Below, in pieces: positions 1 to 64,000 of a stretch of 64,000 bases of DNA (position 1 is the first letter of the stretch; each line of letters starts with the position of its first letter). The notes under the pieces were generated by a model. It was not told where the DNA came from. It made no database searches and saw only the letters and a list, made by a program, of their open reading frames with translations. Source of the DNA: Sphingomonas daechungensis (lineage in GTDB: Bacteria > Pseudomonadota > Alphaproteobacteria > Sphingomonadales > Sphingomonadaceae). Position numbers and translations under genes: made by a program. The stretch spans positions 1 to 64,000 of the forward strand of contig NZ_CP060781.1 of the NCBI RefSeq assembly GCF_014489495.1, read 5' to 3'.

Positions 1-21
1 ATTTCCAGCGCGGCTTGAGCC

Positions 22-690
22 ATGCGCGCGCATCATTGCCATCGCCTTCGGCCTGGCCGGTGGGCAACGGGCAACGCGCAGAGGCGGCGGACTGGTCGGC
101 GGAGGCCGGTATCGTCAGCGACTATCGCTACCGTGGTGTGTCCTTGTCGGGTGGCAAGCCGGCGTTCCAGGCCTCGCTGAGCGCGCAGCTTGAGAGCGGT
201 GCCTATGGTGAACTTGGACATCGACGATCAAAGGCGCCGGCAAGCTCGAGTTGGATGCTACGTGGCTATGCTGTCCAGCTTTCCGACAAAGTCGGCCTCG
301 ACTTGTCGAGCACGTTTTATTGTTATCCCGGCGACAGCAGCACCAACGCGTTTGAGGCAACGGCGTCCGTCGAAGCGAACGTCGGACCGCTGACGGGAAA
401 AGCCGGGGCGAGCTTTGCGCCGTCGCAACGGGGCACCGAGGACGACCTTGGACGGCGAACAGCAATCTCTACCTTTTCACGGCAGCCAATATACCGTCCC
501 AAGTCACCTATCTTCCTCAACGTCGAGCTCGGGCGCGAACGCGGCGCTGGGATACGCTTGATGGTCGATCGAAGTGGAGCTGGACAATGGGCCTTGGCGC
601 CGAGTTGCCGAATGCGCGCATCGGCCTTGACTATGTCGGCACAACGCGGGCTCGAATGGCTTGATCGCATCGCTCTTCATGCAATTTTGA
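22..690 (+). pseudogene. TorF-type putative outer-membrane porin, multiply frameshifted
   Basis: The product resembles the TorF/Gcw_chp family (TIGR02001) of outer-membrane beta-barrels found in sphingomonads. Visible family segments, in order, are a hydrophobic signal-like start (IIAIAFGLAG), then SDYRYRGVSLSGGKPAFQ, then YAVQLSDKVGLDLSSTFY, then NLYLFTAANIP, then WSWTMGLGAELPNARIGL, and a terminal NGLIASLFMQF followed by TGA at 688-690. These lie in different frames, with shifts near positions 30, 210, 270, 460, 540 and 655. Total length (about 220 residues) is normal, so material is shifted rather than lost. Whether this is a decaying gene or poor sequence is not decidable here. Family assignment is by recognition of motifs. 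Confidence 0.7.
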
Positions 691-849
691 AAATCCTCGG
701 CGTTCGCTCAAGGCAGCCTACGCTCTCGCCTAAGACTCTGGATAGGCAACCGAATCCTCTCGTTTCGGAGCTTTGGTTAAGGCGCTCGATGAGGTGCGGG
801 TGGTAAATCCAGCTCCCTGGAAGCCGACCGATGTTGGGCCGGCCGTTGC

Positions 850-1364
850 GTGGAAGCCGGCGTTGAAACTCGCGAGAACAGAGAGAAAGTAATGATCAGG
901 GCGCGCATGCGGAGCTCTTCCGCTTGGCATGACGTCTGCATCCTCAACGTGTCGCTTCATGGCCTCGGGGTTCAGAGCGCCGAGCCACCTGCCCGCGGAC
1001 TTATGTCGAAATCCGGCGCGGCCGCAGACGATCGTGGCACGCGTCGCCTGGAACAAGGCCATCGCGCCGGGCTCCGCTCGCAGGACCCTATATTCCTCAC
1101 TGCCTGCTCAACGACACTTCAGGCGAGGCCCCGGCGGCGGGTAAGGTGCAGGGGCCTGTCGAACGCCGCCACGCGCCACGACCGTCCGATACTCATGCCG
1201 CGAGCCGCCTTGCCGGCCGGGCAATCGAATTTGCAGGAATTGCGACCGTAGCGGCGGCAATCGCCCTGGCGGCGTTCGGCGCCGTGGCCCAGGCTTTCAA
1301 TGCGCCCATGGCGGCGGTCCGCGAAGCGCTCGGGGAATCAAACGCGCAACCAACTCGGGGTTAG
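850..1364 (+). CDS. PilZ-domain protein with C-terminal membrane segment (frameshifted)
   Basis: Reconstructed across at least two frame changes (about 1000 and 1110) the protein reads IRARMRSSSAWHDVCILNVS, LHGLGVQSAEPPARG, YVEIRRGR, TIVARVAWN, GHRAGLRSQDPIF and then a linker and a hydrophobic stretch (IATVAAAIALAAFGAVAQA, encoded around 1235-1295). The N-terminal part follows the sphingomonad PilZ pattern (R-x-x-x-R, then an N-V-S-x-x-G turn), a cyclic-di-GMP-binding fold. The exact start is uncertain: position 850 or the internal ATG at 892. It probably acts as a membrane-tethered cyclic-di-GMP receptor. Its target is unknown. Confidence 0.6.
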
Positions 1365-1489
1365 CGAATTCTAGGAGTGCAGGGAGTTGCGACGCCCGTC
1401 GCTTGAAACTACCGTCGCATCGCTCGGTTTATCATGGTGCGCCCGTCATGCCGTGTGGCAGGCGAGTGGACGGAGGAGCGACCGACGTC

Positions 1490-1965
1490 ATGAACAGGGA
1501 ACGGCCGCGCCCAACCAGCGATGAGCACCGGCTCATCTCGCTGGATTCCCGTGACATCGACGATCTTCGCGTCTCCTCGCCAAGCTCCACCCCTCCGGCC
1601 GCGGGACGACGTTTCGGATGCTGGAGACCACGGCCCGAGCGGAATGACCTGGTCGACAAGGCGCGGGTTGAACTCGATAACCGGCGAAAACGCGTTGCGA
1701 TCTTTGGTAGCCAGATGTTCGCCGAACCCGCGTGGGAAATGCTGCTTCTATTGTTTCTGAGTGAGGGACGGCAGCGGATCACCCAGTCGAGGCTTGGCGA
1801 GCTTTCAGGGGCTTCGCGGTCGACTGGCCTCAGGTGGATCGACTATTTGTCAGATCACGGGCTCGCGGAGCGGCGCGAGCATCCTACCGACAAGCGCAGA
1901 ATTTCGTCAGCCTCACCGAGAAGGGCCGAGCGCTCCTGTCCGTGTATCTTTCTGAGACAAAGTAA
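1490..1965 (+). CDS. Winged-helix (MarR-like) DNA-binding protein, paralogue 1 (frameshifted near its end)
   Basis: Start ATG 1490 follows a GGAGG-like site (GGAGGAGCG). The core reads FAEPAWEMLLLLFLSEG, then RLGELSGASRSTGLRWIDYL as the recognition-helix region, then a wing (LAERREHPTDKRR). After a one-base loss near 1899 the natural end reads NFVSLTEKGRALLSVYLS with TAA at 1963-1965. About 158 residues, normal for a small MarR-type regulator. It is the first of four paralogues in the first 20 kb (others at 2377, 12611 and 19974). I infer DNA binding; the target is not shown. Codon use matches its neighbours. Confidence 0.7.
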
Positions 1966-2065
1966 GGTTTACACAATTGTAGCCTTTTTTGGCTAAGGCA
2001 TTATCGGGCGGTTCGATCGGCGCGCACTTTGGCCTCAGCGCGCTCGTCTGCTCGGGGTTACGTGT

Positions 2066-2246
2066 ATGCCTGCAGTCAGTCAGGAAGCCGACGATCCGTC
2101 GGAGGACTGGACGATGCAACGCGCGCTTGCGCTGCTTGAACAAGCACTCGTCATCATCGATCGTTGGACGCCAGCCCGCCGTCGGGGCCCGCCTCCAGCA
2201 AGTGATCGAAGACGTGCAGGAGCTGAGCGCTCAAGTCGACGGCTAG
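2066..2246 (+). CDS. Small conserved-looking hypothetical protein (frameshifted)
   Basis: The start reads MPAVSQEADDPSEDWTMQRA followed by LALLEQALVIIDRW. After a one-base shift near 2172 it continues PAVGARLQQVIEDVQELSAQ and ends at 2246. It is a mostly helical, amphipathic, acidic protein of about 60 residues and could form a dimeric coil. It lies between winged-helix paralogues 1 and 2, so it may be a partner of these, which is inference from position only. Homologous small proteins occur in sphingomonads to my knowledge, without assigned function. Confidence 0.5.
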
Positions 2247-2376
2247 GATTTCGGTGACGAGCCGGATCCGTTCAAATTGGATCAAAACTCTCCCAAAATG
2301 GGCCGATCGTTAAGCGAGGGCCTACCCAACGTGGTTAATCAACACCCCGGTCTTAAACGGTCGAGGGAGTTCAATC

Positions 2377-2824
2377 ATGACCGCGGTTGCAGCACGGAAG
2401 GAGTTCAATCCCGCCACCCTGTTTCCCACGGCGGCGCCGGACGTCCTGAAGGAACATTACGTGTCGACTCCACCGGGAAGTCGGCCCACCGCGCAAGCAA
2501 GGTCCGGCAGATTCTCCAGGCCCGCCTCCGCCGCGACCAGCACTTCAGCAGCAAGCTTTTCTCCGACCCGGCCTGGGACATGCTGCTTGAGCTTTACGCC
2601 GCCGATAGTGGGGACCGGCGCCTCTCCATTTCTCGACTGTCCGAACGGACTCAGACGGCACTGACTACGACCCTGCGGTGGATCCAGGCGCTAGAGAGTG
2701 AAGGCCTGGTCGAACGCGCACGTCACCGCTCGATGGACGCCAGGTCTTCATCGTGCTGACCCATTCTGGCCGGCAAGCAATTGATGGCTATTTCGACGAT
2801 ATTGACCGCCTATCCGTCATTTGA
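2377..2824 (+). CDS. Winged-helix (MarR-like) DNA-binding protein, paralogue 2 (frameshifted)
   Basis: The N-terminal piece reads MTAVAARKEFNPATLFPTAA. After a shift near 2490 the conserved core is present: ILQARLRRDQHFSSKLF, SDPAWDMLLELYAADSG, RLSERTQTALTTTLRWIQAL, then ESEGLVERARH. A second shift near 2742 gives the family ending VFIVLTHSGRQAIDGYF, with TGA at 2822-2824. It shares with paralogue 1 the F-S/A-D/E-P-A-W-D/E-M-L core and the RWI recognition helix. A rho-independent terminator follows at 2891. The regulated genes are unknown. Confidence 0.7.
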
Positions 2825-2890
2825 TTCATATATGTCATTGATCCGCCGAGCTCTGCGGCCCTAAGTCAGTCCTACAGCGATGCCGAATCG

Positions 2891-2920
2891 CGGGTGCCAG
2901 CTCGGGGCACCCGTTTTTCT
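2891..2920 (+). terminator. Rho-independent terminator after winged-helix paralogue 2
   Basis: A perfect 8-bp stem, CGGGTGCC/GGCACCCG, with a 7-nt loop is followed at once by TTTTTCTT. It lies 67 bp beyond the stop codon of the upstream plus-strand gene. Confidence 0.85.
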
Positions 2921-3044
2921 TCCGCGGGTCCCCGATCGCGCTCCAGTCTGCGGCTCCTGAACTCGTCACGGCATTGTTCGAATTGCTTCCGATCCGGATC
3001 AATGGACAGGGTTTGGGAAAGCCGCCTGACCCGATAGCAATGCG

Positions 3045-3248
3045 GTGTTTCTGCTGCTCCTTCTTGCTGAAAGCGCCGCACCGCCGCCACGCGTGGCGCC
3101 GCAGGCCAAGGCGGTCGTCCGGATAGAGCGAAGTGTCCAAGTGCGCCGTGAAAATTGGACCGCGCCAAGCGATCTGCAGCGGCGCGAAGTGGTGAGGAAG
3201 GACGACACCGGACGCCCGGTTCTCCTGCGCCTCGTCGAGCATCAATAG
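3045..3248 (+). CDS. Small secreted hypothetical protein
   Basis: A GTG at 3045 opens a frame with a hydrophobic start (MFLLLLLAESAAPPP) and a basic, soluble remainder (VRIERSVQVRRENW, then LQRREVVRKDDTGRPVLLRL). The pattern of a signal-like N-terminus followed by R-R-E-x-x-x-x-D-x-x-G-R-P is one I associate with a short exported protein of sphingomonads. The true start may lie slightly upstream in another frame (ATG at 3040). It converges on the outer-membrane protein gene ending at 3294. No function can be assigned. Confidence 0.5.
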   Translation: MFLLLLLAESAAPPPRVAPQAKAVVRIERSVQVRRENWTAPSDLQRREVVRKDDTGRPVLLRLVEHQ

Positions 3249-3293
3249 CCGCGCGGCCGACCAAGTCCGCCTTGGCCGGCCGACCGGCTGGGC

Positions 3294-4214
3294 TTAATTG
3301 AGGGACTTGGTCAAACCGATCCGGGCCATGACATAATCATAATTGCCCGATCCACTGATCGAATTGTTTGAATATTGCGCCTGGGCAAAAGCCTGAAAGC
3401 GTGCCGTCCACGCGGGCTTTCCACGCGGACTTCGGCCAGGCGGGCCGAGGCCAGCCCCGCCGGTTGCGCGCTGAGCGCCATATCCGACGGCGCCCAGGAG
3501 CATCCAGCCGGACGTGGTGAACCGGCGCATCTGCACCACGGGCAACAGCTGGAAGAAGTTCTTGGGAGAGTAATAGTCATACTCGCCAGGCGCCGTGGAA
3601 TGAAAAAAACGGGTCCGCAGCTGGGCACTGAGCCAATGTCCGCCTTGATGACGTGGACATAACTCGCCCGTGCGTGAAGCCTTTCGTTCCGCCCGTGAAC
3701 GCCTGAACCGCGCCGGTGAACGTCAGCGTGTCCTTGGCCACGGGCACGTCGAAGCTGGCGCCCAAGAACGTGTAATACAGGCCCTCGTCGACGCCGCGGG
3801 GTGTTTCAATGATCTCGCGTTCGAGGAACACTTCCTTCGACCAATCCTTGGACCGCAGGTTGGCGGAGCCGAGCCAGGTCTTGCCATCTGTTCCGAGACG
3901 CGCCTTCCACAGCCAGTCCTTGCCCGCCTTTCCGGCAAGATCCGCATAGACGCGCTGGTCCTTGCGGGTTTTCTGCCCAAGCGGCGAAAACCAGGCTTGC
4001 TCGATGGCGACGCCGAAATAGCGATCCGGACCGGCGTCGAGGATTGCGCCACGCCCAAGGAGCTTGACCACGTCCGTATGGTCGGAGTCGGTGCTTGCAA
4101 ACAGCTCCACGCCAACGGCGGGCCCGGTGGCCTGGTCGCTTGCCTGGGCGGCCGCGGGCGAGGGAGGGAGGCCAAGCCAGCCACGAGGAGAAGAGAGTGG
4201 AAGCGGGTCATCAT
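3294..4214 (-). CDS. Outer-membrane beta-barrel protein of the glycosyltransferase operon (frameshifted)
   Basis: The start ATG at 4214 overlaps the glycosyltransferase stop as ATGA. The N-terminus is a signal peptide (MMTRFHSLLLVAGLAS, then AAAQASDQAT after a shift near 4160). The mature part shows alternating aromatic strands: VGVELFASTDSDHTDVV, RYFGVAIEQAWFSPLG, GRVMST, YYSPKNFFQLLPVVQM, GWMLLGAVGYGAQRA, and a C-terminal strand (NYDYVMARIGLTKSLN). A second shift lies near 3560-3620. The context, directly behind a processive polysaccharide synthase, suggests a role in export or anchoring of that polymer. It could also be an unrelated porin. About 300 residues. Confidence 0.6.
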
Positions 4215-5576
4215 TTGGTTCCCAGGTTTTGCGGCGGCCGTCAGTTCGGACACGTATCCCCACAGGCAGACGGGCTGCATGACGATGGCGTAGACAAGGA
4301 CGTAGAAGAGGAGGCCGGCCACGTTGCGGCGTACTTTCAGGCCCTTGGATGCGAACATCCGGCGCTGGATCCTGAAAATGACCCGTTCCACACCACCGCG
4401 AGCGGGAGCAGCAGCAGCGTGAGGGGGCCGGCGATCCAGTAATAGCCGAGCGCAGCGGCAAGAAGACCCGGAATGAAAATGAACGTGAACGTCAGGTCGA
4501 GCGGCAGGAACAGCATGTTCCACCACACGAAGAGCGTCGATAGCCGGGGTTTGAACAGCAAGCTCTTGTGCCGTTGCAGGGCCTCGATCAGGCCACGCGA
4601 CCAGCGCTTTCGCTGCTGATAGAATTGGCGGAACGAAGCGGGGCGTCGGTGAAGACGATGGCGTCCTCGGCGTAGCCGATGCGATACCCCTTCGCGAGCA
4701 TCGCCCAAGTCATGACGATGTCCTCGCCGACCGATTCAGGCCAGCCACCGACCGCTTCAAGCGCCGACTTGCGGTACAGGGAAAAAGCACCCTGCGCGAC
4801 AAGCGTGCCGTGATACATGCTCTGCATGCGCTTCACTGCAGAGATGCCGTGGAAGTAGTCCCATTCCTGCGCGGCGGTGACCAGGCTGGCGCGGCTGTTT
4901 CGCACCAGGACCGCGCCGGCGACAGCCATCGTCCGGGCGGGTCCGACAAGTACCGCTCCACGATCTCCTTCAAGCTGTCGGAGCGGAGGCGGCTATCGCC
5001 ATCAATAGTGCAGACAAGGTCGTGGCGAGCGGCGGCAAGGCCGTCATTGAGGACAGCCGCCTTGCCCCGGTTCTGTTCAAAGTCGAGGAGGCGAACGTCA
5101 ATATTCTCGGGAAGCTGGAGCGACTTGCGGGCAGAATGAAAGGTTTCGACGGTGCGGTCTTTGGAGCCGTCGTTGAGGACGAGTGCTTCGACCTCGCCGA
5201 CATAATTGAGGTTGGCAATGCTTTCGAGCGTGGCTGCAAGCCCGGCTTCCTCGTTGTAGGCGGCGATGAGGATGGTCACGCCGGGATAGGAGAGGGGCGT
5301 TCGTCGCGGCGGCCTGCGGTCGAGAAGAAGGGACGTCGCCAGGAATGCGTTCATGAACCCCGGTACGAACGCGACGAATGTGAGCGTCCAGAGCGCGAGG
5401 AACGGGTTCGTGAGCTCGGCGAGATCGCGCATCCAGGCCGACGCCACGCTGACGCTGAACGCCGTCCACGCGATGGCGATCGTCAGGGCGACGCCGAATT
5501 TGATCCGCACTGACAGATAGCGTCGCCGGTACGGGACCGCAGTCTTCAGGAGGTCGGTTGATACTGGCGCGTTCAT
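4211..5576 (-). CDS. Processive family-2 glycosyltransferase, exopolysaccharide synthase type (frameshifted)
   Basis: This is a membrane GT2 enzyme of the BcsA/PgaC/HasA kind, expected to polymerise a nucleotide sugar at the inner membrane. An N-terminal pair of membrane segments (VALTIAIAWTAFSVSVA; LALWTLTFVAFVPGFM) precedes the GT-A domain with VTILIAAYNEEAGL, LNDGSKDRT, the TIDGDSR acidic motif, GED and QQRKRW (the Q-x-x-R-W signature of processive enzymes), followed by C-terminal membrane segments (LFVWWNMLFLPLDLTF onward). The segments lie in three to four frames, with shifts near 4925, 4640, 4375 and 4230. Start ATG 5576 has a GAAGG site; an in-frame upstream start at 5660 is possible. 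The polymer is not identifiable. Confidence 0.8.
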
Positions 5577-5859
5577 CGAAACCTTCAGCAATTCCTCAAG
5601 GCTCGCGAACACGAAGCGCCTCGATGGGCTTCGCGCGGCGGCGCCATCATTCACGGTCAACCGGGGCCGCGTCGCGCAACCGGTTGAAAAACCCTCAACA
5701 GGTTGAACTATCCGGAGAAGTGCCCGTCATCCGGACTAGGATCAGATGGTGAAGATTGCGTTTACTACGCTTCCGAACCGGAAGGATTCTCGGCCACTGC
5801 GCAGGGCCCCGAAGCGTCAGTGGAGGTTGGGTGAAGCCATCGAGGAGGGGACCTCGGGG

Positions 5860-6048
5860 TCAGGGCCGAATGCGGCCACCGGTATCAATTGCGTCAAGCA
5901 GGTCCTTGAAAGCACCCGAGCGGGGCAGGGGAAAGGCCTCACGCACGGCACCGGACAGGCATTCTCGATTGGTCAAATCGGCGCTCGGGACGTCGGCAAG
6001 ATCACCCGGATCGAAGCGCTTCGGCGGTCGCAAACCTTGGTCGCCCAT
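5860..6048 (-). CDS. Small hypothetical protein coupled to the PilZ gene
   Basis: The ATG at 6048 overlaps the stop of the upstream PilZ gene (TGATG), so translation is probably coupled. The 62-residue product begins MGDQGLRPPKRFDPGDLADV and ends with an amphipathic helix (FKDLLDAID). No known domain is recognised. Its position in the PilZ, small protein, glycosyltransferase, outer-membrane protein series suggests a part in polysaccharide synthesis or its control. Confidence 0.5.
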   Translation of the reverse strand: MGDQGLRPPKRFDPGDLADVPSADLTNRECLSGAVREAFPLPRSGAFKDLLDAIDTGGRIRP

Positions 6049-6616
6049 CAGTGTTGAAGCTTCCCGATCGCCGCAAGCTCCTGGGCAAGGATTTCAAGAC
6101 GGAGGATCTCCTCGGCGAGTGCCGGGGACTGGTCGGACTGATCCGCGAGGCGCCTGGTGATCTGCAGCAGGGTCGCACTCAGGCCGGACAATTGTTGCCC
6201 GCACAGTGCCGCGGCAGAGCCCGCCTCCAGTGCCGTCCCGTTGCGGTACTGGGCAATGGTGGCATCGATGCGCTGCTGGTCGAACGGGCCGGCCAGGTCC
6301 ATCCAGTCGGCAACGTCGATGGCCTCCGCAAATTGCACGCCGCATTGACGATCCGTTGCCCAGGCGATCTCACCGGACACGGATCGGCTGCCGCGGCGAA
6401 GGAGGACGGCGTGGCCCGCCGCAGGAAAATGGCTTCCCTCCAGCAGCGCCCGCTGGGCGAGAGATTCCGAACGCGAACCGGGCAATTCTCAGTCGCGGTC
6501 CGCAGCACGGCCATGAGAAAAACGTGAGATCGCAGTTCAGATCTTGGATCGCTGATGGCGGTATTGGACAGCACTGGAGCCCTTGGTGACGACACGGCCC
6601 CAATCTGCGGTCTCAA
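6048..6616 (-). CDS. PilZ-domain cyclic-di-GMP receptor protein (frameshifted near its start)
   Basis: The N-terminal piece (RSELRSHVFLMAVLRTA, then NCPVRVRNLS) and, after a shift near 6465, ALLEGSHFPAAGHAVLLRRG, RSVSGEIAWATDRQCGVQF and a long C-terminal helix (LAEEILRLEILAQELAAIG) make up a PilZ fold of about 185 residues. The R-V-R-N-L-S...G-A-L-L-E-G stretch matches the sphingomonad PilZ N-x-S-x-x-G variant. It is the likely first gene of the minus-strand glycosyltransferase operon, a plausible route for cyclic-di-GMP control of polymer synthesis. The start may be at 6616 or slightly different. Confidence 0.7.
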
Positions 6617-6926
6617 TCTTGGAGAGATGGTGAATCAAAGCTCCGAAACGGATCGATATCAAATGCGGGAGTTTTCGGTATGGCCAGCACCCCTTTTTGA
6701 AAGGCGGCAACGCCTTCGAAATTTCTTCAGGCCCGCGATCATTGCGAATCTCAATGATCCCTCGCTGGGTGATGCGTCAGTCTGGGCAAGTCCGGAAGCG
6801 CTTCGTCTCGCCTCGTGGGCGGGAGGTATGTGCGAATTCCATCCACTATGGAGCAATGGTTAGGCTCCGAGCAATCGGCCTTCGCCAGGGTCCTGATCCT
6901 CGCGATCAAAAGGACCGCATGCCGAC

Positions 6927-7391
6927 ATGTCTCGATCACGTTTGCAATTGTGGACAAAAGCGCTCCTCGTCGTGCTGGCGCTGCCCGCCGGCGCGTCCGC
7001 GACAGCCGGACCACAACCCTCCACCATTGGTCCGACTTCGCGCTCGAGCATTCGCCTCAGCGTCAGTGTCCGGCCGCGGACGGGCGTGTCTCTCGCACGC
7101 GGATCGGCAGGGCAGGGCGTCCGCTCCTCGGACCACGGTATCTGCATTTGGTCGACCATGGCCTCTCGGACATTTTCGATTGCGCTGCTTCCACCAGGCG
7201 AACTTCCTGGGCCGGCTACCACGCTGGAACACGCCGGTTCACCGATGGCGTTGAAGCCGGGCCAGGCTGTCGACGTTCAAGCCCTGGGCTCGGCCGCTGA
7301 CTGTGAACGCGAACAGGCCCGGATTGTGCTCCCAGCAGGGCCTGAGATCGAGTGGCCCTCAGCGTCGCTCCTGATTGTTTCACCCCAATAG
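6927..7391 (+). CDS. Divergent SCPU-like secreted fimbrial protein
   Basis: The 154-residue protein has a clear signal peptide (ALLVVLALPAGASATA) and a mature part with SSIRLSVSVRPR and GICIWSTMASRTFSIALL. The second motif lines up with VCVWSNTSTKGYRVTATG and VCVFSQAATRGYHVTATG of the next two genes, so I read it as a diverged spore-coat-U/SCPU domain. It precedes the pilin genes by about 190 bp and may be a minor subunit or an adaptor. The start is ATG 6927. Ending VSPQ. Confidence 0.55.
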   Translation: MSRSRLQLWTKALLVVLALPAGASATAGPQPSTIGPTSRSSIRLSVSVRPRTGVSLARGSAGQGVRSSDHGICIWSTMASRTFSIALLPPGELPGPATTLEHAGSPMALKPGQAVDVQALGSAADCEREQARIVLPAGPEIEWPSASLLIVSPQ

Positions 7392-7502
7392 AACATGACG
7401 GCTTTCGAGCTCGAGCAATTTTCCCGATTGCCGTCCCCGCTTTGTAAACATAACTTCACGAGGGTGGGGAGCGTTTACGCTGGCGGCGGGGCAGGCAAAT
7501 TG

Positions 7503-7515
7503 ACGGTCTGTTAAC
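7503..7515 (+). promoter_or_regulatory. 13-nt motif shared with the promoter region of winged-helix paralogue 4
   Basis: ACGGTCTGTTAAC occurs here, 71 bp before the pilin start, and again at 19903-19915, 59 bp before another gene start. Its GTTAAC core resembles a CtrA half-site, which is inference. Confidence 0.4.
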
Positions 7516-7585
7516 TTTGTTGGTTGTATCCCGTGCCGATTAATCGATCCGTTTCGGATGAATTTTGCTCGGTGGGGGTCAGTTC

Positions 7586-8131
7586 ATGGTCAGAAAGTAT
7601 ATTCCGTCGGTCATGGCCGCGCTCGCGGTGCTTGCATCAGCAGGCACGGCTCAGGCGGCGACACAAGGTAGTCTCGGCGCAACCTCGACGGGCTCCGTCT
7701 CGATTTCGGCCTCGGTCCCGAACCGCGTCCGTATCAGCGGCTTGAGCGACGTCGCGTTCACCAACGCCGATCCAAGCTTGAACGCGTCCAACGCCCAGAA
7801 CGTCTGCGTCTGGAGCAACACGAGCACCAAGGGCTACCGCGTGACGGCGACCGGAAGCGGCGCGGCCAATGCGTTCACCCTGGCCAATGCGAGCCTGACA
7901 GTTCCCTATACGGTCGAGTGGAGCGCGTCGTCCGGGCAGACCAGCGGCACGGCCCTCGCGGTCGGAACGCCGCTCACGGGTCAGACTTCGCTCGCAACGA
8001 ATTCAAACTGCGCGTCGGGCCCGTCCTCGAGCGCGAGCCTCATCGTCAAGATCGCTGCAACCGATCTCCAGACGATGACTGCTGCGACGAACTACACGGG
8101 CACGCTCACCCTCCTGGTCGCGCCCGAATAA
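7586..8131 (+). CDS. Spore coat protein U (SCPU) domain fimbrial subunit
   Basis: ATG 7586 follows a G-rich ribosome site (GGTGGGGGT). The product (181 residues) has a signal peptide (SVMAALAVLASAGTAQAA), then an SCPU domain: VSISASVPNRVRISGLSDV, two cysteines (NVCVWSN and SNCASG) and the family-typical C-terminus (YTGTLTLLVAPE). Such proteins are the subunits of archaic (Csu-type) chaperone-usher fimbriae used in surface attachment. It is the first strong pilin of the operon ending with the chaperone at 11863. The gene is intact. Confidence 0.85.
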   Translation: MVRKYIPSVMAALAVLASAGTAQAATQGSLGATSTGSVSISASVPNRVRISGLSDVAFTNADPSLNASNAQNVCVWSNTSTKGYRVTATGSGAANAFTLANASLTVPYTVEWSASSGQTSGTALAVGTPLTGQTSLATNSNCASGPSSSASLIVKIAATDLQTMTAATNYTGTLTLLVAPE

Positions 8132-8143
8132 GGCCCGCAAATC

Positions 8144-8689
8144 GTGGCGCCGTCGCCTCCTGCCGTCGTTCCCATGACGACGCCAAGCGGCGCGGCGCCC
8201 GTTCGCGCCATGCGGCTTCTCCTCGTGCTCGCCGTCGGCCTGCTTGCCGCTGCCGTTGCGCCAAGTCCCGCCGCCGCCCAGCGTGTCCGGATCACCAAGC
8301 TGAGTGATGTCGCGTTCGGGTCCCTGACGAACCTCGGCGTTGACGCCGTTCGCAATCAAAGCGTCTGCGTCTTCTCGCAGGCGGCGACCAGGGGTTATCA
8401 TGTTACGGCCACGGGGTCGGCGCCAGGCGGCAGCTTTGCGCTGCTGTCCGGCGGTAACCAGCTTGCCTATGACGTCCAGTGGAGTCCTTCGGCTGGCCAG
8501 TCCTCTGGCACCCAGCTCAGCCCGAACGTCACCCTGACCGGGCTCACCAGCACCGCGACGCAGCAATCCTGCAACAGCGGCCCGGCGACGTCGGCGTCGC
8601 TCATCGTTGTCCTGCGCTCGACGACGTTGTCGAATGCCCGGGCGGGGTCCTACGCCGGCACGCTCACTTTGGTCATCGGACCCGAATAA
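8144..8689 (+). CDS. SCPU-domain fimbrial subunit, second copy
   Basis: It lies 12 bp after the first pilin gene. Possible starts are GTG 8144, ATG 8174 or ATG 8210; the last leaves a compact signal peptide (LLLVLAVGLLAAAVAP). The mature protein keeps VRITKLSDVAFGSL, SVCVFSQAATRGYHVTATG, QQSCNSG and the terminal YAGTLTLVIGPE. It is more diverged from the 7586 product in the N-terminal strand, which could fit a minor or tip subunit. No large separate adhesin gene is present in the operon. Confidence 0.85.
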   Translation: MAPSPPAVVPMTTPSGAAPVRAMRLLLVLAVGLLAAAVAPSPAAAQRVRITKLSDVAFGSLTNLGVDAVRNQSVCVFSQAATRGYHVTATGSAPGGSFALLSGGNQLAYDVQWSPSAGQSSGTQLSPNVTLTGLTSTATQQSCNSGPATSASLIVVLRSTTLSNARAGSYAGTLTLVIGPE

Positions 8690-8695
8690 GCCCAA

Positions 8696-11162
8696 ATGCG
8701 GAAGCGCTGCAAAATTCGCGCCGCCATGTTGCTGGGCTGTAGTGGCGTCATGACGGCAACTTTGCCGATGGCCGCGCTTGCCAATTCAAGCGTCATCAAG
8801 GCCGTCGGCCCGCCCGCCGGCTTCGGTGAGCTCGAGCAGCCCCGCGAAGTTGTCGCGGATCTCTACTTCGGCAACCGCAAAGTCGGCGAAGCCTGGCTGA
8901 TTGCGCAGCCGGGTTCGGTGACGTTCAAGGATCCAGCGCAGCTGTTCAAGGTCCTGCCCGAGTTACGTGCGTCGCCCGAGGTCATGGCTCGACTATCGGG
9001 CAAGCTGCCCGATCACGTCGCCCAAGTCTGTCCGGTTCCGGGCTCGACAAGCTGCAAGCCGCTCGAGACCCAAGACATCGACGTCATTTACGACGCGGAC
9101 CGGTTCAGGCTCGACCTCTTCGTCAACCCGCGCTTCCTGAACGTCGTGGGGTCAAGCGATGCGTATTTGCAGCCGCCCACCACGCCCTTGTCTTTAACCA
9201 GCTCGATCGGCGGGGCGATTGCCGGCTCGACGCAAGGCGAGACGGTCTACAACTTCCAGAACCGAACGATCCTGGGTTTTCGCAACGGCAGGATCAGGAG
9301 CGACAGCGCTTACGCCTCGGACCTGGGGTTCATCGTCGACGACCTCGTCGCCGAGGTCGACACCCGCCAGCACCGCTACGCGGCCGGCCTGTTCTGGGCG
9401 CCCGGGATCGACTTCACCGGACGGCGGCGGATTGCCGGCGTGGGCTTTACAACGCAATTCGATACGCGCGTTGACCACGAAGCGCTGCAGGCAACGCCGC
9501 TCATCCTGTTCCTCAGCCAGCCTTCCCGAGTGGAAATCCTCATCGACGGGCGGCTCGTGACGTCCGGCAGCTATCCCGCCGGAAACCAGGCCATTGACTC
9601 GTCAGCGCTGCCCGACGGCTCCTACACATTGCTCCTGCGCATTCGGGCACCCGACGGAAGCGTGCGCGAGGAGCGCCGCTTCTTCGTCAAAAGCTCCGCC
9701 ATCGCGCCGCTGGGCAAGCCCGTCTATTTCGCCTTCGCGGGGCTGCTTGCCAATACGCGCGCGGACCGAGCGATCAGCGTTTCCAACACGGTCTACTACC
9801 AGGTCGGCGCGGCCTATCGCTTGAACGAGAAAGTCGCGGTCGATGCGGCCATCCTTGGCACCGAAGACAAGCCCATCGCGCAGCTTGGGGGATGGCTGAT
9901 CACCGACGTCGCCAGGGTGCGGGCTGCCGCGCTGATTTCCGGAAAGGGCGACAAGGGCGTTCTTCTCCAGTTGGGGTCGTCCGGCATGAGCAAGTTGAAC
10001 TTTAGCCTCGACGTTCGCCGGGTGTGGAGCAAGACCGGCGAGCCGCTTATCCCGCTGCCGACCTATGTCGACAATTTCGGATCGGTCCCGCCATTAGGGC
10101 ACAGTCGCTAAGCGGCTCCTATGCGCAAGCGACGGGCAGCGTGACCTACTCCATCGGCTCTGCGTTCCTCAGTCTTTCCGGGTCCTACCGGCACGACGAG
10201 GGGTATCGCTCCGACTACAGCATCGGGCCCGCCATCAGCTGGCCGGTCCTTAACCGCGGCGGCTTCCAACTGATCCTGAACGCCGACGCGCAGCGCAGCA
10301 GGAGCACGGCCGCAGCATTCGCGGGGTCCGCCTTCTATACACCGATGGCGGCAAGTCCGCCGTTGCGACCGCGGGCTATGCCAGTCTCAAGGACCGCGAC
10401 GATGGGCGCCGATCCGCCCGTGCGGTGGGGAGCCTCAGTGCGCAGTGGTTCAACGAAACCGAGGACCACACGCAGGTTGCGTTAGAGGCAGCCATCCAGC
10501 GCGACGTCGAGACAACGACGGCTAGGGCCAATGCCGAGATCGGCAGTCAGTTGGGCAGCGCGCGGGTCGAAGTCCTGCAGGGCATCGAGGGGGGAAGCGC
10601 GACGCAATATGGCTTTAACTTCCAGACCGGCGTCGCGTTCGGGTCGAGCGCGCTCAAAGTCGGCGGGCGTGACCTCAACCAGAGCGCAGTCATTGCAACA
10701 CTGGCCGGAAGCTCAAGCAATACGGCGTTTGACGTGCTGATCGACGACGTGCCGAGGGCGCGATTGACTGCTGGATCGAGCGTTCCAATTTTCCTGGAGG
10801 CCTATCACGCCTATCAGCTCCGGCTGCAGCCAGTCGAGGCAGTCCCGGTCGCTTACGACAGCCAGTCACGCACCATCACTTTGTATCCAGGGACAGTGCA
10901 GCACCTTCGCTGGAGCGCGGACCGTCTCGTTACCGTGTTCGGCAAAGCCGTCGCGGCCAATGGGTCACCGTTGGTGAACGCCGCCATCAAATCATCCACC
11001 GAAACCGGACAGACCGATGAAAACGGCTATTTCCAAGTCGATGCGGCGCCGGGCGAAACGCTCGAGTTTCAGGCAGGGGGATCGCCTCCCTGCACGGTGT
11101 CGCTTGCGGGTGTTCATTTGGAGGGTGACTATGCCCGCCTTGGAGAGGTGATTTGCAAATGA
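8696..11162 (+). CDS. Fimbrial outer-membrane usher (frameshifted)
   Basis: The product is the outer-membrane pore that assembles the SCPU fimbriae. The first 465 residues carry a signal peptide, an N-terminal domain (EVVADLYFGNRKVGEAWLI), barrel strands, and the plug-type region (PSRVEILIDGRLV, then YPAGNQAIDSSALPDGSYTL). Frame changes near 10100 and in 10330-10420 separate this from the second half of the barrel (SYAQATGSVTYSIGSAFLS) and the C-terminal domains (LTAGSSVPIFLEAYHAYQL; TDENGYFQVDAAPGETLEF). The stop TGA 11160-11162 overlaps the chaperone start. Total about 820 residues, normal for an usher. Confidence 0.85.
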
Positions 11163-11863
11163 CCAAGACCTTCGCGCTTTCGCGCTTTGCGCGTCACGCC
11201 GTGTTGGCTGCCACTTTGTTGTCGGTGACGAGCGCCGGTCGCGCCGAGCTGGTCTTGAGCCAGTTGATCATCGACCTGGCGAAGACGGACGAGACGCGCG
11301 CCGATATCGAAATTTGGAACAACTCGGATGAGCGCTCCTACATTCTGGCTGAACCGAGCGAGATCGTCGGCGCCGGGTCGAGCGAGGAGCGGAGGGTCAC
11401 CGAGCCGGATCCCGAAAAGCGCGGCCTGCTCGTGTCCCCGGCGCGAATGATCCTTGAGCCCGGGCAGCGCAAGTTGCTTCGGGTGGCCGCGATCGGCGCG
11501 CGTTCGGACCGTGAGCGCGTGTACCGAGTGACCGTCAAGCCGGTGACTGGTGAACTGAGCGCCGCTGAATCGGGCTTGAAGCTGCTTGTTGGCTATGACG
11601 TCCTGGTGCTGGTGCGGCCAACGGCGCCGCTGCCGCGGCTGGCGGCCTCCCGCGACGGCAGGCAATTGGTGTTTCGCAACGACGGTAACGCAAGCCTCGA
11701 GCTGGTCGACGGCAGCCAGTGCACGTCGCCCAAGACCAATTGCGTCCCGCTCCCGGGAAAGCGACTCTATGCCGGCGCCCGTTGGGCTGTCCCCCTGAAG
11801 TCGGATGGAGCGGTTAGCTATACCGTGGTCGTCAATGGCAAGGCGACCAAGCAAAGCTTTTGA
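11159..11863 (+). CDS. Periplasmic fimbrial chaperone (PapD-like fold)
   Basis: ATG 11159 overlaps the usher stop as ATGA and has a GGAGAGG site. The 234-residue product has a signal peptide (VLAATLLSVTSAGRA) and a two-domain immunoglobulin-like chaperone pattern: ADIEIWNNSDERSYI, LLVSPARMILEPGQRKLLRV, then ERVYRVTVKPVTGEL and LKLLVGYDVLVLVRP. These match Csu/archaic-type chaperones, which donate a strand to subunits and pass them to the usher. It is the last gene of the operon; usher-before-chaperone order is less common than the reverse in csu clusters. Confidence 0.85.
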   Translation: MTKTFALSRFARHAVLAATLLSVTSAGRAELVLSQLIIDLAKTDETRADIEIWNNSDERSYILAEPSEIVGAGSSEERRVTEPDPEKRGLLVSPARMILEPGQRKLLRVAAIGARSDRERVYRVTVKPVTGELSAAESGLKLLVGYDVLVLVRPTAPLPRLAASRDGRQLVFRNDGNASLELVDGSQCTSPKTNCVPLPGKRLYAGARWAVPLKSDGAVSYTVVVNGKATKQSF

Positions 11864-12013
11864 CAGGGTGTGAGTCAACGGCACGGGCCGGAATGGAAAG
11901 CGCGCCGCGCTGGCAAGCGTCGTGGGCAAACTTGAACGGGCGACGCCGGGCAGCGTTCGCTGGTCGACAACAGCCTTTGTCGTTCGCAACACTGGCGTTA
12001 TCTGGGCACAGCC

Positions 12014-12487
12014 ATGGATCTCGCCGGACTCAACAAGGAGGATGTCCATCCTCGCCGCCTCAAGCAGGTGTGGCCCGCCTTGGCCCTGTCCCGTCACGTC
12101 GACCTCGCAAGCCTGCTCAATTGCGCAGCGATTGATGCCGTCTCTCCGTCAGTCGTCGGGGCCGTCAGCAATCACCACGTCGGCGCGTTCCAGTGCGACC
12201 TTGAGAATAACGCTTTGACCTGGTCGGGCGGAGTGTACGACATTTTCGGCTTTGCGCGCGGGCAAGCCGTTTCGCGCGCGCAGTGCGTCGCTTGTTACAC
12301 CGGACAATCGCGTTTCGAGCTTGAGCGATTGCGGTCCTACGCTATCGACCACCGGCAGGGATTTTCGCTCGACGTGGAAATTCGTGCCGCCGTCGGAGAA
12401 ACGCGAAGGGTCCGCCTCGTTGCTGCGCCGCATTGCGAGGATGGAAGGGCAAAAATACTGAGCGGCATCAAGATCCTCCTCCCATAG
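12014..12487 (+). CDS. PAS-domain protein
   Basis: The 157-residue product contains a single PAS fold: GAFQCDLENNALTWSGGVYD, IFGFARGQAVSRAQC, then a middle strand region with FSLDVEIRAAV and a terminal VRLVAAPHCEDGRAKILSGI. No output domain follows, so it probably acts as a sensor subunit or regulator through protein contact. It sits between the fimbrial operon and winged-helix paralogue 3. The ligand is unknown. Confidence 0.65.
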   Translation: MDLAGLNKEDVHPRRLKQVWPALALSRHVDLASLLNCAAIDAVSPSVVGAVSNHHVGAFQCDLENNALTWSGGVYDIFGFARGQAVSRAQCVACYTGQSRFELERLRSYAIDHRQGFSLDVEIRAAVGETRRVRLVAAPHCEDGRAKILSGIKILLP

Positions 12488-12610
12488 TCCCGAGTCTCTG
12501 AACGCAGCACGGGTCGCCGTGTCCCTTGCGGGGACCTCGTGCCCCGCTAGCGTCGTCCCGCTCGGTGAAATGATCACGGCGCATGTATCGTTTGCGCGGG
12601 AGTAACGGGG

Positions 12611-13057
12611 TTGAGGGATCCGGGTCACGAGCGTTTCAAGCGGGGCGGGCAGCTGCCGGCGTCTCCGGATGATCCCTCGCCCAACCTGCCCGAACAGCTT
12701 TTTTCTCGCATCGAAAGCGACCGACGGGCACTCAAGCACGAAGCCCGGCGCATCCTCACGCTGCGACAGCGGCGGGCCAAGCATTTCGGCGCGGCGACCT
12801 TCGGTGAGCCCGGCTGGGAAATGCTCCTGCTGCTGTACGTGTCGACCGGCAGTGGGCTTGGCGTTGATCAGCTGGCGATGTTGTCGGGAGTGTCTGAAGG
12901 CATTGCGCGGCGCTGGCTTTCGCATCTGGCCAGTGAGAAACTCGTCCAGGTCAGTGGGCTGTCTTCCAGCGCTACGGTCATTTTGACCCCGAGGGGACGG
13001 GCGGGCCTGGACGCTTTTCTCAGCGACGCTTTGGCCGGCGACCGCCAGCGACGTTAG
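12611..13057 (+). CDS. Winged-helix DNA-binding protein, paralogue 3
   Basis: The frame opens with TTG 12611; an ATG at 12582 exists in another frame, so the true start is uncertain. The core reads RRAKHFGAATFGEPGWEMLL, LLYVSTGSGLGVDQLAML, SGVSEGIARRWLSHLASEKL, then ATVILTPRGRAGLDAFLS. It shares F-x-E-P-G/A-W-E-M-L-L and the R-W recognition helix with paralogues 1, 2 and 4. A strong terminator lies 89 bp after the stop. Intact in this reading; function as a regulator is inferred. Confidence 0.7.
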   Translation: MRDPGHERFKRGGQLPASPDDPSPNLPEQLFSRIESDRRALKHEARRILTLRQRRAKHFGAATFGEPGWEMLLLLYVSTGSGLGVDQLAMLSGVSEGIARRWLSHLASEKLVQVSGLSSSATVILTPRGRAGLDAFLSDALAGDRQRR

Positions 13058-13145
13058 CCGCCGAAAGTAGCGTGCTGTGCTGGTCGCCGGGGAAGCCCCG
13101 GAGTCTTCCGCGACAGCCTGGGGCTTGCCCTCATTGACGGGAATT

Positions 13146-13186
13146 GGGGAGGCCCGAGGAATTGGACATCGGGCCTCCCCTTTTTG
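13146..13186 (+). terminator. Strong rho-independent terminator
   Basis: A perfect 12-bp stem (GGGGAGGCCCGA with its complement), an 11-nt loop and a TTTTT tract end winged-helix paralogue 3. Confidence 0.9.
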
Positions 13187-13411
13187 GTTCGTCACGTTCG
13201 CCGTGGGGGACGAACGTGCTGGTTTCCATCTAGGCGGCGTGCCTTACCGCAACCTTGCCTGTCGAACCGGATCGGAGGGAATTCGGCAGCGCTGGCGAAA
13301 GCCGCAGCGCCCCTCAAGTAGGGAAGGGGCAAGTGACGGACCGGCGCCCTGGGCATGCCCATTTCGACAAAAGTGGAAAGGCCCGGTCCGGCGGCGCTTG
13401 CAGTAACTTTT

Positions 13412-13428
13412 GTCACTTTTGTAGTGAC
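13412..13428. promoter_or_regulatory. Inverted repeat, possible operator
   Basis: GTCACT-TTTGT-AGTGAC, with a preceding AGTAACTTTT. It lies in the 490-bp stretch (13058-13551) that holds no gene I can support. Confidence 0.35.
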
Positions 13429-13551
13429 ACATGCCGCGCACCCGCTTGGCATGGCCTAGCGTCGCGTCAAGGCGGCGACGCCCATGACATTTTCTTAGCC
13501 ACGGTCATGGGATAAAACGCGTCAAAAGCGTGGCCGACGCGTCCTCCACCG

Positions 13552-14710
13552 TCAAGGCTGCTGGATCCCATATTCCCATTGCCACGGCACGCCGGTGTCG
13601 CCGAGGACGGCCTTGACGATCGCCGGGAACGCCCGCTCGGCGCGCACGTCATTGCCAAGGAGGACGACGCACCGCTGCCCCTGGCGAAGGCAAACCATGA
13701 CGTTCCCCGTCTGGTCATCGTGGCCACCCTTGTAAAAGCCTCGCCCCTGCGGCCCGTCAAAAACGACAACGCCCAAGCCGGCCGCCAATCCTGCGACACG
13801 CCGGGCTTGCGGGACTTCACTTTGCAAGGTTGGAAACTGCGTGGCCGTCGTGATTGGGAGTTGCGGCGCCAGCATGGCCTGGTGACTTGCCTGGCTCAGG
13901 CCAACCCCCGTGACGAGCGCCGATGCGAACTTCGCCATGTCGGCAATCGTCGTGTCCATGGAGCCCGCCACCCTGACGTTATCCCGTCGGTCATGGAGGA
14001 TGGCCGTACCATCGACTTGCCAGCCGTCGGCGAGGCGCCCGGCAAAGCGGTCCTGCCAGTGCAAGCTTGAATCTGTCATGCCAAGCGGGCGGAACGCCAG
14101 GCGCTGGGCGTCCTCCTCGAAGCCGTGGCCAAGCCTCTGCTCAATCGCGAATTGGAGGAGGATGAGGCCTTCGCCCGAATAGGCGTAGCGACCCCTGGCT
14201 CGAAATGGAACCTCAGCTTCTGGTCAGGCTCCAGGAACGAAAAATTGGCGAAGCCGCCGGCGTGAGAGAGCAGGATGCGGGCGTCAGTTTCCGCCAGCGG
14301 CTGTCACCAGCGAGGTCGCCCCAATTGCCGTATTTGTCGAGGTTGCCGTAGTCGGGGAGCGGCTTCGACAGCATTGCGGCAATCGGTTCATCCTGTGCGA
14401 CTTTGCCTTCGTCCGCAAGTCGCATCACCGTATATGCGAACACGGCTTTGGTCAGCGAGGCGCCGTACATGATGGACTGCGGGGTGAGCGGGTCGCCGCG
14501 AACGTTGCGGGTGCCGTAACAGCGCACCCGCACGACTTGGCCGTGTTCGACGATGGCGACGGCAAGGCCGTTGGCCTTGGCCTTGCCAAGCTCCGCCTCG
14601 ACGACCCTGTCGATGGCGGCTGCCCGTCCGGGCGTCGTGGCGGGAGCCGAGGCTGGCGACAAAACCGGCGCCAGGACCAGGATGGCGAACAGGCGAGCAA
14701 GGATCCGCAT
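13552..14710 (-). CDS. Serine hydrolase of the beta-lactamase (class C/ PBP-like) family (frameshifted)
   Basis: The enzyme has an N-terminal signal peptide (LFAILVLAPVLSPASA). The catalytic S-x-x-K is visible in MYGASLTKAVFAY; the second motif appears as YAYSGEG (Y-S-G in place of Y-A-N, usual in this esterase-like group), and the third as KGGHDD (H-x-G type). Frame changes near 14275 and 14200 and near 14080 split the gene. About 385 residues in total, normal for the family. Expected in the periplasm as an esterase or peptidase; resistance to beta-lactams is not implied by these motifs. Confidence 0.8.
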
Positions 14711-14779
14711 CCGCAGGATCCTAGCGACGGGCCGTTGCTGCCAAGCGCCGCTTTGTTGGGTCAGGCAGGAAAATCAGGG

Positions 14780-17672
14780 TCACGCGGCCCTCAGCTGCGA
14801 CTGGTGGCTGGAGTCGAGCAGCAGTCGCTGGACTTCGTCGCGTCCAACCGCCCGGCCAAACAAATACCCCTGTCCGAATGAGCAGCCGTGCTCGAGCAGG
14901 GCCATCTTCTGCTCGAGGGTTTCGATACCCTCCGCGACGACAGCGATGCTCAGGCTTTTCGAGAGACCGATCACGGCTTTCACGATCGACTCGATCTCGG
15001 CATCATCGTTCATCCTGCGGATGAACGACTGGTCGATCTTGAGGACATCCACCGGGAAGTCGCGCAGGTGGGAGAGGGATGAATAGCCGGTCCCGAAGTC
15101 ATCCAGCGCAACGCTGACCCCGGCCTTGCTCAGCGCTTTGAGGGCGCGACTGACATATTTGGCGCCGCGGTCGATGAACGCATGCTCGGTGACTTCGATC
15201 TCGATCGAGGCCGGGTCGATGTCGTAATTGTCCATTTTTCTGAGCAAGCGCTCCGCAAAGTCGTCCCTCAGGAATTCCGCGGGGACGCGTTGATCGCGAT
15301 CACGCCGTGCGACAGCCCAAGCCGTGACCACTCCCGCATGTCCTCGAACACGTGGCGCTGCATGAGCTCGCCAATTTTCGTCGAGAGCTCGTAATCCTCG
15401 AACGCTTCCGAAACGCTGCTCGGGAGCTGGATTCCGAATGACGGGTGCCGCCACCGCAGCAAAGCTTCAAACCCGACGATTGCCCCGAGCTCAAGTCGAC
15501 TTTCTGCTGGTAGTGAGGCTCGATCGACCGCTCTGAAATGCCGGTCCGGGCCATGCTGAGCTGGGAGGCGACGCGCTGTGCTTGCTCGCGCATCCTGGGT
15601 GGAACATGGCGGTCCCGCCTCGCCCCGCCGCCTTGAGTGAGTACAAAGCCGTATCGGCATTGTTGAAAAGCGCGTGGGCGCTTTCCGCATCGGTTGGGAA
15701 GACGGCGCCGCCGATGCTCGCCCCGCTGCTGATGACCCTCCCGTTGTATCGGATCGGCTTGCGCAACCGGTCAAGGATTGAATTTCCGATTTCGACGAGG
15801 CTCCCGTCGGCCGGGCTGTTCTCGATGATCACTGCAAACTCGTCGCCTCCGAGCCGGGCTACGAAATCATCAGCCCTCACGCTCTCGTGCAGTCGCTTCG
15901 CGAATTTCTGCAGCAAGTAGTCGCCAGCAGCATGCCCAAGCGTGTCGTTGACGTGCTTGAAGTGATCAAGGTCGATGAGCAACAGGCTGACCGAGCTGCC
16001 CGCTTCCATGGCGCGAAGCGTTGCTCCCTGGAGGCGGTTTTGGAATGCCCTTCGATTAGGCAGCTCCGTGAGGGCGTCATGCTCGCTCGCCCAGCGCAAC
16101 TGCTCGTCAGTCTGGCGCTGTGCGGTGATATCGCGGGAGATTGCGAGGAGGTTTGTGATGTCGCCGCCGTCATTGAACATGGGCGTGACGACAACATCCC
16201 ACCACTTGCGCGTACGCTGCAGAGTCGGACAGTAGCCAGTGAAGCGCGCCACCCGGCCGTCGCGGGCCTCGTCCATCGCCCGTCGGAGCGCGGCCCGACT
16301 TTCCCTCGGCCACATGTCCACCCACTTCTTGCCCCGAACTTGCTCGAACGTGTCGAGGTCAAGTGCACGCTGCCCAGGTGTGTTCATCAGCTTGATGCAG
16401 CCATCCAGACCGATGATCTTGATGCAGTCAGCGCTCGCTTCCAGAACACTTCGGTATAGCAATTCGCTATCACGAATGGCCTGCTCAGCGGCTTTTTGGT
16501 TCGTAATGTCGCGCGAGACGCCGATGACGCCGTGGATTTCGCCGTCGCGGATCCAAGGGACCTTCGCCGTTTCGAACAGTCGGGGTTGCCGCCAATCGGG
16601 ATCCATTCGTCGACCATGAGCGATCGACCCGTTCGAATGACGTCCCTGTCGGCTTCCTCGTAAGTGGGAGTGAGATCAGCGTCGAACAGGTCCGTTGTCT
16701 TCCACCCGACAATGTCACCACAGCCCTCGATGAGAGCGCGGTTGGCGAGGATGAAGTTGCCTTCCAGGTCCTTGACGAAGATCAGGTCGGCGACGCTGTC
16801 GACGACATTCTGAAGCAGGCTGGATTGCTCGGCCAAGGCGGCCTCGGCTTTCTTCCGCGTCGTGATATCCTGGGCGACCGCGATCGACGTTTCGACACCA
16901 CCATCGGCGTCTTTCACGAAGCTGACGCTCACTTCGCACCACACGCAAGTGCCATCTGGGCGAAGGTAGCGCTTCTCGATCTGGTAGGCTTCGCCCGCCA
17001 TGCGGGCACGCTCGTAAAGCGACTTGGTCCAGTCCGCATCGTCGGGATGGGTGAAGTCCCAGACGCGGCATTCGCGCACCTCGGTTTCGTGTCGGCCCAG
17101 GATTTCGCAGAAGCGGCTGTTGACCATGATCGGGCGCCGCTGGCGTCGACGTGCATGATCCCGACCATGGCCTGGCCAAACACGGTTGACAGCTGCGTGC
17201 GGTGTTCGCTCAGCTGTCGGAAAGCTGCGTCGCGCTCCGTGTTGTCCTGCATTGCTCCAACCATGCGGATGGGCACCTGGTCGGCGTCCCGAATGACGAA
17301 GCCGCGGTCATAAATGGACGCATAGCTGCCGTCGGCCGTCATGAACCGGTATTCACATTCAAACCGGCCCGAGCTTCCGACGATGCAATTGTCGAGTTCC
17401 GCTTTCACCCGCTCAGCATCGTCGGGGTGCACGCGGCTAAACCACCAGGCGCCACTCGTGCCCAAATCATCACCCGAGAACCCGAGGCGGTTTTCGAACG
17501 CCTCGTTCCACTCGATGCCGTCGGTGACGAGGTCCCAGTCCCAGACCAGATCATTCGTCGCCCTGGCCGCCAATCGGTAGCGTTCCATCAGGGTTGCCAG
17601 CGCCCGGTCGAGGTTGTCCGCGGACTGGGAGGCGTTGGCTGACTGTGACCGCTTTGAGATAATTTTGGGCAT
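14780..17672 (-). CDS. PAS(4)-GGDEF-EAL cyclic-di-GMP turnover protein (frameshifted)
   Basis: Reading from 17672 down: PAS 1 (ARATNDLVWDWDLVTDGIEW), PAS 2 (MVNSRFCEILGRHETEV), PAS 3 (LIFVKDLEGNFILANRALIE), PAS 4 (DCIKIIGLDGCIKLMNT), GGDEF (ARLGGDEFAVIIENS, with an RADD inhibitory-site motif five residues before it) and EAL (GFEALLRWRHPSFG; DDFGTGYSSLSHL; AVVAEGIETLEQ). Both catalytic signatures are complete, so it may both make and degrade cyclic di-GMP. There is no membrane segment; the PAS array points to cytosolic sensing. Frame changes lie near 17130, 16600, 15600, 15490 and 15280. About 960 residues. It is divergent to the gene at 18044. Confidence 0.85.
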
Positions 17673-17752
17673 TTAGGTTTCAAGCCTCACGCAACTGGAG
17701 CGACCGCCTAGCCCGGCAACAGTTAACCCGTGTCTACCCTTTGCTTCATTTT

Positions 17753-17769
17753 GGTTGCTCTAAGCAACC
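17753..17769. promoter_or_regulatory. Inverted repeat in a divergent promoter region
   Basis: GGTTGCT-CTA-AGCAACC lies between the GGDEF-EAL gene and the winged-helix gene at 18044; a GTTAAC core is at 17722-17727. The rest of the 371-bp gap shows no gene. Confidence 0.35.
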
Positions 17770-18043
17770 GTTCGCCAGCGGTGAGACCTGGCCGTCTTGC
17801 GGCGTGATGCGGCCGAGCGAACAGTTCAGTCCGTGGGAGTCTCGAAATGGCTGGGACGTTCTTGTTCGGATTGACGTGGGCAGCACGTTTTGGGGTCACC
17901 CCTGGGTTCGTTATCCATTCGTCGCTTTTGGGTAATCTGCCTCAAAGGTCTGCTATGGTTTGATCGCGGCGCGGTGGGACTGGCGGACGTAGAGATCGCG
18001 CTTTCCACTTCGAGCCCGTCGATGTGAAAGTCGTTATTCGCTG

Positions 18044-18550
18044 ATGAGTGACAAGCGCGAAGCCGGCGAAATGCGCGTTGTTGTCAACGCGGCCGAAGCT
18101 GCCCCTCAGAGCCGGCTGTCGGCCATCCGCCTGGTGTCGATGACTTTGCGCATGGTGGAGCAATGGCGCGCTCTCATCGGCGACCAGGATTGCGTCATGA
18201 TCATGTTGGCAGTCGCCGTGATCAACACCGAGAGTCTCGACCGCGCCACGCTGTTCAAGCATGGAGTCGCCGATCTCAGGAGCGCCGTTCCGCCCCACAT
18301 GCTGAGAAGGTGCACTATCAGCTCCGTTGCCCTCGCGACCGGGTTGAACCGGGAGACGACGCGACGAAAAGTTACGCGCCTGGTCGAGCACGGGTTCCTG
18401 GCCAGGGAAGCTGACGGCCATGTCTACCTTCATCCGAGCCTAGACATCCGGAACGAGCTTGTCGGAACAATTGCGTCGCAGCTTGAGACATTTGCAAAGA
18501 CGGCGAACGAGCTTCTGCGGGATCGGACTCTCATCATTCGACCCGGCTAG
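18044..18550 (+). CDS. Winged-helix transcriptional regulator
   Basis: The 168-residue protein has a central helix-turn-helix (TISSVALATGLNRETTRRKV, then TRLVEHGFL) and a beta wing (AREADGHVYLHPSL). The N-terminal half is helical (SAIRLVSMTLRMVEQWRALI). It is not a member of the F-x-E-P-A-W family above. It lies opposite the GGDEF-EAL gene and converges with the Crp-like gene. The effector and targets are unknown. Confidence 0.6.
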   Translation: MSDKREAGEMRVVVNAAEAAPQSRLSAIRLVSMTLRMVEQWRALIGDQDCVMIMLAVAVINTESLDRATLFKHGVADLRSAVPPHMLRRCTISSVALATGLNRETTRRKVTRLVEHGFLAREADGHVYLHPSLDIRNELVGTIASQLETFAKTANELLRDRTLIIRPG

Positions 18551-18692
18551 GACCGAAAGTTCACGCGTCCTTCGAACAGACAGCCGCGTACCTGGCCGAA
18601 AGCGTTTTGTTGCAAGCGCCTGGAAGGCTTTGGCGAGCGAATGCCGACCACAGCCTTGGTACGGGGCGTTTGTCGCGGTCTGCGGCGGGACG

Positions 18693-19345
18693 CTAGTCCG
18701 TGAGGTACCCGGATGGAACTCACCCAAGCGGGCCAATGCGGACCAGTCCCCGATCTCAAATGTCTTCCTGCGGCGGCGGATGAGGCCGCTCTGGTCCAGC
18801 TTTCCCAGCACTCTGTTCACGTGAACGCTCGTCTGCGCCGTGATCTCGGCGAGTTGCCATTGATTGAACGGCAGGGCGAGCGCGGACGGGTCAGCATTCA
18901 ATCGAACACAGGTCTCGCACAAGAAGTGGGCCAGCCGCTCCATGGAGCTGCGCAAACCGATCCTTGCCAGCCATTCGTAGGCAATGGCCCGCTCCCGGTT
19001 CAAGGTTTGATTCAAGGCGAACAACATGTCTGGGGCGGCTGAAATGGCCGCGTCAAAATGGGACTGCGGAGCAAGCTCCAACACGCTGTTTGAAACGGCC
19101 TCCAGGACAACCGGCCCGCAGGCTCGAACAGGATGGAAAAGTTCACCCGGGTAATGAAGGCTGATCGTCCGCCGCGTACCCGATGCTTCGAACCTGGTAA
19201 CGGCAATCAGGCCGGACTGAACGAGCACCGGCCCGTCGACCTTCGCAAGCGATCGGCGCGCCATCACATTGACGGCCTTCTCCACGGCCACTTCACCGCG
19301 GAACCAGCCGGCAAGCTTTGATACGTAACCGGGCAGCGCTTCCAT
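18693..19345 (-). CDS. Crp/Fnr family transcriptional regulator (one frameshift at the C-terminus)
   Basis: Start ATG 19345 (MEALPGYVSKLAGWF). A cyclic-nucleotide-binding-type barrel (LVQSGLIAVTRFEASGTRR, ISLHYPGELF) is followed by a long dimer helix and a helix-turn-helix (WQLAEITAQTSVHVNRVLGK, then LDQSGLIRRRRKTFEIGDW). The frame as given reads on past the normal end; a one-base correction near 18712 gives GYLTD and a TAG at 18693-18695, the usual ending. No Fnr-type N-terminal cysteines are seen, so oxygen sensing by an iron-sulfur cluster is unlikely. About 217 residues. Confidence 0.75.
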
Positions 19346-19350
19346 GGGGT

Positions 19351-19539
19351 TCAGTTTGCCTGAGAAGCGTTCGCTTCGAGGAGCTGTGCGGCCATTTCCA
19401 GTTTGTGGATGGCAATTTGCAGCCCCGTACGCTTGTCGTGAGACAAGTCGGCGTACTGCAGCTGACCGCGGCAATCGGCGACAAGGCCCCGAATCTGTAG
19501 GGCGATGTCACAAAACAGGCGGACTGGCCGCTCGACCAT
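19351..19539 (-). CDS. Small helical hypothetical protein next to the Crp-like gene
   Basis: The 62-residue frame (…ALQIRGLVADCRGQLQYADL, then LQIAIHKLEMAAQLLEANAS) is strongly amphipathic and ends five bases before the Crp-like start, as an operon would. The start could be 19539 or an internal codon. No domain is recognised. Confidence 0.5.
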   Translation of the reverse strand: MVERPVRLFCDIALQIRGLVADCRGQLQYADLSHDKRTGLQIAIHKLEMAAQLLEANASQAN

Positions 19540-19664
19540 GACTTACGCTACCTACGCTGGAGGCCCGGGAAAGATTTGGCCGGACCATTCAGAGTCGCAG
19601 CGGCGGCCGCCAGCGGCCAAGCGCACAATTTGTGCCCTTTCGGCATGGCTCCGGTCCTCAAATC

Positions 19665-19680
19665 GATCGAACGTTCGATC
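19665..19680. repeat. 16-bp perfect palindrome
   Basis: GATCGAACGTTCGATC lies in a 430-bp stretch (19540-19973) with no gene that I can support. A related GCGATCG follows directly. Confidence 0.4.
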
Positions 19681-19902
19681 TCGCGATCGTTCATCCTGTC
19701 GCCCGATCCGGTGGGACGCGCGCTCTCGTCGATGCGCTCACGGCCCACCAGCATTGGAAATTGAGGACGACCCTTTGTTGGATCCCATTTGCGGATCTTA
19801 TGGTCGACCGGATCTGAGCGATGCGACGCCATGCTACAGTCCTCTAGGTGGCTCATTCACTGCACGAGTGTCGTGATTTCCGAGCAATCCTCAGCATTTG
19901 AT

Positions 19903-19915
19903 ACGGTCTGTTAAC
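19903..19915 (+). promoter_or_regulatory. Second copy of the ACGGTCTGTTAAC motif
   Basis: Identical to 7503-7515 and at a similar distance (59 bp) from the next start codon. Confidence 0.4.
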
Positions 19916-19973
19916 CACCTTTTTGGCAGCTAGAGCGTGCTCGATGTGCGGTGCTTTCAAGGAGGTGGCGACA

Positions 19974-20420
19974 ATGCTTCATCAGGCGTGTGACAATCCC
20001 AACGTCCGTTGCAAACGTAATGTTTCCCTTCGTTCGCCGTTGATTTGCGGCGCTGCTGGCAAGTCGGAGAGGGTCGCCGAAACCATTCAATCGGAGCGGG
20101 AACAGGTTCGGGGTTACATCCGAGCCCGCTCCGAAGCTCGCGAACGATTCGGCTCGGCTCTGTTCTCCGATCCAGCGTGGGAAATGATAGTTCATCTCTA
20201 TTCGAGAAGGCTGTCGCGAGAACGAACGTCAGTCAGGCGCCTGTGCGAGCTTTCCCATGTTGCCGCCACGACCGGCAAGCGCTGGCTCGAGGCGCTTGAG
20301 CGGCAAGGGGACGTTAAACGTGTGGGCGACCTCCTCGACCCACAGCGGACATTCGTGGAGCTGACCTCTTCAGGTTCTGAGAAGATGAGAACAGTCTTGC
20401 AAACACTGTTTTCGCATTGA
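19974..20420 (+). CDS. Winged-helix DNA-binding protein, paralogue 4
   Basis: ATG 19974 has a full Shine-Dalgarno (AAGGAGGT). The 148-residue product is intact: RSEARERFGSALFSDPAWEM, IVHLYSRRLSRERTSVRRL, CELSHVAATTGKRWLEALER, then QGDVKRVGDLLDPQRTFVEL. It keeps the F-S-D-P-A-W-E-M core and R-W helix of paralogues 1-3. The upstream region carries a 13-nt motif shared with the pilin promoter region, so co-regulation with fimbriae is possible but unproven. Confidence 0.75.
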   Translation: MLHQACDNPNVRCKRNVSLRSPLICGAAGKSERVAETIQSEREQVRGYIRARSEARERFGSALFSDPAWEMIVHLYSRRLSRERTSVRRLCELSHVAATTGKRWLEALERQGDVKRVGDLLDPQRTFVELTSSGSEKMRTVLQTLFSH

Positions 20421-20672
20421 AGATCTGAGATATACACAAGTTGGACCCGTCGCTTGAGTTTCGATCGGGGAGGAATCCGTGTTGGCGTACAGGGGCACTG
20501 ACGCTGACGGGCGACGGGGCGCATCCTACCCGCATCGAGCTGCCTTGATTCAATCGCTTAACGGGTTGTGCGACTGGCTTGACTTAAGTTGTCCAAGGCC
20601 CGCCGCTGTTTCGCCGCCAATACATATAGAAGGTGTAGCCGCTTCAAAGTGAGACGAGCGGAACCCAGCGCG

Positions 20673-20813
20673 ATGAACTGATGGTACTTCATCCTCGGAG
20701 TATTCCTGGCGCTTCTATTCTCGGTCCTCTTCTCAGCAAGGCTTATCCGATTGGCGACGGAAGGAGGCCCTGACACCGAAATGGCCGGGATGGGTGGGTT
20801 AGCGTCCTGCTAG
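20673..20813 (+). CDS. Possible small membrane protein with an early in-frame stop
   Basis: ATG AAC is followed by TGA and then an open frame WYFILGVFLALLFSVLFSAR, LIRLATEGG and a stop at 20811. The hydrophobic segment is clear. Removal of a single ATG triplet (20681-20683) would fuse start and body. This may be a 3-bp insertion or not a gene. Confidence 0.3.
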
Positions 20814-21045
20814 TTCGCTTCCAGCCTTCACGCTGAGCGATGCAGAGATAGGCCGAAATGAGCGGCCCGAGCCTTCGCCCGAGCCGCTCAAGACGGAGAT
20901 CGACCCGGGATGTCGAAGGCCCGAGAAGACATTGAAGCCTTACGAGCGACGATGTTAATACTTGTTTACGCTGCACTGAAAAAATATAGCAAACTCATTG
21001 ATTTGAGGGTGCCGCGGATGTCGCGGATTCACGTTGAAGGCCCGG

Positions 21046-21174
21046 ATGAAGAAGCAAACGTATCACTGGGGACCCGCGCCTCCCAAGACGCCGGGCCGGC
21101 GCATTTCCCCCTTTGCTGTGACGGTCCTGCTCGCGAGCTTAGCCGTCGCCCTAGCCGCATTTTACCTGAGCTGA
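21046..21174 (+). CDS. Small single-pass membrane protein
   Basis: The 42-residue frame starts MKKQTYHWGPAPPKTPGRR and continues as one membrane helix (FAVTVLLASLAVALAAFYLS). The short basic N-terminus before the helix predicts N-in orientation. The preceding 500 bp (20421-20909) is otherwise poor in coding signal. Confidence 0.5.
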   Translation: MKKQTYHWGPAPPKTPGRRISPFAVTVLLASLAVALAAFYLS

Positions 21175-21213
21175 TCAAACTGGCCGCATCGAGTGGAAGT
21201 GGATCATCCGGCT

Positions 21214-21293
21214 GACGGCAGGAATGATCGGAAAATGTCGCGGCAATTCGAGCCGCAGGCTGTCACGGCAGGTTTGGGTCGAACGCGGACGCT
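21214..21293. repeat. Dispersed hairpin repeat, two units
   Basis: Units with GGCAGGAATGATCGG and GGCAGGTTTGGGTCGAA, the leftmost copy seen. Confidence 0.55.
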
Positions 21294-21869
21294 ATCGATG
21301 GGCGGCTTGCACTTTCAGCAGTCCGGCAGGAGCTGGCCCGATGATCTCTGGCGCGGGAACGGAGGGGTCAAGCCATTGTTGCCAATGCTGCTGGCATACT
21401 ACTGCAACTTGACGTTGGTGGTATGGCGCAACGTCGGGACCAGGTTGCGTTGTCAGCATCGTAAAGCGTTCGCCCAGCCCAGGAACGGCGCGGACAATGC
21501 CAGCAATTGCGGTCATTCCGCCAGCCGGGTCTGAAAACAACCAGCGATCCTTCCGCTTCTGCTTTGGATCAGCGGGCTTCGTAAACTCGTAGAAGCCGTC
21601 GGTCAGGATCAAGACCCGTCCGTCCGGGAACTCACGCCCGTCCGACCGAAAGTTGTAGGCTGGCTTGCCAGTGGGACCTGGCCAGCTCCAATTGCGCATG
21701 ACCAGGTCGTATCCTCCGGTGCTGCGGAGGATCGGGGCCGAGTCTGTGATCGCGACATCTCGAGGCTGAAGGTTTGGAATTCCTTCCGGAAACGAGAGCG
21801 GAATCTGCGCTGCGGTGAGAGCCTCGCGATCTCATCGGGAGACCTGCTCTGCGTGTAGAGATTGCACAT
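21292..21869 (-). CDS. SOS response-associated peptidase (SRAP/YedK/HMCES family, frameshifted)
   Basis: The product begins MCNLYTQSRSPDEIARL, with Cys2 as the catalytic residue that forms a thiazolidine crosslink to abasic sites in single-stranded DNA after Met removal. Further family segments are MRNWSWPGPTGKPAYNFRSD, RVLILTDGFYEF, WLFSDPAGG, TAIAGIV and FTMLTTQPGPDVAPYHQR (an H near the end of the SRAP site). Frame changes lie near 21815, 21760 and 21700. About 190 residues, slightly short for the family. Predicted role: protection of abasic sites during replication. Confidence 0.8.
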
Positions 21870-22019
21870 GACTCGAACGGTCTAGCGCATGTTCCCGTCG
21901 CGGGGTGGAGAGTCTGAAACAGCCGAAGACTTTCGCGGCAAGTTTTGCTGGAATGCGGACACCGCGATTACTGGTAGAAGGTGCCGCCAGGCTACTGACG
22001 GCACTGTCTACAAGCTGAA

Positions 22020-22393
22020 CTAGGCGATCTGCCGGCGTGCGATTGCGATCGCTTTACGCCGCCTCATCGAGAGGCCGACCGCACCGAACCCGAACAGCAT
22101 CATTGCCCAGGTCGCGGGCTCCGGAACGGCAGCGATTTGCGAGGTCGTGAACTGCGTTATCGCCCCGCCGTTGACTGCGTTCCGGTGGTGGCTGCACCAT
22201 TGAAGATGTCGACAAGGCTGTAGATGCCGTCGTCAAGCGTGTTCACCGTATCAAACGTCAGGAAGCCGAACCCGGAGCCCGAGACCGTCGCGTCGGTCGG
22301 GATCAGGAAGTCAAGAATCAGGCCCCCATGGCCGGGTCGTAGAGGAAAGCAGACACTCCGTAGCCTCAGCGCGTCCTCGTTCAATAAAGGCAA
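22020..22393 (-). CDS. PEP-CTERM sorted surface protein, apparently 5'-incomplete (frameshifted)
   Basis: The C-terminus reads AAVPEPATWAMMLFGFGAVG then LSMRRRKAIAI, a textbook PEP-CTERM tail (PEP motif, membrane helix, basic cluster) that an exosortase/archaeosortase would process. The body (LILDFLIPTDATVSGSGFGF, LTFDTVNTLDDGIYSLVDIF) is beta-rich. A shift lies near 22165. No signal peptide is seen in the frame before MPLLNEDALRL, so the 5' part may be lost or hidden by another frame change. No exosortase gene lies in this window. Confidence 0.6.
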
Positions 22394-22472
22394 ACGTCCA
22401 GCGCAATCCCGCCCTTCTCAGCGAACTTCCGCTCGGCCCCAACCACTTGAACCAACAAACGAGCGATGACGA

Positions 22473-22946
22473 TTAAATCGAGCGTTTCCGTGACATGATT
22501 GCAGCAACACGCTCGGCACAGCGTCGCAGCAACGCCACTGTTTCCAAGCCGCTCAGTGCACGTGGCTCAGGATCGATCGCGCAAAGAGTCCCATAGAAGC
22601 TCCCATCCTCCAAAAGGACAGGCAGCGAGGCATAACTCTCGAAGCCGTAGAGCATGGGTACCGGGTGCATGCGCCATTCGGGATCTTCAGCAATCCGATC
22701 AATGATGATTGCTTGGCCGCACTCGCGGATGTCGTCGCAGATAGTCTTTTTAACGTCCAGCTCCTCGCCCGGGTCCAGTCCAAACTCGATCCGATCAAGG
22801 ACTTGTGCGGCAATCCACCGATCCTCGGTTACCCGTGCAACCGCCACGAAGCCCATGTGCGTCGCGTTGCCGACTTCCAGCAGGATCGAACGGATTTCTT
22901 CGTCGTCACCCTCGGCGGCGACTCCCGCTGCGAAATCGTCCTTCAT
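22473..22946 (-). CDS. GAF-domain protein
   Basis: The frame is open from 23024; I chose ATG 22946 (MKDDFAAGVAAEGDDEE). The domain runs ILLEVGNATHMGFVAVARV, then RWIAAQVLDRIEFGL, ICDDIRECGQAIIID and FESYASLPVLLEDGSFYGTL, CAIDPEPRAL, which is the usual GAF pattern at about residues 20-145. No kinase or cyclase domain follows, so this is a stand-alone sensor or redox/ligand-binding module. Ligand unknown. The 5' part of the gene may extend upstream. Confidence 0.65.
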   Translation of the reverse strand: MKDDFAAGVAAEGDDEEIRSILLEVGNATHMGFVAVARVTEDRWIAAQVLDRIEFGLDPGEELDVKKTICDDIRECGQAIIIDRIAEDPEWRMHPVPMLYGFESYASLPVLLEDGSFYGTLCAIDPEPRALSGLETVALLRRCAERVAAIMSRKRSI

Positions 22947-23508
22947 TGGGGTCCCGCAGTCTCCAAGTGGCTTCCAATTGACAATCCTATCGAGGCCGCG
23001 ATCTCCGCAATGGTAACGCCGCAACGAGACGTATTCTATGGGTTTGTCGCGGGCGGACTTCGCACCGATGACGGTCTCAGGGTGCCGCGCCCTTCTACGA
23101 TAGGCTCGTCCACGGCTTTCAGCGTGCTCTCGACGACGTTGAGCGTTCGCGAGATGTCGTCGCAGAAGGTTCGAGCTTTCTACATCTAGGACAATTCAGC
23201 AAACCAATGTCTTGGTCAAAGTTCGGATAGTCTGACCGCAATCCTGGACCTCTGTGCAGCCATCGCGGGGCTCGTGGGGAGACTGGAATTAGGGGCATAC
23301 GATCGTCATCGATAGTTTGGCGGCTATTGCCCTTGGCGCAGTCTCTACGCCCGAGAGTGGATCTAATCGCGATCGGGTTTAGGGGCGAGAGTCATGCCCG
23401 TCGGGAGTTCCGACTGATCAAAGAGCTCGTGGAGTTGGGTCTTTGCCGGAACAGATCGGCGGTGAAATGGTTCGCCGTAGGTAAAAATAAACGTTCAGGA
23501 GAACTGCA

Positions 23509-23766
23509 GTGGTCGGGATCTTAATCTGGTTGATTGTTGGCGGAGTTGTCGGCTGGCTCGCCAGCTTGATCATGAAGACGGATGGCCAACAAGGCATCAT
23601 CCTCAACATAGTCGTCGGTATAGTTGGCGCATTCCTAGCCGGATTCCTTATCGGCGGTGGGAGCATTAATGAGCAGGTTACGATTGAGAGCTTCCTGTAC
23701 TCGCTTCTCGGAGCCGTGGTGCTGCTGGCAATCGTGAACCTCATCCGACGCGGAACGGTCCGCTAA
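23509..23766 (+). CDS. GlsB/YeaQ/YmgE family stress-response membrane protein
   Basis: GTG 23509 with a CAGGAGA site. The 85-residue product has three hydrophobic segments (ILIWLIVGGVVGWLASLIM, IILNIVVGIVGAFLAGFLIG, FLYSLLGAVVLLAIVNLI), Gly-rich turns and a terminal RRGT, matching the transglycosylase-associated (PF04226) family. Members are small inner-membrane proteins induced by stress; their biochemical role is not known. The gene is intact. The 480 bp after it hold a hairpin and repeat copies but no gene that I can support. Confidence 0.85.
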   Translation: MVGILIWLIVGGVVGWLASLIMKTDGQQGIILNIVVGIVGAFLAGFLIGGGSINEQVTIESFLYSLLGAVVLLAIVNLIRRGTVR

Positions 23767-23937
23767 GCAAGTTGAATTCGACCCGCAGAAACGGAGATAC
23801 TGCCGCCCGCATTCTGTCTGGCCGGGTTTCGCAACCTTCGGGCGCACGGACCTGTCGAAAGCCGGACGCAGCGGAACGTGGAAGAGCAGGAAACGTTAGG
23901 TCAATTCGCGTAGAGTTCCCCTGTTCACGCGTGAAAT

Positions 23938-23968
23938 CGGCCCGTTCTCGGTCACTGAGAACGGGCCG
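23938..23968 (+). terminator. Terminator-like hairpin
   Basis: CGGCCCGTTCTC pairs perfectly with GAGAACGGGCCG across a 7-nt loop. There is no good T-tract (TAATGTCATT), so a terminator role is probable but not certain. Confidence 0.55.
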
Positions 23969-24102
23969 TAATGTCATTCCGGGTCAGCCCCAGGTCAGAC
24001 GGCGAACTGGGGGATTTTTCGAGGAAAGCGTGTCAACCCGTCCCAAGGATTGTCCGGCGGTAAGACGGACCGCTAATACTGAGACCGGCGGCTGCGATCT
24101 TA

Positions 24103-24161
24103 CGTCCGAAATGGGTCGAAACGATCGCGGCGGGTTTGGGTCAAAACCTGCCATTACTAGG
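24103..24161. repeat. Dispersed hairpin repeat, two units
   Basis: GTCCGAAATGGGTCGAA followed by CGGGTTTGGGTC and CTGCCATTACTAG. Confidence 0.6.
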
Positions 24162-24250
24162 AAACGGCGCAGCGGCTCAGTTTCCTGTGCTCTCCTGGTC
24201 CGCGTAATACGGCCAAACTTTTCGACGATCTGACTTCAAATAATGATCTT

Positions 24251-24652
24251 CTAAGCGAGCTTCTGACTGGTCATAGTAGAGGTCGTAAATCCCGGGCCAC
24301 CGTTGAGAATCATCCGACTTCGTTCGCCCACACGTTCCAGCGCAATCGAGCAGTCTCCTCCGGCGCCCTCACCGCCCACTTCGATGATCTCTTCAACGTC
24401 GCCCTTCAGGACATGATGGACACGGACCAACGCAGGAGTTTCGTGCGTCCAAGGCCGAATGACTTCTCCGTCAACAATTGCACTTGCCTTTTCGATTTCA
24501 AGTTTGATGTTGCGTCGTTGCGCAGAACTGCCTTCGTAGTCAGGCGGAAGGACTATCGAGCAAGCGAATGCTGGTGCAGATGGTAATGCCGCGACCGCCA
24601 AGCTTAGAGCGACTAACAGCGGCGATCTCTCACAATACGAAATCTGGCGCAT
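24251..24652 (-). CDS. Secreted hypothetical protein
   Basis: The 133-residue product has a signal peptide (LVALSLAVAALPSAPAFA) followed by CSIVLPPDYEG, and a mature domain with IEKASAIVDGEVIRPW, LVRVHHVLKGDVEEIIEVGG and DCSIALERVGERSRMILNGG. The D-G-E-V...V-L-K-G pattern recalls periplasmic proteins whose conserved Cys residues form a disulfide. No enzyme motif is visible. It is intact and stands alone on this strand. Confidence 0.65.
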   Translation of the reverse strand: MRQISYCERSPLLVALSLAVAALPSAPAFACSIVLPPDYEGSSAQRRNIKLEIEKASAIVDGEVIRPWTHETPALVRVHHVLKGDVEEIIEVGGEGAGGDCSIALERVGERSRMILNGGPGFTTSTMTSQKLA

Positions 24653-24680
24653 GATAGTTTGGTTGAAGCATCGCCTGCTG

Positions 24681-24739
24681 GTGTCCGCAATAGGGCTGAG
24701 GCCGTCGCGGCAGGTTTGGGTGGAAAGCTGCCATTGACC
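24681..24739. repeat. Dispersed hairpin repeat, two units
   Basis: A degenerate GTGTCCGCAATAGGG unit and GGCAGGTTTGGGTGGAAAG with CTGCCATTG. Confidence 0.6.
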
Positions 24740-24767
24740 AAGGCCCCTTCAAATGTAGCATCGCGCA

Positions 24768-25135
24768 ATGCGTATTGGTTATCTCCTCCCACTCATTCTC
24801 TTACTGACAGACGGTAGCGCGACGGTCGCTCGTCCGACGAAAGCACCGAAGCTCGAAGGCATGGGTTACGACAAAGCTCGCGACCTGATTTTGCGATACG
24901 GGTGGAAGCCGTTCCCCGGCGAGTGCACAGGCGTCGCTAGGGCTACCTGCGCACGATATCCCGAACTGGGGAACTGTCAGGGGTCAGTCCCGGTTACTGC
25001 GACATGAGTTTTTCGAAGGACAATCGCTGCCTCATCATCGTGACGCTAGAGAGCCCGCCCGGCACCTCCAAAGATGATACGTGGATCAAGGACGTGACAT
25101 TCCGCCGTGAGCCATGTCGAAAGGACCCAACCTAG
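24768..25135 (+). CDS. Small cysteine-containing secreted protein (frameshifted)
   Basis: Signal peptide LLPLILLLTDGSATVA, then YDKARDLILRYGWKPFPGEC and ATCARYPELGNCQG. A one-base change near 24985 leads to GYCDMSFSKDNRCLIIVTLE and DTWIKDVTFRREPCRKD with TAG at 25133. This A-R-x-x-I/L...G-W-K-P...E-C...C...Y-P-E...C arrangement recurs in small exported proteins of alphaproteobacteria, probably with two or three disulfides. About 121 residues. Function unknown. Confidence 0.6.
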
Positions 25136-25152
25136 CGCCCGCTCGTAGGCGC

Positions 25153-25187
25153 TAATGGCAGGAATGGGTCGAAAGCTGACACTAGCC
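25153..25187. repeat. Dispersed hairpin repeat
   Basis: TGGCAGGAATGGGTCGAAAG with CTGACACTAG, 18 bp after the upstream stop. Confidence 0.7.
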
Positions 25188-25247
25188 TCGAGCATCCTGG
25201 GCAATGAAGGTATTGCTCGAGTGGTCCGCCCAATTCACAAGTGACCA

Positions 25248-26056
25248 ATGGCCACCGAGCAAGACGCAAGTCCGGCGCTTAACCGCCGCATCGCCCTTCT
25301 AATCGATGCCGACAACGTCTCTCAGGCGAAGATCGGAACGATCCTTGCCGAGCTGTCGAAGTACGGCACGGCGAATATCCGCCGAGCCTACGGCGACTGG
25401 ACCAGCTCCGCTCTGAAGGGGTGGAAGGATAGACTCCATTCCTTCGCGATCCGACCCGTCCAGCAGTTCAGTTACTCGGCCGGGAAGAATGCGACCGACA
25501 TTGCGCTGGTCATCGACGCGATGGAGTTGCTCTACACGCAGGAGCTTGATGCGTTCTGCATCGCGTCAAGCGATGCCGACTTCACTCCGCTCGTTATGCA
25601 ACTGAAGGCCAATGGACTGGAGGTCTACGGGTTCGGTGAGCGGAAGACACCCGAGCCGTTCGTGAACGCTTGCACGACATTCCTTTTCCTTGAAAGCCTC
25701 GGCGAAACGGAAGCGGCTGCACGCAGTGTATCACACGCGGGAATTGGTAGATCCGATGAAAGCGTTCCGAAGATGGTCGCTAAATCGGGCCGGCCGCTCG
25801 CGCAGGACGCCACCCTAGTCACAGCGCTCCGTGGTGGGTGGAAGCAGCCGCCCGCGAGGATGGCTGGGCATTGATTTCAACCGCAGGCAGTGCGGCGAAA
25901 CGCCAGGCACCAATCGATCCGCGCAACTATGGCGTGAAAAACTTTCCGGCTCTCTTCGAAGCCACGGGGTTGTTCGAGATTTTGAAGCCGGAAAATGGCC
26001 AGACATACGTCGCCGATAAACGCAATAAGGATCGCACACCGAAGCCGACTCTTTGA
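25248..26056 (+). CDS. NYN (PIN-like) nuclease-domain protein with C-terminal LOTUS/OST-HTH domain (one frameshift)
   Basis: The NYN domain (residues 14-160, LabA/DUF88 type) shows the acidic residues of the PIN-like active site: RIALLIDADNVSQ, AYGDWTSSALKGW, NATDIALVIDAMELL and IASSDADFTPLV. After a frame change near 25835 a LOTUS-like domain follows (ALISTAGSAAKRQAPIDPRN, YGVKNFPALFEATGLFEI). Such proteins are thought to be RNA nucleases guided by the RNA-binding LOTUS module. About 270 residues. It stands alone, followed by a repeat unit. Confidence 0.8.
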
Positions 26057-26081
26057 CAGCGACTTTTGACGCTTGCAGTCA

Positions 26082-26112
26082 ATGTCTGAATGGGTCGTGA
26101 GCTGCCATTAGC
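26082..26112. repeat. Dispersed hairpin repeat
   Basis: TGTCTGAATGGGTCGTGAGC with CTGCCATTAG, 26 bp past the NYN gene; its stem is imperfect. Confidence 0.5.
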
Positions 26113-26166
26113 TTGGGTCGAACAATCGCCCGCCGGTACCCGGCCGTATCGCTCATGGCTGGCGGG

Positions 26167-26415
26167 CTAGGTCCAATGGACCTCGTCATCTTCTCCATCG
26201 TTGCGATGGCCGGGAACGCCAGCTTGGTCGGCCCTTCGCGCGGCGGCTTCTTTCTGCCGAACTTTCAGCTTCGCCGCAGCTACTTCCTCACGATCTGCGG
26301 CGGCTTCGTGCGCCTCCGCAGATCGTATGTGGCGGGCTCGTACGTTTGGCAGATCAGTCTCGTCGGCAGCTGCGCGAGCGGCCTCGGCACTGCTGCGGTG
26401 TCCTCTATTCTTCAC
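26167..26415 (-). CDS. Small Ala-rich helical hypothetical protein
   Basis: The 82-residue frame from GTG 26415 reads SSAEAARAAADETDLPNVRA, RHIRSAEAHEAAADREEVAA and KLKVRQKEAAARRA. The E/D-T-x-L-P-N-V-R-x-R-x-x-R-S-A-x-x-x pattern is typical of a small sphingomonad protein, to my knowledge without function. The opposite-strand frame is longer but low in protein-like character. Confidence 0.45.
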   Translation of the reverse strand: MKNRGHRSSAEAARAAADETDLPNVRARHIRSAEAHEAAADREEVAAAKLKVRQKEAAARRADQAGVPGHRNDGEDDEVHWT

Positions 26416-26502
26416 GATGGCCTCTCCCTAATTGGCGAAAGCCTCCCAACCCAGCGTGGCGTGTTAGTACCCGATCTGAACAATGTTTGCTTGGGGTCGA
26501 AG

Positions 26503-26566
26503 GCCGCCACGGCAGGAATGGGTCGAAAGACGTCGCGGCAGGTTCGGGTGGAAAGCAGACACCAGG
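26503..26566. repeat. Dispersed hairpin repeat, two units
   Basis: GGCAGGAATGGGTCGAAAG directly followed by GTCGCGGCAGGTTCGGGTGG. Confidence 0.7.
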
Positions 26567-26640
26567 CGGCTCTCAGTGAACAAGCCCTGCTTCAGGCCTC
26601 ATTACAGAAACCGAAGGATCCAGCGGCCGGTATCGATTGC

Positions 26641-26846
26641 CTAGATCGTTGCGAGGTTCACTGCGCTGGGCAGCCCATTCGTGTGGTGCAGATCGTATGA
26701 CAGGCGCTGGCCGGGCCGCGGCGGGGCGACATGCGTCCAGGAGCCCGCGCCTTGAGCGAAGCGGAGAGCCTCGCCCCGATTTCCGGCAGGATGAAGCCGT
26801 GACCCGACTTCTCGTCAAACGACTTGACGGTTCCAAAATATTTCAT
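26641..26846 (-). CDS. Divergent cold-shock-like protein (one frameshift)
   Basis: The first strand reads MKYFGTVKSFDEKSGHGFIL with PEIG; after a one-base change near 26775 the rest reads EALRFAQGAGSWTHVAPPRP, GQRLSYDLHHTNGLPSAVNL and a stop at 26641. The fold is that of CspA (about 68 residues) but the RNP1 motif is H-G-F-I and the RNP2 F-V-H-I is absent, so nucleic-acid binding is probably altered. It is transcribed away from a second divergent member (27144) across an AT-rich gap. Confidence 0.65.
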
Positions 26847-26849
26847 CGA

Positions 26850-27010
26850 AAAATTCCATTAATATTGAAACATCCCGATTCGAATGTCTCGCTTTTCAGA
26901 AATGCGTAAGGAATATAACGTTTAGATTTGCTTATGCTACTTAATTACATTCTCCTATATTACAAGCTAAGACTTTCTGGAATTATTTTAATGTGCCCTT
27001 GCTATCGGTC
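26850..27010. other. AT-rich divergent promoter region between two csp-like genes
   Basis: About 160 bp with clearly low GC (runs such as TTAATATTGAAA, TTAATTACATTC and GGAATTATTTTAATG) in an otherwise GC-rich window. It holds the start regions of both divergent cold-shock-like genes. Confidence 0.5.
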
Positions 27011-27034
27011 CAATAATAGCCCACTTGGATGAAA

Positions 27035-27095
27035 CTACCAGTCGTGATCGGCGGTCTTTGGCGCTAAGTCGCACCTTTCTCCCTCTTTTCCGCCT
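27035..27095 (+). promoter_or_regulatory. Conserved 5' leader of a csp-like gene
   Basis: CTACCAGTC, then GGTCTTTGGCGCTAAG and a pyrimidine tract. The same elements in the same order occur at 60243-60298 before another cold-shock gene. Confidence 0.55.
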
Positions 27096-27143
27096 TTTAG
27101 TCGGCACTGCCAATTTGGGCGCGTGCCCATAAAGGAAATCATC

Positions 27144-27353
27144 ATGAAGCTATTTGGAACCGTACAGTCGTTCGACGCGATCAAGGGCCAGCGCGAAATC
27201 AAGCCAGAAACGGGCATTGATCCTATTCGTTTCGAAAAGAACGCGGTTTTGTGGGACAAGAATGTCCTTCCGACGGTCGGCCAGCGCCTTTCGTATGAAG
27301 AAGGCACGAACGAAACGCACCAGCCGCGCGCTCTGAATCTTCGGACGGTCTAA
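27144..27353 (+). CDS. Divergent cold-shock-like protein lacking RNP motifs
   Basis: ATG 27144 with an AAAGGAA site. The 69-residue product reads MKLFGTVQSFDAIKGQREIK, PETGIDPIRFEKNAVLWDKN and VGQRLSYEEGTNETHQPRAL, NLRTV. Strand 1 and the G-Q-R-L-S-Y-E strand match CspA, and it shares GQRLSY with the 26641 gene, but the aromatic RNP1/RNP2 residues (K-G-Y/F-G-F-I and V-F-V-H) are replaced. It may be a cold-shock fold with a new ligand. Confidence 0.6.
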   Translation: MKLFGTVQSFDAIKGQREIKPETGIDPIRFEKNAVLWDKNVLPTVGQRLSYEEGTNETHQPRALNLRTV

Positions 27354-27549
27354 TCATTGCGGGCGCGGCATGTATTTCTTCGCCCGTCTTCCCTGACCGC
27401 AGGGGCGCCGATCCCGGCAGCAGCTGAGAGACACCTGTCTTCGCCGCTGTCCGGGATTGTTGTTTTAGGTTCATGCAGCGAAAGCCTGGCTGAAAAAGGT
27501 GGGGCCGAGTTTTGCCATGTCTGCCTTGAGCCAAAACTTGCCACGACGC

Positions 27550-27583
27550 TAGAGGCAGGTTTGGGTCGAAAGCGGCAATTAGC
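27550..27583. repeat. Dispersed hairpin repeat
   Basis: TAGAGGCAGGTTTGGGTCG followed by AAAGCGGCAATTAG. The rest of 27354-27692 shows no supported gene. Confidence 0.6.
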
Positions 27584-27692
27584 GGCCAGCATCAGCAGGA
27601 GATCGACTGGTGGCGGCGATGGGCTCACTTCACCGATCTGCGAACACGCAAGCCTTTGATTGTCATTAACTTCGGTTCGCTATGGTGTGAGA

Positions 27693-29056
27693 ATGTTCCA
27701 TCGGGCAATCACCGGACCGACGAAATTCACGTCCGTCTCGCTTGCCGAGCTGGTCGGTGCATTCAGCTATGCCTTGGATATCACCGAAGGCCAGCCGCCG
27801 GGACACTGCGTGCGGGCGTGTTGGATCGGAAGCCATATCGGGCGCGCCCTAGGCCTCTCATCGGCTGAGCGACACGACCTTTACTACACGTTGCTACTCA
27901 AGGATCTTGGCTGCAGCAGCAATGCGGCGCGAATTTGCGAACTTTATGAAGCCGACGATCTTGCGTTCAAGAAGGGTTTCAAAACTGTTGGAACGAGCCT
28001 GGCGGCGACGCTCCATTTTGTCTTCGCCAAGACTGCGCGCGGAAGCAGTTTTGGACAGCGCGCAACTGCGGTAGGCAACATTCTAAAGAATGGCGTCGCG
28101 ATCGCCGACGAGATGATCCACTCTCGTTGTACCCGCGGTGCTGACATCGCACGAACGTTGCGCTTTTCAAGCGCCGTCTGTGACGGCATCTACCATCTCG
28201 ACGAGCATTGGGATGGGTCGGGCCGCCCGGGTCATCTGCGCGGGACGCGATCCCCTTGTTTTCGCGGATCGCCCTGCTCGCCCAGGTCGCGGACGTATTC
28301 CACACCCATGCCGGCCGCGACGCGACGATCGAAGAGGTCCGACGCCGATCCGGAACCTGGCTTGATCCGACCTTGGCCGACTTATTCGCACGATTGGCCG
28401 AAAATGAGGATCTGTGGCGCGGCCTCGAATCGAAATTCCTGGATGCCCGATTGGTGGCGCTAGCTCCCGCCGAGGCGTCGGAACCGGTCGATGACGATTA
28501 TCTTGATTCGATCGCTGCCGCCTTTGGCCAAGTCGTGGATGCCAAAAGCCCCTTCACTGCCGGCCATTCTACCCGGGTTGCCGAGTTCGCAATGGGTATC
28601 GGAGGAAAGATGGGCGTTCCCCAAGCGCGCACGCGCTGGCTCCGCCGGGCCGCTTTGCTTCACGACATCGGTAAGCTGGGCGTCTCAAACAAGATCCTCG
28701 ATAAGCCTGGAAAGCTTGATGAAACCGAATGGGAAGTGATGCGCACGCATGCATCTCATACCCAGGAAATCCTTGGCAGGGTCGGCGTCTTGGCCGACTT
28801 GGCGCCCGTTGCTGCGGCACACCATGAGCGGTTGGACGGCAGCGGCTATCCGCTAGGCCTGCAAAAGCACCAGATCGGTCGGGAAACGCGGATCATTACG
28901 ATCTGCGACTTCTACGACGCCCTCACCGCCGATCGACCGTACCGATCGGCAATGCCATCTAAGGAAGCGCTCAGCATCATCGAAGGCGAAGTCGGTCGAG
29001 GGGTTGACGGCGACTGCTTCGAAGTACTGCGAACGCATGTGGCGAGCTCGCAGTAG
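27693..29056 (+). CDS. Tandem HD / HD-GYP phosphodiesterase (one frameshift)
   Basis: ATG 27693 (MFHRAITGPTKFTS). The N-terminal half is a degenerate HD-GYP-like domain: SHIGRALGLSSAERHDLYYT, LLLKDLGCSSNA (K-D in place of H-D) and HLDEHWDGSGRPGHLRG. After a frame change near 28235 comes a complete HD-GYP domain: AGHSTRVAEFAMGIG, ALLHDIGKLGVSNKILDKPG, AAHHERLDGSGYPLGL and ICDFYDALTADRPYR. The second domain should hydrolyse cyclic di-GMP; the first is probably regulatory. About 455 residues in total. A repeat unit follows the stop. Confidence 0.8.
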
Positions 29057-29091
29057 CTCAAGGCGCGAGGCAGCATTCCTGTCGGCTTCGA

Positions 29092-29123
29092 GCGGCAGGG
29101 ATGGGTCGAAATCTGCCATTAGC
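29092..29123. repeat. Dispersed hairpin repeat
   Basis: CGGCAGGGATGGGTCGAAAT with CTGCCATTAG, 36 bp after the HD-GYP stop. Confidence 0.65.
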
Positions 29124-29221
29124 ACGTCAGCAGAACCGGGTCGGACTTTTCGTAAAGTTCGGCCGGCCGTGGAAACATCAGGCGGTCATTGCTGCGGCAA
29201 TATAGAGGCCAACCATCAACC

Positions 29222-29977
29222 TTAATGAATAAGCGGCACACGCTTTGGTTTGGTCGAAAGATGAAGGTAGCGATCGTCGAAATCAGCTGCGGCTACCAAG
29301 CCGCCCCAATCGTTGATCTTCACGTTCTTCCCGATGTCTACGAGGCCCTCGCGTCGTAGCGCTTGCACCGTTCGATTCACGTGGACGGGCGTTAGAGCCG
29401 CCGCGTCCCCAACATGCGTTTGAGTCAGCGGGAATGGAAACATGATCATGCCATTCGCAGGTGCGGCTCCGACCCTAACTGCGATCTCACAAATCAGATG
29501 AGCGATTCTCTTCTTGGCATCTCGCCGGCCGACGTTGAACACCCATTCCGCAAGGATCGCAGAGTCCGCCATGCAATCCCGCCAAAGAGCCTCACCTAGC
29601 GTTGGATAAGTCCTGGCCGCACTAAGAATGGCGCTGTGAGGGATGCGAACGATTGTGGTTGTTGAAAGCGCCTGGAGCGCCGAAGTCACCTCCGGCTGAA
29701 CCGCCGAGTGAAGATCGGCCATGTCTCCTGGTATATGCAGCGCGATTATCTGGCGATTGCCCTGCGAATCCTGATCAAACCTACCGACGACGCCCGCCAC
29801 GATCAGACATGAATGATCAACACGCTCTCCCAGCTTCACGAAGTCGTGGTTGGATCGAACTTGCTCCGCGTAACCAGGGAGGTTGAGCACGGCGTTCCGC
29901 TCGTCCTCCGAAAGGACTGAGCGATTGGTAAGTCTGGTCAAAAATGCTTCAAGATCTGGGCGCCTCGGCATGGACAT
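29222..29977 (-). CDS. Crp/Fnr family transcriptional regulator
   Basis: ATG 29977 (MSMPRRPDLEAFLTRL). The 251-residue protein is intact: a sensor barrel (FVKLGERVDHSCLIVAGVVG, RFDQDSQGNRQIIALHIPGD), a dimer helix and a helix-turn-helix (LTQTHVGDAAALTPVHVNRT, VQALRREGLVDI). It is of the same general class as the 18693 gene but not a close copy. No iron-sulfur cysteines are seen. Targets unknown. It stands alone between repeat copies. Confidence 0.8.
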   Translation of the reverse strand: MSMPRRPDLEAFLTRLTNRSVLSEDERNAVLNLPGYAEQVRSNHDFVKLGERVDHSCLIVAGVVGRFDQDSQGNRQIIALHIPGDMADLHSAVQPEVTSALQALSTTTIVRIPHSAILSAARTYPTLGEALWRDCMADSAILAEWVFNVGRRDAKKRIAHLICEIAVRVGAAPANGMIMFPFPLTQTHVGDAAALTPVHVNRTVQALRREGLVDIGKNVKINDWGGLVAAADFDDRYLHLSTKPKRVPLIH

Positions 29978-30168
29978 CGTTGTGTCTCCGTCTCGCAAGC
30001 GGGAGCACGTACGATCTCTCAGTCACCAGGCGCCTGCATGCAGAATGGACGGTGATCGTGAAACTACTAACCTGCGTCGCAATGGTTCCTAACCGAAGAT
30101 GCCTATCTCCGGTGGCTCGATTGTCAGTGCGTCGCGGAAACTGGCTCTTGAGATCTCTACCCCGTACT

Positions 30169-30230
30169 TAGTGGCAGGTTTGGGTCGAAGGCTGTCGCGG
30201 CAAGTTTGAGTGGTGAGAGTGAGCTAACCT
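30169..30230. repeat. Dispersed hairpin repeat, two units
   Basis: GTGGCAGGTTTGGGTCGAAG then GTCGCGGCAAGTTTGAGTGG. Confidence 0.65.
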
Positions 30231-30356
30231 AACTCAGTCCATTGTAACATCGGCTACAATGTCGGTGATGACACCCGCCATTCAACGCTGGACCGCGTTT
30301 GCTTCGCTCCTTTTCTCCTGTAATTTGGGCCTTGCTCACGGGTTGGAGTTTAAACA

Positions 30357-30668
30357 ATGTCGAAGCGTCTGTTTCCACCGTTCGCGCTCTGTGTCGCTTT
30401 GCTTGCGACGCCCTGTTTTAGCCAGTCTCAAACCACCGCGGACGCGGAGTCGAAGCCTGTTCAAACCGTACCTGCTAGCAACACGAACGTCGGTCCCAAG
30501 GACGAGAAGATCTGCGAAAACATCACTCCCATCGGTAGCCGGCTCGCGACCAAGCGGTTCTGCGGCACTCGCGCCGAGTGGGAAGACCGCAAGCGCCAAG
30601 ATCGGGATTTCACTGAGCAGGTTCAGAAGGGTAGACATTGTCAATCGCAAGGCGGCGCGCAATGCTGA
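30357..30668 (+). CDS. Small secreted hypothetical protein
   Basis: The 103-residue product has a signal peptide (LFPPFALCVALLATPCFS) and a mature region with KICENITPIGSRLATKRFCG and TRAEWEDRKRQDRDFTEQVQ. The C-x-x-x-x-P-I-G-S-R-L...K-x-x-C-x-T-R-A-E-W pattern with a probable disulfide is common in small exported sphingomonad proteins. Function unknown. Confidence 0.6.
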   Translation: MSKRLFPPFALCVALLATPCFSQSQTTADAESKPVQTVPASNTNVGPKDEKICENITPIGSRLATKRFCGTRAEWEDRKRQDRDFTEQVQKGRHCQSQGGAQC

Positions 30669-30744
30669 AAGCATATTGGGCTTCGGGCCACGAATCGTCA
30701 TAGCCCAGTGGCGACAACGGGTCGAAAGATACCCACACGCTGCT

Positions 30745-30776
30745 AATGGCAGGAATGGGTCGAAAGCTGACCTAAG
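30745..30776. repeat. Dispersed hairpin repeat overlapping a stop codon
   Basis: TGGCAGGAATGGGTCGAAAG with CTGACCTAAG; the CTA at 30772-30774 is the stop codon (TAG) of the minus-strand GNAT-nitrilase gene. A worn unit lies at 30712-30740. Confidence 0.7.
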
Positions 30777-32427
30777 CCGCCAATCTCCGGAAGGGCGGGA
30801 AAGGCGGACATTTGCGAGGGTCAGCCGCCTCCAGGCCCTTGGCTTTCATCGCTCGGGGTTCGGGCAATGTCGCCTCGGCGCGGATACCGCGGTTCCAATC
30901 AACCCGGTAGAGGTCGAAACGGCGGTCGGCCAGGTTGCGCACGGTTCCCTCCGCGCGTGCCCACGTAAGATCCGCAAGGTTCACATCGGCAATCGTCAGG
31001 GTTTCGATATTCTCGCTTGCCTCTGCTGCAATGCCGTCCCTCGCGAATGGAAAATCGCACGGCGTCAGAATACAGGATTGGGCATACTGCACGTCCATGT
31101 TGTCCACGCCTGGCAGGTTGCCGACATTGCCTGACAGCACCACGAAGCACTGGTTCTCGATGGCTCGTGCTTGGGCACAGTAGCGCACGCGCATGTAGCC
31201 CTGACGGTTGTCGGTGCAGAACGGGACGAAGATGATACGCGCGCCCTCGTCGACCAAGCGTCGCGCCAGCTCCGGAAACTCACTGTCATAGCAGATGAGC
31301 ACGCCGATCGGGCCGATGTCCGTTTGTATGACGTCGACCGAGCTACCGCCCTTGATCTTCCACCAATAGGCCTCGTTAGGAGTGGGGTGAATCTTTTCCT
31401 GGGCATGCACGGATCCGTCGCGCAGGCACACGTAGGCCACGTTTTGGATACTGCCGTCGTGCGTGCGCGTCGGATGTGATCCACCAACGATATTGATGTT
31501 GTACCGCAGTGCCATCCGAGAAAGCTCGGCCACAAACGGGGCGCGATGCTCGGTCATCCGGTCGATCGCAGCCATGGGCGACAGCGTCTCTGTCTCGAAC
31601 GACAGAAGAGACATGGTGAACAGTTCGGGGAAAACAACGAAATCGGCGCGATAGTCGGCGGCGACGTCCACGAAGTATTCGACCTGTTTCACGAACTCGG
31701 CGAAGTTGCTGACAGCCCGCGCCTGAAGCTGTACCGTGGCAAGCCGGACGCTTTCAACTCCTCGCGGCACGCGGAACGCCGGAGGTTCATTGGGATCCAC
31801 GTAAGGGTTGCGCCATACCATGTGCGCAGCGAACCCGTCAGATTCCTTGTCGAACGGCAGGTAGTTGCGGAGGATGCCGATTGGCTGGAAGCCGTTCGCC
31901 AGCTGAAAGCCGATCACTGGGTCGCGTAGCCGGCCTTGCTGGACCTGCTCTAGATAAAGCTTTGGATCACCGACCTTGGATTTTGCGCGTGCGTAATTCG
32001 GAAGCCGACCACCGAAGACGATTCCACGCAGTTCCAACCGCTCGGCAAGGGCTCGACGTGCTTCATAAAGGCGTTTGCCGATCCGAAGGCCTCGCTGCCT
32101 GTCATCGACCGCCATTTCGATCCCGTAGAGCCAGTCACCGGTGGGATCATGGCGACTCCCGAACCCATTGCCCGTGATGGTCGTCCAGTCATGCGGCGCG
32201 AGGGCGACAGCTTCGTCGATCCGCGACGATGCACAATAGCCGACGATAGTGCCCTCAAGGACGGCCACGAACTGGCCCTCCGGAAAGTTGTTGATCTGGC
32301 CAAGGACCTGGCCTGCGCTGTAGTTACCAAAGCCTGGGTAAGCACGGCTGATGAGAGCGAGGATGGCGTTGACGTCGTCTGGGACGGCGACCCGCACCTC
32401 CAATTTGGCGGGGCTATTCCTGGGCAC
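30772..32427 (-). CDS. GNAT acetyltransferase / carbon-nitrogen hydrolase fusion
   Basis: The intact 551-residue protein has an N-terminal GNAT domain (residues 8-200: VRVAVPDDVNAILALISRAY, IEMAVDDRQRGLRIGKRLYE, the acetyl-CoA loop) and a C-terminal nitrilase-superfamily domain (residues 235-500). The Glu-Lys-Cys triad is visible in FVVFPELFTM, QEKIHPTPNEAYWW and IGVLICYDSEFPEL. This architecture is known as a bifunctional GNAT/carbon-nitrogen hydrolase; its natural substrates are not established. The gene stands alone and ends inside a repeat unit. Confidence 0.9.
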   Translation of the reverse strand: MPRNSPAKLEVRVAVPDDVNAILALISRAYPGFGNYSAGQVLGQINNFPEGQFVAVLEGTIVGYCASSRIDEAVALAPHDWTTITGNGFGSRHDPTGDWLYGIEMAVDDRQRGLRIGKRLYEARRALAERLELRGIVFGGRLPNYARAKSKVGDPKLYLEQVQQGRLRDPVIGFQLANGFQPIGILRNYLPFDKESDGFAAHMVWRNPYVDPNEPPAFRVPRGVESVRLATVQLQARAVSNFAEFVKQVEYFVDVAADYRADFVVFPELFTMSLLSFETETLSPMAAIDRMTEHRAPFVAELSRMALRYNINIVGGSHPTRTHDGSIQNVAYVCLRDGSVHAQEKIHPTPNEAYWWKIKGGSSVDVIQTDIGPIGVLICYDSEFPELARRLVDEGARIIFVPFCTDNRQGYMRVRYCAQARAIENQCFVVLSGNVGNLPGVDNMDVQYAQSCILTPCDFPFARDGIAAEASENIETLTIADVNLADLTWARAEGTVRNLADRRFDLYRVDWNRGIRAEATLPEPRAMKAKGLEAADPRKCPPFPPFRRLAA

Positions 32428-32519
32428 TCATGCCGCTCCTCTTCGGTTCATTCGGTCCGACGGTCTTAGGCGGGGCCTCGCAACGTCTGGCGGCACCCTT
32501 AAGGACGCTGATTTCTGGC

Positions 32520-32867
32520 TTACTTTCGTGCCTTCCGAGCCGCATACCGCGCATCTCGTGCTGCCTTCATTTCTTCCGCACTTGACGGCTTCAATCTGGC
32601 CGCCTTCAGCGCCGCAGCGGCATCCGTTGCTGCCTGCTCGGCCGCTTTGAGAGAAGCTTTCTGGGCTTTGGCGGCTGCCTTTTCTTGAGCTTTGGCAGCC
32701 CGCTCCTCCTCCAAAGCTTGCTCCCGTGTTTCACGCTTTTGCCGCCGCGTTGCCATCAGTGCCTCGTCGACCGAGGGCCTTGCCTTCAGTTGATCCAAGG
32801 CCTTCTGCTTGGCCTTGCTGGCTGATGCGACACGATCCTGAAAAGAAGGGTCTTTAAACGAAGCCAA
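32520..32867 (-). CDS. DUF6481 family protein
   Basis: The 115-residue product begins MASFKDPSFQDRVASASKAK and is Ala/Lys/Glu-rich throughout (TREQALEEERAAKAQEKAAA, KAQKASLKAAEQAATDAAAA), predicting one long charged coiled coil ending in ARDARYAARKARK. The F-K-D/E-P-x-F-Q-D/E-R-V-A start is the mark of a small family seen in sphingomonads and relatives (DUF6481). Function unknown. Intact. Confidence 0.75.
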   Translation of the reverse strand: MASFKDPSFQDRVASASKAKQKALDQLKARPSVDEALMATRRQKRETREQALEEERAAKAQEKAAAKAQKASLKAAEQAATDAAAALKAARLKPSSAEEMKAARDARYAARKARK

Positions 32868-33088
32868 GAGCTATTTTCCTTAGTTAGGGATGTGGGCGAC
32901 CTAAGTCGCTAATTGTTTCTTCTGCGAAGACGTTTCCTGCAACGGTGGCAGGAGAAGGATGGCGCCAAAGCGCAGGTGGCCTCCGCAAAGGAGCGCGCAG
33001 CTCCATCAGAGCGGCTTGCTCAGACGATGCTTCTGTAGCTGGAATCGGAAGCAGGATTGTTGGGCGGAAAGCGCGTAGCTGTATAGCC

Positions 33089-33358
33089 CTATCCCCGCTC
33101 GACGATGAGTGCGAAAAGCTGATCGAGATTCTGTTGAGCATCCTGGACAACGGGATTGTCAGCATTGCCCGCCAGCGAAAGCGGCTGGCTCATGATATCG
33201 TGCAAGCTCTTCGTTTCAGCGTCGGTGAGCAGCTTTCTCTTTCGCAAGACGATGGCCAGGCTTAAGATCCCATTGAACGCAGCCACGTCGAGCGCTTGCT
33301 GAGCCTCGAGCAACTGCTGGGCCGTAAGGTCATGTTCGCCTTCAGTCGATGAGCGCAC
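33089..33358 (-). CDS. Small helical hypothetical protein
   Basis: From GTG 33358 the 89-residue frame reads LTAQQLLEAQQALDVAAFNG, ILSLAIVLRKRKLLTDAETK, SLHDIMSQPLSLAGNADNPV and QNLDQLFALIVERG, a soluble helical protein without known domains. It is in the same orientation as the neighbours on both sides. The 205 bp between this gene and DUF6481 show no supported gene. Confidence 0.5.
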   Translation of the reverse strand: MRSSTEGEHDLTAQQLLEAQQALDVAAFNGILSLAIVLRKRKLLTDAETKSLHDIMSQPLSLAGNADNPVVQDAQQNLDQLFALIVERG

Positions 33359-33367
33359 TTCGGGAGC

Positions 33368-33590
33368 CTACTTCGACGCGAACTGCCCAGGTTCGGCGCC
33401 AAACTCGCGCTTGGCATGCGCACGAGCAGCGATTGCGCTCCTAAAAAGCTCGGGTTGCAAACTCGATGTTACGAGTGGGTAGTTCCAGGAGTTGAAACGG
33501 GTGCTGCGGATCGTGATCCGAAATTGCCCTTCGTCATCCTTGGTGATCAGGTAGGGGCGACGGCGGTTCTTGTCATGGGGGCCTCTCATG
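33368..33590 (-). CDS. Small hypothetical protein
   Basis: Likely start ATG 33590. The product reads NRRRPYLITKDDEGQFRITI, RSTRFNSWNYPLVTSSLQPE and ARAHAKREFGAEPGQFASK (about 73 residues). The beta-strand pattern Y-x-I-x-x-D-x-x-G-x-F-R-I/A-T-I-R and the ending E-F-G-A-E-P-G-Q-F resemble a conserved small sphingomonad protein. Nine bases separate it from the next gene downstream. Role unknown. Confidence 0.55.
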
Positions 33591-33658
33591 CTCGGCGGGG
33601 CACATCGATCCAGAGCTCGATCGTCCCGGCTAAAGCCTGTGCTCGAGTGGAAATAAGC

Positions 33659-33680
33659 GGCGGATGGGTTAGCATCCGCC
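33659..33680 (-). terminator. Terminator hairpin downstream of cspA
   Basis: GGCGGATG/CATCCGCC, 8 bp, with a 6-nt loop, followed on the minus strand by GCTTATTTCC. It lies just after the minus-strand cold-shock gene. Confidence 0.55.
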
Positions 33681-33688
33681 ACTGACTT

Positions 33689-33895
33689 TTAGGCGCCTTG
33701 CAGGTTCACCGCGGAGGTCTTGCCACGACCATCCGTCTCGAGCTCATAGGACACACGTTGGTCCTTATTGAGCGTGGACATGCCGGCGCGCTCTACGGCC
33801 GAGATGTGAACGAAAGCATCGCTGCTGCCATCTTCCGGCGCAATGAAGCCATAGCCCTTGTCATTATTAAAGAATTTAACGGTTCCGGTGATCAT
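33689..33895 (-). CDS. cspA: Cold-shock protein (CspA family)
   Basis: ATG 33895 with an AAAGGAT site; the 68-residue product reads MITGTVKFFNNDKGYGFIAP, EDGSSDAFVHISAVERAGMS and YELETDGRGKTSAVNLQGA. Both RNA-binding motifs (KGYGFI and DAFVHI) are intact, unlike the two divergent members at 26641 and 27144. It is expected to act as an RNA chaperone. The leader (33896-34040) has a TATATA-type -10 region near 34029-34034 and a pyrimidine-rich stretch resembling other csp leaders here. Confidence 0.9.
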   Translation of the reverse strand: MITGTVKFFNNDKGYGFIAPEDGSSDAFVHISAVERAGMSTLNKDQRVSYELETDGRGKTSAVNLQGA

Positions 33896-34122
33896 GATGG
33901 GTATCCTTTTCCCACGGGTGACGGGCATGCGCTAACACAGCACATCCCGGCGTCTTGAAGCTAGAAAGGGACAAAGGGAGGAGCCGAAGCGGCCCATCAT
34001 CCGTCGCAGGCGACGATCAGCGCGATCCTATATAGCGACGTGCGCGTAAAAGGAAAGGACGGCTCACGTTGCGAACCACTGCGCGTGGTCGGAGTGGATC
34101 CGATTTTTGATCCATCGGCGCA

Positions 34123-34151
34123 ATGTCCGGTTTGGGTCGAGAGCGGCCGTT
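34123..34151. repeat. Dispersed hairpin repeat, degenerate
   Basis: TGTCCGGTTTGGGTCGAGAG with CGGCCG. Confidence 0.5.
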
Positions 34152-34238
34152 TTCGATTAGACACCTAAACGGCGAGTGCCGTTGTCCGCGTCAGCGCCCC
34201 GTTGGACGGTGGCTGCCCTGACGCGGCAACGCAACAAT

Positions 34239-34781
34239 CTACTTTGCGGCAACCATTCGCTCGCCTCGCGCGAGCCGGGCGGCTTCCGCGATTGCAACGT
34301 CCTCGACGAACGGGTCGGCATGACGGTGCGCAAGCTTCCATTGCGCCCCTTCGCGCTTGAACACGGACGTTACTCGAAGCGCCCAGTTCTGCTTTGGCAA
34401 ACCGCCGACGCTGACGTTCGCCCGCTCGATCGTCGCAAGCACGATCATGTCATCGCTCTTGAACGCCTGAACGATCTCCTGCTCAAATTCCCCTTCCTTG
34501 AAAAGGCGGCCCATCCGCTCGATCCGTTCGGGCGTATAGTCTGCGAAGCGCGATGGCTTCCCGCCGAAGGGCGACACCAGAACGCCGTCTTGGGTGAGCG
34601 GCACAAGTTCGTGCCAGGTCTTGGAATCTCCGCGCATCAAAGCGGCATTGGCTTTCGCGTAGGCGCTTTCGATCGCCTGAACTGCATCGGTGGCAAATGC
34701 TTCGCTCGGCAAGGCTACAGCGGTGGCCGCGAGGACCGCCGCAGCGGCACCCACGAGCGTCGTGATCATTGGAATGTTCAT
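34239..34781 (-). CDS. Secreted NTF2/SnoaL-like (DUF4440-type) protein
   Basis: ATG 34781 with a GAAGGA site. Signal peptide (LVGAAAAVLAATAVALPSEA), then an NTF2-like fold: AIESAYAKANAALMRGDSKT, DGVLVSPFGGKPSRFADYT and VTSVFKREGAQWKLAHRHAD, the last being the usual terminal strand with His. About 180 residues, intact. It is divergent to the LysR-type gene at 34858, which probably regulates it. Enzymatic or binding role not determinable. Confidence 0.75.
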   Translation of the reverse strand: MNIPMITTLVGAAAAVLAATAVALPSEAFATDAVQAIESAYAKANAALMRGDSKTWHELVPLTQDGVLVSPFGGKPSRFADYTPERIERMGRLFKEGEFEQEIVQAFKSDDMIVLATIERANVSVGGLPKQNWALRVTSVFKREGAQWKLAHRHADPFVEDVAIAEAARLARGERMVAAK

Positions 34782-34830
34782 TCGGCGTCCTTCTTTATTC
34801 AGGACGCCCCAATTCGCTGCAGACCGCTTT

Positions 34831-34868
34831 TGATTCAAATGGTATTAATTCACTCTTATGTTGAATCA
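34831..34868. promoter_or_regulatory. Inverted repeat at the LysR start, possible operator
   Basis: TGATTCAA (34831-34838) and TTGAATCA (34861-34868) are exact inverted repeats, the second overlapping the start of the LysR gene. A site for autoregulation in the divergent promoter is plausible. Confidence 0.4.
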
Positions 34869-35797
34869 TACTCAACTCGCTCGAACAGACGTCAACCTAT
34901 TGCTGGTGTTCGATCTGCTGTTCGAGGAACGGAATGCCGGACGCACAGCGACGCGGCTCCACTTAAGCCCTCCGCGATCAGTCACGCCCTTCGCCGGCTC
35001 CGGACGACGCTCAACGATCCCTTGTTCCTTCCCACCGCCAGGGGATGGTGCCGACCGCTCGCGCTGAGGCGCTGGCCCCGGCGATCCGAGACATCGTGGA
35101 GCGCATCAGTGGCGTGATCTCATCGGCCGAACATTTCGACCCTACGACAGCAACCCGCCGCTTCAGGCTCGGCGCTCCGGACGGAGCGGTTTCCATCCTT
35201 GTGCCCGTATTGATGAAGCGGCTGGAGAAAGAAGCTCCGGGAATAGACTTTGCAATGCTCCAGGTTCTCCCCCGGCCCGGCTCCAACTCTCATGACCAAG
35301 CTTGGCGCGATGCTCTGGCCGATCTCGATGCGGGGAGGCTCGATCTCGCGATCCTTCCTCACCGACCCGCGCAGGCCCGGTTTCACGCAACGACGCTGTA
35401 CCCGGAGGATTTTGTCTTCGTGACGCGCAGCGGGCATCCGCTGGGGCGCAAGCCAACGGTGATGGCTATCGCGAATGCCCGCCACGTCCTGGTCTCGGCC
35501 ACGGGCGACACATCCGGCAATGTCGATCGCTTGCTCGCCGAGCGCGGCCTTGATCGGCGGATCGCCTTGACCGTGCCAAGCTTCCTAATGGCCGTTTCCG
35601 CGATCGCCTCATCCGACCTCATCGGAGCCTTGCCGCGGGGCTTTGCGAAAGAGGCTGCGCGAACCTACGATCTGCAAATCGTCAACGCGCCATTTGAGAT
35701 GATGTCTTCAGATCTCATCGCGATCGTTCCCGAGGCAGCGATGCTGGATCAGAGCATCGCCTGGCTCGTAGAGACCGTCGCGAGTTGCTTCTGCTAA
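34858..35797 (+). CDS. LysR family transcriptional regulator (two frameshifts)
   Basis: The start (MLNHTQLARTDVNLLLVFDL, LFEERNAGRTATRLHL) and, after a shift near 34965, PSAISHALRRLRTTLNDPLF form the LysR winged helix. A second shift near 35045 leads to the effector domain: RRFRLGAPDGAVSILVPVLM, LAILPHRPAQARFHATTLYP, EDFVFVTRSGHPLGRK and FLMAVSAIASSDLIGALP. About 313 residues. The D-V-N-L-L...F-D-x-L start and the domain resemble the NodD/NahR-type subgroup. Divergent partner: the NTF2-like gene at 34239. Confidence 0.85.
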
Positions 35798-36061
35798 TCC
35801 CGAATATTCATTGTTCGAAAACGGGCGTTCCCTGCTGCAGAAAACAAACCGCAGCCCAGCCTGAGCAGCTTCGGTCAGCCAGAACCGAATGGCGACGGCT
35901 CCTACGACATTTACTTCGGGCCAGCCGCACCTATCGGCAAGGAGGAAAACTGGGTCCAGACCGTGCCGGGGAAAGGCTGGTTTACCTACATCCGCCTCTA
36001 CGGACCTCTGGAGCCCTTCTTCGACCAGACTTGGAGGCCCGACGACATCGCTAAGGCCTGA
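35798..36061 (+). pseudogene. C-terminal remnant of a DUF1254/DUF1214 protein
   Basis: Fragments in two frames give YSLFENGRSLLQKTNR and, from about 35885, NGDGSYDIYFGPAAPIGKEE, NWVQTVPGKGWFTYIRLYGP and LEPFFDQTWRPDDIAKA with TGA at 36059. These match only the last 90 or so residues of DUF1254/DUF1214 proteins (G-N-W-x-Q-T-x-P...K-G-W-F...R-L-Y-x-P-L...F-F-D-x-T-W-R-P). The preceding 350 or more residues expected for the family are absent; the LysR gene ends immediately before it. A deletion remnant is the simplest reading. Confidence 0.65.
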
Positions 36062-36136
36062 TCCACCGCAGAAGCAAAGCAGCGAGACGGATATTCGCAT
36101 CATCTCGCTCTACGGCGCAGCGGCCAGCATTTACCT

Positions 36137-36202
36137 AGTGTCCGCAATGGGTCGAAAGCGGACGCTACTTTACGGCAAGTTTGGGTGGAAAGCTGTCATT
36201 AG
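36137..36202. repeat. Dispersed hairpin repeat, two units
   Basis: TGTCCGCAATGGGTCGAAAG with CGGACGCTAC, then ACGGCAAGTTTGGGTGGAAAG with CTGTCATTAG. Stem GTCCGC/GCGGAC is perfect. Confidence 0.75.
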
Positions 36203-36321
36203 GCTTTCGGTTTGGAGCCGGCGGGAAAACTTGCTGAGCAGGGGCGAAGATGAACAGCAACGAAGGCCGGTAGAGATATCGATTAGTGAGCGTTACCTCT
36301 CAGGAACCAGAGAGGCTTCTA

Positions 36322-36494
36322 ATGTCGTTCTTCATGAATCATCGAGCGCCGTGGACGACCGATCAGATTGGTGAGCTACGACGGTTAGCCAAAGGGGGCT
36401 TCCCGCGCGGGCTATAGCGCGGGAAATGGGTCGTACTTCGGACGCGATCTACCGGGTGGCGGCTGCGAACAAAATCCAGCTTCGTCGGTCCTAG
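36322..36494 (+). CDS. Small Myb/SANT-like DNA-binding protein (frameshifted)
   Basis: The reconstructed product reads MSFFMNHRAPWTTDQIGELR, RLAKGGFP and, after a one-base change near 36410, IAREMGRTSDAIYRVAAANK, IQLRRS with TAG at 36492. The W-T-x-x-Q-I-x-x-L-R...I-A-x-x-M/L-G-R-T-x-D-A-I pattern is a small tri-helical DNA-binding fold common in alphaproteobacteria. About 57 residues. Targets unknown. Confidence 0.5.
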
Positions 36495-36507
36495 CGACCT
36501 CGCTTGC

Positions 36508-36537
36508 GTCCGCAGCGGGTCGAAACCTGCCACTAGT
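36508..36537. repeat. Dispersed hairpin repeat
   Basis: GTCCGCAGCGGGTCGAAACC with TGCCACTAG, 13 bp after the small gene. Confidence 0.6.
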
Positions 36538-36683
36538 CTCCTCGTAGTCGCGCCTTCACCGTAAAGGCGGGAGCGGCCCGGTGCCGAGTGTGGGTAAGCC
36601 AAACCGCTCCCTCCCTTGGAGGCGTTGGGGCGCAATTCGCCAAGGGGATGCCTCAAGCTCCGAGCGATCTAGAGACGGCGTAC

Positions 36684-36699
36684 GTAAAGCGCGCTTTAC
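36684..36699. promoter_or_regulatory. 16-bp palindrome with a third half-site
   Basis: GTAAAGCGCGCTTTAC is perfect; GTAAAGCG recurs at 36708. It resembles an operator of a dimeric regulator and sits beside a fragment of an antitoxin-like gene. Confidence 0.45.
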
Positions 36700-36717
36700 A
36701 TCAATTGTAAAGCGCCC

Positions 36718-36810
36718 TCAGGCGGCTTCTAGTGGTCTAACGTCCAACCGTACGTTGAGCGCCTTTAGCACGGGCAGAAGCGTCTCAAGGTTGGGTTCCA
36801 CTCGCGTCAG
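36718..36810 (-). pseudogene. Possible C-terminal fragment of an XRE-type antitoxin
   Basis: The last 31 residues of this minus-strand frame, LTRVEPNLETLLPVLKALNV then RLDVRPLEAA, match the end of an XRE/HigA-like helix-turn-helix protein (S/T-R-V/I-E...P-x-L-E-T-L-L-x-V-x-x-A-L). The helix-turn-helix start is absent. It ends beside the palindrome at 36684-36699. Confidence 0.35.
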
Positions 36811-36826
36811 CGGAGCATCCGAAGCA

Positions 36827-37150
36827 TCACGTCGCCGGACGACCGAGATCCCTGTCAGAGAATAGCTCGGGCCAGAATGCGTAGGCCAGTTGGCCGACCC
36901 CATAGGCCAAAGAGCACGATGCTAGAGTGAAGTGCAGGACGAGCAGGAGGAGGGAATTAGTCGAGAAGACGCCCGCGTAATCCAAGCGCGTTACGCCACA
37001 TATGGCGAATATGGCCATGAGTAACCAGGGCCAGAGCAACCTCGCTCTCGTCCCTTCCAGCATGTTCCGCAGGCCGAAGCCGGCAAGAATCATTAGATAA
37101 GACACGCCAGTGACGAGTTCTAAGCCGCTGCTCGCGCCGTAATGCATCAT
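36827..37150 (-). CDS. Small multi-pass membrane protein
   Basis: ATG 37150 has a GGAGGCGG site. The 107-residue product (MMHYGASSGLELVTGVSYLM onward) has about three membrane segments: VTGVSYLMILAGFGL, LLWPWLLMAIFAICGV and TNSLLLLVLHFTLASCSLAY. A longer open frame upstream has no protein-like character. Function unknown. Confidence 0.5.
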   Translation of the reverse strand: MMHYGASSGLELVTGVSYLMILAGFGLRNMLEGTRARLLWPWLLMAIFAICGVTRLDYAGVFSTNSLLLLVLHFTLASCSLAYGVGQLAYAFWPELFSDRDLGRPAT

Positions 37151-37281
37151 GCCCGCCTCCGATTGCGATTGTAACGAGGATAAATCATGATCGCGAGGGG
37201 AAACCCGATGACAAACACTGAACGCTGTTTTGCATTCGCCCAAGGAGACTGCCGTGTTTCGCCGCGCGTTAATGGGCGTCG

Positions 37282-37538
37282 ATGAAGCGCCCGTCCCGTT
37301 CGATGTCGCAACTGGCTTCAATGAAGCGCAACCCACGAGGGGACTGGACAATTCATGACGTCGTTTCCCTATGCCAGAGTTTCGGCATCAAGGGTGATCT
37401 ACCGTCAAACGGATCGAACTATGTCGTGTGGCATCCGGAGATCGATGGGCAGCTGACTATCCCGCGAAACGCCCGATCAAGCCCATCTACATCCAGCTGC
37501 TGGTGTCGCTGGTTGAAGGCGCAATAAAGCTGGAATGA
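37282..37538 (+). CDS. hicA: HicA-type mRNA interferase toxin (one frameshift)
   Basis: The product reads MKRNPRGDWTIHDVVSLCQS, FGIKGDLPSNGSNYVVWHPE, IDGQLTIP and, after a shift near 37465, RPIKPIYIQLLVSLVEGAIK. This is the HicA double-stranded-RNA-binding-like fold: G-S-x-x-V/Y-x-x-x-H/W in the strand and the K-R-P-I-K-P-x-Y-I ending. The usual catalytic His (G-S-H-x-x-W/F) appears here as Asn (GSNYVVWHP), so activity may be weakened. The stop TGA 37536 overlaps the hicB start. Confidence 0.75.
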
Positions 37539-37777
37539 TGATCGAAGGCCGTCTTGTCGAAGTGAGCAAGCTCAGCGAGCAGCTGGGTGGCGGCTTTGTC
37601 GCTTTCGCGCCGGCCTTGAAGGGATGTGTCGCCGATGGCGAAAGCCGTGCGATCGCTCTTCTCAACCTCGAGGATGCGATCGGCTGCTGGCTGGAGGCGG
37701 CGCGGCCAGAGAGCGGGAAGAGGCTCAAGATTAACAGCCTGGTTGTTCGACGACGATCTTCTCGGCCGTGTTCTTGA
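37535..37777 (+). CDS. hicB: HicB-type antitoxin
   Basis: ATG 37535 overlaps the hicA stop (ATGA). The product reads GGGFVAFAPALKGCVADGES, RAIALLNLEDAIGCWLEAAR, then a less typical tail. The G-F-V-A-F-A-P-x-L-K-G-C-V-A-D-G-x-x-x-x-x-A-L-x-x-x-x-x-A-I core is the HicB partial-RNase-H-like fold that neutralises HicA and represses the operon. No obvious DNA-binding domain follows, as in short HicB forms. Tail coordinates may be affected by a frame change. Confidence 0.75.
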   Translation: MMIEGRLVEVSKLSEQLGGGFVAFAPALKGCVADGESRAIALLNLEDAIGCWLEAARPESGKRLKINSLVVRRRSSRPCS

Positions 37778-37834
37778 TCCTGCTGGGCTGGTTTCAGGGC
37801 AAATGGGGATGGAAGCGGAATGGCTTACCGAAAC

Positions 37835-37872
37835 AGTCGCGGCCGATTTGGGTCGAATACGGTCGCGGGCGA
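37835..37872. repeat. Dispersed hairpin repeat, degenerate
   Basis: GTCGCGGCCGATTTGGGTCG followed by AATACGGTCGCG. Confidence 0.45.
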
Positions 37873-37874
37873 CG

Positions 37875-38172
37875 ATGGACCACACATCAGATGCCATCCT
37901 AAGCACATACTTTCGGTTCTACGAGAGATTGCCGGACGCGGTGCCGCGGTAGACGCTGATATGCTTATCGGCGCGGAACTTTGCATTACCGGCTGGGACA
38001 GCATCGACCTTCTTGAACGGCTGGAAGGGACTACAGCATCGAGCTGCGTCCATTTGCTGATGCGCGGTCGACGACACGGCAGGGTTGGTTTCGAACTCTG
38101 ACTATTGGCGGTGATGCGACCGCTCGGGAGCTTGCCGACCACATAGTCTCGCTGCTTGGGGAACGTTCCTAG
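37875..38172 (+). CDS. Small acyl-carrier-like (DUF1493-type) protein (two frameshifts)
   Basis: The reconstructed sequence is [20 protein letters not shown], then [26 protein letters not shown], then [20 protein letters not shown] and [20 protein letters not shown] with TAG at 38170. The helical pattern with E-L-x-I-x-G-x-D-x-x-x-L-L and a late L-T-I-G-x-L/A-x-E-L-A resembles DUF1493/acyl-carrier-like proteins; the modified Ser is present as D-S-I-D, but phosphopantetheinylation cannot be judged. A repeat follows at once. Confidence 0.5.
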
Positions 38173-38173
38173 G

Positions 38174-38229
38174 GGTACGAATGGGTCGAAGACGGTCGCG
38201 GCAGGTGTGGGTGGAGAAGTGCCGCTAGT
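38174..38229. repeat. Dispersed hairpin repeat, two units, bounded by two stop codons
   Basis: ACGAATGGGTCGAAGACG then GTCGCGGCAGGTGTGGGTGG with GTGCCGCTAG. The TTA at 38229 ends the minus-strand PEP-CTERM gene; the plus-strand gene stops at 38172. Confidence 0.7.
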
Positions 38230-38924
38230 TAGCTCAGGGCTCTCCCACCGACCCGCCGAACGCTGCCCATCTTACGCATGGCGCCACCGACAATACCAAA
38301 TCCAGAAGCATCGTCAGCCAGGTCGCGGGTTCTGGAACAGCCGAGGCCCTGATATTTCCGGAGCCGGAGAGTAGATCAGCGACTTCGGAATTGAGACCGT
38401 CAGCGGCTGGATTGACCCTGACCCGAGACCACAAGCTGAACGTGTAGTCGCTGGCGGCAAACCCGGTCGAAGGCAGCATCGAGGAAAGAACGGATCCAGA
38501 AAGCTCGTTTCCAAGTACTGCCGTAGCTCCAACGAGGTTAGCGATCGATGGCGGCCCGCTTGAGGGAACGTTACCACTCTCAGGGTGCCGTCTGGAAACA
38601 TCACAACGACAGCATCCCAGAGCAGCGATGCGCCGTCCGGAGGCGCCAGCCCAGGTCGCGAGACGCCGCTCCCACGATTGATAGCCCACACAAAAAGCGA
38701 ATTAGGCGTCGTGCCAACCTGACCGGCTGTTGTGACGTCGAAAATAAAGTTCGATCCGTCGAAATTCACATTCGCGCCGATCAAGTCGAGATCGCTGCTG
38801 GAGGGTCCCGTGTAGCTAGCTAGGAAGTCCCCGTTCCGTCGGCAATCTCGGTTGCAGCCGCGGCCGAGGCGCCGAGTGAAATGAGCGCTCCGCAAGCCGC
38901 GAAATGCCATACTGATGCTCGCAT
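38229..38924 (-). CDS. PEP-CTERM sorted surface protein (frameshifted)
   Basis: ATG 38924 has an AAGGAG site. Signal peptide (VWHFAACGALISLGASAAAA), then a beta-rich body in two frames (FLASYTGPSSSDLDLIGANV, SNFIFDVTTAGQVGTTPNSL; GATAVLGNELSGSVLSSMLP, STGFAASDYTFSLWSRVRVN). The C-terminus reads AVPEPATWLTMLL, then, after one base is restored near 38293, FGIVGGAMRKMGSVRR, a proper PEP-CTERM tail. Shifts also lie near 38575 and 38815. It is expected to be processed by an exosortase encoded elsewhere. Confidence 0.75.
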
Positions 38925-38984
38925 TTTATTGCTCCTTGGATCGGATGGTCGTTGAATCGAGTGGATGGCGGGGGCCTGCGTCGG

Positions 38985-39338
38985 CTACCTGGCTAGGACC
39001 AGGATTGACGAACTGGGGAAAGTCGCGGGATGGAGCGTTCGCAGCTCTTTGAGTTGCGCCACGGCATCGTCGAGTGCTCCAGAATAGCAAGCGTGCCAGT
39101 ACAACTGGATCGCATCATTCCGGAGCTCGGCCTTGCAGACCTGTCGGGCAGATCTCTTCAGCTTCAGGTGAAGGCTCTCAACCGCAAGATCGGTCGCCAG
39201 ATCCGCAGGAGCTACCTGAATCCTGATGGAGGGGACCTTTCCCGTCGAAGCTGCCTGCGCCGGCATGCTCAGCACATTTGCAACTAAGCAGGTCGTTGCA
39301 GCCCGCAGTAGAAATCCCCGCACAGAAAACTCCCGCAA
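38985..39338 (-). CDS. UrcA family protein
   Basis: The intact 117-residue protein has a signal peptide (TCLVANVLSMPAQAAS) and the UrcA pattern: IRIQVAPADLATDLAVESLH, LKLKRSARQVCKAE, then a second Cys (YWHACYSGALDDAVAQLKEL). The conserved D-L-A/D-T...L...R-I/S-x-x-A-A/R-x-x-V-C and C-x-x-x-A-L-x-D-A are met. UrcA proteins are exported and common in sphingomonads and Caulobacterales; the function is not known. Confidence 0.85.
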   Translation of the reverse strand: MREFSVRGFLLRAATTCLVANVLSMPAQAASTGKVPSIRIQVAPADLATDLAVESLHLKLKRSARQVCKAELRNDAIQLYWHACYSGALDDAVAQLKELRTLHPATFPSSSILVLAR

Positions 39339-39453
39339 CGATCCGCTTCTTCGCGGCTCTCAGGATCACAAAAGCGCCTTGGCGCTGCGCGGAGGAAAAG
39401 CCGATTTTTTGCCGATGATTTGCCGATCTGCGGGGTAATTCAGGCGATTAAAT

Positions 39454-40691
39454 TCATTGGAGAAATCGTCGAAGCTCGGCCTGGATTTGTTTCCAGGCTA
39501 CATCTTCGGGCTGAGGCAGGTGATTTCGCCCGTCCAGAATAACAAATTCGGCGCCGGGTATCTTGGAAGCAATGAACCGCCCGCGCTCAAGTGAAATTAG
39601 CTGATCGCGGTTGCAGTGCATGACGAGTGTCGGAGATCGAACCTTGGTTAGCAGATCGGCAACATCGACATCACCAAACATCTGCAGGATGCGGTAGGCG
39701 GACTCAGGTGCCGCACTGACTTTCTGGAAGTCGTTCCAACTCGCCCATTGTTCACCTGTCCCGTCTGGAAGAAATTGGCTGGTGTAGACTTGCCGGAGCG
39801 CAGGACTGTCTTTGCCCCATCCTGCGCGGATCAGCGTGCACATGGCTTCCCAGCTGTCGACATGATCGGGGTCGGGAGAGTGACGCCATCCCGACGAGAA
39901 ACCGTTGATTAAAACGAGTCTCCTGACCCGCTGCGGATGGCGAGCAGCGAACGCAACCGCGAGAAGTGTGCCCTGCGAGATGGCGAGGAGGTCGAAACAC
40001 TCTAGACCAGCCGTATTGACGACGGTGACCATGTCTTCCAGCAACCTATCGAAGTTCAAATTCGATATGCATCGGTCGGACATGCCGGTCCCGCGCTGAT
40101 CATAGCGAAGAAGCGTGCTGCGGCTCGACAACTCGGCAACCCAATGGCGCCACAACGGATTCTCGATCTCTTGTTCGAGATGACCGTGCCAGTTGGGGGT
40201 CTTGACCAACGGATAGCCTTCGCCAAGTCGGCTGTAGGCTAGGGTAACGGCATCACTGGTGCGGCAGAACTCGATTTTCTGATGCTCGCGTAGACGATCG
40301 ACCAGTTCGCGTTGGTTTGAATTTGCTGGCCCGAATGCTCTTCCGAACTCGCCATGCAAACGGTAGCCCACACTCCGAATGGTTTGGACTGAGAACTCGC
40401 CCTGGCAAAATTCACTACCCACACGCCGAATCTGCGCGATCACGCGGTTAATCGCGTCATCGGTGACGATCCGTCCGCCCCAACATTGGTCGATCAAATC
40501 GTCCCGGCTAACGACCTCGCCGTGTGCACGCCCCAAGACAACCAGCACCTGCATGGCTCGGGCTCGACGACTTTGCTCTGATCGCCGCACCGGACGTGAC
40601 GCGTGGAGGGAAGAATTTCAGCTCGTCCGAGTTTGAAGCTCGCTTCATGTGCGAGGTCGACCCCGCCGCTGAATGATCGACGTGCGTCCAA
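39454..40691 (-). CDS. OmpR-type winged helix fused to an alpha/beta hydrolase (one frameshift)
   Basis: The N-terminal 100 residues form an OmpR/PhoB-like DNA-binding domain (GRAEILPSTRHVRCGDQSKV, LVVLGRAHGEVVSRDDLIDQ, CWGGRIVTDDAINRVIAQIR, IRSVGYRL), with a frame change near 40560. The C-terminal part is an alpha/beta hydrolase: RYDQRGTGMSD, the nucleophile elbow in LLAISQGTLLAVAF, an Asp in HCNRDQLISLERGR and a His in DGRNHLPQPEDVAW. The full triad suggests either an active esterase or a ligand-sensing domain that controls DNA binding. About 412 residues. Confidence 0.8.
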
Positions 40692-40840
40692 GTCCTTTTC
40701 TCCGATACCCGCGGTGCGATCTTACCCTCGGCAACGGCGATAAATCAAAAACAGCCGCGGCGGGGTGTGTCGAGGGTCGTCGCGTCCGCCCAAATCGGCT
40801 CCATGGCATGCGCTCGGCGCCTGGACTTCGAGAACCGAGG

Positions 40841-40900
40841 CTAGCGGCAGGTTTGGGTCGAAATCGGTCGCGGCGGGAATGGGTGGGAAACGGACACAAG
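40841..40900. repeat. Dispersed hairpin repeat, two units
   Basis: GCGGCAGGTTTGGGTCGAAA then GTCGCGGCGGGAATGGGTGG with AAACGGACAC. Confidence 0.7.
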
Positions 40901-40999
40901 GCCTGATGGCGGATTGGGGCAGGGCAGGGGCTCTTGATGGCGAACTTCAATCAGAGCTGTGCGTTTGCCTGATCTTGCAGACCAATAGGAGATGTAGCC

Positions 41000-41242
41000 G
41001 TGGCCAAACTCAGCGCCGATGAACGTAAGAAGTTGGACAAGAGCGCGTTCGCCTTTCCGAAAGAGGAAAAGGAGCCGCTCGAAAATGCGAGCCACGTCCG
41101 CAACGCCATCGCACGCTTCAAGCAGGTCAAAGGTGTCAGCGACAGCGAGCGCGATGCCGCCTGGAAGAGGATCAAAAGCGCAGCCAAGAAATTCAATGTC
41201 GAGGTGACGGAGAAGAGTTGGCGGGACATCGGCAAAGATTGA
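41000..41242 (+). CDS. Small basic DUF6582-like protein
   Basis: The intact 80-residue product begins MAKLSADERKKLDKSAFAFP and continues ENASHVRNAIARFKQVKGVS, DSERDAAWKRIKSAAKKFNV. The L-x-x-x-x-R-K-x-L-x-K-S-x-F-A-x-P...S-H-x-R-N-A-I/L-A-R arrangement matches the DUF6582 family, whose members occur as small proteins and in phage-related proteins. Role unknown. A repeat follows 26 bp downstream. Confidence 0.65.
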   Translation: MAKLSADERKKLDKSAFAFPKEEKEPLENASHVRNAIARFKQVKGVSDSERDAAWKRIKSAAKKFNVEVTEKSWRDIGKD

Positions 41243-41267
41243 GGCGCCGGCCTCGCTGCCCGTTTCA

Positions 41268-41336
41268 TGTCCGCACTGGGTCGAAAGCAGACGCCCAGGC
41301 GATTTAAGCGGCGGGAATAGCTGGAAAGCGGACGCC
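41268..41336. repeat. Dispersed hairpin repeat, two units
   Basis: TGTCCGCACTGGGTCGAAAG with CAGACGCC, then GCGGCGGGAATAGCTGGAAAG with CGGACGCC. Confidence 0.65.
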
Positions 41337-41424
41337 AGCAGTCCAGCGTCGCTGACGGGGCATGTAGCACGGCCATTCGCGCGTCTACCCGTTACGACTG
41401 GCAAGTTCATGGGAGTTGCGTACG

Positions 41425-41835
41425 ATGATGATGGTTAGAACAGAGCTCAGAGCCAGTCCCATCCACGGAATAGGCGTCTTTCTTTCCGAGCACGTTCGAA
41501 AGGGGCAGCTTATCTGGCGGTTCGATAGTCGCATCGATCAAGTCTTCTCCGATGCCGAGCTGAGCGAATTACCGACCATTCTCCATGAGTTTCTGCGGAC
41601 CTATTCCACGCTGCACGGCGACCTGCGGATTTGGGTGCTGTGCGGGGACAATGGTCGGCACTTCAACCACTCTGACTACCCGAACACGACGTCCCTCGGG
41701 ATTGCATTCGGCGATGACGTCGCGGCGGAGGATCTTCCGGCCGGAACCGAACTGACCAGCGATTATCGGACGATCTGCGACGCCATGAGGCTCGAAGGAA
41801 CGGATTTCATCCAGCCCCAATCGGCCAATTGCTGA
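41425..41835 (+). CDS. SET-domain protein
   Basis: The SET fold is short but complete: ASPIHGIGVFLSEHVRKGQL (G-x-G-V-F), IWRFDSRIDQVFSD, HFNHSDYPNTTSLGIAFGD (N-H-S-x-x-P-N) and LPAGTELTSDYRT (E-L-T-x-D-Y). These are the S-adenosylmethionine and substrate-binding motifs of SET lysine methyltransferases. About 136 residues, normal for stand-alone bacterial SET proteins. The start is ATG 41425 (triple ATG), with TTG 41416 in frame. Convergent with the ATP-grasp gene. Protein substrate unknown. Confidence 0.8.
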   Translation: MMMVRTELRASPIHGIGVFLSEHVRKGQLIWRFDSRIDQVFSDAELSELPTILHEFLRTYSTLHGDLRIWVLCGDNGRHFNHSDYPNTTSLGIAFGDDVAAEDLPAGTELTSDYRTICDAMRLEGTDFIQPQSANC

Positions 41836-43069
41836 AGCTGCCAACGGGCAAGCTTATTGCCGATATCCTGCCGGTAACGCATGTTGGGGGTGACAACCTT
41901 GCGGACGCGGTCATAGGCAGCGCGCTGCGCCTGATCGACGGTTGAGCCTGTGCCGGTCACGACCGCCGTCCATCCATAGAGTCCCGACGTCACCAATTGC
42001 TCCTTATCGATACCAGCTTCTCCTAGATGCAGGTGCTCATCGTCCAAATCATCGACCACGATCGGCAACCCAATCGCAGAATCGACTTCTGCACGCGACA
42101 GCGGAAACGGCGGCGTACTGATCACGACGCCCACTGAAAATCCTGGCCTCGTCGGGAGGCAGCTCAACGAGCGGTTGCACAATCCGTGAAGCAGATCGCC
42201 CCAGTTAATGCCTTGCAGAGGTTCGAGCACTGCAAAACCAGGATAGCCGAAGCGACACGTGAACTCGAGCGGCCATATTCCTTGCTCATTGATGATGAGG
42301 TTCAGGTTCACCCAGCCCACGTGGCTCGCACTACGCAGTCCGCTTTCGAGCTTTGCCAGCGTCGCGTTGAAGATCGCATCGGACCACTCGAAGGTTGCGA
42401 CCGTGCCCATTTCGCCCGTCAGTTCGCCGAGATCGCCCGGAAAGAAATGCTTGTGCTCCCAGTCGAGACAAGCTGGCCGAAGGAAATTAGTGCCGTTGAA
42501 GAAAGCCCCGACGCCTACCTCAATACCTTCAACATAATCCATCAGGATGAACGGGGCGACGGGTGGCTTCACGCGAAGCAAGGCGCTTACGTCTCGACCG
42601 TCGGGAAGCACGCCGACAAAAGTGTCTCCGGCCGATGCGCTCATCTTCAAAACGCAGCGTCGGGGCGTATCGCCAAATCCGAGAAAGCTTCTTCGGCGTC
42701 GGCGAACTCGGTCGTGCTTGCCGTATTCAATCCGAGTTCAGCGAGCTGCCGCTGGGCAGCGGCACGGTCGTTCTCCAGGCGGTCGCCGAAAGCGCTGCCG
42801 CCTACAACATTAAATCCCGCGCCGCGGAGTTTATCCTGAAGTTCGCCGAAGCCGATCGCTTCGAAGACGATGATCCCGTCGTCCCCGGCTTCGCGAATCC
42901 AGCCCAGCTCTGAACGCCAATCCGATGACCTGGGCACCAGTCCCGCCATGGTTCCACTGGCGAGGGGATTGCTGATGGAAGCACGGACCTGATGACCTTC
43001 GGCAAGCAGCCGCCGATACATGGAGCCGAGGTCACAGGTTTCGGTGATACCAAGTACGCGCACTATCAT
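41763..43069 (-). CDS. ATP-grasp ligase, phosphoribosylglycinamide-synthetase-like (one frameshift)
   Basis: From ATG 43069 (MIVRVLGITETCDLGSMYRR) a preATP-grasp domain runs to GGSAFGDRLENDRAAAQRQL; after a frame change near 42660 come KMSASAGDTFVGVLPDGRDV, FILMDYVEGIEVGVGAFFNG, a lysine/acidic region and INEQGIWPLEFTCRFGYPGF, the metal-binding E...R-F-G-x-P ending of PurD-like enzymes. Such ligases form an amide from a carboxylate and an amine. The gene opposes the diiron-protein and methyltransferase genes, 46 bp away. The 3' end overlaps the SET gene by 73 bp. Substrate unknown. Confidence 0.75.
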
Positions 43070-43115
43070 ATGCTAGCGCACGGAACTGACTGATACGCAA
43101 CGATGTTTTGGCGCC

Positions 43116-44002
43116 ATGGCAAGCGTCTTCAAGTGGCGTGGTGAAGAGGCCGGCGTCTTCACTGATAATGTGCAGCAACGGCTTGCGCATTGGAACCGGC
43201 ATCGGCTTGCGCCGAGGCTTCCGGACAACGATTGGGAATCCGCATTCGCCTCCGATCATGAAACACTCGTCCTTGAGAGCGCGCTCTTGAGTATGCTTCG
43301 TAAAGAGGTCGCTGCAACCGCCGCGATCGCTCCAAACGATGCGGACGGCTTTGTCCGCTGGTTCGAGGCACTGAAGGAAGTTGGCCCGGGCCAAGGCGAT
43401 CCTCTGTTCCCTTGGCTCGAGAAGACGGCGACACTGGACGAGATGCGCTGGTACCTGCTCCAAGAGGCGGCAGGCGAAGCAGGCTTCGATGATCTTACGG
43501 CTCTGACCCAGATCCGATTGCCGACGCGTATCAAGCTGGAGCTCGCCCGCAACTACTGGGACGAAATGGGTCGCGGCAACGAGAAGGGCATGCACGGGCC
43601 GATGCTTGAGCGGCTGAGCGTCGCCCTCGGCATTCGCCCGACGATCGAGCAGACCGTCTGGGAGAGCCTCGCGCTCGCGAACGCAATGACCGCCATGGCC
43701 ACGCGCCGCGACTTCGCATGGCATGCACTGGGAGCTCTTGGCGTGATCGAACTCACTGCCCGGACCGATCGGCTGCGGTCGCTTCGGGGCTGCGCCGGCT
43801 CGGGATCGCTCCCAAAACGCGGACATATTTCGACCTTCACGCCACGCTCGATGTGAAGCACAGCCTGGCGTGGAACGCCGAAGCGATCGGGCCGGCGGTA
43901 GCCGAGGACCCGGCGCGTGCTCGGGCGATTGCCGAAGGCGCACTCATCCGCCTGACCTGTGGCGCGCGATGCTTCGACCGTTATCGTAGCGAACTGTGGT
44001 GA
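43116..44002 (+). CDS. Iron-containing redox protein, haem-oxygenase-like diiron (HDO) type (one frameshift)
   Basis: ATG 43116 (MASVFKWRGEEAGVFTDNVQ). The mostly helical product carries DEMRWYLLQEAAGEAGFDDL and LELARNYWDEMGRGNEKGMH, followed by LGALGVIELTARTDR; after a frame change near 43785 comes GLRRLGIAPKTRTYFDLHAT and DVKHSLAWNAEAIGP. The repeated E-x-x/H...D-x-x-x-E...D/H pattern with D-L-H-A at the end fits the haem-oxygenase-like diiron oxidase group (TENA/UndA/SznF-like fold). Such enzymes do N-oxygenation, desaturation or C-C cleavage in natural-product paths. About 295 residues. Confidence 0.75.
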
Positions 44003-44915
44003 AGGCTGACGCAGCGCTCGTCGAGCTGTTGCACTTCCTTCGACTATACGAATACCGATTCACGACGGTGACACCGACAACCCATTCGCGGGTGCTAGCG
44101 CGAGGAGAAGTTTCCGATACCGGTCTTCGTGACATTTTCGGATGGAACAGGCCCTTTTCGAGCGACCAGATCGAGCCTGTTCTGCTCGGGCTGCTCGGTC
44201 GGGCAGGTGCCATCTCTACCGGTGAGAATGACAAGTTCATCAGTCGCGTTCGCGTGGCGAGCCTGGGCGACGATCTGCTCGTTCATTCTGGCTTTCCTAC
44301 GAACGATCGCGACGCCGTCTTCTTTGGTCCGGATAGCTATCGGTTCGTGAACTTCGTTAAACGGGAGGTGCCGAGCCTTTCGAACGTGCGGAGCATCGTG
44401 GACATGGGTGCGGGCAATGGCGCAGGGGGCATTGCCGTGGCCCGACTGCTCGACGGCGCCAGGATCACGCTCGTTGACGTCAATGCTGTCGCACTCGCGA
44501 TGGCGGCCACGAATGCTGCGGCGGCCGGCGTTGACGCGAATCTGTTGGAAGCGGATTGCATTCCTGACAACGTGGACCTTGTCATGGCCAATCCGCCGTA
44601 CATCGTCGACGACAAACGGCGCCAATACCGGCACGGCGGTGAGATGTTCGGAGGAGCTGTCGCGCTGGGTTGGGTGCGCCAGGCGCTCGAGAAGCTGTCG
44701 CCCGCGGGAGTGATGTTGCTGTACACCGGCGTCGCTTTTGTGGATGGGCGATCTCCGTTGCTTGCGGAAATTGCACAAGAATGCAGGGCAGCGAGGGCCG
44801 ACGTGACGCTCACTGAACTGGACCCCGATGTTTTCGGGAGGAGTTAACGAAGGAGCCCTACCGAGAAGTTGAGCGGATTGCCGCGTTCGGGATCAAAATC
44901 ATTCGGTCAGCTTAG
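43996..44915 (+). CDS. Class I SAM-dependent methyltransferase with N-P-P-Y motif (one frameshift)
   Basis: The start at 43996 overlaps the end of the diiron-protein gene. The N-terminal 120 residues are family-specific (SRVLARGEVSDTGLRDIFGW). The Rossmann part has VRSIVDMGAGNGAGGIAVAR, ITLVDVNAVALAMAATNAAA, ANLLEADCIPDNVDLVMANP and NPPYIVDDKRRQYRHGGEMF. N-P-P-Y marks methyl transfer to a planar nitrogen (amide, amine or base), as in HemK/PrmC. A frame change near 44836 restores the end (REVERIAAFGIKIIRS). Together with the diiron protein and ATP-grasp ligase it suggests a small biosynthetic pathway. Confidence 0.75.
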
Positions 44916-44944
44916 TCCGTTTGGGCTAGGAACAGTTTGCTCGA

Positions 44945-45240
44945 CTAGGCGGGTACTCTCAGACGCGGTCCGCGGATGAACTCGCCCGTATCTTTGCGAG
45001 GCTTCAAATGCCCGTAAGGTTTCCCGAGGGCGCGCCGAACCTTGAGGCCAGCCACAACTAGCGCGAGAACTAGAAAGGGCACCAGCGGCCCAGAGACACG
45101 ACCAAGAGAGTGACGAGAGAAACGCCGAGTAGCGTGATAGCTATTTGCCAGCGCCTCAAGCGAAGCATTCCAAGCCCAGGCGCGAGTATGTTGAGCAATA
45201 CGATGCCCAATCTGGAAGCTACGCCGCGCTTTGTTTCCAT
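44945..45240 (-). CDS. Small membrane protein (one frameshift)
   Basis: From ATG 45240 (METKRGVASRLGIVLLNILA) the product has two to three membrane segments: LGIVLLNILAPGLGMLRL, QIAITLLGVSLVTLLVVSLG and, after a shift near 45085, PLVPFLVLALVVAGLKVRRA, ending HLKPRKDTGEFIRGPRLRVP. The L-N-x-L-A-P-G-L-G-x-L-R-L start is also seen in small proteins preceding signal-peptidase-like domains. Function unknown. About 98 residues. Confidence 0.5.
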
Positions 45241-45317
45241 ACTTGCTCCCGACAGCATCCTAACGTCGGCGCAAAAGGAGCATCGCAACGACAGTGACGC
45301 AAGAGCAGGGCCAGAAT

Positions 45318-45381
45318 TGTCCGCATTAGGGCGAAAGCTGCCACTAGCGCTCTAGCGGCGGGAATGTGGACAGCTGCCATA
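45318..45381. repeat. Dispersed hairpin repeat, two units
   Basis: TTGTCCGCATTAGGGCGAAAG with CTGCCACTAG, then GCGGCGGGAATGTGGAC with AGCTGCCATAA. It ends 6 bp before the ars operator. Confidence 0.65.
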
Positions 45382-45386
45382 ACGTC

Positions 45387-45406
45387 ATTTCGATTGTATT
45401 CGAAAT
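45387..45406. promoter_or_regulatory. ArsR operator 1
   Basis: ATTTCGA-TTGTAT-TCGAAAT, a perfect 7-bp inverted repeat of the usual ArsR-site form, 163 bp before arsR. Confidence 0.65.
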
Positions 45407-45434
45407 ATAATTGACTGGACATCGTGATTCTGTC

Positions 45435-45454
45435 ATTTCGAGTTTCATCGAAAG
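45435..45454. promoter_or_regulatory. ArsR operator 2 (one mismatch)
   Basis: ATTTCGA-GTTTCA-TCGAAAG, directly before the leader frame; likely the second site for arsenite-responsive repression. Confidence 0.5.
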
Positions 45455-45462
45455 GACGGCTC

Positions 45463-45567
45463 ATGGCTGCTCTATCCAGTCTTCTCCGCTCCCTGCTGAC
45501 CGCGATCACCGCGCTCCCGCCGGTTCCGTGCTGCGCCTCCGCCATCAACTGGGCGAGCTTCCGCTAA
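45463..45567 (+). CDS. Short Cys-Cys leader peptide before arsR
   Basis: ATG 45463 has its own AAAGGA site. The 34-residue frame reads MAALSSLLRSLLTAITALPP, VPCCASAINWASFR and stops one base before the arsR start, which lacks a strong ribosome site. It may serve for translational coupling or, with its vicinal cysteines, as an As(III)-binding peptide. The alternative is that it is a chance frame. Confidence 0.4.
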   Translation: MAALSSLLRSLLTAITALPPVPCCASAINWASFR

Positions 45568-45568
45568 G

Positions 45569-45909
45569 ATGCGCGCGGAAAACGCTGTCGAGGCGCTCGC
45601 CGCGCTCGCGCAGGAACATCGGCTCGCTCTGTTCCGCTTGCTCGTCCAGGCCGGAGACAAGGGCATGGCGGCGGGCGCGATCGCCGATGCACTTGGCGTC
45701 CCAAACAGCTCGCTGTCGTTCCATCTCGCGCAGCTCCGGAATGCCGGACTGATCCTGCAGGAGCGGCAGCACCGCTCGCTCATCTACCGCGCCAACTATC
45801 CGGCGATGAACAAGCTCGTCGGGTATCTCATGGAAAACTGCTGTGCCGGTGCCGACTGCGGCGCGGATACAGCCTGCGAAATTCCCGCCAGGAAAGGAAA
45901 TCCGCTTGA
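45569..45909 (+). CDS. arsR: ArsR family arsenic-responsive repressor
   Basis: The winged helix reads AVEALAALAQEHRLALFRLL, GAIADALGVPNSSLSFHLAQ, LRNAGLILQERQHRSLIYR, followed by a Cys-rich tail (MENCCAGADCGADTAC) that would hold As(III). The N-terminal C-x-C of classical ArsR is absent; the C-terminal Cys cluster is the type seen in several proteobacterial ArsR. The natural stop is probably TGA 45907, overlapping the arsI TTG start, which needs one frame change; the given frame otherwise runs to 46042. It represses this operon. Confidence 0.85.
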
Positions 45910-46349
45910 AGCGCCTGCACGTCCACGTCGGGGTCGAGAACCTCGCCCACTCCATGAACTTCTACTCGACGTTGTTCGGATCCGAACCGACCGTCGTGAA
46001 GGACGATTACGCCAAGTGGATGCTCGAAGATCCGCGCGTTAACTTCGCCATCTCCGCGGGCAATCATGCTCGCAAGGGCATCGAGCATCTCGGCATCCAG
46101 GTAGAAAGCCCAGACGAACTCTCCGAAGTCTACGGACGCCTGAAGGCCGCCGACCGGCCAGTCCTCGAAGAAGGCCAGACGACCTGTTGCTACGCCAAGT
46201 CCGAGAAAAGCTGGATCAGCGATCCGGACGGCGTCGTCTGGGAAGCCTTTTTCACCAACGGGGAAGCGACGACCTACGGCGACAGCCCCGCGCTCGACAC
46301 GCTGAGGCCTTGCGAAGCTAAGTGCTGCGCACCGAGGGCAGCGGCATGA
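45906..46349 (+). CDS. arsI: ArsI/CadI-type VOC-fold metalloid resistance protein (organoarsenical C-As lyase type)
   Basis: I chose TTG 45906 (read as M-K-R-L-H-V-H-V) with an AGGAAA site; the family normally starts MKRLHVHVSV. The glyoxalase-fold product reads VGVENLAHSMNFYSTLFGSE, VKDDYAKWMLEDPRVNFAIS, GIEHLGIQVESPDELSEVY and GQTTCCYAKSEKSWISDPDG. The vicinal cysteines in T-T-C-C-Y are the trivalent-organoarsenical site of ArsI lyases. A C-terminal CEAKCC adds a possible As(III) site. The stop overlaps arsC (ATGA). Confidence 0.85.
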   Translation: MKRLHVHVGVENLAHSMNFYSTLFGSEPTVVKDDYAKWMLEDPRVNFAISAGNHARKGIEHLGIQVESPDELSEVYGRLKAADRPVLEEGQTTCCYAKSEKSWISDPDGVVWEAFFTNGEATTYGDSPALDTLRPCEAKCCAPRAAA

Positions 46350-46849
46350 CCCGTCCCTACAACGTGCTGTTCCTGTGCACCGGGAACTCCGCCCGCTCGA
46401 TCCTCGCCGAAGCGATCCTCAACAAGGACGGCGCAGGACGCTTCAACGCCTTTTCGGCCGGCAGCTTTCCCAAGGGCCAGGTCCATGCCGAGGCGCTCAA
46501 GCTCCTGGACGAACTCGGCTATCCGTCGGAGGGCTTCCGCTCGAAAAGCTGGGACGAGTTCGCCGCCGATGGCGCACCGCTGCTCGATTTCGTCTTCACC
46601 GTTTGCGACAATGCAGCGGGCGAAACCTGTCCATTCTGGCCGGGCCAGCCGATGACGGCGCATTGGGGCATCGAAGACCCAGCCGCAGTCCAGGGCGAGC
46701 GCCAGCCGCAAGCCTTCCGCAATGCCTACTATGCGCTGCAAAGACGGATCGGGTTGTTCCTGTCGTTGCCCTTCGAAAGCAGCGACGAACTGAGCCTTCA
46801 GACGAGGCTGCGGGAGATAGGGCGAACCGGCGACCAGGATGCCGCCTGA
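46346..46849 (+). CDS. arsC: Arsenate reductase, low-molecular-weight phosphatase (thioredoxin) type
   Basis: The P-loop reads VLFLCTGNSARSILAEAIL (C-x-x-G-N-S-x-R), with SAGSFPKGQVHAEALKLLDE and the second Cys pair region DFVFTVCDNAAGETCPFWPG. These are the nucleophile and relay cysteines of thioredoxin-coupled ArsC. About 167 residues, intact. It reduces arsenate to arsenite, which leaves through AqpS encoded next. ATG 46346 overlaps the arsI stop. Confidence 0.9.
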   Translation: MTRPYNVLFLCTGNSARSILAEAILNKDGAGRFNAFSAGSFPKGQVHAEALKLLDELGYPSEGFRSKSWDEFAADGAPLLDFVFTVCDNAAGETCPFWPGQPMTAHWGIEDPAAVQGERQPQAFRNAYYALQRRIGLFLSLPFESSDELSLQTRLREIGRTGDQDAA

Positions 46850-47515
46850 CGCTCCGCCGCTCGGGCGGCGCATTGCGGCGGAAGGTATAGGCTCGTTCCT
46901 CCTGTTCGCGTGCGTGATCGGTTCGGGCATCATGGCCGCGAACCTATCCGGCGGAAACGACGCAATCGCCTTGCTCGGAAACACGCTTGCAACCGGCGCG
47001 ATTTTATTCGTGCTGATCACCATGCTTGGGCCGATTTCCGGAGCGCATATGAACCCGGCGGTCAGCCTAGTCGCCGCTTCGCGGGCGATCTGCGGTGGAC
47101 CGATGCAGGAGCCTACATTCTCGCGCAAATGGCGTTCGGAATCCTTGGCGCCTGGGCGGCGCATTTGATGTTCGATCTTCCGACGCTCCAGCTGTCGGTG
47201 AAGGCCCGAACCGGCCTCGGCCAATGGACCGGCGAGGCGGTAGCCACCTTCGGCTTGATCTTGACCATTCTCGGCACCGTGAAGCACCGCCCGCAGTGGG
47301 TCCCCGCCACCGTCGCGCTCTACATCACCGCGGCTTACTGGTTCACTTCGTCAACTAGCTTTGCGAATCCCGCGATTACCGTCGCTCGAAGCCTGTCCGA
47401 TACGTTTGCCGGAATTGCTCCTGCCGATGTTCCGCTGTTCATCGTTGCTCAGCTGATTGGAGCGATGGCGGCTGCATTGACTGCGAAGTGGCTCTTCTCT
47501 GACAGGGCGGCCTAG
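46839..47515 (+). CDS. aqpS: Aquaglyceroporin (AqpS-like) arsenite channel (one frameshift)
   Basis: ATG 46839 lies inside the end of arsC (11-nt overlap). The MIP-family product has six membrane helices and both half-helix motifs: ISGAHMNPAVSLVAA and TSFANPAITVARSLSDTFAG (N-P-A twice). A frame change near 47075 splits it. In ars operons without arsB or acr3, AqpS gives downhill efflux of arsenite formed by ArsC, as established in Sinorhizobium meliloti. The stop codon (TAG 47513-47515) abuts or forms the start of a repeat. Confidence 0.85.
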
Positions 47516-47580
47516 TGGCGGGAATGGGTCGAATGCCGCCACTAACCTAATGGCAGCAATGGGTCGAAAGCTGCCACTAC
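47515..47580. repeat. Dispersed hairpin repeat, two near-perfect units
   Basis: TGGCGGGAATGGGTCGAATG with CCGCCACTA, then TGGCAGCAATGGGTCGAAAG with CTGCCACTA. Both stems are perfect and differ from each other in a compensated pair. Confidence 0.85.
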
Positions 47581-47606
47581 GTCAGCTAACTTATGGCGGG
47601 GGAGCC

Positions 47607-48679
47607 TCAGGCCGCGTGTGTGACTCGTGATTCAAACGTGGCCTTAGTGACCGTGACGGCTAGTCCCCCATGGATGACGTTTCAGATACCTGAGCGTTCA
47701 GCTGTTTCGCTAACGCAGCCACTAACGCCGTGCCAAGCCCGGTTGATGCACTTGGTTCGTTTGTCTCGCTTCTCCCGATACCGTTGTCCGCCACAGTGAG
47801 CTTCCAATCCGACTTTGCCATCTCGAAGGTCACTCGGATTCGGGCGGACGAATTGGGCAAAGGAAATGCATATTTGACTGCATTGATGATCAGTTCGGTG
47901 ACAATCAAGCCGATGCTTACCGCGTGGCTCGTTTGGAGCACGCCAGGGTCAGCACGGACAGTGATGTCGATGTCCTGACGGGGGTCCACCATGGACGCGG
48001 CAAGGCCCGAGCTGAGCTTCGCAAGGTATGGACCAATCTCAATTTGCTCGATGCCATCAGACGCATGCAAGTGGCCCTGCACCGCCGCCACGGACATTAC
48101 CCTCTGATGGGCAGCACGGAGCTCATTCTTGGTTTCTTCTGAGGTCACTGCTCCGGCCTTCAACAGCAAGATGCTGGCAATGATCTGCAAGCTGTTTGCA
48201 ATGCGGTGCCGCATCTCGCGAAGAAGAGTCCGTTGCTGCTCTAACAGCTCCTCCGTATGCTCCAGTAGTTTCTGTTTCTCCTGTTCGGCGATCCGACGTT
48301 CGGTGATGTCCTTGATCGCCACCAGTACCATCCTGCCCGACCCGTCGCCGTCACGGATCGGAAGAGCATTTAGACATAAGGTTCGCCGCCCGACCTTGCC
48401 GAAATCGCGCTCGAACTCGAAGCTTTCGATAGTCCCGCGATCGTCGACAACCGCGGCTAGCAGCTGTCGCAGGCCCGGTATGTCCCATGCGCCACCCGAA
48501 AGCTCGAACAACGAATTGCCGTGCACAGCGGCCGGAACCTCGCCGAAGACCTCGTAGAAGCAACGACTAGCCGCGAGAAGACGCAACGTGTCATCCAAGA
48601 CCAGGAAGGGTTCGGGCAGAGTGTCGACGATTGCCAGCGCCAAGGCTTGCGCTTGCTCCCTATCGTCTAACTCTTTCAT
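47607..48679 (-). CDS. PAS-HWE/HisKA_2 sensor histidine kinase (one frameshift at the end)
   Basis: ATG 48679 (MKELDDREQAQALALAIVDT). A PAS domain (LPEPFLVLDDTLRLLAASRC to MVLVAIKDITER) precedes a phosphoacceptor region (LLREMRHRIANSLQIIASIL, with the M-R-H-R-I/V-x-N-x-L-Q His box) and an ATPase domain (IVTELIINAVKYAFP, DNGIGRS, GLGTALV). A frame change near 47665 restores the usual tail (LAVTVTKATFESRV). This HWE/HisKA_2 class is typical of the alphaproteobacterial general stress and light networks. It follows a receiver protein gene on the same strand. Confidence 0.85.
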
Positions 48680-48792
48680 CTTGGTAGCTCCAATCGGGCG
48701 GGAGCTTCGCATCTCTCTGTTGCCGGCACGCGATTCGCCTGTCCGGTAATGAGATGGTTATACTCTACTTGGGATAACGATCCCACTACCGA

Positions 48793-49217
48793 TTAGTTCG
48801 CTGCCGGCGGAGGATCACATGGAATGCTGGACGCGGCTCGGTTGGCATCTGCGGTAGTAATCAGGGCTGAGATTGCTGCCAACAACTGTGCCGGAGCGTA
48901 CGGCTTTTGCACAAGTTGGCTGTTCGGAACTCCGTGTGTGGGCCACTCTCCGGCACTCAACGCAGTCATGTACACGATCGGAATGTCAGCCTGATGCTCC
49001 CGCGCATATCTGGCGACTTCCCAGCCATCGGGGCCACCACCCAGGCCAATGTCGGTGATCAGTCCCGCGAACCCCGCCCCGGTGCGTCGAGCGCGTCCAG
49101 AGCCTCGGCACCGGTCATGGCTACTCTAACGGCATAACCACCCAGCTCGAGGGCATCCTCGGCAACCATGACAACCAGTGCGTCATCTTCGACCAGCAGC
49201 AACACAGGCTCTTCCAA
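48793..49217 (-). CDS. Single-domain response regulator (one frameshift)
   Basis: The receiver reads EEPVLLLVEDDALVVMVAED, ALELGGYAVRVAMTGAEALD and, after a shift near 49065, GLITDIGLGGGPDGWEVARY with the phosphoacceptor Asp, DIPIVYMTALSAG (T/S) and QLVQKPYAP (Lys). The start is taken as TTG 49217; the open frame begins farther up at 49382. The 80-bp gap to the HWE kinase and shared orientation indicate a pair. No output domain, so it probably acts in a phosphorelay. Confidence 0.75.
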
Positions 49218-49404
49218 GTTTGCCCCCGCAGCCGCGGCGGCGATGCCGCACTGTGTTTTCTGACAGAGACTGAACAAGACGGGGAGCAATGAGTTCCGGA
49301 AGGTGACCACGCGTGAAATGGTCGGCGTGATTGGGCTCAACGTCAAAACCTTCCGACCTAGTTCAAACGTCTCTTTAAGCACGGGATCTCGTCGTTGAAG
49401 AAGC

Positions 49405-49445
49405 TGCCACGGCAGTTTGAGCGGGAAACTTCCCGCATACCGAGG
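49405..49445. repeat. Degenerate dispersed hairpin repeat
   Basis: AGCTGCCACGGCAGTTTGAG with GGGAAACTTCCCG, a worn copy between the receiver and the monooxygenase. Confidence 0.35.
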
Positions 49446-50456
49446 TTAGCCCGTTGTTGGGGTCTCGGACGTTTGCTGCACGGCTGTCATGAGCAGTTCG
49501 TATGATTTGAGACGTGCTTCGTGATCGAACACCTGAGAGGTTACCATGAGCTCGTCGGGCTTGGTGCGATCGACGAACTGTTGAAGCTGGTGGCGCGCCG
49601 TCTCTCGGCTGCCGATTGCGGATACAGACAGGATTGACCGGAGAAGCGCACGGCCTTCGAGCGGAAGCTCTTCGAGGTAGCCTGCCTTTGGGGGTGGAAG
49701 CTGGATCGGACGTCCGGTTCGAAGCGCGACAAACGCCTGCTGTACCGAGGTGGCTAGCCGCTTTGCTTCCTCGTCAGTGTCCGCAACGATCGCGTTGAAG
49801 CCCAGCATGACGTACGGCTTCGCAAGTTGTTCAGATGGCTTGAACCGCTCTCGGTAGACCGAGACGGCTTCCATCATCATTTGCGGCGCGAAGTGAGACG
49901 CAAAGGCATAGGGAAGCCCCAGCATCGCCGCTAACTGAGCCCCGAACAGGCTAGATCCGAGTATCCAAAGCGGAATGTTGAGCCCCTCGCCCGGAACGGC
50001 ACGCACCCCGCCACTTTCACCGCGGAAGTACTCTTGAAGCTCGACGACGTCTCGCGGGAACTGGTTTTCGTCGGACGCGAGATTGCGTCGGAGAGCGTGA
50101 GCCGCGGCTTGGTCTGTTCCGGGAGCACGCCCCAATCCAAGATCGATCCTGCCGGGGTATAGAGACTCAAGTGTTCCGAACTGCTCAGCGACGGTCAGCG
50201 GGGCATGATTTGGGAGCATGATGCCTCCCGCACCGATGCGAATGTTGGAGGTCTGCGAACCGACATAAGCAAGCACAACGGCCGTGGCGGCACTGGCAAT
50301 ACCGGGCATTGAATGGTGCTCGGCCATCCAGAAGCGCCTGTAACCCAACCGCTCCGCAAGCTGTGCAAGCCCTGCGGAATTGCGAAAAGCTTGGCCAGCA
50401 GTTGCTCCCTCTACAATGGGTGCGAGATCTAGAACGGACAAAGGGATCATTCGCAC
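49446..50456 (-). CDS. LLM-class flavin-dependent oxidoreductase (luciferase-like)
   Basis: The intact 336-residue enzyme is a TIM-barrel flavin monooxygenase of the YhbW type: [80 protein letters not shown] and [17 protein letters not shown]. The E-H-H and G-x-G motifs that bind reduced FMN are present. The substrate is unknown. It stands alone between repeat copies. Confidence 0.9.
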
Positions 50457-50593
50457 GAGATGGTCGTCCGAGTGACGAGATCAACCCGTACCGTCTGAAG
50501 TACATGCTCCCGATCAGCTGTGATCCAAGTCGCATTGACGTCAAAGCGCACAAAACGAGGAATCTGCCGATGTCGAAGGTGGGTCGCGACTTA

Positions 50594-50622
50594 TGTCTGC
50601 TTTGAGCGGAAAGCGGACACTA
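50594..50622. repeat. Dispersed hairpin repeat
   Basis: TGTCTGCTTTGAGCGGAAAG with CGGACACTA. The remaining 50623-50864 holds no supported gene. Confidence 0.55.
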
Positions 50623-50864
50623 TGAGCTCGCGATCAAGTGGGCTTCACCGGTCTGCGGTCCAACTGTTCTTTCTCGACGGCAGGTGAACGCGATCCTCAC
50701 GGGGCATTCACTTGAAGGGGCGCTCTGTCTCTCATCGGCTTCGGAACTTCCGAGCCAATCTCACCGAGGGTACCTCCAGATCAGTGACAAATGTTTAGGG
50801 AATTGCGCCTTGGCACAATGAAGGGAGAAACGCGTTGGAGTCTCACTTCGTCATGAGGTGCTGA

Positions 50865-51200
50865 ATGCGTCCGCTACTTGCTGCTATCATTGTTTTTGCC
50901 GCGGCCGCTTGCCAACGCACAGCTGAGCAGCGGGCTGCAGACGAGTTACGGAACGATGCCCAACAAGAAGGCGCGTCAGTCGAGAAACGGGCGGCTAGCG
51001 AAGCAGATCGACTAGAGCAGCAAGCCTCTGATCTGGGGAACGAAGCAAATCAGGCGGGTGGCATGACCGGGAAGCGTTTGAATGTACGAGCGCAGGCCTT
51101 GAATGATGAAGCCAAGATCGTCCGGAAGCAGGCGGATATGAAAGCTGATGCGATCAAAGAAAGCGCAGATGCGAGAATAAAGGCGTCAAAAAGCCGTTGA
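50865..51200 (+). CDS. Small lipoprotein with coiled coil
   Basis: The 111-residue product has a lipoprotein signal (LLAAIIVFAAAAC, lipobox A-A-A-C at residue 16) and then a continuous charged helix (EQRAADELRNDAQQEGASVE, KRAASEADRLEQQASDLGNE, AKIVRKQADMKADAIKESAD). It is expected at the periplasmic face of the inner or outer membrane. No Asp at +2 to retain it in the inner membrane, so outer-membrane location is likely. Function unknown. Confidence 0.65.
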   Translation: MRPLLAAIIVFAAAACQRTAEQRAADELRNDAQQEGASVEKRAASEADRLEQQASDLGNEANQAGGMTGKRLNVRAQALNDEAKIVRKQADMKADAIKESADARIKASKSR

Positions 51201-51274
51201 GAAGTCCTTGGCTCAGTCGGTGCCGGACGAAGGAAGCAATTCCGAACCAATGCAAATGCTACACTCGGCCGTGA

Positions 51275-51427
51275 ATGGAAGGTCTTACGCGTGGGGACGA
51301 GCCGTCCATTGCGTATCGAGTCAGCCCCGAAGAAGGCGCCGTCCAACTCTTCAAGCTTCTTGCCGAAACTTCTGTCGACCGAAAACTCAGCAGCCGGCCC
51401 GTCAGCCTCGCCCGTGGTTATCGTTGA
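51275..51427 (+). CDS. Possible small hypothetical protein
   Basis: The 50-residue frame reads MEGLTRGDEPSIAYRVSPEE, GAVQLFKLLAETSVDRKLSS and RPVSLARGYR. It has balanced, protein-like composition, but no ribosome site or family support. Confidence 0.3.
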   Translation: MEGLTRGDEPSIAYRVSPEEGAVQLFKLLAETSVDRKLSSRPVSLARGYR

Positions 51428-51522
51428 AGAGATGAAAATGGACCTCGGCATTTCATCCGAGCGCAGCGATTTGATTTCTGTTCCGCCCAAACGTGCGGCC
51501 AGCTAGCGTAGTCGGACGTGTA

Positions 51523-51552
51523 GTGTCCGCTCTAGGTCGACAGCGGACGCTA
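51523..51552. repeat. Dispersed hairpin repeat supplying a stop codon
   Basis: TGTCCGCTCTAGGTCGACAG with CGGACGCTA. The CTA at 51550-51552 is the stop (TAG) of the minus-strand zinc-ribbon gene. Confidence 0.7.
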
Positions 51553-51785
51553 CTCGAATGGGTTGAAACCGAAGTAGACAAGCTCCTGCGTTTCCTTGCC
51601 GATGCGCGTTCCACACCATGGGCAGAACTGGATGAAGCAGTCGTAGCGACCGCTCGACGTTAGCAACATCGTCGCCGCTCCCGCAGTCGGATGTAGCTCG
51701 ACAAGTGCGTCCGGTAAGTCGATCTCAGTGACGCGCTTATAATAGTCGCGTCCCTTCGCAGCTCTTCACAGCACGGATTCAGCAT
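51550..51785 (-). CDS. Small zinc-ribbon-like protein, DUF6980 type (one frameshift)
   Basis: ATG 51785 gives MLNPCCEELRRD; after a frame change near 51745 the frame continues YYKRVTEIDLPDALVELHPT, ATMLLTSSGRYDCFIQFCPW, CGTRIGKETQELVYFGFNPF and stops inside a repeat unit. The N-terminal C-C and the later F-C-P-W-C-G match small proteins with C-C-x-x-M/L...F-C-P-W-C-G and probably bind one zinc. About 78 residues. Function unknown. Confidence 0.55.
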
Positions 51786-51816
51786 CACGCCGGCGTCTCA
51801 TGGTGCGCTAGTGTAC

Positions 51817-51840
51817 GCAATGGGTCGAAAAGCGGTCGTT
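51817..51840. repeat. Dispersed hairpin repeat, partial
   Basis: TACGCAATGGGTCGAAAAG with CGGTCG; only loop and part of the stem are kept. Confidence 0.4.
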
Positions 51841-51877
51841 GGACGATGCCCGTGGCCTAGCTGCGCTGGAGTCCGCC

Positions 51878-52266
51878 ATGCCAACGATCACCGCTTTCGA
51901 ATCTTCCCCGGGGTAAGGGGCAGGGCCACGCCCGTGACATGCGCCTTAGCTGGGCCTTTGAGGAGGTCGGTCGGCCCTACGGAGCTGCGTTCGTTGGAAG
52001 TCCTCAAACAGCCATGCTACCTCTCGCTCAACCCCTTTGGCAGCATCCCCACCTACGAGGAGGGGCGACTCGTCCTTTTCGAGTCAGCGCGGCCTCCTCA
52101 TGGTCACTGTGCTTCGGCGCTGGAGCCGTCGAACTTTCCTGGCACCCGCAACATCGTGGAGGAATCCTCAAACCTCGCCGATTACGTTGAGCGGGGAAAA
52201 AGTCGACCAGCGTTCCAGCGAGCGTTTGAGGCGCAGTTTGCGGTGTTTCAAGGCGCCAAAAATTGA
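51878..52266 (+). pseudogene. Glutathione S-transferase with internal deletion
   Basis: ATG 51878 (MPTITAFESSPG). The thioredoxin-like domain is readable in two frames: DMRLSWAFEEVGRPYGAAF, ELRSLEVLKQPCYLSLNPFG, SIPTYEEGRLVLFESA (the E-S that contacts glutathione). Directly after this, near 52091, comes LLMVTVLRRW and then LADYVERGKSRPAFQRAFEA, QFAVFQGAKN, the last helix of the family. The 90-100 residues of the helical domain normally in between are missing. I therefore read it as an internal deletion, plus a frame change near 51985. Probably inactive. Confidence 0.65.
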
Positions 52267-52334
52267 TTGCATCGGTGTCGTGCACAGCGCCGAAGCTGCG
52301 AAGCCTGCTGACCAGTGATTACGCCAACTCGGTG

Positions 52335-52390
52335 ATGGCAGGAATGGGGCCAAGGCTGTCGCGGCGCGAAAGGGTAGAAAGCCGCCACTT
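52335..52390. repeat. Dispersed hairpin repeat, two units
   Basis: TGGCAGGAATGGGGCCAAGG then GTCGCGGCGCGAAAGGGTAG with AAAGCCGCCAC. Confidence 0.6.
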
Positions 52391-52407
52391 CATTGTCACG
52401 CCGCACT

Positions 52408-52560
52408 TTAAGCGTCGTCGGTAGGAGTCCGTTTGGCGCTGGCGCTGAAGGCAAGCGCCAAAGCAACACCCACTCCGATCCCTATGGCGACATTCTTCAA
52501 GGCAAAGCCAACCGCGACACCTATGAAGATTCCAGCGATAAACCCATTGCCTCTGTTCAT
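52408..52560 (-). CDS. Small glycine-rich membrane protein
   Basis: ATG 52560 has a GGAGGCGG site. The 50-residue product (MNRGNGFIAGIFIGVAVGFA, LKNVAIGIGVGVALALAFSA, SAKRTPTDDA) has one or two glycine-zipper membrane helices and a polar tail. This kind of small G-x-x-x-G protein is common and unassigned. Confidence 0.55.
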   Translation of the reverse strand: MNRGNGFIAGIFIGVAVGFALKNVAIGIGVGVALALAFSASAKRTPTDDA

Positions 52561-52602
52561 GCCGCCTCCGTGCTTAAGTGAATCTATCGCCGTTGGGCGA
52601 TT

Positions 52603-52654
52603 GGCTGCAATGGGTCGAAAAACGTCGCGGCAAGTTTGGGGAAAGCGGACACTC
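52603..52654. repeat. Dispersed hairpin repeat, two units
   Basis: GCTGCAATGGGTCGAAAAAC then GTCGCGGCAAGTTTGGGG with AAAGCGGACACT. Confidence 0.65.
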
Positions 52655-52808
52655 TGCTTGAGCCGACTCTCGTGGAGCAGACTTGGATAAGTCGAGCGTT
52701 CGCTTCCATTCGGTGCTACGAGACGGCAATTGGGCGGCTTCCCTCCCGTAAGCATACGCCTGGCAGAGAGACCATCGAGCTCCCGCTTGCCAATCAAGGA
52801 GCCAAGTT

Positions 52809-53749
52809 GTGAATCAACAGCCGGAGCCGAAGAAGATCCTTCTTCAAACGACCATCCCGACAACCGAAGACGATTGGTCGATCGCGCGCTTCAGCAGCCT
52901 TGCTGCGCTGCTTCGCGATGCGCGCGATGAAAGCGGCAACACTCTCTACGAAGTGACCGCGCGCGATCGCGATCCGCCCGGGAGGCCGGACCCGGTGCTA
53001 TCGACCATCGATGGAAGCGACTTCGACGAGCTTTGGCTGTTCGCAGTTGATACCGGGAACGGTCTCACAGAGGAGGATTGCGCTGCCATCTCCCGCTTCA
53101 GAAAGAATGGCGGGGACTGCTCGTGACGCGCGACCACATGGACTTGGGGTCATCAGTCTGCACCTTAGGCGGCGTTGGAAAGGCGCATTACTTCCATTCC
53201 AAACAGCCGGATCCGGACGTCAGCCGTCGCAAGCGCGACGACCCTTATACGGCCGACATTGATTGGCCGAACTTTCACTCCGGGGCGAACGGCGATTTTC
53301 AGGAAATCGAGGTTGTCGGGGAGGCCCATCCCGTGCTCGCCAACGAACGATCACCTATGGGCTCGATCCACTTCCTGCCGTCTCACCCTCACGAGGGCGA
53401 CATCGGCGCTCCGAAAGGAGAGGATGCGCGGGTTATCGTGAAAGGGAAGAGCAAGGCGACCGGCGTCGACTTCAACATCGCTGTCGCCTTCGAGCCTGGC
53501 AAGCATGGCGGCGCAGCGATTGCCGAAAGCACCTTCCACCACTTCGCCGACTATAATTGGGACCCGCAGGCCGGCTGCCCAAGCTTTGTCAGCGAAAAGC
53601 CGGGTGACGGCCTGCTGCGAGTGCCACAAGCGATGGCGGACACGCACTGTTACGCGCTAAACATCGCAAGCTGGCTGTCCGGCGCCTTGCGGACACAGCA
53701 GAAGACAACACGCGCCGCCGCGCTGGCGGGCGCCATTCCGGCAGACTAA
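52809..53749 (+). CDS. ThuA-like / glutamine-amidotransferase-fold protein (one frameshift)
   Basis: The start (MNQQPEPKKILLQTTIPTTE) leads to LSTIDGSDFDELWLFAVDTG, NGLTEEDCAAISRFRKNGG and, after a frame change near 53115, GLLVTRDHMDLGSSVCTLGG. The later part includes WPNFHSGANGDFQEIEVVGE, HPVLANERSPMGSIHFLPSH, VDFNIAVAFEPGKHGGAAIA and STFHHFADYNWDP. The flow of L-W-L-F...G-G-G-L-L-V-T-R-D-H...E-S-T-F-H-H-F-x-D resembles class-I amidotransferase-like (ThuA/DJ-1) folds. No classical Cys-His-Glu triad is clear. About 315 residues; function unknown. Confidence 0.55.
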
Positions 53750-54059
53750 CTCGGCGGCTGCTCGGGACGCGCCGTCCTCAGTTCTTGTGCTGGCAGGGCT
53801 TGAGGAGGCTCTCGATCGGGCGCTCACAGAGATGCTAACTGCGCTTTAGCGGCAGAATCGGCGAAAAAGACGTTCGCTCTGCTCAGCTAATGAAGCCACC
53901 AATCTGGAAACAGTCGGCATTCCGACCAACTGATCGAACCTCCCTGGGGAGGGGTTTGTGGTGGTCGTTGGTATCTGAACCAGTGCAGCTTATGCGGGTC
54001 GCACAGTAACTCCACGATATCGCGCAGATTGCTTCCCACGGAGCGTCCCCAATCGTCGC

Positions 54060-56603
54060 TCAGGCCGCGCTTGCGACCGGCTCCTCTCCCAGCGCGCGCC
54101 GTAGATAGGTTGCGGTGCAGCTGGTCTTGAACGACGCAATTCTTGCCGGCGGGCCTGCGATGACAATACGGCCGCCATCTTCACCGGCACCGGGCCGATG
54201 TCGATCACCCAGTCGCTCGCCGCTGCGAGCTTCATGTCGTGGTCGACGAGGATGACGCTGTTCCCGGTGTCGACCAGGGTCTGCAGCTGGTTGAGCAATC
54301 GCTCGACATCGGTCGGGTGGAGTCCGGTGGTCGGCTCGTCGAGCACATAAAGCGCGCCGCCGCGCTGCGCGCGCTGCAATTCGGTGGCGAGCTTGACCCG
54401 TTGCGCCTCGCCGCCGGAAAATTCGGTCGCGGGCTGGCCGAGACGCAGATAGTCGAGCCCGACCTCGCGAAGCACTTTGAGCGACCGGCAGACATTGGGC
54501 GCGTCGGCGAAGAAATCCCACGCTCCCTCGACGGTGAGGGCGAGCACATCGGCGATGGACTTGCCGCGATAGATGATTTCGAGCGTCTTCGGATTGTAGC
54601 GGGTGCCGTGACAGACCGGGCAGGGCGCGTAGACGCTCGGAAGGAAGAGTAATTCGACCATCACGAAGCCCTCGCCTTCGCAGCGCGGGCAGCGGCCCTT
54701 GGCGACATTGAACGAGAATCGGCCGGCGTCGTAATGCCTGGTCCTCGCCTCGGGAGTCGCCGCGAAAAGGGCGCGGACATGGTCGAACAGCCCCGTGTAG
54801 GTGGCGAGGTTCGAGCGCGGGGTGCGTCCGATCGGCTTCTGGTCGACCTCGATCAGGCGCCTGATGTCCTCGATTCCGCCGACGATCCGGCCCTCGCTGG
54901 GAGCGGCTGGACGGTCCTCGAGCAGGGCTTCGGCATCTTCCGGCTCCTCAACCGGTGCCGCAGCGCCGAGGGCTTCGCCGACCAACTCAACCAGCGCCTG
55001 GCTGACCAGGCTTGATTTGCCAGATCCGGAGATCCCCGTGACCGTCGTCAGCACGCCGAGCGGAAAGGCGCAGTCGAGCGCCTTGAGATTGTTGCGCGTC
55101 ACCCCTTCCAGCCGAAGCCACCCCGCCGGTGCACGCAGCCGGCTCGGCACGCCGCCCCCTCGGCGAACAGATGACGGCGCGTCTCCGAGGCCTCGACGCT
55201 GCGCAGTCCCTCGATCGGGCCGCTATAGAGGATCTCGCCGCCATGCTCGCCGGCGGCCGGGCCGACATCGACGATCCAGTCGGCACGGCGAACGACGTCC
55301 ATCTCATGCTCGACGACGAACAGCGAATTGCCGACCGCCTTCAATCCGTCGAGCGCACGCAGCAGAGCCTCGGTGTCGGCGGGATGGAGCCCAGCCGAAG
55401 GTTCGTCCATCACATACACGACCCCGAACAGGTTGGAGACCACCTGGGTCGCCAGCCGCAGCCGCTGGAGTTCGCCCGGCGACAAGGTCGGGGTGCTCCG
55501 CTCCAGCGTCAGATAGCCGAGGCCGAGATCGAGCAGTACCGACAGTCTGCGGCACAGATCGCCGGCGATGCGCTCGACCACCAACGCCTTCTCGGGGTGC
55601 GTCTTGCGCAGCGCCTTCAGCTTGCCGGCTTTAGCCTCGGCATAAGGCGCGAAGATCTTAGAGAAGCGGGCCATGGGCAGGCGGCCCATCTCGGCGATGT
55701 CCAGCCCTTCGAACCGAACCGACAGGGCTTCCGGCCGCAGCCTTTTGCCGTGGCAGACCGGGCAGGCGCGGCCGATCATAAAGCGGGCCGCTCGCTTCTT
55801 CATCATCGCGCTCTGGGTGGTCGCATAGCTGTGGGTGACATGGCGCTTTGCGCTTGAGAACGTGCCCATATAGGCCGGCTCGACTTTCCGGCGGATCGCG
55901 CGCTGGATCTCGTCATGGCTCCAGCCGGGATAGACGGGCACCTGCGGCTGCTCGTCAGTGAACAATATCCAGTTGCGCACTTCCTTCGGCAGGTTGCGCC
56001 ACGGCGTGTCGACGTCAATCCCTAGACTGATCAGAATGTCGCGCAGATTCTGGCCACCCCAGGCCGTCGGCCAAGCGGCGATGGCGCGCTCCCGGATGGT
56101 TTTCGAAGGTTCGGGCACCATCGAGGCTTCCGTCACCTCGTGGATCCAGCCGAGACCGTGGCAGCGCGGACAAGCCCCTTCGGGCGTGTTGGGCGAGAAG
56201 GATTCCGCATCGAGATGCGGCTGTCCGCGCGGATAGTCGCCGGCGCGCGAGTAAAGCATGCGCAGCAGATTAGAGAGGGTGGTGACGCTCCCGACCGATG
56301 ATCTCGTCGTTGGCGATCCGCGCTGCTGCTGAAGCGCCACCGCCGGGGCAGGCCCTCTATCTCGTCGACCTCGGGCACCTCCATCTGGTGAAAGAGACGG
56401 CGGGCGTAGGGCGAGACCGATTCGAGATAGCGGCGCTGGGCCTCGGCATAGAGAGTGGAGAAAGCGAGCGACGACTTGCCCGATCCCGACACGCCAGTGA
56501 ACGCGACGAACGCGTCGCGTGGGATTTCGACATCGACATTCTTGAGATTGTGTTCCCGTGCACCGCGCACACGGACGAAGCCGGAGACCTTAGCATCTGT
56601 CAC
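54060..56603 (-). CDS. UvrA-type excinuclease ABC protein, short class (three frameshifts)
   Basis: GTG 56603 has an AGGAG site ([20 protein letters not shown]). Two ABC modules are present: Walker A in [19 protein letters not shown] and [18 protein letters not shown]; signatures [14 protein letters not shown] (Pro in place of Gly) and [15 protein letters not shown]; Walker B in [13 protein letters not shown] and [13 protein letters not shown]. Zinc cysteines appear as [27 protein letters not shown] and CPVCHGTRY. Frame changes lie near 56320, 55130 and 54190. About 845 residues, about 100 shorter than UvrA, so a UvrA2/DrrC-like protein for DNA-damage or drug tolerance is likelier than the housekeeping UvrA. 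Confidence 0.85.
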
Positions 56604-56707
56604 GCGGACCACTCCTCTTCGGATTGAGCGACCGAGCCCGTCGTGCTGCGTTGAAGGGGCGATCATCTTTGACACCGGATTACGGAAATCGGACGCGGGT
56701 CTCGTGG

Positions 56708-57022
56708 CTAAAATGCTTCCGCCACTGCTTCCTTGGACGCCAGCAGCTCGGCATGCTCGATTTGGGGGACGTTGCTGAGCAAATTCGGGGCGTGGGCAAT
56801 CAGCGCCTGGCCGACCTTTCCGGCCAAATGCGCCAGCCGATCCTTCTCGCTTCCGAACGTGTCGAAGATCGCGAAGTCACGCGGGCCGAACTTGACGGCA
56901 TACCAGTCGATCGTTCCCTCCTCCTCCATGACGTTGTCAAGCGCGCTCCTGAGGAACTCTTCGACCTCGTCCTCCTTGCCTTCCTTCGCCTTGAGGCGAA
57001 CGAACAATGCACGGTCAATCAT
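56708..57022 (-). CDS. Antibiotic-biosynthesis-monooxygenase (ABM) domain protein
   Basis: The intact 104-residue product is a ferredoxin-like ABM fold: [60 protein letters not shown] and [20 protein letters not shown]. Such proteins are small quinol or polyketide monooxygenases, or binding proteins. It lies between the UvrA-like gene and the TMEM175-type gene on the same strand; shared transcription is possible. Confidence 0.8.
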
Positions 57023-57058
57023 CAGCTTTCTCCTTCTTCGATAGATGGGAACTTGAAG

Positions 57059-57733
57059 CTACGAATCCTCTTTCTCTTCGCGGCGCGGTTCCTGCCCGGG
57101 CCGATAGCGCGGGCTGGGCTGCGGAATGAGGAACCAGGCGACTGTAAGCATGGAAAGTCCGGCGCCGATCTGTGGCGCCGCTGCCGCCACGGGCACCGCT
57201 GCGATCAAAATCAGCGTCGCGATGCCGTAACGTCGCGTCATCTGCTTCAGAAAGTCTGGCGCAAGGCGATCGTCCATCACCCTACGCTCGCCCGACATTC
57301 CGTAGAACCATTTCATCATCCAGACGACCGCCGTGGCGGCCATCCCGACGGTCAGCGTCACCGCCGCCGCCGGCTCGGACGGGGTGCCGAATTGATAGCA
57401 CCAAACCCGGATCGGATAGGGGGTCACCACGATCGCCAGCAGGAACAGAAGGTTGATCAGCCCGAAGACATGATCGCTGCGCGCGTAGATCCGGCCCGTA
57501 TAATGGTGCTGCAACCAAAAGGCGCCGATGGTGATGTAGCAGAGTAGCAAGGCGAGATGCTCGCGCCATTGCTCCGCCATGGCGATGCCGAGGCTCGTAT
57601 AGCCGTGTGGCCCATCGGGAGCGCCCGGCGGCTTGATCTCGACGATTAGCAGGGTGAGCGCGATCGCAAACACCCCGTCCGTGAAGCCTTCGAAGCGAGC
57701 AAGGCCCCGAATCGCGCCGTAATTCTTCGCCAT
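57059..57733 (-). CDS. TMEM175-family (DUF1211) potassium channel-like membrane protein
   Basis: ATG 57733 (MAKNYGAIRGLARFEGFTDG). The first helix holds the family motif as RFEGFTDGVFAIALTLLIVE (R-x-x-x-F-S/T-D-x-x-x-A-I-x-x-T). Further segments are LALLLCYITIGAFWLQHHYT, FGLINLLFLLAIVVTPYPIR, VTLTVGMAATAVVWMMKWFY and IATLILIAAVPVAAAAPQIG, six helices in all. Bacterial members form tetrameric K+-conducting channels. About 224 residues, intact. Confidence 0.85.
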   Translation of the reverse strand: MAKNYGAIRGLARFEGFTDGVFAIALTLLIVEIKPPGAPDGPHGYTSLGIAMAEQWREHLALLLCYITIGAFWLQHHYTGRIYARSDHVFGLINLLFLLAIVVTPYPIRVWCYQFGTPSEPAAAVTLTVGMAATAVVWMMKWFYGMSGERRVMDDRLAPDFLKQMTRRYGIATLILIAAVPVAAAAPQIGAGLSMLTVAWFLIPQPSPRYRPGQEPRREEKEDS

Positions 57734-57960
57734 GAGGCTATCCCATCTGTAGGCCAACAGATGGGACGGCATGAAGTTGCCAATGCCGTTCAAAACCGCA
57801 CGCTCCAAGTGCTGGTCATCGCCGGGGATGTTCGCGGCGAGCCGGATCGGAGACGCATTCGGAACGAAGCCCACTCACCACGGATTTAGTGAAATGATCG
57901 CTGTCAACGACGGCGAAACTTCCGTCGAGGCGAGCCTCAGGGCAACATCAGGAGTCGAGG

Positions 57961-58794
57961 ATGCAGTTTCGGCAGTTTGGCCTAACCGCGCAGGACCTTC
58001 CGATCGTCGGCCAGGGCACTTGGGAGATCGATGAGAGTAAGCGGGAGCTTGCCATTGCAGCGCTCCGCCGCGGCCTCGACGAGGGCATGACACACATCGA
58101 CACCGCCGAAATGTACGGCGACGCCGAATTGCTGATCGCGTAAGCGATCGACGGCCGACGCGACGAGCTGTTTCTCGTCTCGAAAGTCCTTCCCCAGAAT
58201 GCGATGGCCGATAGGGTAATCGCGGCGTGCGAACGCTCGCTGTCACGCCTCGGGACGGATCGTCTCGACTGCTACCTGCTGCACTGGCGCGGCCGGATTC
58301 CGCTGAGTGAAACATTCGCGGGATTCGAGCAGTTGACGCGTTCAGGTAAGATTCTCGCCTGGGGCGTCAGCAACTTCGACGTTCCCGATCTCGACGAAGC
58401 GCTTCACATTGCAGGCCCGGGCAAGATCGCCTGCAACCAGGTCCTCTACAATCTCGAAGAACGGGCAATCGAGCATGAAGTCATCCCGTGGTGCGACCGG
58501 CACGGGACGGCAGTGGTCGCCTACAGCCCGTTCGGGCACGGGAACTTCCCCGGCGAGCATTCGCCGGCAGGACGAGTGCTCGCGGAGATTGCGGCGGCCC
58601 ACGATGCGACGTCCCGCCAGGTCGCGCTCGCCTTTCTCGCTCGCTTGACGTTCGTGATTCCTAAGGCGTCGAGTTCAAAACATGCCGGCGAAAACGCCGC
58701 CGCAGGCGATCTCAAGCTGTCCGACATCGAACTGGCGCGTATCGACGCTGCCTTCCCTCGCGGGCCAAAACCCGCAGGTCTGCCGATGCTTTAG
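57961..58794 (+). pseudogene. Aldo/keto reductase interrupted by an in-frame stop
   Basis: One continuous frame reads MQFRQFGLTAQDLPIVGQGT, WEIDESKRELAIAALRRGLD, EGMTHIDTAEMYGDAELLIA, then TAA at 58141-58143, then AIDGRRDELFLVSKVLPQNA and on to the end (VAYSPFGHGNFPGEH, LTFVIPKASSSKHAGENAAA). The catalytic Asp and Tyr (D-T-A-E-M-Y-G), Lys (LVSKV) and His (LLHWRG) are all present. The stop replaces the Glu of the usual E-A-I (GAA to TAA). A reinitiation at ATG 58204 would lack the active site. Either a true nonsense mutation or a base error. Confidence 0.8.
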
Positions 58795-59017
58795 CAGCTC
58801 ATCGCGGTTTGAAAGGGCTTCGGAATTTATTTTCGGTGATCCGCCGTTCCGCAACTGTCTGCACTTGGTGGGAAGCGGACATTGCTTCTAAATACAGTAT
58901 TGCGCGTTGGTAAGCTGTCGCGTCCATGGTACATGAATACATCGCGCGGAATTCCCTCTTTGTAGGCGTGCGCGACTGAGAGTCGAAGTGCTCCCGCTTA
59001 CAAGTCGGGAGTCGGCC

Positions 59018-59140
59018 ATGAATGAAGTTGCCTCCGATAACGGCAGCGCGGAGGCAAATGGAGCGGGTACCTTTATTCCAGCGCAAGTGACGCTATCGCC
59101 GCAGCGAAGCATGGATCTTCAGCGGGGCGGTGCAGTGTGA
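59018..59140 (+). CDS. Small hypothetical protein, first of a three-gene unit
   Basis: The 40-residue frame (MNEVASDNGSAEANGAGTFI, PAQVTLSPQRSMDLQRGGAV) ends as TGATG, overlapping the start of the next gene. It may be a translation-coupled partner. The 223 bp before it show no gene. Confidence 0.4.
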   Translation: MNEVASDNGSAEANGAGTFIPAQVTLSPQRSMDLQRGGAV

Positions 59141-59376
59141 TGTCCAGCACGAGTAGTAGCGATGAAACGTCAATTGTCGACTACTGGCATGAATGGGAGA
59201 TCAAGGGCGCTGAGAGGCAAGTCGTCCTTTGCGTCGAAACCGACCTCGAACTCGATCCGGGTCGCGACGGCTTTGACCGGGTGCAGCTCGATGCATTGCT
59301 CCACCAGGCCTCCGAGCTCATGAAAGCCAGCCCCAGTCCGATCGATTTCATCCGTATCGTGCAAGCCGAGAATTAG
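59140..59376 (+). CDS. Small hypothetical protein
   Basis: The product (SIVDYWHEWEIKGAERQVVL, CVETDLELDPGRDGFDRVQL, DALLHQASELMKASPSPIDF, IRIVQAEN) has an alternating strand-helix pattern, about 78 residues. It has coupled starts (GTG 59137, ATG 59140) with the upstream frame. No domain recognised. Confidence 0.55.
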   Translation: MSSTSSSDETSIVDYWHEWEIKGAERQVVLCVETDLELDPGRDGFDRVQLDALLHQASELMKASPSPIDFIRIVQAEN

Positions 59377-59389
59377 GGCGGTCGGCACC

Positions 59390-59566
59390 ATGTACCGACT
59401 GAATCTCTACAGCGGAAACAAGCTCACCCGCACAGAGCTCCTAGAAGCGCCGCTGGAAGAAGCCAAGGAGTTGGCGGTCGCGGCGATCGGCCTCGAAAAA
59501 GCGCATCGGGTAGAATTGGTGAACCGGGCCGGGTCGGTCATCTTTCAGCGCTGGGCTGTCTTGTAG
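59390..59566 (+). CDS. Small hypothetical protein
   Basis: The 58-residue frame (MYRLNLYSGNKLTRTELLEA, PLEEAKELAVAAIGLEKAHR, VELVNRAGSVIFQRWAVL) follows the previous gene by 13 bp. Its beta-alpha-beta pattern with a final strand is complete. It overlaps the convergent gene at 59538 by 29 bp. Confidence 0.55.
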   Translation: MYRLNLYSGNKLTRTELLEAPLEEAKELAVAAIGLEKAHRVELVNRAGSVIFQRWAVL

Positions 59567-59783
59567 GTCGCGCTCGCCGGGCGATCTCCAGCTCCAGCTC
59601 CGAAATCAGGTGCTTCAGCCCGTTCGACGGCAAGGCCACGCAGGAGGACAATTCGGTCCGTGCGTGCGATACGAGGTCTGACCAGAACTTTATGGTGTCC
59701 GCGTGAACCGGACGTTGCCGCAAGCGACCGGCGCTGCGAATTGCCGAGATGAGGTTTCCCTCGGTGCTGCCGTGTAACTTCAT
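59538..59783 (-). CDS. Small hypothetical protein
   Basis: ATG 59783 follows an AAGGTGGG site. The 81-residue product (MKLHGSTEGNLISAIRSAGR, LRQRPVHADTIKFWSDLVSH, ARTELSSCVALPSNGLKHLI) is mostly helical. The frame is open upstream to 59978, but that part belongs to another gene (59794). No domain recognised. Confidence 0.45.
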   Translation of the reverse strand: MKLHGSTEGNLISAIRSAGRLRQRPVHADTIKFWSDLVSHARTELSSCVALPSNGLKHLISELELEIARRARPTRQPSAER

Positions 59784-59793
59784 GTTTCCCACC

Positions 59794-60070
59794 TTAGAAT
59801 GGCCGAGATCCCGACATTCGCTTCGACGCATTGGGCGGGCGACGAACTTCTCGCTGAGGTTCGGAAAAATCTCGCGCGTCAACTTGGGCGATCCTTCGCC
59901 TGAGGCCATGGGACTTACCATGCGGGCGTCGTTCCTGTTCTTCGCTACGGAGATGAGCGCGGCGTAGGCGTCGGCCAACTACTGATGTGCAAGGCGCGAC
60001 CTGCCGCAGGCAGCATTGTCGGCGTTGAACAAGGAGACTTGTTGCCTTCTGTAAGATAATTGAGGTCCAT
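59794..60070 (-). CDS. Small hypothetical protein (frameshifted)
   Basis: ATG 60070 gives MDLNYL; in other frames the sequence continues QQVSLFNADNAACGRSR and LADAYAALISVAKNRNDARM, SPKLTREIFPNLSEKFVAR, with a TAA at 59794-59796 just before the ribosome site of the next gene. The M-D-L-x-Y-L...R-Q-Q-x-S-L...A...R-x-A-H...L-A-x-x-Y-A pattern is one I associate with a common alphaproteobacterial small protein. At least two frame changes are needed. Confidence 0.4.
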
Positions 60071-60242
60071 AAGACGCTCCCAAAACGCCAGCGGGAACGC
60101 GATCGGTCTCTCAGCTGCGCAAGCCTGTCGAAGAAATCGCGCGATGAGGGCCATTAACACGATTCAACATCTAAACCTAAACATCGGAATGACTTTCGTT
60201 CCCGGCTTACAAAGCTGCCCATTGGCTGCTACATATTTGAGG

Positions 60243-60298
60243 CTACCAGTCTACAACTGACGGTTTTTGGCGCTTAGCGGCCCTTTTTCCTTCTCACG
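60243..60298 (+). promoter_or_regulatory. Conserved 5' leader of a cold-shock gene
   Basis: CTACCAGTC, then CGGTTTTTGGCGCTTAG and a pyrimidine tract (CCCTTTTTCCTTCTC), matching 27035-27095 in order and spacing. Confidence 0.55.
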
Positions 60299-60351
60299 CA
60301 GCTTCTAGCAGAGGTCGCCGATGTCCGGCGCCCAAAGGAAGGGAAATCAAA

Positions 60352-60639
60352 ATGCCGATCGGCACCGTAAAATTCTTCGATACCACCAAGGGCTTTGGGT
60401 TCATCCAGCCCGACGACGGCAGCAGGGACGCGTTCGTGCACATCAGCGCCGTCGAGCGGGCGGGCATGAGTGGGCTCTGCGAAAACCAGCGCATTTCCTA
60501 TGATCTGGCCGAGGAACGCCCGGGCAAGATGAGTGCGATCAACCTGAAGGTGGGGGACGAGACGGCCAGTTCGGACCAGCCGTCTCCTAAATCGGACGGA
60601 GTATCAACCGAACAGGACTTACTTTCGAAAGGCTCCTAG
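60352..60639 (+). CDS. Cold-shock protein with C-terminal extension
   Basis: ATG 60352 with an AAGGAAGGGAA site. The product reads MPIGTVKFFDTTKGFGFIQP, DDGSRDAFVHISAVERAGMS, ISYDLAEERPGKMSAINLKV, so both RNA-binding motifs are intact. A 25-residue polar tail (TASSDQPSPKSDGVSTEQDL) extends beyond the usual CspA length (95 residues in all). A conserved leader precedes it at 60243-60298. The small gene at 60641 follows at once. Confidence 0.85.
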   Translation: MPIGTVKFFDTTKGFGFIQPDDGSRDAFVHISAVERAGMSGLCENQRISYDLAEERPGKMSAINLKVGDETASSDQPSPKSDGVSTEQDLLSKGS

Positions 60640-60640
60640 C

Positions 60641-60790
60641 TTGGCCAAGCGTCCCAGGCGGGTAAAGCCGCACCGACGGCCTCCAGCAGCTCCAAACGAG
60701 TTCCGCCAGGTCGGTGACGCGCAATCGGACGGCACTGATGATTGGATCGATACGATGGTTCGACGCAGCATCGGCCTGCACGGCCCATAA
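60641..60790 (+). CDS. Small basic protein downstream of the cold-shock gene
   Basis: TTG 60641 with a GAAAGG site; the start overlaps none but follows the csp stop by one base. The 49-residue product (MAKRPRRVKPHRRPPAAPNE, FRQVGDAQSDGTDDWIDTMV, RRSIGLHGP) is basic at its start and ends D-D-W-I-D-T-M-V-R-R/K-S-I-x-L-H-G-P, a pattern I associate with small sphingomonad proteins. Cold-shock co-expression is likely from position. Confidence 0.55.
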   Translation: MAKRPRRVKPHRRPPAAPNEFRQVGDAQSDGTDDWIDTMVRRSIGLHGP

Positions 60791-61003
60791 TGTTGGCCAG
60801 ACTGCTACTCCGTCTTCGAAAGGCTTCAAATGGTTTCCTCTCACAGCAACATTCATCAGCTTCGGCCAAGGCTTCGTCTAGTCTCAGCGACAGAGACACC
60901 GCGAATTGCTTCGCGGCCGCGCTTCACCTGCCTGAGCGTCGCGGCGGATGAAACTGATCACGAGCAAGGATCTTCGCTCACGACTTCGCCAAGTCATTAA
61001 TCC

Positions 61004-61267
61004 GTGGCGAAAGAAGAGCTGCTTACAGTCGAAGGCGTAATCGATGAAATTCTACCCGACGGGCGCTTCGGTGTTTTGTTGGATAACGAGCATAAGATCA
61101 TTGCTTACACGGCAGGGAAGATGCGCCGTTTCCGGATACGGTCCATCGTCGGGGATCGAGTCCATGTCGAGATGACTCCCTATGACTTATCGAAGGGACG
61201 AATCGTCTATCGGGAGAAGGTGGTTGGGCACCAACCCGGTCCCCGGCGGCGGCAGTTCCGACGATGA
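61004..61267 (+). CDS. infA: Translation initiation factor IF-1 (paralogue)
   Basis: The OB-fold reads [72 protein letters not shown]. This covers the full 72 residues of IF-1, followed by a basic tail ([15 protein letters not shown]). The tail and the N-E-H-K-I-I change suggest a second, specialised copy rather than the housekeeping gene. It lies near a cold-shock gene, which would fit a role in cold or stress translation. Intact. Confidence 0.85.
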
Positions 61268-61298
61268 GCGCGATAGTAAGCCTAAGGTTCTGTTCCCG

Positions 61299-61523
61299 AT
61301 GAACCGTCTCACCAATTCAACCAGATGCGATCCAGGCATCCTAGAGGCACTTATAGCCGATAGGGCTCCGCCACAGGTCGTTTATGCCTACCGCAAAACA
61401 GGTTTGATCGTGACGGTAGAGTCTCGGGAGACGCTCGACGAGCACGACCGCAAGATATGGGACGCCGCGATGGTTGAATTTGCCAATCTCGAATGGGATG
61501 GGCAGCATTCAGATACTCACTGA
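61299..61523 (+). CDS. Small hypothetical protein
   Basis: ATG 61299. The 74-residue product (MNRLTNSTRCDPGILEALIA, DRAPPQVVYAYRKTGLIVTV, ESRETLDEHDRKIWDAAMVE, FANLEWDG) has a strand-helix character with Y-A-Y-R-K-T-G-L-I-V-T, which I associate with a small conserved alphaproteobacterial protein. It is 31 bp after the IF-1 gene, in the same orientation. No function known. Confidence 0.5.
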   Translation: MNRLTNSTRCDPGILEALIADRAPPQVVYAYRKTGLIVTVESRETLDEHDRKIWDAAMVEFANLEWDGQHSDTH

Positions 61524-61550
61524 CGAGGGGACCCAATACAATTCAGGTTA

Positions 61551-61769
61551 ATGACGGAAGTGCAGGTAGGGACTACCCAAATCCCGGTGGACCAAGAAGA
61601 GCTCTTTCGTGACGCCTATCTGCGCGGCGTTCGCGCTGCGATCGAAGAGACCTGCCCGTATATCCCCCAGCCCATACTTTTGGCGATCCTTCAGTGGTCG
61701 TCGGATCTGGATTGTTGGAAGACTGGCGAGCCGCCGCCTCCACCGTCCGAATGGGTCATCGAAGATTAG
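61551..61769 (+). CDS. Small hypothetical protein
   Basis: ATG 61551. The 72-residue product (VDQEELFRDAYLRGVRAAIE, ETCPYIPQPILLAILQWSSD, LDCWKTGEPPPPPSEWVIED) is acidic with a helical start and a proline-rich end. It follows the previous small gene by 27 bp. No domain recognised. Confidence 0.5.
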   Translation: MTEVQVGTTQIPVDQEELFRDAYLRGVRAAIEETCPYIPQPILLAILQWSSDLDCWKTGEPPPPPSEWVIED

Positions 61770-61777
61770 TTGATTGT

Positions 61778-62014
61778 TCAACGATGCGGATCAATAGGAA
61801 AGCCTGTGAGCCGTCCTCCGGCGGGACGCCAATTCCACATTGAGCGGTCGGGCAAGAGAGGCCTGTTCTCGGACCTGAACTGCTCTGAGTTTTGCCAAGC
61901 CAGCAGCTCCCGCAATTGACGGGCTTCCGCGTCCTCAAAAATCGTTCTCACCAAACTCGCTACCAAAATTGTCCACGATGCACGTTGGAACAACCTGACG
62001 ACCGAATGCAGCAC
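61778..62014 (-). CDS. Possible small hypothetical protein
   Basis: The 78-residue frame has a hydrophobic start (LFQRASWTILVASLVRTIFE) and a polar end (DAEARQLRELLAWQNSEQFR). The frame lies 31 bp after a small membrane protein gene on the same strand. It has weak family support. Confidence 0.35.
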   Translation of the reverse strand: MLHSVVRLFQRASWTILVASLVRTIFEDAEARQLRELLAWQNSEQFRSENRPLLPDRSMWNWRPAGGRLTGFPIDPHR

Positions 62015-62045
62015 GTGCGGAAACCGCTGGGGCAGGTGTCAGGAT

Positions 62046-62192
62046 CTATAGATGCGACGATGGGCGAGCGATTGAGCGTCGATCAACTTTTGGGTCACGG
62101 CGTTCCAATCCTGATCTAACAATCAAGGCTACACTGATTATGGTCGTGCTGAGCGCGAAAATTGTCGCGGCGATCGCAAACCAAAAATGCAT
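62046..62192 (-). CDS. Small single-pass membrane protein
   Basis: ATG 62192 with an AGGA site. The 48-residue product is MHFWFAIAATIFALSTTIIS, VALIVRSGLERRDPKVDRRS, IARPSSHL. One clear N-terminal membrane helix is followed by a basic cytosolic tail. Confidence 0.5.
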   Translation of the reverse strand: MHFWFAIAATIFALSTTIISVALIVRSGLERRDPKVDRRSIARPSSHL

Positions 62193-62372
62193 CTTGGAGT
62201 CCTGATGACAGTGGTCCTTAACCGCGCGGCTTAGCGATGCAGTCGGCCCGGTGCGACGACCTGATTAGCGAGCATCCCAAATAGAGACTACGGGCGGTTC
62301 GGATTTGATGGTTAATAATCGGCCATTGAGGTACGAGCCCGATAGCCGCTGCTCTCGATCGAGGAGGGAAGA

Positions 62373-62582
62373 ATGCGCGTCGCCGTGCTCGCTTTGGCAG
62401 TACTCTTCGCTGCTGATCCCGCCTATGCTTACATGGGTCCAGGAGCCGGACTTGCTTTCATCGGCTCGTTATTCGCGCTCATCGCCGCCGTGGGAATCGG
62501 AGCCTTGGGGCTGATCTGGTATCCATTGAAGAAACTCTTTCGATCTAATCGGGGTAGCGAAATGCCGGACCGCGACGCCTGA
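62373..62582 (+). CDS. Small membrane protein with signal-like start
   Basis: ATG 62373 with a GAGGGAAG site. Signal-like start (VAVLALAVLFAADPAYA), then YMGPGAGLAFIGSLFALIAA, VGIGALGLIWYPLKKLFRSN. The Y-x-G-P-G-A-G-L motif followed by a membrane helix and a W-Y-P-x-K-x-L-x-R end is one I associate with a small conserved protein in polysaccharide gene clusters. It lies near the glycosyltransferase at 62818. 69 residues, intact. Confidence 0.65.
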   Translation: MRVAVLALAVLFAADPAYAYMGPGAGLAFIGSLFALIAAVGIGALGLIWYPLKKLFRSNRGSEMPDRDA

Positions 62583-62817
62583 GCATGGGCAAATCCGACA
62601 AGGGACAATGACGGTCTGCGATTGTCGCTTACGAGTGATTCGAAGCACTCCCTCAGGCCCCTATATCGACGACTTTCTGGCGTCGCACTCTGCGCCTTTC
62701 CCAATCACCGACTCGGTGGTGACCTTTGCTCGCCTTGGCAGGTGCCTTTGGGTATTTTGATAGTCGGTGGCGCGGTCTTTTCTGGCTGATTCGAACCGGC
62801 ATTACCGTAGCCTCAAG

Positions 62818-63740
62818 CTACCCAAGCAATGTACGATCGAGATCATCCAACACTGGCGCGCCGGGCGCGAACTTTCTTGCGAAATGTGCGCCGGACGCGA
62901 GAATCGGCGGCAGCTCTGCCTCGCCAAGCATCATCGGGTGGGCTCCTCCGCCATTCCACACTGCGAAGCGCCTGTTGTCGCGACAGATGGTAAGGCGGGG
63001 GAATTGCAGAGGACTGTCTGATAGTAGCACTCTTCGGGAAATACTCGCCGAGTAAGATGGCGTGCCAATTTTCGGTGATTGGCCGTCGGTGAGAGCAGGA
63101 CGTCGGCTGCCCGGCGGTTTGCCGTGAACCAATGATCGCCCCAGAACAGGCCAAAGTGGCTTGAGTATGGATGCCTCCCATCAATCGGCAGATGGAACGT
63201 GTGCCGACCTAGTCGGAGCCTGGGACGCGTCCTCAGCAAGGGTACCCACAATTGGCCCTTGTTATAGAACCGGTCCTTGGCTCTGTACTGCTCGGACGTT
63301 TCCAAGTGAGCGAGCGAAGGATTCCAGTCCCCGACAATTTGCGCCCTCGGTCGCGTCGGACCAAGCTGATGGACGTCGAGGAACGCATCGCATTCTGCAG
63401 CCTCCAACTCCTGCAGTACGGCATCGGCGCTGGATGTCGGGTAGTCGGCGCCGCTCAGAAGGCAGAACCAATCCGGATCATCCGAGGTGTAGAGAAGTTC
63501 CAGAGCAGCAAGGAACGCGCGGACCACGCTAAACTTTCCCCAGCCAGTGCGCAGAGACGGCGTGACCAGGCGTACGTTCGGGAGCACCTTCGCCACATCG
63601 AGCGGCGACTGTGACAGATCGTGGTGCCACGCGATGGGAGGGAAGTGATACATTCGGTTCAATGTATCCACGAGCCGAAGCGCTTGCTCGGGGTGGGCGT
63701 GCGAAAGAATAACGAACCCAACGGACGCTCCGGAACTCAC
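62818..63740 (-). CDS. Core-2/I-branching-type beta-1,6-N-acetylglucosaminyltransferase-like protein (one frameshift)
   Basis: GTG 63740 with a GGAGGG site. The product reads VGFVILSHAHPEQALRLVDT, DWFCLLSGADYPTSSADAVL, FLDVHQLGPTRPRAQIVGDW, RRVFPEECYYQTVLCNSP (E-E-x-Y/F-F/Y-Q-T) and, after a frame change near 63000, LTICRDNRRFAVWNGGGAHP. These motifs match the Branch (PF02485) family of glycosyltransferase family 14, found in bacterial capsule and exopolysaccharide clusters. About 305 residues. It probably belongs to a cluster that continues beyond the window. Confidence 0.75.
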
Positions 63741-64000
63741 TGACAAACTTGCCCTCCGGCACCACAACAGCAGGAACGGTACTCAATGCTCCGATGCTGT
63801 CCAGCCGGCTTGCGGGGCCAAGTACCGCGACAGGTCGGCCTCGACCTCTCAAAGGCCAATTTGAGGAGAAACCTCACGACGGGCTCAGACGCCTTTTGTT
63901 TTAGGCGCTCATCGCCAGGAACGTCGCCGGGTAGAACACGTGGCGAGCATCTCCTGAATCTCCGCAGACGCCCGTGACATTCTTCATCATCCACCAGGAA
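63741..64000 (-). other. Edge of a neighbouring minus-strand gene, not identified
   Basis: Several short frames overlap here (for example RPVAVLGPASRLDSIGALST and VVRFLLKLAFERSRP) without a consistent reading. A gene partly outside the window and with frame changes is likely, but its product cannot be named. Confidence 0.3.

Follow-up and report, generated by a model that had tools for sequence, protein, structure and literature searches.

Gene content of the locus

The analysed sequence, hereafter the window, comprises positions 1 to 64,000 of the forward strand of contig NZ_CP060781.1 from Sphingomonas daechungensis (GCF_014489495.1), 64,000 nucleotides in all. Four genes and one promoter-like site were recognised at the locus described here:

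41416..41835, plus strand: SET-domain protein of 139 aa (Pfam SET, 1.2e-5), accessory member of the cassette
41763..43069, minus strand, in two frames: PurD-like ATP-grasp ligase, start at 43069 (Pfam GARS_A and GARS_C)
43082..43107, plus strand: EcfG-type promoter-like site, GGAAC-N18-GTT, in the 46-bp gap, 8 bp upstream of the HDO start
43116..44002, plus strand, in two frames: haem-oxygenase-like diiron protein (HDO), nearest to HrmI (Pfam PF14518)
43996..44915, plus strand: NPPY class I methyltransferase with an N-terminal helical region (ORF 43996-44847; Pfam MTS)

An earlier note on this DNA had described an ATP-grasp gene opposing, across 46 bp, an HDO gene that overlaps an N-P-P-Y methyltransferase gene. 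This arrangement was recovered, with starts at 43069 (minus) and 43116 (plus) and with the HDO stop codon (44000-44002) overlapping the start of the methyltransferase gene (GTG at 43996). The three genes are indeed present at 41763-44915, as the note had it, but not as open frames, since each of them is frame-broken. The end at 44915 belongs to a stop codon of another frame (44913-44915, the expected end of the methyltransferase, read by eye) and not to the gene's own ORF. The SET gene converges on the ATP-grasp gene, as had been noted, and overlaps its 3′ end by 73 bp. Its role as a bystander was not upheld, as it is a member of the cassette.

The encoded proteins

Pfam detected PF14518 on both pieces of the HDO (2.8e-24 and 2.7e-14). 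The six-ligand HDO motif, which the earlier note had proposed to look for in an alignment, was found. Three histidines and three carboxylates (E127, E160, H170, H252, D256 and H259 in the numbering of the L009 protein, E127 being assigned by alignment and not from metal data) were invariant in all 22 alignment rows, and HrmI has the same residues at the aligned positions. The window ORFs contain all six, spread over two frames. By sequence, the family profile matched HrmI (2.1e-43) far ahead of other solved structures, followed by the Pseudomonas protein 3bjd and FlcD, and not by RohS or SznF. By fold, the solved structures nearest to the model of the L009 HDO were the N-oxygenases HrmI (TM-score 0.82, Z 32.7, 24% identity over 298 residues), RohS (Z 26.2) and SznF (Z 23.0). 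SznF uses a cupin domain for rearrangement. A C-terminal cupin domain of this type is absent from the HDO, in which Pfam finds PF14518 only, and the L009 and L181 proteins are 305 aa long. The HDO is thus predicted, from sequence and model, to be an N-oxygenase of the HrmI type, no other solved HDO being as close to it as HrmI.

The methyltransferase ORF matched Pfam MTS (4.3e-12). Residues N211, P212 and P213, together with D148, G150, G152 and G154 of SAM motif I, were invariant (15/15), Y214 was nearly so, and relatives of the methyltransferase have a conserved C-terminal block. The family profile hit HemK/PrmC first by sequence; the window ORF, which is without the last residues, scored 59 bits against the NCBIfam HemK/PrmC cut-off of 199.1 (TIGR03534). 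The folds nearest to the L009 model were those of N-methyltransferases (AerE, GenN and HEMK2). We regard the protein as a putative NPPY N-methyltransferase.

The larger ATP-grasp piece in the window scored above the Pfam cut-off for both GARS_A (4.5e-9) and GARS_C (1.6e-9), and in the L009 and L026 proteins GARS_A was above and GARS_C below it. Tblastn comparison with relatives gave matches in two frames. The nearest solved structures of the family profile were PurD enzymes (2.5e-34), and the GAR synthetase (PurD) cut-off of 288 bits (TIGR00877) was missed both by the larger window piece (75.2) and by the intact L009 relative (84.6). The SET protein was recognised by PF00856 and possesses the NHSxxPN and ELTxDY patterns. 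Within the genus, strong SET matches were found in exactly the four genomes that have the ATP-grasp gene, and one weak match was detected (G025, E 6e-5). An ORF at L009:6179-6655 (minus strand) was rejected as a false ORF and not a SET gene. We consider the SET gene a cassette member, and the ATP-grasp and SET genes an add-on in sphingomonads.

Co-occurrence and gene order

In the family sample (cut-off E <= 1e-30), the HDO was found in 38 of 249 genomes and the methyltransferase in 27. Both were present in 23, compared with about 4 expected (p 1.2e-18). Counted by genus, the two were shared by 15 against 4.6 expected (p 1e-8). Only 2 of the 23 genomes with both genes had them within 5 kb, and the co-occurrence therefore extends beyond linkage. 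In the same genus the methyltransferase (E < 1e-60) was detected in 13 out of 37 genomes, all 13 being among the 14 with the HDO, and class-wide the two genes occurred in the same 5 of 318 genomes, the window genome included. Fifteen of the 38 HDO-carrying family genomes lacked the methyltransferase at E <= 1e-30, and 65 of the 80 HDO loci had no methyltransferase in the flanks examined. The HDO and the methyltransferase are the core of the set and form one functional unit.

The ATP-grasp gene was found in four of the 249 family genomes, all of them with the HDO and the methyltransferase, and in neither the genus sample nor the family sample did the PurD-like ATP-grasp occur without both of these. 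It lay near the HDO in the window and in loci L009, L026, L037, L069, L176, L209, L210 and L211. The full four-gene set was found in several orders, the layout being reshuffled and the set kept together. In the distant relative L211, the ATP-grasp, methyltransferase, HDO and SET genes lie on one strand and look like an operon. Chance falls far short of explaining the gene set. The earlier note had suggested that the three genes serve one short pathway and that their co-occurrence be checked across genomes; the suggestion is well supported by this check, since the genes co-occur even where unlinked and the set persists despite reshuffling.

Genes were called by a crude procedure (G+C by codon position) that keeps some false ORFs and misses some true genes, among them the HDO genes of L053 and L210. 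Four ORF clusters near the HDO or methyltransferase were discarded as shadow ORFs, the listed examples overlapping one of these two genes in another frame or on the other strand.

Promoter motif and neighbouring genes

The EcfG motif published for S. melonis is GGAAC-N17-20-GTT (PMC6599016). A first test used our own consensus, GGAAC-N15-18-CGTT, and the main test used the published motif. The latter lay at most 100 bp upstream of 44 of the 84 HDO genes. Among the remaining genes called in these loci it preceded 32 of 1,494, and among the control genes 1 of 257. Six altered versions of the motif were each found at 0 to 4 of the 84 HDO genes. As one of these, CCAAG, reached p 0.004 (4/84), p values near 0.004 mean little in this test. 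The motif preceded 0 of 9 ATP-grasp and 4 of 43 methyltransferase genes. A relaxed form was sought at 24 chosen gene starts, including those of the distant loci L208-L211. In these loci it was found before the methyltransferase of L211, the SET gene of L209 and the HDO of L210, and it was absent before the other cassette genes, including the ATP-grasp and HDO genes of L211 and L209. With few or no sites at the ATP-grasp and methyltransferase promoters, and none before the ATP-grasp or HDO genes of L211 and L209, the argument that EcfG controls the full set depends on the HDO of sphingomonads. Judging by these sites, the cassette appears to be switched on by the general stress regulator EcfG. 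The word “oxygenase” does not occur in the available main text of PMC6599016 or PMC7083833, where many targets are given as “hypothetical protein”.

Reading the HDO loci as stress islands from neighbouring gene content found no signal among the listed families, whereas the promoter motif gave one. Pfam families were counted for 277 of 423 de-duplicated neighbours within three genes and for 143 of 251 control genes, and among the 25 commonest families per set (out of 165, 181 and 198) no stress family stood out against the control. OsmC (2/127), Mn-catalase (1/127) and catalase (1/150) were among the listed neighbour families, and none of them was among the 25 listed for the control.

Proposed pathway and alternatives

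Under stress, EcfG would turn on the HDO gene. The HDO would bind two irons, activate O2 and oxidise a nitrogen in the side chain of an arginine- or lysine-type basic amino acid, a step modelled on the action of HrmI on lysine. The methyltransferase would methylate one of the nitrogens of that molecule, and the ATP-grasp ligase would activate a carboxylate and couple the modified amino acid with an amine or another amino acid. The SET protein might carry out a further methylation or modify one of the cassette enzymes, and the product could be a protective or signalling metabolite. We give somewhat less than even credence to the proposal that the four genes make up a mobile cassette for biosynthesis within the general stress response of Alphaproteobacteria, and that a basic amino acid is N-oxygenated, N-methylated and ligated by its enzymes. 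The more specific claim is more doubtful, and we offer it tentatively: a previously undescribed alphaproteobacterial stress metabolite, namely an N-oxygenated, N-methylated arginine or lysine derivative capped by the ATP-grasp enzyme, which a four-gene cassette under EcfG control would produce, the core of this cassette being found on plasmids too. The product is probably a nitrogen-modified amino acid. Of the two products that the earlier note had envisaged, a modified amino acid fits, and the nucleotide was dropped because nothing was found for it apart from the resemblance to PurD.

It is unlikely, in our estimate, that the cassette follows a streptozotocin-like route. Here the methyltransferase would make N-omega-methylarginine and the HDO would hydroxylate its guanidine nitrogens, in the manner of SznF and of StzE (the methyltransferase making N-omega-methylarginine in the streptozotocin route), giving an N-nitroso or NO-releasing product. 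The HDO has no cupin domain, and the amine-acting HrmI is clearly closer to it than SznF. Nevertheless, an N-oxygenase-like HDO is accompanied by a methyltransferase, the nearest folds include SznF, and in some relatives arginine-deiminase/DDAH-family genes adjoin the methyltransferase gene or a deiminase-family domain is fused to it. N-omega-methyl-L-arginine is also the substrate of SznF according to PMC13108848.

In some other bacteria the HDO–methyltransferase pair is found with cyanophycin, arginine-deiminase-family and dicarboxylate-symporter genes, a hint of arginine or aspartate. We detected cphA in 6 of 115 loci and an SDF symporter at most two genes away in 12 of 115, and neither in 20 control regions. 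The cphA gene was near in L062, L074, L076, L077 and L157, and EcfG-like sites lie upstream of cphA in L157 and L185. On Sphingobium yanoikuyae pKN1, a single strand carries cphA, isoaspartyl peptidase, cyanophycinase, methyltransferase, HDO and dicarboxylate symporter genes. These arrays would suit a catabolic role, in which the HDO and methyltransferase mobilise arginine or cyanophycin nitrogen under stress or starvation. However, only 9 of 249 family genomes had cphA, among them 3 of the 23 that carry both genes of the pair, and a methyltransferase and an ATP-consuming ligase would seem odd in a catabolic route, which leaves this role improbable. Four of the nine cphA genomes had the methyltransferase (p 0.01) and three had the HDO (p 0.14); with so few genomes and a weak association, cyanophycin was dropped as the main theme. 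As cphA was not found in the window genome at the cut-off used, and the neighbourhood of the window cassette showed no arginine enzyme, the arginine link is borrowed from other bacteria.

An action on proteins has a similarly low probability. The PrmC-like and SET methyltransferases would modify proteins, and the HDO would itself limit oxidants, in the way of DtpC with KatE. Most SET proteins methylate protein lysines, and the solved matches of the SET protein were such enzymes; the first sequence hits of the methyltransferase profile point the same way. Of 115 loci, 6 had a KatE-type catalase, which in L041 and L048 was the adjacent gene. The HDO DtpC of Acinetobacter, in an operon with katE, supports dried-cell survival, according to PMC13232832. 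However, the window methyltransferase ORF fell far below the HemK/PrmC cut-offs, the nearest HDOs act on small molecules, and the ATP-grasp ligase would be left without a clear place.

Less probable still is decay of the cassette genes in the S. daechungensis strain. None of the three (0/3) is a single open frame: the ATP-grasp gene is split into 42647-43069 and 41763-42650, the HDO into 43116-43856 and 43718-44002 with a break near 43757, and the methyltransferase exits its own frame near 44837. Given these breaks, the genes could be dead in this strain. The breaks were not seen in the relatives examined, which have single frames throughout. Single stops in four ATP-grasp matches (L140, L166, L173 and L176) are gene ends, because the genes are full-length ORFs there, and one HDO match (G259) had a stop inside the matched region. 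The pseudogene reading is weakened by a shortage of long ORFs across the window, in which ORFs of at least 400 codons cover 0-11% of four 15-kb pieces; in relatives, 20 control regions averaged 53%, and none fell below 28%. Completeness is also low for a genome of 2 contigs (rated 86.6%). For these two reasons assembly error is probably the source of the breaks, which falls short of proof. At least one further split gene in the window, aquaporin-like, was seen by eye, and it too counts against decay.

That the genes are chance neighbours with unrelated housekeeping roles has almost no probability left, for although many sphingomonad HDO copies have unrelated neighbours, the family and class co-occurrence statistics contradict it for the HDO and methyltransferase.

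Comparison with known systems

Most of what is known of HDO enzymes comes from the pathways of antibiotics and toxins. If the reading as a stress-response cassette is true, HDO chemistry would offer protection from stress by a second route, independent of that of DtpC. Conserved behind general-stress promoters in common bacteria of soil, plants and water, such a cassette would link this oxygen chemistry with everyday survival. It would point to a small molecule directly testable by its absence, in bacteria for which ecfG mutants exist, and four genes are a small enough set for rebuilding in vitro.

HrmI and BelK are HDO lysine N-oxygenases (PMC13108848). HrmI is like the window HDO in sequence, fold and the six aligned ligands, and differs in its gene setting; no peptide-synthetase gene is among the features listed here. 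The streptozotocin enzymes StzE and SznF share with the cassette the combination of a methyltransferase and an HDO N-oxygenase, and the arginine-related context in some relatives. Unlike the cassette HDO, SznF has a cupin domain. Among folds, that of the aeronamide N-methyltransferase AerE matched the methyltransferase best (E 5.1e-13, TM 0.63), but at 18% identity and with a peptide as its substrate. DtpC-KatE is a stress-tied HDO system, and in some of the loci a KatE-type catalase lies nearby. However, no methyltransferase, ATP-grasp or SET protein appears in the available description (PMC13232832).

Clusters of HDO and ATP-grasp genes are a known kind, at least 25 types being surveyed in the accessible portion of PMC13185094, and the earlier note's statement that no named cluster with this set came to mind was too strong in that respect. 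Mangotoxin (mboABCDEF) and the surveyed class resemble the cassette in having an HDO beside an ATP-grasp ligase. As far as that portion goes, the cassette is set apart by gene content, its ligase being PurD-like and accompanied by an NPPY methyltransferase and a SET protein.

Organisation of the four genes in the window

The four genes were arranged as follows.

41416-41835, plus strand, SET-domain protein gene, leftmost of the four
41763-43069, minus strand, PurD-like ATP-grasp ligase gene, frame change near 42650, separated by 46 bp from the next gene
43116-44002, plus strand, haem-oxygenase-like diiron (HDO) gene, frame change near 43757
43996 to about 44915, plus strand, NPPY methyltransferase gene, overlapping the end of the HDO gene, frame change near 44837

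The ATP-grasp, HDO and methyltransferase genes were each a single frame in the relatives examined, and their breaks in the window are probably sequencing or assembly errors. In four 15-kb pieces of the window, ORFs of at least 400 codons made up 0-11% of the length; in 20 control regions taken from relatives the mean was 53%. The source genome consists of 2 contigs, yet its completeness was rated at 86.6%. Four ATP-grasp matches were reported with stops, but these are gene ends, since full-length ORFs are present in the related loci L140, L166, L173 and L176. The HDO match in genome G259 had a stop inside the matched stretch. The window assembly seems rich in indel errors, and any "split gene" finding in the source genome should therefore be treated with caution.

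Positions 45569-47515 held an ArsR-type regulator followed by a VOC-type protein, a low-molecular-weight arsenate-reductase-like protein and an aquaporin, the latter three recognised by eye. This stretch looks like an arsenic-resistance operon. By eye, the aquaporin-like gene (46839-47515) was split across two frames.

Co-occurrence and gene order

The HDO and methyltransferase genes constituted one functional pair, with the ATP-grasp and SET genes as an add-on. Of 37 same-genus genomes, the source genome included, 14 had the HDO. Thirteen of these 14, and no other genome, had the methyltransferase (E below 1e-60); G007 had the HDO without it. An ATP-grasp of the window kind (>50% identity) was restricted to four of the 37 (G000, G004, G005 and G008). 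Strong SET matches came from the identical four genomes, all with both core genes, and one weak match came from G025. At the family level (249 genomes, E <= 1e-30), the HDO was detected in 38 genomes, the methyltransferase in 27 and both in 23, leaving 15 with the HDO alone of the two and four with the methyltransferase alone. The ATP-grasp occurred in four of the 249, all within the 23 pair carriers. The earlier note had suggested checking whether the three genes co-occur, and they did. As the pair was found less than 5 kb apart in only 2 of the 23 genomes, its link is more than physical. Across the class (318 genomes, own genome included), the HDO (E <= 1e-50) and the methyltransferase (E <= 1e-40) were found in exactly the same five genomes.

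Gene order varied. SET, ATP-grasp and methyltransferase were grouped in G004, with the HDO elsewhere, while in G008 HDO and methyltransferase were separate from ATP-grasp and SET. Sphingomonad loci with full sets in differing orders were the window and L009 (apparently one contig with L144, and counted once), L026 and L037, and L176. The ATP-grasp gene was present in three of four distant genomes of the class sample. Locus L211 was a one-strand row of ATP-grasp, methyltransferase, HDO and SET. In L209 the methyltransferase was divergent from HDO, SET and ATP-grasp, which shared a strand. L210 had HDO, ATP-grasp and methyltransferase, no SET being recognised in its ORF list, and in L208 the contig ended just past the pair. 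A DUF892 gene (2013-2552), of a stress-associated family, immediately preceded the row in L211.

Outside the samples, ATP-grasp homologues were found on a Halarchaeum plasmid (33% identical) and a Roseomonas plasmid (L182, 7004-8278, 47% identical), the latter beside a type III polyketide synthase, a methyltransferase and a monooxygenase. No HDO, NPPY-kind methyltransferase or SET was annotated near either, so the ATP-grasp family has other partners. Two Komagataeibacter plasmids (L180 and L187) carried the pair near IS elements, which suggests horizontal transfer.

Identity of the encoded proteins

The HDO was nearest to an N-oxygenase. The six-ligand motif that the earlier note proposed to check was present, invariant in 22 relatives, and aligned with that of the lysine N-oxygenase HrmI. 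Against solved structures the family profile matched HrmI at 2.1e-43, followed by 3bjd and FlcD near 1e-6 and BesC and SznF near 0.01. A model of the L009 HDO (pLDDT 86) matched HrmI with a TM of 0.82 and Z of 32.7 (24% identity over 298 residues), ahead of RohS (Z 26.2), SznF (23.0), and 3bjd, FlcD, BesC and CADD (near 22). HrmI and SznF are described as N-oxygenases (PMC13108848), as is RohS in PDB titles. The top three characterised matches to the predicted fold act on nitrogen, although a common fold does not fix the reaction.

The methyltransferase had NPPY/F and SAM motifs. The best folds for its L009 model (pLDDT 88) were AerE, whose activity is peptide N-methylation, gentamicin GenN and HEMK2. 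HemK/PrmC ranked first among sequence matches, with the window ORF far under the HemK/PrmC cut-offs. The ATP-grasp carried PurD domains and scored 75-85 bits against a PurD cut-off of 288, and its nearest solved relatives were PurD enzymes. The SET protein had catalytic-type motifs. The SET proteins of L209 and L211 (Pfam SET at about 1e-15) were only 22-23% identical to that of the window, so this component may have been exchanged or acquired on two occasions.

Promoters and neighbouring genes

EcfG-type promoters preceded HDO genes. After removal of near-duplicate upstream regions, 44 of 84 HDO genes had the motif published for Sphingomonas melonis, GGAAC-N17-20-GTT (PMC6599016), in the 100 bp before their start. 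It preceded 32 of 1494 other called genes of these loci and 1 of 257 called genes in control regions, some of the called genes being false ORFs. Six altered motifs preceded 0, 1, 4, 0, 1 and 1 of the 84. With our own stricter motif, 14 of 22 HDO matches were 25-40 bp ahead of the called start. The window site (GGAAC-N18-GTT, 43082-43107) was 8 bp ahead of the HDO start; since the two strands of the 64 kb together held 15 occurrences of a relaxed motif, this single site is weak evidence by itself. The published motif preceded 4 of 43 methyltransferase and 0 of 9 ATP-grasp genes; L041 had one before each of its divergent methyltransferase and HDO genes. Six of 115 loci contained a KatE-type catalase gene, which was adjacent in two of them. 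By eye, 47660-48712 in the window encoded a PAS and HisKA_2-type sensor kinase; such kinases feed the general stress response in Alphaproteobacteria.

Neighbours recurring in loci other than the window point to arginine or aspartate chemistry. Of 115 loci, 12 had a sodium:dicarboxylate symporter no more than two genes away and 6 had the cyanophycin synthetase gene cphA, both being absent from 20 control regions; some of these loci are not independent (L074/L076, L062/L077 and L030/L034 look alike). L074 had cyanophycin synthetase and cyanophycinase above curated cut-offs. Sphingobium yanoikuyae pKN1 carried, on one strand, cphA, isoaspartyl peptidase, cyanophycinase, methyltransferase, HDO and symporter. 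In G216, without this HDO, the methyltransferase was about 0.1 kb from cphA. An arginine-deiminase/DDAH-family gene adjoined the methyltransferase in L158 and L159, the L158 protein keeping the C-terminal cysteine region in alignment with DDAH, and on a Legionella sainthelensi plasmid (L181, 5095-6924) such a domain was fused to the methyltransferase, upstream of the HDO. The arginine step is given modest weight, because cphA was not found in the window genome or in 20 of the 23 pair-carrying family genomes.

Operons or clusters of cphA with both core genes were seen in L185 (1532-9271), L074, L076, L062 and L077, and with the methyltransferase only in L157. EcfG-like sites lay ahead of cphA in L157 and L185. 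LigD and Ku genes followed the Legionella fusion-HDO locus.

Proposed pathway and known clusters

The cassette would use O2 to oxidise a side-chain nitrogen, carry out an N-methylation and form an amide at the expense of ATP, and may have a role in stress. Searches limited to open-access literature found no publication on this combination. We consider the regulation and conservation of the cassette of more interest than its parts. Clusters of HDO and ATP-grasp genes are already known, with 1,447 HDO sequences near such ligases and at least 25 cluster types reported (PMC13185094). In the present cassette the ligase is PurD-like, and an NPPY methyltransferase, a SET protein and general-stress promoters are added.
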